From: a bacterium
Lineage (GTDB): Bacteria > Thermosulfidibacterota > Thermosulfidibacteria > Thermosulfidibacterales > Thermosulfidibacteraceae
Direction of reading: 5' to 3'
Length of the DNA stretch: 13,216 bases
Assembly (NCBI GenBank): GCA_027022065.1
Contig: JALVZS010000037.1
Coordinates: 1 to 13,216, forward strand
The notes under the pieces were generated by a model. It saw nothing but the letters and a program-made list of their open reading frames with translations, was not told the origin of the DNA and did not search any database. The position numbers and the translations under genes were made by a program. This document shows positions 1-13,216 of the stretch, piece after piece; positions within the stretch are counted from its first letter, which is position 1; each line of letters begins with the position of its first letter.

Positions 1-781
1 GCTTCACATACTTCTCAATGGGATCTGTGGGAGGGACCTCCAGTATGTCAAATATGTTGAGCATCCCTTTTATGTTGTATATGTGCCTTTCGTAAACAGG
101 AAAGCGTGTGTATCCTGTCTGACTTGAAGCCTCAATGGCTGCTTGAACGCTCATGCTCTTCTCAAGGGTTCTCACCTTTATGATAGGCTTTAGGGCTTCC
201 TTTACCCTTACTCCCCTCAGGTTGATAATGGCCTTTATCAGCTCTATCTCTCCCCTTTTGATGTCTCCTGCTTCCTGCTGCGGCTCTATGATAAGGGGCA
301 GTTCTTCCCTTTCTAGAAGAAGTTCTCTACCTATCCTGTCCTGTCCCAATGCTCTCAGGATGGCAAGAAGGGGCAGAGTGAAGGGACTGAAGATCCTGTA
401 GGCAAAGGTGAAAGGAGAAAGGGCAAGTCTTGTAAATGCTTCGGGCCTGTTTTTTGCAATGGTCTTTGGAATGGTTTCTCCAAATATGAGAACGAGGGGA
501 GAGAGTATAGCCACCGTTATAAGCTCGTTTTCTGTGTGAAGGTGCTTTCTAACAAGATAGGTTACGAAGGAGGAGTTTGCTATCATGCACAGGTTTGTTC
601 CCAGAAGGGTTGTGGCAAGGAGCCTGTCGGTGTTTCTTATGAAAAACTCCAGCTTCTTATTTCCCTTGGCCTTTACAGGAGATATGGAGATAAAGGCCAT
701 TTCACTGCCGGAGAAGAACCCCTCAAGGAGAAGGAGCACAAAAACCACAAGCAGGTAAAGGTACAGATAACTTGATTCCAT
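1..781 (-). CDS. CNNM/CorC-family (DUF21 + CBS) membrane protein, partial
   Basis: The frame reads from an ATG at 781 leftward off the window edge, so 260 residues are visible and the C-terminus is missing. The N-terminus has a hydrophobic helix (about residues 5-20) followed by GFFSGSEMAF (21-30), a typical DUF21 opening. GETIPKTIAKNRPE (101-114) is the hallmark DUF21 motif. From about residue 195 a CBS-pair-like segment begins, with the typical GYTRFPVYE (223-231) and a following NIKGMLNIFDIL stretch. The family (CNNM, CorB/CorC, 'hemolysin-like') sits in the inner membrane and is linked to Mg2+/Co2+ export or homeostasis; the substrate here is inference. The start codon overlaps the glyQ stop as TAATG, which implies translational coupling and one transcript. 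The window edge cuts the CBS region, so any CorC_HlyC C-terminal domain cannot be seen. Confidence 0.9.
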   Translation of the reverse strand, partial: MESSYLYLYLLVVFVLLLLEGFFSGSEMAFISISPVKAKGNKKLEFFIRNTDRLLATTLLGTNLCMIANSSFVTYLVRKHLHTENELITVAILSPLVLIFGETIPKTIAKNRPEAFTRLALSPFTFAYRIFSPFTLPLLAILRALGQDRIGRELLLEREELPLIIEPQQEAGDIKRGEIELIKAIINLRGVRVKEALKPIIKVRTLEKSMSVQAAIEASSQTGYTRFPVYERHIYNIKGMLNIFDILEVPPTDPIEKYVK

Positions 782-1671
782 TAACCTGCTGAGGAAAAGG
801 CCTTTTTCTCAAGCAGGGGATATCCCATCTCCTTTCTCTGTTTGAGATACCCCTCTGCACAGAGCCTTGCAAGCCTTCTCACACGGGCTATGTAGCTGGT
901 GCGCTCTTTTACGCTGATGGCTCCTCTTGCGTCAAGCACATTGAAGGTGTGGGAGCACTTGAGACAGAAGTCATAGGCGGGAAGCACAAGCCCCTTTTCT
1001 ATGAGCCTTAAGCATTCCTTTTCGTACATGTCAAAGAGCTTGAAGTGCATATCCACATCGGCCTCTTCAAAGTTGAAGATGGAGAACTCCACCTCCCCCT
1101 GGTAGTGTATGTCTCCGTAGGTTACATTATCCACCCAGACAAGGTCAAAGACGTTGTCCACCCCCTGTATGTACATGGCTATTCTTTCTGTGCCGTAGGT
1201 GATTTCAACGGATATGGGATTGAGGTCAATACCTCCTGCCTGCTGGAAGTAGGTAAACTGGGTTATCTCCATTCCGTCAAGCCATACCTCCCATCCAAGT
1301 CCCCATGCACCAAGGGTGGGAGACTCCCAGTCGTCCTCCACAAACCTTATGTCGTGCTTTAAAGGATCTATCCCCAGCGCTTTTAGGCTTTTCAGGTATA
1401 CCTCCTGTATGTCATCGGGGGAGGGCTTTATGATCACCTGAAACTGGTAGTAGTGCTGGAGCCTATTGGGGTTTTCGCCATACCTTCCGTCTGTAGGCCT
1501 TCTGGAAGGCTCAACATAGGCAACCTTCCAGGGTTCAGGCCCAAGAACCCTCAAGAAGGTGGCGGGGTTCATGGTGCCAGCGCCCACCTCTATGTCGTAC
1601 GGCTGCTGTATCACACAGCCGTAATCTGCCCAGAACTCCTGAAGTTTTAGAATCACCTCTTGAAAGTTCAC
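781..1671 (-). CDS. glyQ: glycyl-tRNA synthetase alpha subunit
   Basis: A 296-aa class II aminoacyl-tRNA synthetase subunit that, with GlyS, charges tRNA-Gly in the cytoplasm (alpha2beta2 enzyme). The protein is near-canonical: [13 protein letters not shown] at the start, [20 protein letters not shown] (22-41), [20 protein letters not shown] (44-63), then a Tyr/Gln-rich [13 protein letters not shown] stretch and a [19 protein letters not shown] stretch. I chose the GTG at 1669-1671 because AAGGAGGT lies about 5 nt upstream and the family begins at exactly this residue (normally MNFQ). A TTG 13 codons further upstream, at 1710, has no comparable ribosome site. Length fits the family (about 290-305 aa). 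glyS is not next to it; the next gene downstream is the CNNM-type membrane protein, coupled by a 1-nt overlap. The identification is secure. Confidence 0.97.
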
Positions 1672-1700
1672 CTTTACCTCCTTCGGGCCTTTTGTTATTA

Positions 1701-1729
1701 GAGTTAGCAAGGTGTCTTTTCTTCGTCAA
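1701..1729 (-). promoter_or_regulatory. possible promoter of glyQ
   Basis: TTGACG (1729-1724) is a good -35 match. Exactly 17 nt later is TAACTC (1706-1701), a poor -10. It lies in the 77-bp gap between divergent glyQ and the phosphoglycerate mutase homologue, where a promoter is expected, but the -10 match is weak. Confidence 0.3.
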
Positions 1730-1748
1730 CTCTGCTGGAGGTTGTGTT

Positions 1749-2882
1749 ATGAAACTTTTGGGAGTTATCTTGGGCGGTATAGCGGATCACGCCGTTGATG
1801 GGCTTGGAAGAAGAACGCCTCTACAGGTTGCAAGAACGGCCAATCTGGATCACCTTGCCATGCTCGGAGGGTGTGGCGGGTACCATCCCACCGTTGTGGG
1901 AGAACCTGTGTCCCCCTCCCTTTCCCTTTACATCATGCTGGGCAATCCTCCTGAGCTCTTTCCAGGAAGGGCATCCTTTGAGGCGCTGGCAAGGGATGTG
2001 AAGCTTGAGGAGGGTAGGTTCTATGTGCTTGTGGAGCCTGCGTATGTGGAGGAGGGGATCCTGATAGAGAGCAGGCACTTTGAGTCTGAGGAGGAAGAGG
2101 CAGAGTTTTTTGAGTTCGTCTCTTCCAAGATCAAGCAGATAAAACGGCTGGACTTTGGCCTCTACCTCATGGAGACCGATGCGCATGTTCCCTCAACCCA
2201 TCCGGGTATTGCAGGTGCCCCTGTGGGGGATGCGGGGATCTTGAGGGATTTAGAACAGATTCCTGAAGCCTGGGCAGGCAACCGCTTGAGAAGGGAAAAG
2301 GGGCTTCAGGTTATAAACAGGCTTCTCTTTTACGGATGCGGTAGGTTTGTTGGTTCAGGGTGCAGTTGTTTCCCCATGGATACTGTGTTTTTCACAGATT
2401 CCCACATGTTTTTGGGACTTGTGAAGTGGATGGGATGCAACGCCAAGTTTGTTCCCTCTGATTCTCCTAAAGAATGGCTTACACAGGCCTTTACTGAGGT
2501 GGTGAAGAGGGGGGATCTTTACGATGCGGTATTTGTTTACACAGATTACATACACAGGCACAACATAAGGGTGCGTACCTGGAAGAGGGTTGAGGTTATT
2601 GAGGAGATGGACGCCGCCTTTAGCGTTGTGCTGGATAATCTCCTTAGGGAAGAGGTTGTCATAATGGTTACCTCCGATGTGACCACTCCAAGCTACGGTA
2701 TAAGGCCCTACTCAGGGCTTCCTGTGCCCGTAATCATGGCGGGTGAGGGGGTGAGAAGAGGGCTGAGCAGCAAGTTTGACGAGGCGGTGGCAGGATCGGG
2801 ATCCTTTGGCATAATGAGGGGGAAAGAGCTGCTCTTAACCCTCTTCTCCTATATCGGGTGTCTAGCTCCTAAGGGCCTCTAA
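1749..2882 (+). CDS. archaeal-type phosphoglycerate mutase (ApgM) homologue with degenerate active site
   Basis: A 377-aa member of the ApgM branch of the alkaline phosphatase superfamily. Fold signatures remain: GLGRRTPLQVARTANLDHLA (18-37), FPGRASFEALARDVKLEEG (71-89), NRLRREKGLQVINRLL (178-193), PVPVIMAGEGVRR (325-337) and FGIMRGKELL (353-362). From memory of the family, several catalytic positions look changed. The metal-binding DG of GDGMAD is GG (9-10). The nucleophile region, usually SDxANxxxLG, reads PSLSLYIMLG (56-65). TGDHSTP is TSDVTTP (308-314), losing the His. It may therefore be non-catalytic or repurposed rather than a glycolytic mutase or ThrB4-type homoserine kinase. The ATG at 1749 has GGAGG 7 nt upstream (1737-1741). 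It is divergent from glyQ and converges on leuA with a 4-nt overlap of the ends. Confidence 0.8.
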   Translation: MKLLGVILGGIADHAVDGLGRRTPLQVARTANLDHLAMLGGCGGYHPTVVGEPVSPSLSLYIMLGNPPELFPGRASFEALARDVKLEEGRFYVLVEPAYVEEGILIESRHFESEEEEAEFFEFVSSKIKQIKRLDFGLYLMETDAHVPSTHPGIAGAPVGDAGILRDLEQIPEAWAGNRLRREKGLQVINRLLFYGCGRFVGSGCSCFPMDTVFFTDSHMFLGLVKWMGCNAKFVPSDSPKEWLTQAFTEVVKRGDLYDAVFVYTDYIHRHNIRVRTWKRVEVIEEMDAAFSVVLDNLLREEVVIMVTSDVTTPSYGIRPYSGLPVPVIMAGEGVRRGLSSKFDEAVAGSGSFGIMRGKELLLTLFSYIGCLAPKGL

Positions 2883-4438
2883 ATGGCCTCCTTGTAAAGA
2901 GAAATTTCATAGCCCTGGGATTCAAGCTCCTTTCTGTACAGATACTTGTTCACCGCGTTTATGTAAGCCTTTACGGATGCCTCTATAACATCCACACTGC
3001 TTCCCTTTCCCACTATCTCAACGCCGTTGAACTTCACCTTAACCGTTACCTCTCCAACCGCGTCCTTTCCTTGGGTTACCGCCCTCAACTGGTATGAGGT
3101 GAGCTTGCCCTGTATTCCTGTGATGCTGTCAAGGGCCTTGTATGCAGCATCCACGGGTCCGTCTCCAATGGCGGAGTCCTGGAGGATTTCGTTGCCCCTT
3201 TTAAGCCTAACGGTGGCGGTGGGAAGTAGCCTGTTTCCGCTTGTGGTATGTATGTAGTCAAGCTCGTAGGTTTTGACGGGAATGGAGAGGAGCTCTTCCT
3301 GAGCAATGATGAGGATGTCGTCGTCCAGCACCTCTTTCTTCTTGTCAGCAAGCTTCTTGAACCTTTCAAACACCCTGTTGAGCTGCTCCTCCGTGAGGTC
3401 TGTGAACCCCAACTGCTCAAGCTTCTGCTTCAAGGCGTGCCTTCCAGAGTGCTTTCCCAGAACCAGTCTTGAGGATGGAAAGCCCACAGTTTCAGGCCTC
3501 ATGATCTCATAGGTGAGGGGGTTTTCCAGAACGCCGTGCTGGTGGATGCCTGCTTCATGTGCAAAGGCGTTTTTGCCCACAATGGCCTTGTTGGGCTGAA
3601 CATACACACCGGTTATGTGGGAAACGAGGGTGCTCGTTTTGTAGATCTCCTGCGTTCTTATCCCTGTGGTGAGGCTAAAGTGATCCCTCCTTGTGTGTAT
3701 GGCCATGACGATCTCTTCAAGGGCTGCGTTTCCTGCCCTTTCCCCTATGCCGTTTATGGTGCACTCCACCTGCCTCGCTCCCGCCTCTATAGCCGCTAAG
3801 GAGTTGGCGACTGCAAGTCCAAGGTCGTTGTGGCAGTGCACGCTCACCACGGCCATGTCTATGTTGGGCACCTTGTTCATGATGTAGGATATCTTCTCCT
3901 TGAACTCAGAGGGGATGGCGTATCCGACGGTGTCCGGGATGTTTACCGTTGTGGCTCCTGCCTTTATCACCTCCTCTATCACTTTACAGAGGAAGTCCAG
4001 ATCGCTCCTTGTTGCATCCTCTGCGGAGAACTCCACATCATCAGTGAAGTTTCTGGCAAACCTCACCGCCTCAACGGCCCTTTCCAGAACCTCTTTGGGG
4101 TCCATCTTGAGCTTATACTTCATGTGTATCTCGCTTGTGGCTATGAATGTGTGGATGCGCTTTCTCTCGGCTGGCTTTACGGCCTCAGCACCTATCTCTA
4201 TGTCCTTTTTCACGGCTCTGCACAGTGTTGCTATTACGGGCCCTTTAACTTCTTCGGCTATGCGCTGCACGGACTCAAAGTCTCCAGGGGAGGATGCGGC
4301 GAATCCTGACTCTATCACATCAACTCCCAGTCTTGCCAGCTGTTTGGCCACGATGAGCTTTTCGTTGATGTTCATGGAGAATCCAGGGGCCTGCTCTCCA
4401 TCCCTCAGTGTTGTGTCAAAGATAAATACCTTTTCCAT
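2879..4438 (-). CDS. leuA: 2-isopropylmalate synthase
   Basis: A 519-aa cytoplasmic enzyme catalysing the first committed step of leucine synthesis: acetyl-CoA plus 2-oxoisovalerate to 2-isopropylmalate. The HMGL-like TIM barrel (about 1-270) shows [10 protein letters not shown] (10-19), SPGDFESVQ (50-58), metal ligands in SVHCHNDLG (199-207; His201, His203) and GIGERAGN (230-237). [11 protein letters not shown] and [10 protein letters not shown] follow in the linker. The C-terminal about 130 residues match the LeuA allosteric dimerisation domain, so leucine feedback inhibition is expected. The ATG at 4438 has GGGAGG (4450-4445) 6 nt upstream. Length and motifs match the long bacterial LeuA form rather than homocitrate or citramalate synthases, though these relatives cannot be fully excluded; the leucine-rich leader upstream supports LeuA. 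Nothing follows in the same direction, so the attenuator appears to control leuA alone. Confidence 0.96.
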
Positions 4439-4467
4439 CTTTTACCTCCCGCTCTTGTTTTGCCAAT

Positions 4468-4503
4468 AAAAAAAGGGCCATGAACCTTTGCGGCTCATGG
4501 CCC
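4468..4503 (-). terminator. intrinsic terminator of the leu attenuator
   Basis: On the minus strand GGGCCATGAGCC (4503-4492), loop GCAAA (4491-4487) and GGTTCATGGCCC (4486-4475) form a 12-bp stem with a single G-U pair, followed at once by seven T (4474-4468). This is a textbook Rho-independent terminator placed upstream of leuA rather than behind a gene, about 30 nt before the leuA start. Its 5' arm overlaps the segment used by the competing antiterminator. Confidence 0.93.
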
Positions 4504-4580
4504 CTTGAAGGCCTCTGCAAGGGGCCACAAGCGGTGTGCCCGCCTGTGGCCCCATCTATGGTTAGGGCCCCAGGCGGGCC
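4468..4580 (-). promoter_or_regulatory. leucine attenuator: competing RNA hairpins in the leuA leader
   Basis: In transcript order the leader carries four complementary segments and then the terminator. A, GCCCGCCTG (4579-4571), lies inside the leader ORF. B contains GGGGCCACA (4553-4545) overlapping CAGGCGGGC (4546-4538). C is TGTGGCCCCTTG (4529-4518). D is CAAGGGGCC (4507-4499). Perfect 9-bp pairings are possible for A:B, B:C and C:D, and D overlaps the 5' arm of the terminator. Inferred logic: with scarce leucyl-tRNA the ribosome stalls upstream of A, A:B forms, C pairs D, the terminator cannot form and leuA is transcribed. With ample leucyl-tRNA the ribosome reaches the stop and covers A, B:C forms, D is freed and the terminator forms. 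The pairings are seen directly; the switching order is inference. Confidence 0.88.
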
Positions 4581-4618
4581 TTGGTAAGCAATAGACCGTT
4601 CAGCAGTAACATGAGCAT
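4562..4618 (-). CDS. leu operon leader peptide (leuL type)
   Basis: An 18-codon ORF upstream of leuA encodes MLMLLLNGLLLTKARLGP and ends in TAA. It has a strong ribosome site, GGAGG (4630-4626), 7 nt before its ATG, and starts about 27 nt after the predicted transcription start. Eight of 18 codons are Leu, at positions 2, 4, 5, 6, 9, 10, 11 and 16. They use CTC, TTA, CTG, CTG, CTA, TTG, CTT and CTG, so all six Leu codons occur. The last codons overlap segment A of the attenuator. Its role is to sense charged tRNA-Leu by ribosome stalling; the peptide itself probably has no function. The position, codon content, ribosome site and downstream terminator together make this much stronger than a chance small ORF. 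Confidence 0.92.
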   Translation of the reverse strand: MLMLLLNGLLLTKARLGP

Positions 4619-4651
4619 CAATTTGCCTCCAAGTTTTATGGTTTTTACTGC

Positions 4652-4680
4652 AAGATATAAAAACTCTAATGGGCTGTCAA
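4652..4680 (-). promoter_or_regulatory. sigma70-type promoter of the leuA leader
   Basis: A perfect TTGACA -35 (4680-4675), a 17-nt spacer and a TATCTT -10 (4657-4652, four of six consensus bases). Transcription should start near 4645, giving a short 5' UTR before the leader peptide ATG at 4618. Placement directly ahead of the leader ORF and its ribosome site supports it. Confidence 0.8.
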
Positions 4681-4686
4681 GGCCCA
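4670..4686 (-). repeat. short inverted repeat around the leuA -35 box
   Basis: TGGGC (4686-4682) and GCCCA (4674-4670) are perfect 5-bp inverted arms separated by CTTGACA, so the -35 hexamer sits in the spacer. It could be an operator or chance; the arms are short and a poly-T run only follows a few bases later, so a role as terminator of the upstream gene is weak. Confidence 0.3.
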
Positions 4687-4733
4687 ATTCTTCTGGCTTT
4701 GATGGGAGTTAAAAAAGTTGTTTTGGACTTAAT

Positions 4734-5024
4734 TTAGGCTTCGCAGAGCTTCTCCAACTCGTTTATCTTGTTGAGGAAGTTGTCTAGCTTTTCCAATAGA
4801 ATGGGAATGGGGGCATTTTTGGAAAAGGCAAGCATCCTCTCCACATCAAAAAAGTCTTTGTCTAGACTAAGCCTTATGACTTTATTGTCGCCGTATATGG
4901 CAGCCCTTGCTAAAAGCTTCCCGGCCTTATCTATGAGTAGAAGCCCTTCAAAGTCCTGCCCTTTTTTGAGAAGCCTCTTTGCTTCCTCAAGGGTTTCCTT
5001 TGCCTCTTTCAGAAACTTCTCCAT
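4734..5024 (-). CDS. small helical protein of unknown function (96 aa)
   Basis: I do not recognise this protein. It starts MEKFLKEAKETLEEAKRLLK, a charged amphipathic helix (about 1-21), followed by FEGLLLIDKAGKLLARAAIYG (25-45), a more ordered middle with RLSLDKDFFDVERML (51-65), and a second Lys/Glu/Leu-rich helix at 73-93 (ILLEKLDNFLNKINELEKL). It lacks a signal peptide or membrane segment, so it is probably a soluble, largely helical cytoplasmic protein. The ATG at 5024 has AAGGAGG about 6 nt upstream; the frame stays open further upstream to 5144, but that stretch would cross the predicted promoter and has no ribosome site. No clear terminator separates its stop from the leuA promoter 53 bp downstream, so read-through into the leu attenuator is possible. 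Confidence 0.75.
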   Translation of the reverse strand: MEKFLKEAKETLEEAKRLLKKGQDFEGLLLIDKAGKLLARAAIYGDNKVIRLSLDKDFFDVERMLAFSKNAPIPILLEKLDNFLNKINELEKLCEA

Positions 5025-5044
5025 CTTTCCCTCCTTGCACCTTA

Positions 5045-5073
5045 AAGATATATAAACGGACTTGATGTGGCAA
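5045..5073 (-). promoter_or_regulatory. sigma70-type promoter of the 96-aa helical protein
   Basis: TTGCCA (5073-5068, five of six -35 bases), a 17-nt spacer and TATCTT (5050-5045), the same -10 hexamer and spacing as the leuA promoter. It lies about 20 nt upstream of the start at 5024, within the 94-bp gap between divergent genes. Confidence 0.6.
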
Positions 5074-5118
5074 TGCCTTGGTGTTAAGAGATGGGAGCTA
5101 GAAATGAGGAGGTGAGGG

Positions 5119-5391
5119 ATGAGCCATCTGCATCTTGAAAACATAAAGCCTGTTAGGGAGTTCTTTAAAAAGCTTCAGCAGCTTTACCCCGCCCCTTGGC
5201 ACCACCATGAGGTAAGGGTGAAGGGAAAGGACGGGAAGGAGTATAAGATTTTCATTCCTGAAGGTCGCCCCGATATGCTTGCTGTGGTTTCTGATGGGGT
5301 TTACGAGGTGTTTGAGAGCCTGGATGAGGCCTGTGAGTTCCTGAGGGAGAAGGTGGGCCTTACCCTACTTCCTCCGAGGTGCCGCCAGTAA
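5119..5391 (+). CDS. hypothetical 90-aa protein, first gene of a five-gene run
   Basis: I do not recognise a family. The ATG at 5119 is preceded by a strong AGGAGGTGA ribosome site. The N-terminus (LENIKPVREFFKKLQQLY, 6-23) looks helical, then comes PAPWHHHEVRVKG (24-36) with three adjacent His, a likely beta section KEYKIFIPEGRPDMLAVVSDGVYEVF (40-65) and a C-terminal helix LDEACEFLREKVG (68-80). The tail ends in PPRCRQ. It lacks a signal peptide or membrane helix, so it is probably a small soluble alpha/beta protein; the His cluster could bind metal, but that is speculation. Its stop lies 3 nt before the start of the glucosaminidase gene, so the two are almost certainly co-transcribed. It is divergent from the 96-aa helical protein. 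Confidence 0.75.
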   Translation: MSHLHLENIKPVREFFKKLQQLYPAPWHHHEVRVKGKDGKEYKIFIPEGRPDMLAVVSDGVYEVFESLDEACEFLREKVGLTLLPPRCRQ

Positions 5392-5394
5392 GGG

Positions 5395-6222
5395 GTGCTT
5401 TACAGAAGGGTTCTTATCGCTTTATGCGCCGGGGTGGCCTTATTTCTTCTCCTGTTCAGGGTGGAGGTTGAGGAGAGTATAGAGCCTGTGTACGTAACTC
5501 CTTCCTCTGCCTCCCGTATCTCTATTGTAGATTGTAATGCCGTTGTTCCTGCCATCTACACCAAGCCTTTTTGTCTTAAAGGGCTTCCCAAGAAGAGGAG
5601 GAAGAGGCTTTTCATCTCAATGCTTCTTCCATCAATAATGATTGAAAACTTCAAGATTGCTCAGCTGAGGAAAAGGGTGCTGAGGATAAAGGAAAGGATG
5701 GAAGAGGGGGAGGTATCCGACGAGGAGATGGCGTTTCTGAAGAAGCTGTGTGATAAGTACAGGGCCTCCTCTGTGGATGAGCTTCTCTATAAGATTGATG
5801 AAATCCCTGCTGGTTTGGTTCTTGCCCAGGCTGCCCTTGAAAGTGGATGGGGGGCATCAAGGTTTTTCTGCGAGGGAAATAACATCTTCGGTGAGTGGGA
5901 CTTCTCTGGAAAGAGGGGGATAAAGGCCCGTGGTTCTGATGCTAGGCTGAAGAGGTTTGCCAGCATTCTGGATGCGGTTGACAGCTACTTCTACAACATA
6001 AACGCCGGCTGGGCCTATGAGAGCTTTAGGATAGCCAGGAGGAAGTGTAAAAATTCACTGGAGCTTGCCAAGTACCTGGAGATGTACTCTGTTCTTAGGA
6101 GAGAGTACATAAGGAGGCTGGAAAGGCTTATAGAGAGCGAAGGACTTTACAAGTACGACAGGTGTAAGCTGAATGAAAGCTATATTCATAGGCATTATCG
6201 CATTGTTCCTCGCCTTTGGTAG
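5395..6222 (+). CDS. Bax/FlgJ-type glucosaminidase, membrane-anchored
   Basis: A 275-aa protein with an N-terminal membrane segment (about residues 4-21, VLIALCAGVALFLLLF), so anchored in the inner membrane with the domain in the periplasm. KKRRKRLFISMLLPSIMIEN (66-85) matches the region ahead of the catalytic domain in E. coli Bax-like proteins. AGLVLAQAALESGWGASRF (139-157) carries the family's catalytic Glu (Glu149), followed by GNNIFGEW (161-168), typical of the GH73-like glucosaminidase fold that cuts peptidoglycan glycan strands. Start is GTG at 5395, 3 nt after the previous stop, with no strong ribosome site of its own, so it probably depends on re-initiation. The last 17 codons overlap the start of the deacetylase gene in another frame; this tail lies beyond the usual Bax end. 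Exact substrate is inference. Confidence 0.88.
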   Translation: MLYRRVLIALCAGVALFLLLFRVEVEESIEPVYVTPSSASRISIVDCNAVVPAIYTKPFCLKGLPKKRRKRLFISMLLPSIMIENFKIAQLRKRVLRIKERMEEGEVSDEEMAFLKKLCDKYRASSVDELLYKIDEIPAGLVLAQAALESGWGASRFFCEGNNIFGEWDFSGKRGIKARGSDARLKRFASILDAVDSYFYNINAGWAYESFRIARRKCKNSLELAKYLEMYSVLRREYIRRLERLIESEGLYKYDRCKLNESYIHRHYRIVPRLW

Positions 6223-7162
6223 TTTAAGGGCCGATACCTTGGTGTTGGTCTACCACAGGTTTGGGGATAAAAGGCATCCCACCACATCCATATCTTTAGA
6301 TGATTTTAGAAGGCAGATGCTCTATCTCAAAGAGCACGGATATAGGGTTATCAGCCTCTCCGAGTTTTTAAGATTTTTGAAAAACAGACGCTTTCCCGAT
6401 AAAACTGTTCTCATAACCATTGACGACGGCTACAAAACCACCATGAAGGCTGCCAGAATACTGAAGGAGTTTGGCTATCCCTTCGTGGTCTTTCTGTACA
6501 TGGAGGCGGTGGACAGATACCCGGACTTTCTTACCCTGAAGCAGATAAGGAAGCTTGAAAGTTGGGGTGCGGACTTTGGACTTCACTCCTACTCCCACTT
6601 TTCCTACAAGGAGCTTTCCCGCATGAAGCCCGAGGAGAGGAGGACTTTTATTGAAAAGGACACGATAAAAGCAGAAAAGAGGTTTTTTAGACTTTTAGGG
6701 GAAATTCCACTGGTTTATGCCTACCCTTACGGGGAATATGGAGATGATCTTATAGAGGTTCTGAAAAGGCACGGGTTTGTGGCTGCCTTTGCCCAGGATC
6801 TTGGAGCTGTGTGCAACTGTACGGATCCCTATATAATCCCAAGGATACCTGTTGTGGGTGGATGGTCCGGGATGAAGCGCTTCTTGAGGCACATAAGGCT
6901 TAGGGGGCTGTGCGTTAAGGGAATGAAGTATGGGATAGTGAACAACCCCTTAGAGCTTTCACTTTCCATTGGGGGAAGTTATGATAGGTGCTGGCTTTAC
7001 CACACAGGAGAGGGTTGGAGGAGCGTGCCTGCATCTGGCAGCTTTAGTGAAAAAATCTGTGTAGGCAGTGGAAGGGAGAGAGTGGGGATAAGGTGTGTGA
7101 AAAACGGGACGGCTTATGAGGCCCTTTGGTTTGTAACCTCAGGTGGTGGATCATGCCGATAG
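6173..7162 (+). CDS. exported polysaccharide deacetylase (NodB domain)
   Basis: A 329-aa carbohydrate esterase family 4 protein. A signal peptide is clear (MKAIFIGIIALFLAFGSLRA, 1-20), so it acts in the periplasm or outside. NodB motifs are present: VLVYHRFG (24-31), TIDDGYK (82-88) with catalytic/metal Asp84-Asp85, HSYSH (138-142) with the two metal His, and AYPYGEY (183-189). The arrangement resembles the PgaB/IcaB N-terminal deacetylase, which removes acetyl groups from poly-N-acetylglucosamine; peptidoglycan or another glycan is equally possible. Residues after about 250 form an extra, probably beta-rich domain I do not recognise. The mature protein holds seven Cys (214, 216, 247, 273, 296, 308, 328). 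The ATG at 6173 overlaps the upstream gene by 50 nt and is chosen because the signal peptide begins there. It overlaps the methyltransferase gene downstream by 10 nt. Confidence 0.9.
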   Translation: MKAIFIGIIALFLAFGSLRADTLVLVYHRFGDKRHPTTSISLDDFRRQMLYLKEHGYRVISLSEFLRFLKNRRFPDKTVLITIDDGYKTTMKAARILKEFGYPFVVFLYMEAVDRYPDFLTLKQIRKLESWGADFGLHSYSHFSYKELSRMKPEERRTFIEKDTIKAEKRFFRLLGEIPLVYAYPYGEYGDDLIEVLKRHGFVAAFAQDLGAVCNCTDPYIIPRIPVVGGWSGMKRFLRHIRLRGLCVKGMKYGIVNNPLELSLSIGGSYDRCWLYHTGEGWRSVPASGSFSEKICVGSGRERVGIRCVKNGTAYEALWFVTSGGGSCR

Positions 7163-7866
7163 GGGTTGTGCTTGTTGAGCCCAGATACCCTGAAAATATA
7201 GGTGCTGTTGCCAGGGCCTGCGCCAACTTCGGGGCTGAACGGCTCGTGGTGGTTAACCCCCAGAATCTTGATTGGACCAAGATTAGGGCCATGGCCACAA
7301 AAGGCGGGCAGGAGTTTGTGGACAAGATGAGGATATGTTCAAGCCTAGAGGAGGCCCTTTCCAGCTTTAACTGGGCGGTGGCAAGTACCGCAAGGCTTGG
7401 AACCCACAGAAAGGTGTATAAGACGCTTAGGGAGATAGCCCCCGACATAGCAGCAAAAGCTAAAAACAACAGGGTTGCCCTGGTCTTTGGAAACGAGAAG
7501 TGGGGGCTTTCCAATGAGGAGCTGTTTCTGTGCAACGATGCCTTCACCATACCTACAGCGGGATACTCCTCTCTCAACGTGGCACAAGCTGTGGTGCTCA
7601 CCCTATACGAGGTCTTCTGTGCAGCATCAAACGTTAAGGTAGAAAAACCCAAGCTAGCCACTTATGAAGAGCAACAGCAGATGTACGACAGGATAAAAGA
7701 GCTTTGCGAGGTAATAGGCTATGTTCCCCACGACAATGTGCCACTGTGGATGTCCAGCATAAGAAGGTTTTTGTCAAAGATGGAGCTTACAAGCAGGGAA
7801 GCCCGCATGGTGCAGGGCTTCTGCAGAAAGATGATAGATGCGCTGAGGAGAAGGGATGGAGTTTGA
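7153..7866 (+). CDS. trmJ: tRNA (cytidine/uridine-2'-O-)-methyltransferase, TrmJ family
   Basis: A 237-aa SPOUT (trefoil-knot) methyltransferase that methylates a tRNA 2'-OH using S-adenosylmethionine; TrmJ acts on nucleotide 32 of the anticodon loop. Motif 1 is VLVEPRYPENIGAVARACANFG (6-27). Motif 2 is VALVFGNEKWGLSNEEL (108-124). Motif 3 is PTAGYSSLNVAQAV (134-147), with the knot-forming SSLN. A C-terminal helical segment (about 170-237), typical of TrmJ dimers, follows. The ATG at 7153 fits the family start and has AGGTGGTGG just upstream; an in-frame ATG at 7126 would add nine atypical residues. It overlaps the deacetylase by 10 nt and the GGDEF gene by 11 nt. A related rRNA/tRNA target (LasT-type) cannot be ruled out from sequence alone. 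Confidence 0.9.
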   Translation: MPIGVVLVEPRYPENIGAVARACANFGAERLVVVNPQNLDWTKIRAMATKGGQEFVDKMRICSSLEEALSSFNWAVASTARLGTHRKVYKTLREIAPDIAAKAKNNRVALVFGNEKWGLSNEELFLCNDAFTIPTAGYSSLNVAQAVVLTLYEVFCAASNVKVEKPKLATYEEQQQMYDRIKELCEVIGYVPHDNVPLWMSSIRRFLSKMELTSREARMVQGFCRKMIDALRRRDGV

Positions 7867-8863
7867 GGCGTTAAGATACAGGTTCTTTAAATTTATGTTT
7901 GTGGTAGTCTCAGTGACTCTCTTCTGCATAGGGGTGTTTACCATCTACTACCAGCACCTTCCAAAGCTCGGTATGGCAAAGATAGTGGGATCAGTACTGC
8001 TTATGGCCTGTGTCTTTTTTCTTGACAGGTATCCGCACTTTATAAGGGCCTTTGTTGCCATTTCCGCAACTTTGCTGTTTGCAGGCATCATATTCGCGCA
8101 GTTCAAGTTCCACAAGCTTTATCTTGGGATATGGATGCCCATATACATGTTGTGCATCGCCGCATTGGTTGGGCCTGTTTTGGGGATTATATCTGGCTTC
8201 TACGTTTTTGTAGTTAGCGTAGCTTCTGCGTGGTTCTTGGGTATGCTGGGGCTTCATGAGGTTAGGGCATATCTGGTTCAACTTGTCCTTTGCCTGTTCC
8301 TTACGGCCGTTTTCTTCATCCACTACGAGGGGATGTGGAAGAGGTATAAAGAGATACTTCAGAATATGGCGGAAAGGGATGCCCTCACGGGAATATACTC
8401 AAGGAGAAAGCTTATGGAGGTGATGCAGGGGGAGCTTGAGCGTTCAAAGAGGCTGGGGATTCCCGTTTCCTTTATCATGCTGGATCTTGATGGCTTTAAG
8501 GAGATAAACGACACGAGAGGGCATGTTTACGGGGATGAGGTGCTTAAAAAGGTTGCAAAAGCCATTAAGGGTTCCATTAGGAAGATAGACTGTTGTGGCC
8601 GCTACGGAGGGGATGAGTTTATAGTGGTTGCTTCAGGGGCCGACAGAAAGGGGGCAGAGGGCATCGCGAAGCGAATTTCGGAAGCTATTAAAACAGCGGG
8701 TGTTACTGCCAGCATGGGGGTTGTGGAATGCAAACCCTGGGAAGAGGACATTAATCTTTCTGCAGTGCTTCAGCAGCTTGATGAGGCCTTCTACGAGGCT
8801 AAGCGCTCTGGGAAGGATACAGTGGTGGCAAAAGGGGTCTTTCCTCAATCCCAAGGAGCTTGA
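7856..8863 (+). CDS. membrane-bound diguanylate cyclase (GGDEF)
   Basis: A 335-aa protein that should make cyclic di-GMP from two GTP. The N-terminal half has about six hydrophobic helices (roughly 12-31, 41-56, 62-81, 91-111, 112-130 and 138-156) with short loops and no large periplasmic domain; the sensed signal is unknown. The GGDEF domain begins at AERDALTGIYSRR (172-184), with LDLDGFKEIND (209-219) for metal/GTP binding and RYGGDEF (249-255) as an intact active site. RKID (242-245), three residues before RYGGDEF, matches the RxxD inhibitory site, so product feedback is expected. The ATG at 7856 overlaps trmJ by 11 nt and has GAGGAGAAGG upstream within trmJ. The last 65 nt overlap, antisense, the end of the convergent DUF4911-like gene. 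No EAL domain is present. Confidence 0.93.
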   Translation: MEFEALRYRFFKFMFVVVSVTLFCIGVFTIYYQHLPKLGMAKIVGSVLLMACVFFLDRYPHFIRAFVAISATLLFAGIIFAQFKFHKLYLGIWMPIYMLCIAALVGPVLGIISGFYVFVVSVASAWFLGMLGLHEVRAYLVQLVLCLFLTAVFFIHYEGMWKRYKEILQNMAERDALTGIYSRRKLMEVMQGELERSKRLGIPVSFIMLDLDGFKEINDTRGHVYGDEVLKKVAKAIKGSIRKIDCCGRYGGDEFIVVASGADRKGAEGIAKRISEAIKTAGVTASMGVVECKPWEEDINLSAVLQQLDEAFYEAKRSGKDTVVAKGVFPQSQGA

Positions 8864-9083
8864 TCCTTATTCCGTAGTCCTTTTTCAGGCTTTCAAGTAT
8901 GGCCTCTGTTTCTTCCTTAAAGTCGCTTGATGTGTATACCTCCATTATGCAGTTCTTCTTATCAACCACCCTCACAATGGCCACGTGCTCGTAGGACTCA
9001 ATCAGGGCGTTTATGAAGCCGATGTTGCTTCTGTCCGTTTGTATCCTGTAGATCAGCTCTCGCTTTTCTCCCTTTCCACCCAT
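8799..9083 (-). CDS. DUF4911-like small protein
   Basis: A 94-aa soluble protein. The core RIQTDRSNIGFINALIESYEHVAIVRVVDKKNCIMEVYTSSDFKEETEAILESLKKD is split by predicted beta-alpha-beta elements and resembles DUF4911, a small family of unknown function common in thermophiles; this match is from memory. The start ATG at 9083 lies inside trmH, overlapping it by 31 nt, with a GGGAG about 11 nt upstream; no better start is visible in the frame. The extreme C-terminus (EERPLLPPLYPSQSA) extends 65 nt into the convergent GGDEF gene and is likely an unconserved tail. Likely co-transcribed with folC and trmH. Function unknown. Confidence 0.7.
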   Translation of the reverse strand: MGGKGEKRELIYRIQTDRSNIGFINALIESYEHVAIVRVVDKKNCIMEVYTSSDFKEETEAILESLKKDYGIRIKLLGIEERPLLPPLYPSQSA

Positions 9084-9646
9084 AGCCTGAATATCTCCCT
9101 CCTTCTCTCTTTGGGCATCCTTGCCTTTTTGTAGTATCCCTTTGCATCCCTTTGCCTAAAGGCTTCATATAGAATAAGGGCCGTTGCCACAGAGACGTTA
9201 AAGCTTTGAACGAAGCCTACCATGGGAACCACTATGTTTAAATCTGCCATGCTTAAGGCCTCCTCGCTTACTCCTTCAAGCTCTGAGCCTATAACAATCG
9301 CAACCTTCTCTGTGAGGTCTGCCTCTCTTATATCCACCGCTTCCGATGAGAGGTGCGTTGTTAGTATCTTAAATCCCTGTTTTTTTAGGTGTTTTAGACA
9401 CTCTTTTGTGTTTTCAAAGAAGTGTAGGGTGAGCCACCTGTAGCTTCCACTACTTACCGTTTTTGACACTCCAAAGCTTTTTCCCTCCTTAACGATGTAA
9501 ACATCCTGCACGCCGAAGGCATCACAGCTTCTTAGGATGGCGCTTGCATTGTGCGGGTTTTTTATGTTTTCCATAACCACAACCAGATCTGGCTGCCTTT
9601 TGCTTAAGACCTTGGCAAACCTTTTGAGTCTCTTTAGCGTTGGCAT
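9053..9646 (-). CDS. trmH: tRNA (guanosine-18-2'-O)-methyltransferase
   Basis: A 197-aa SPOUT-class enzyme that 2'-O-methylates G18 in the D-loop of tRNA. It lines up along its length with Thermus TrmH as I recall it: an N-terminal RNA-binding helix ending RQPDLVVVMENIKNPHNASA (17-36), the catalytic Arg in ILRSCDAFG (37-45; Arg39), IGSELEGVSEEAL (119-131), PMVGFVQSFNVSVATALILY (141-160) with the knot Asn150, and a C-terminal basic helix (about 164-193). The ATG at 9646 has GGAGG 8 nt upstream and overlaps the end of folC by 13 nt. Downstream it overlaps the DUF4911-like gene by 31 nt. G18 methylation stabilises the tRNA elbow, consistent with a thermophile. TrmH is favoured over RlmB because there is no extra N-terminal rRNA-binding domain. 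Confidence 0.92.
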   Translation of the reverse strand: MPTLKRLKRFAKVLSKRQPDLVVVMENIKNPHNASAILRSCDAFGVQDVYIVKEGKSFGVSKTVSSGSYRWLTLHFFENTKECLKHLKKQGFKILTTHLSSEAVDIREADLTEKVAIVIGSELEGVSEEALSMADLNIVVPMVGFVQSFNVSVATALILYEAFRQRDAKGYYKKARMPKERRREIFRLWVEREKSES

Positions 9647-10821
9647 GCAAAGAACCTCCTGGCCTCTCTCGCCATCCAGAATGAGCCTGCGTAGATCACT
9701 GTTCCCCTTTTAGGTATTTTTAAAGCTTCTTCAAGGCTTATCCAGTTTCCTTGGGGGAAGTCATCTCTCTTCAGCCCCCTTTCGGTATCCTGCTCCACCA
9801 GAAATAGCTTTCCGTAGGCTTGGGCTATTTTAATCATTTTTTGCCAATGCTTGTCCTTTAAGGGGGAAAGGACCACCCTCAGTGGTAAAGGTAGTGCTTC
9901 TTTTGCTCTTTTTAGCAGAAGACACAAGGCGTGGGGGTTGTGGGCGGTGTCCACCACTGCTTTGCATCCGTTAAACTCAAAAATCTCACCCCTTGCAGGA
10001 AGGGGCACGGATTCAAGGGCTTTTCTTACCAAGTCGGGGGATAAATTTTTTAGAATCAGGTGTGCCGTAACGGCTGCCAAAGAGGCGTTTTCTGCAAAGA
10101 AGGGGAATATGGTGTTTATTTTAAGCCCCTCTAGTTTCCCTTCTTCCCACTGGAGGTTGAAGGCTAAAGGGTTTTTCCGAGTAATTTCAATTTCTATCCC
10201 TTCTCCTAAAAAGAGGCATCTGGCTTTAAGGCGCTTCGCCTGTTCTTTGATAATCTCCTTCGCAATCTTTGGGACTTTACCCACTAGGGTTTCAGAACTT
10301 TCCTTTATTATGCCCGCTTTTTCCCTTGCTATTTCTCCTATGGTTTTTCCCAGATACTCCTGGTGGTCAAGGGAGACGGAGGTTATTATAGATACGCGGT
10401 TGTTCAGCACATTTGTGGCGTCAAGCCTTCCACCGAGTCCTACCTCAAGGATGAGCAGATCAGGCTTTATCTCTTTTGCCAAAAGCAGAAACGCCATGGT
10501 AAACCTTTCAAATGGAGTTAGATTTATACTGCCGCATCTTTCTTCAACCTTACCAAGCGCTTCTCGTATTTTTTCTTCTGGTGTGGGGTTTCCCTCTACA
10601 AGCATTCTTTCCGATGGGGAGTATAGATGGGGGGATGTGTATACCATGGTTTTTATTCCGTGAAGCTGAAGGATTTTTGCGAGAAAAAGGGCGGTAGTCC
10701 CCTTGCCATTTGTGCCTCCTATAAGCACTGAGTCTGGCTCATCCAGTGGGATGTTCAGTGCTTCGGTGGCCTTTTTCACTCTTTCTAAACCGAGTTTTAT
10801 ATTTTTGTCTATCTGCCACAT
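9634..10821 (-). CDS. folC: folylpolyglutamate synthase / dihydrofolate synthase
   Basis: A 395-aa Mur-ligase-family enzyme of folate synthesis: it joins Glu to dihydropteroate and/or extends folate with further Glu, using ATP. The P-loop is IGGTNGKGTT (34-43). Next come TSPHLYSPSERM (62-73), LEVGLGGRLDATN (125-137), ITSVSLDHQEYLG (146-158), GEIAREKAGIIK (162-173; Lys likely carbamylated) and, in the C-terminal ligand domain, DTAHNPHA (291-298). Length is slightly below the common 410-430 aa. Start ATG at 10821 has only a weak AAGG-type ribosome site. It heads the overlapping folC-trmH-DUF4911 cluster and is divergent from maeB across 74 bp. Whether it is bifunctional (DHFS and FPGS) cannot be settled from sequence. 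Confidence 0.94.
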   Translation of the reverse strand: MWQIDKNIKLGLERVKKATEALNIPLDEPDSVLIGGTNGKGTTALFLAKILQLHGIKTMVYTSPHLYSPSERMLVEGNPTPEEKIREALGKVEERCGSINLTPFERFTMAFLLLAKEIKPDLLILEVGLGGRLDATNVLNNRVSIITSVSLDHQEYLGKTIGEIAREKAGIIKESSETLVGKVPKIAKEIIKEQAKRLKARCLFLGEGIEIEITRKNPLAFNLQWEEGKLEGLKINTIFPFFAENASLAAVTAHLILKNLSPDLVRKALESVPLPARGEIFEFNGCKAVVDTAHNPHALCLLLKRAKEALPLPLRVVLSPLKDKHWQKMIKIAQAYGKLFLVEQDTERGLKRDDFPQGNWISLEEALKIPKRGTVIYAGSFWMAREARRFFACQR

Positions 10822-10835
10822 TGCCCTTTTCTTCG

Positions 10836-10864
10836 TTGCCTGTTTTTTGCTTTTGCTTTATAAA
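10836..10864 (+). promoter_or_regulatory. sigma70-type promoter of maeB
   Basis: TTGCCT (10836-10841), a pyrimidine-rich 17-nt spacer and TATAAA (10859-10864, five of six -10 bases) lie in the 74-bp gap between divergent folC and maeB. The -10 is part of a CTTTATAAAG palindrome, so it could also serve the minus strand, but no good minus-strand -35 is seen. Confidence 0.65.
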
Positions 10865-10895
10865 GTTTAAAAAATCTGTGGGGGAGGTAAGAAAG

Positions 10896-13208
10896 ATGCA
10901 TAAAGTAACGGTAAGGAGGGAGGAGGTTTTTGAGTACCACGCCTCTGGAAGGCCCGGAAAGCTTGAGATAATCGTAAGCAAGCCCTGCGTTACACAGAGG
11001 GATCTCGCCATTGCATATACACCTGGCGTTGCCTGGCCTTGTGAGGAAATTCACAAAGACCCAGACAAGGCCTACCTTTACACCATAAAGGGCAACTTTG
11101 TTGCGGTGGTATCCAACGGTACCGCGGTTCTGGGGCTTGGCAACATAGGCGCCCTTGCTGGAAAGCCCGTTATGGAGGGAAAGTGCGTTCTCTTCAAGAA
11201 GTTTGCCGATATAGACGCCATAGACATAGAGGTTGCAACCCAGGATCCCGATGAGTTTATCACAGTTGTTAAGAACCTTGAGCCCACCTTCGGCGGTATA
11301 AACCTTGAGGACATAAAGGCTCCTGAGTGCTTCTACATTGAGGAGAAGCTCCGCGAGCTTATGAATATACCTGTATTTCATGATGATCAGCACGGAACGG
11401 CTATCATAACAACTGCTGCTTTAATAAACGCTCTAGAGATCGCTGGCAAGAAGCCCGAGGATATAAAGGTGGTTATAAATGGAGCAGGAGCTGCTGGAAT
11501 AGCCTGCGCCAAGATGTTCCTGCTCATAGGGGTGAAGAAGGAAAACATTATCATGTGCGACAGCAAGGGCGTTATATACAAGGGGCGCCAGGTGGGCATG
11601 AATCCCTATAAAGAGCAGTTTGCCACGGATCTTCCTGTTAGGACTCTTGATGAGGCGGTTGAAGATGCTGATGTGCTTTTGGGCCTTTCTGTTAAGGGAG
11701 CCTTTACCCAGGAGATGATTAAGAAGATGGCCAAGAATCCCATAATCTTTGCCTGTGCAAATCCCGATCCTGAGATTACTCCCGAGGAGGTCTTTGCCGT
11801 TAGGGACGATGCCATAATGGCCACGGGAAGGTCCGACTATCCTAACCAGGTGAACAACCTCTTGGGCTTTCCGCATATATTTAGGGGTGCCCTTGATGTG
11901 AGGGCCACTACCATAAATGAGGAGATGAAGCTTGCTGCTGCTAAGGCCCTTGCCGCACTGGCCAGGGAGGAGGTTCCAGAGTATGTGCTGAGGGCCTACG
12001 ACCTTGATCATCTTGAGTTCGGAAGGGATTACATCATTCCAAAGCCTGTGGATCCCAGGGTGCCTCTCTGGGTGGCTCCCGCTGTGGCCAAGGCTGCTAT
12101 GGAAACAGGAGTGGCCCGCCTGAAGATAGAGGACTTTGAGGAGTACAAGATACAGCTTGAGAAGCGCCTCAAGGGCAAGGCTGGCGAGGTTATGAGGAGG
12201 ATCATCAACAAGGCCAAGAGGTCACCCAAGAGGATCGTGTTCTGCGACAGCGACGACAGAGAGGTTATCAGGGCCTGCCAGATCATCAAAGATGAGGGAT
12301 TTGGCAAGGTGGTGCTTATTGGCAATCCCAAGGCCATTGAGAGGACCATGAAGGATGTGGGCATTGAGCTCAAGGATGTTGAGATCATAGATCCCATCAC
12401 CTTTGACAAGGCGGAGGAATACGCCCAGCTTCTCTACAACTTGAGGAACAGAAAGGGCGTAACCTACAAGGAGGCCTTGAGGCTCGTCCAGCACGATCCC
12501 GAAACCCTAGCTGCCCTTATGGTTTACAAAGGGGATGCCGATGTTGTGATTGCTGGACAGAACAGGCACTACTCGGATGCCTTAGCTCCCATCCTCAGGA
12601 TCATAAAGACCGTGGAGGGAACCACAGTTGCATCTGGCGTTTACATGGTTATAGTGAAGGACAGGGTCTACTTCTTCGCGGACACCACCGTAAACATAGA
12701 TCCCACCGCGGAGCAGCTTGCAGAAATAGCCATAACCACCGCGGATACTGCCAAGCGCTTTGGAGTGGAGCCTAGGGTGGCGATGCTCTCCTTCTCCAAC
12801 TTCGGCAGCGTGAAACATCCCGAGGCCCAGAAGGTAGCGGAGGCCGTTCGCATAGTGAGGGAGAGGAGACCAGACATTGAGATAGACGGCGAGATGCAGG
12901 CAGACACCGCCCTTGATCCTGAGATACTCTTGAAGACCTATCCCTTCTCCACCTTGAAGGAGCCCGCAAATGTGCTTATCTTCCCGGATCTCAATGCAGG
13001 AAATATAGCCTACAAGATCTGCAACAAGCTCGGATGTGCCTTTGTGGTTGGACCTATACTCCAGGGCCTCAGCAGATCCGTGCAGGTGCTACAGAGGGGG
13101 GCAACGCCTACGGATATTGCTCACCTTGCGGCAATCGGTGTTGTTGAGGCACAGTATCTTGAAAACAAAGGAGACCTTTATAAGGAAGGAGAACAGAGGA
13201 TTCCTTGA
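10896..13208 (+). CDS. maeB: NADP-dependent malic enzyme, malic enzyme-phosphotransacetylase fusion
   Basis: A 770-aa two-part enzyme that oxidatively decarboxylates malate to pyruvate, normally making NADPH. The malic N domain shows AYTPGVAWPCEEI (40-52; catalytic Tyr41), PVMEGKCVLFKKFADIDAID (91-110; likely catalytic Lys) and FHDDQHGTAI (161-170). The Rossmann part has INGAGAAGIA (194-203) and ACANPDPEITPEE (286-298). From about residue 430 a phosphotransacetylase-like domain runs to the end (RIVFCDSDDREVIRA, then MQADTALD and NVLIFPDLNAGNIAYK); in MaeB this part binds acetyl-CoA for regulation and usually lacks PTA activity. Length matches E. coli MaeB (759). The ATG at 10896 has GGGGAGGT upstream; an in-frame ATG at 10746 lies inside folC and is unlikely. 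The NAD/NADP preference is inferred from the family. Confidence 0.96.
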   Translation: MHKVTVRREEVFEYHASGRPGKLEIIVSKPCVTQRDLAIAYTPGVAWPCEEIHKDPDKAYLYTIKGNFVAVVSNGTAVLGLGNIGALAGKPVMEGKCVLFKKFADIDAIDIEVATQDPDEFITVVKNLEPTFGGINLEDIKAPECFYIEEKLRELMNIPVFHDDQHGTAIITTAALINALEIAGKKPEDIKVVINGAGAAGIACAKMFLLIGVKKENIIMCDSKGVIYKGRQVGMNPYKEQFATDLPVRTLDEAVEDADVLLGLSVKGAFTQEMIKKMAKNPIIFACANPDPEITPEEVFAVRDDAIMATGRSDYPNQVNNLLGFPHIFRGALDVRATTINEEMKLAAAKALAALAREEVPEYVLRAYDLDHLEFGRDYIIPKPVDPRVPLWVAPAVAKAAMETGVARLKIEDFEEYKIQLEKRLKGKAGEVMRRIINKAKRSPKRIVFCDSDDREVIRACQIIKDEGFGKVVLIGNPKAIERTMKDVGIELKDVEIIDPITFDKAEEYAQLLYNLRNRKGVTYKEALRLVQHDPETLAALMVYKGDADVVIAGQNRHYSDALAPILRIIKTVEGTTVASGVYMVIVKDRVYFFADTTVNIDPTAEQLAEIAITTADTAKRFGVEPRVAMLSFSNFGSVKHPEAQKVAEAVRIVRERRPDIEIDGEMQADTALDPEILLKTYPFSTLKEPANVLIFPDLNAGNIAYKICNKLGCAFVVGPILQGLSRSVQVLQRGATPTDIAHLAAIGVVEAQYLENKGDLYKEGEQRIP

Positions 13209-13216
13209 CAATAACG

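Follow-up and report, generated by a model that had tools for sequence, protein, structure and literature searches.

The leuA gene on the minus strand of the window (the whole 13,216-nt stretch of DNA analyzed here) is preceded by a leader that is very probably a ribosome-mediated transcription attenuator, in which charged Leu-tRNA would be sensed through a relay of six RNA segments. The parts expected of such an attenuator are present: a ribosome site and an ORF with a run of Leu codons, conserved and mutually exclusive folds, an intrinsic terminator, and a gene of leucine biosynthesis downstream. From 4680 to 4438 on the minus strand, these occur in the order promoter, ribosome site, leader ORF, chain of mutually exclusive helices, U7 terminator, and leuA:

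4675..4680, minus strand: -35 element, a perfect TTGACA, present at the equivalent position in each of the five leuA upstream regions.
4652..4657, minus strand: -10-like element TATCTT after a 17-nt spacer, a consensus match only.
4626..4630, minus strand: Shine-Dalgarno sequence GGAGG of the leader ORF, recognized from the sequence.
4562..4618, minus strand: leader ORF MLMLLLNGLLLTKARLGP, 18 codons, with Leu-rich counterparts in the same place in five relatives.
4586..4594, minus strand: control codons CUA UUG CUU (Leu 9-11), directly 5' of segment 1; the Leu run before segment 1 is kept in relatives.
4566..4580, minus strand: leader hairpin 1:2, GGCCC/GGGCC (4580-4576/4570-4566), 5 bp; 10 bp in G004, G005, and G007.
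4538..4579, minus strand: antiterminator hairpin [1+2]:[3], 9+7 bp (16 bp); 20-23 bp in G002, G004, G005, and G007.
4521..4553, minus strand: hairpin 3:4 (4553-4540/4534-4521), 14 bp; 13-14 bp across relatives, without a U-run in the window.
4496..4529, minus strand: relay helix 4:5, up to 15 bp with two G-U pairs, which would occlude the 5' arm of the terminator.
4468..4506, minus strand: intrinsic terminator 5:6, 15-bp stem 4506-4492/4486-4472, U7 tract 4474-4468.
2879..4438, minus strand: leuA, 2-isopropylmalate synthase, 519 aa (TIGR00973, 766 bits, cut-off 599).

Transcription probably starts near 4645; a 10 of 12 promoter match such as TTGACA-17-TATCTT is expected by chance about 0.8 times per 600 nt. 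Leucine occupies eight of the 18 leader codons (2, 4, 5, 6, 9, 10, 11, and 16), and the ORF ends in a UAA codon at 4564-4562. An ORF with at least eight Leu codons arose in 16 of 5000 dinucleotide shuffles, while a chain of four helices, each overlapping the next, that closes with a U-rich terminator arose in none of 2000. Additionally, the RNA fold of the leader region has a z-score of -5.8, and 0 of 200 shuffles were equally stable. No other leu genes lie 3' of leuA, and the next gene is convergent with an overlap of 4 nt at the ends; it encodes a phosphoglycerate-mutase-like protein (apgM; 1692-2882, plus strand) that scores 128 bits against a family cut-off of 320. Upstream of the attenuator and on its strand, there is a 136-aa ORF (4734-5144, minus strand) for which no NCBIfam match was obtained.

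A preliminary description of this sequence had located the leader exactly to the base on the minus strand, and the three 9-bp pairings it listed (A:B, B:C, and C:D) are found as given. The A:B pairing (GCCCGCCUG at 4579-4571 with CAGGCGGGC at 4546-4538) keeps its length of 9 bp, while B:C (hairpin 3:4; listed as 4553-4545/4529-4521) in fact comprises 14 bp and C:D (helix 4:5; listed as 4526-4518/4507-4499) 15 bp once G-U pairs are allowed; likewise, the U7 tract stands, and the terminator stem, given as 12 bp, has 15. Overlooked were a further 7 bp beside A:B (4569-4563 with 4554-4548) and the 5-bp leader hairpin. A:B by itself was dropped as the antiterminator after alignment of the relatives, in favor of the longer [1+2]:[3] hairpin.

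Four relatives from the same order as the host (G002, G004, G005, and G007) keep every part of this arrangement 5' of leuA, with compensatory changes in both of the alternative folds. Their leader peptides are, in that order, MRKEAILSLLALLLLRRTRLRSLW, MKKIGLLLSLLLLKARPGAFREG (with a GTG start), MSSSRKYMSLLLSLLLLKARSGVFRGG, and MIRDRALLLGLLLLEARLGVFGGG; in G001, the leader MKGKKLNLLGLLLLRRTRLRSR and both hairpins are present up to the end of the contig, and leuA lies off it. In each leuA leader, at most a few codons separate the end of the Leu run from segment 1. Hairpin 3:4 (terminator 1) is followed by a U-run in G002, G004, G005, and G007, and that of the window has lost its own. In a MAFFT alignment of five leuA leaders, 97% of cells are paired for the antiterminator and 4:5 fold and 94% for the terminator fold, a slid control reaches 58% at most, and the double changes in both folds exceed those of most shuffles; as these leaders are few (n = 5) and mutually related, the covariation is support rather than proof. 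Conservation in relatives had been set in advance as a test that could refute the attenuator, and both the leader ORF and the hairpins proved to be conserved. Strong hairpins by themselves would reduce leuA expression, and the leader could on that account consist of constitutive tandem hairpins or terminators, the Leu-rich ORF being coincidental or unused for control. We regard this as very improbable, given that the ORF and the antiterminator are conserved in all relatives examined and that matching codon runs accompany the same folds at other amino-acid genes.

Under the attenuator reading, a shortage of leucine would cause the ribosome to stall on Leu codons, most tellingly codons 9-11. The stall would leave the end of the ORF free and allow the [1+2]:[3] antiterminator to fold upon transcription, where it may become kinetically trapped. 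Segment 4 would thereby be freed to pair with segment 5, 5:6 could not form, and RNA polymerase would reach leuA. When leucine is ample, the ribosome would reach the UAA codon and cover segments 1 and 2, leaving segment 3 to pair with 4 and releasing 5 to 6, with a transcription stop near 4468. In G002, G004, G005, and G007, 3:4 would itself be a terminator, placing two serial terminators under one decision; in the window, where terminator 1 is without a U-run, regulation would depend on helix 4:5 as relay together with terminator 5:6. We infer actual termination in the leader, and the leucine response of leuA, from the sequence and the modeled folds.

To model these states, growing transcripts of five leaders were folded at 37 and 70°C with the ribosome footprint kept unpaired, using parameters that are poorly calibrated at high temperature. 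With the mask at the stop codon, the antiterminator was absent and 3:4 formed in all five leaders, and at full length 5:6 formed in nine of ten runs (five leaders at both temperatures). With the mask at most Leu codons, the antiterminator formed before segment 4 existed, and 4:5 followed in most cases once segment 5 had been made; at the last Leu codon, where the footprint lies over most of segment 1, antitermination was weaker or absent in several leaders. Because the calculated optimum at full length was often the terminator even with the stalled-ribosome mask, readthrough must, we infer, rest on co-transcriptional kinetics. The fold adopted without translation is uncertain, since the 1:2 hairpin has just 5 bp in the window. 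A worry that the terminating ribosome is already off segment 1 in G004, G005, and G007 was resolved, as segment 2 is within its footprint. Anatomy, conservation with covariation in relatives, and footprint-masked folding support the complete ribosome-mediated leucine attenuator of leuA that had first been proposed.

The same design recurs throughout the phylum of the host. A covariance model built from five leuA leaders (R1) has matches in all nine genomes of this phylum, and these matches place the design ahead of five or more kinds of genes. The trpE leaders contain WWW or WWWW (G001, G004, G005, G007, and G008); in G003, a Trp leader is present but no gene is visible behind it. A 2-amino-3,7-dideoxyheptulosonate-type aldolase (TIGR01949) is preceded in all nine genomes by leaders that mix Phe, Trp, and Tyr, including DFFYFWWYYFKGARPWRPKR in the window's genome (L163, G000:C9:4013-4160, minus strand) and WFWFYYWWGLP in G007; the further loci are L160, L161, L165, L168, L171, L179, L202, and L206. 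The aldolase attenuator looks as if all three aromatic amino acids were sensed by one element. PaaK-type phenylacetate-CoA ligase genes lie behind Phe-rich leaders in G004-G008 and behind an aromatic leader in G002, which points to a part for the enzyme in Phe synthesis from phenylacetate. The PaaK leaders (L178, L172, L173, L180, L187, and L186) are of the form GFWGGFFF..GP and have a single terminator. Furthermore, WWW leaders precede a LivH-type permease in G003-G007 (L158, L170, L185, L203, and L211), for which tryptophan or another aromatic compound is the predicted substrate, and QGWWWQTL-type leaders precede an outer-membrane-like protein of ∼305 aa in G005, G006, and G008 (L221, L222, and L223) that is perhaps a tryptophan or indole channel. 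Gene names in this family and outside the phylum, other than those checked separately, were read from the translated sequence. The attenuator reading for leuA is supported by this family, because trpE and other amino-acid genes have this design too, each with a codon run to suit (Trp in the case of trpE). No leaders were seen 5' of ilvD and hisG in the phylum's genomes, either by eye or with a simple ORF scan. Low-scoring model matches in G000 (C92, C46, C221, C55, C39, and C172) and elsewhere were judged from their sequence to be chance.

Among 21 elements aligned to R1, an alignment that leans to the terminator fold by construction, 93.5% of cells are paired and 25 of 32 pairs have changed on both sides. 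Helix 4:5, which is absent from the model, pairs in 97.9% of cells, against at most 52% for a slid control, and 0-2 of the 98 other terminator arms in these genomes match a given segment 4 as well as its own segment 5 does. These values bear on the least secure step of the proposed mechanism, the function of relay 4:5, as tandem copying could also yield similar hairpins. The leader could be a leucine attenuator in which 4:5 is a non-functional by-product of a second terminator copied from the first, control lying in the antiterminator versus 3:4. Segments 3 and 5, and likewise 4 and 6, are alike in many elements, as expected after tandem duplication, and in several masked folds 5:6 forms alongside the antiterminator. 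This alternative nevertheless appears unlikely: the helix remains paired in 98% of cells and shows double changes, segment 4 is seldom matched by the other terminators of these genomes, and in the window, where 3:4 is without a U-run, nothing would tie the ribosome to the sole terminator if 4:5 were lacking.

Outside the phylum, R1 gave one strong match over 60 genomes, at trpE of G051. A second covariance model, R2, built from 21 elements of which one is that of G051, was run over 386 genomes and matched nine outside genomes at an E-value of 1e-5 or better. Seven of the nine matches (G051, G052, G086, G115, G242, G255, and G221) read as amino-acid leaders with two hairpins, and the tandem plan is therefore not confined to the phylum. 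In G221, the leader FYFYFIRVCLS precedes a DAHP-synthase-like gene; the other six leaders stand before trp genes, that of G051 being cut by the contig end. Of the remaining two genomes, G092 has the leader SFFYFGGVCPG, and the match in G208 is doubtful. The outside two-hairpin loci are L201, L213, L214, L215, L217, L218, L220, and L228. No match to Rfam leader families was obtained at any of the twelve loci scanned. Short Leu-rich ORFs also lie 5' of leuA in Planctomycetes and Verrucomicrobia MAGs (L091, L092, L108, and L109) and in G031 (L020), and terminator-like hairpins occur 3' of the ORFs in all four MAGs; the leaders of these MAGs and of G031 are likely independent leucine attenuators.

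The order of pairings in the leuA leader is that of the enterobacterial his leader, which has six segments, 1:2, 3:4, and 5:6 terminating and 2:3 and 4:5 giving readthrough; the layout is shared, and no homology is claimed. The leuA leader differs from it in its Leu codons, in the gene controlled, in that segment 1 also pairs with 3 to give one long antiterminator hairpin, and in that 3:4 is itself a putative terminator in four relatives of the window. With the E. coli and Salmonella leu leader (Rfam Leu_leader), which follows a four-segment plan, it has in common the Leu-run ORF, alternative folds, an intrinsic terminator, and leuA as the next gene, and the window's leader gave no covariance-model match to Leu_leader. 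The actinobacterial LEU element 5' of leuA has a conserved pseudoknot, with no classical attenuator at leuA (PMC1262725); a leader with Leu codons ahead of leuA is common to both, whereas the window's leader has a terminator and an antiterminator. Tandem terminators with a potential antiterminator have been described for the rimP leader of Gammaproteobacteria (PMC2965389), which shares the two serial terminators but has not been presented there as a leader-peptide device for an amino acid. T-boxes, riboswitches, and elements of the actinobacterial LEU type are likewise 5' leader devices of amino-acid genes (PMC1262725), and one of these, or control of leuA translation instead of transcription, could be invoked here. 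Such an explanation is scarcely credible: the window's leader has no match to the Rfam T-box and none in Rfam at the gathering score, below which there are merely unrelated weak matches, and the leuA ribosome site (GGGAGG, 4450-4445) is clear of all helices and preceded by the U7 terminator. In the literature searched, which covered few subscription papers, nothing on point was found concerning tandem terminators in leader-peptide attenuators. Further comparative surveys of leader-peptide attenuation exist, and broader reports are possible.

It had been suggested that the host might resemble Aquificota or Thermodesulfobacteriota, in which case the attenuator would widen a range best known from Proteobacteria and Actinobacteria. 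Neither suggestion holds: kinship labels place the host in a small separate phylum for which nine genomes are available, all of one order, and it does not belong to the two phyla named because their members would carry the same-phylum label. Moreover, beyond Proteobacteria and Actinobacteria (PMC1262725), leader-peptide attenuation has been reported for Firmicutes (PMC2965389) and inferred in Bacteroidetes (PMC9723704). No 16S was found in the host assembly. The thermophilic host suggested at the outset is supported by full-length reverse gyrase in the window's genome (G000) and two members of its family, G001 and G002 (1183-1259 bits, cut-off 472); in the phylum's other families, there are merely topoisomerase-like partial matches.

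The mechanism is thus a known, textbook one, and what is new is the taxon, the shared regulon, the leader for three aromatic amino acids, and the two-terminator relay, which may deserve to be named as a separate variant. We consider the case evenly balanced for a broader proposal: that a single ribosome-mediated attenuator class, with two serial terminators, a relay helix, and codon runs fitted to each gene (Leu, Trp, Phe, or Phe, Tyr, and Trp together before the first gene of the aromatic pathway), governs a large part of amino-acid supply in this small thermophilic phylum, and that the relay, which recurs ahead of trp genes in a number of other lineages, constitutes a distinct, undescribed architecture. 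A covariance model of the kind built here detects attenuators of this sort in other lineages at loci without an Rfam match. The family also yields testable substrate predictions for unannotated genes, namely control by Trp of a LivH-type transporter and of an outer-membrane-like protein, and control by Phe of a phenylacetate-CoA ligase. Textbook attenuation, in which transcription and translation are coupled, would here operate in a phylum with reverse gyrase, in which the RNA switches must work hot.
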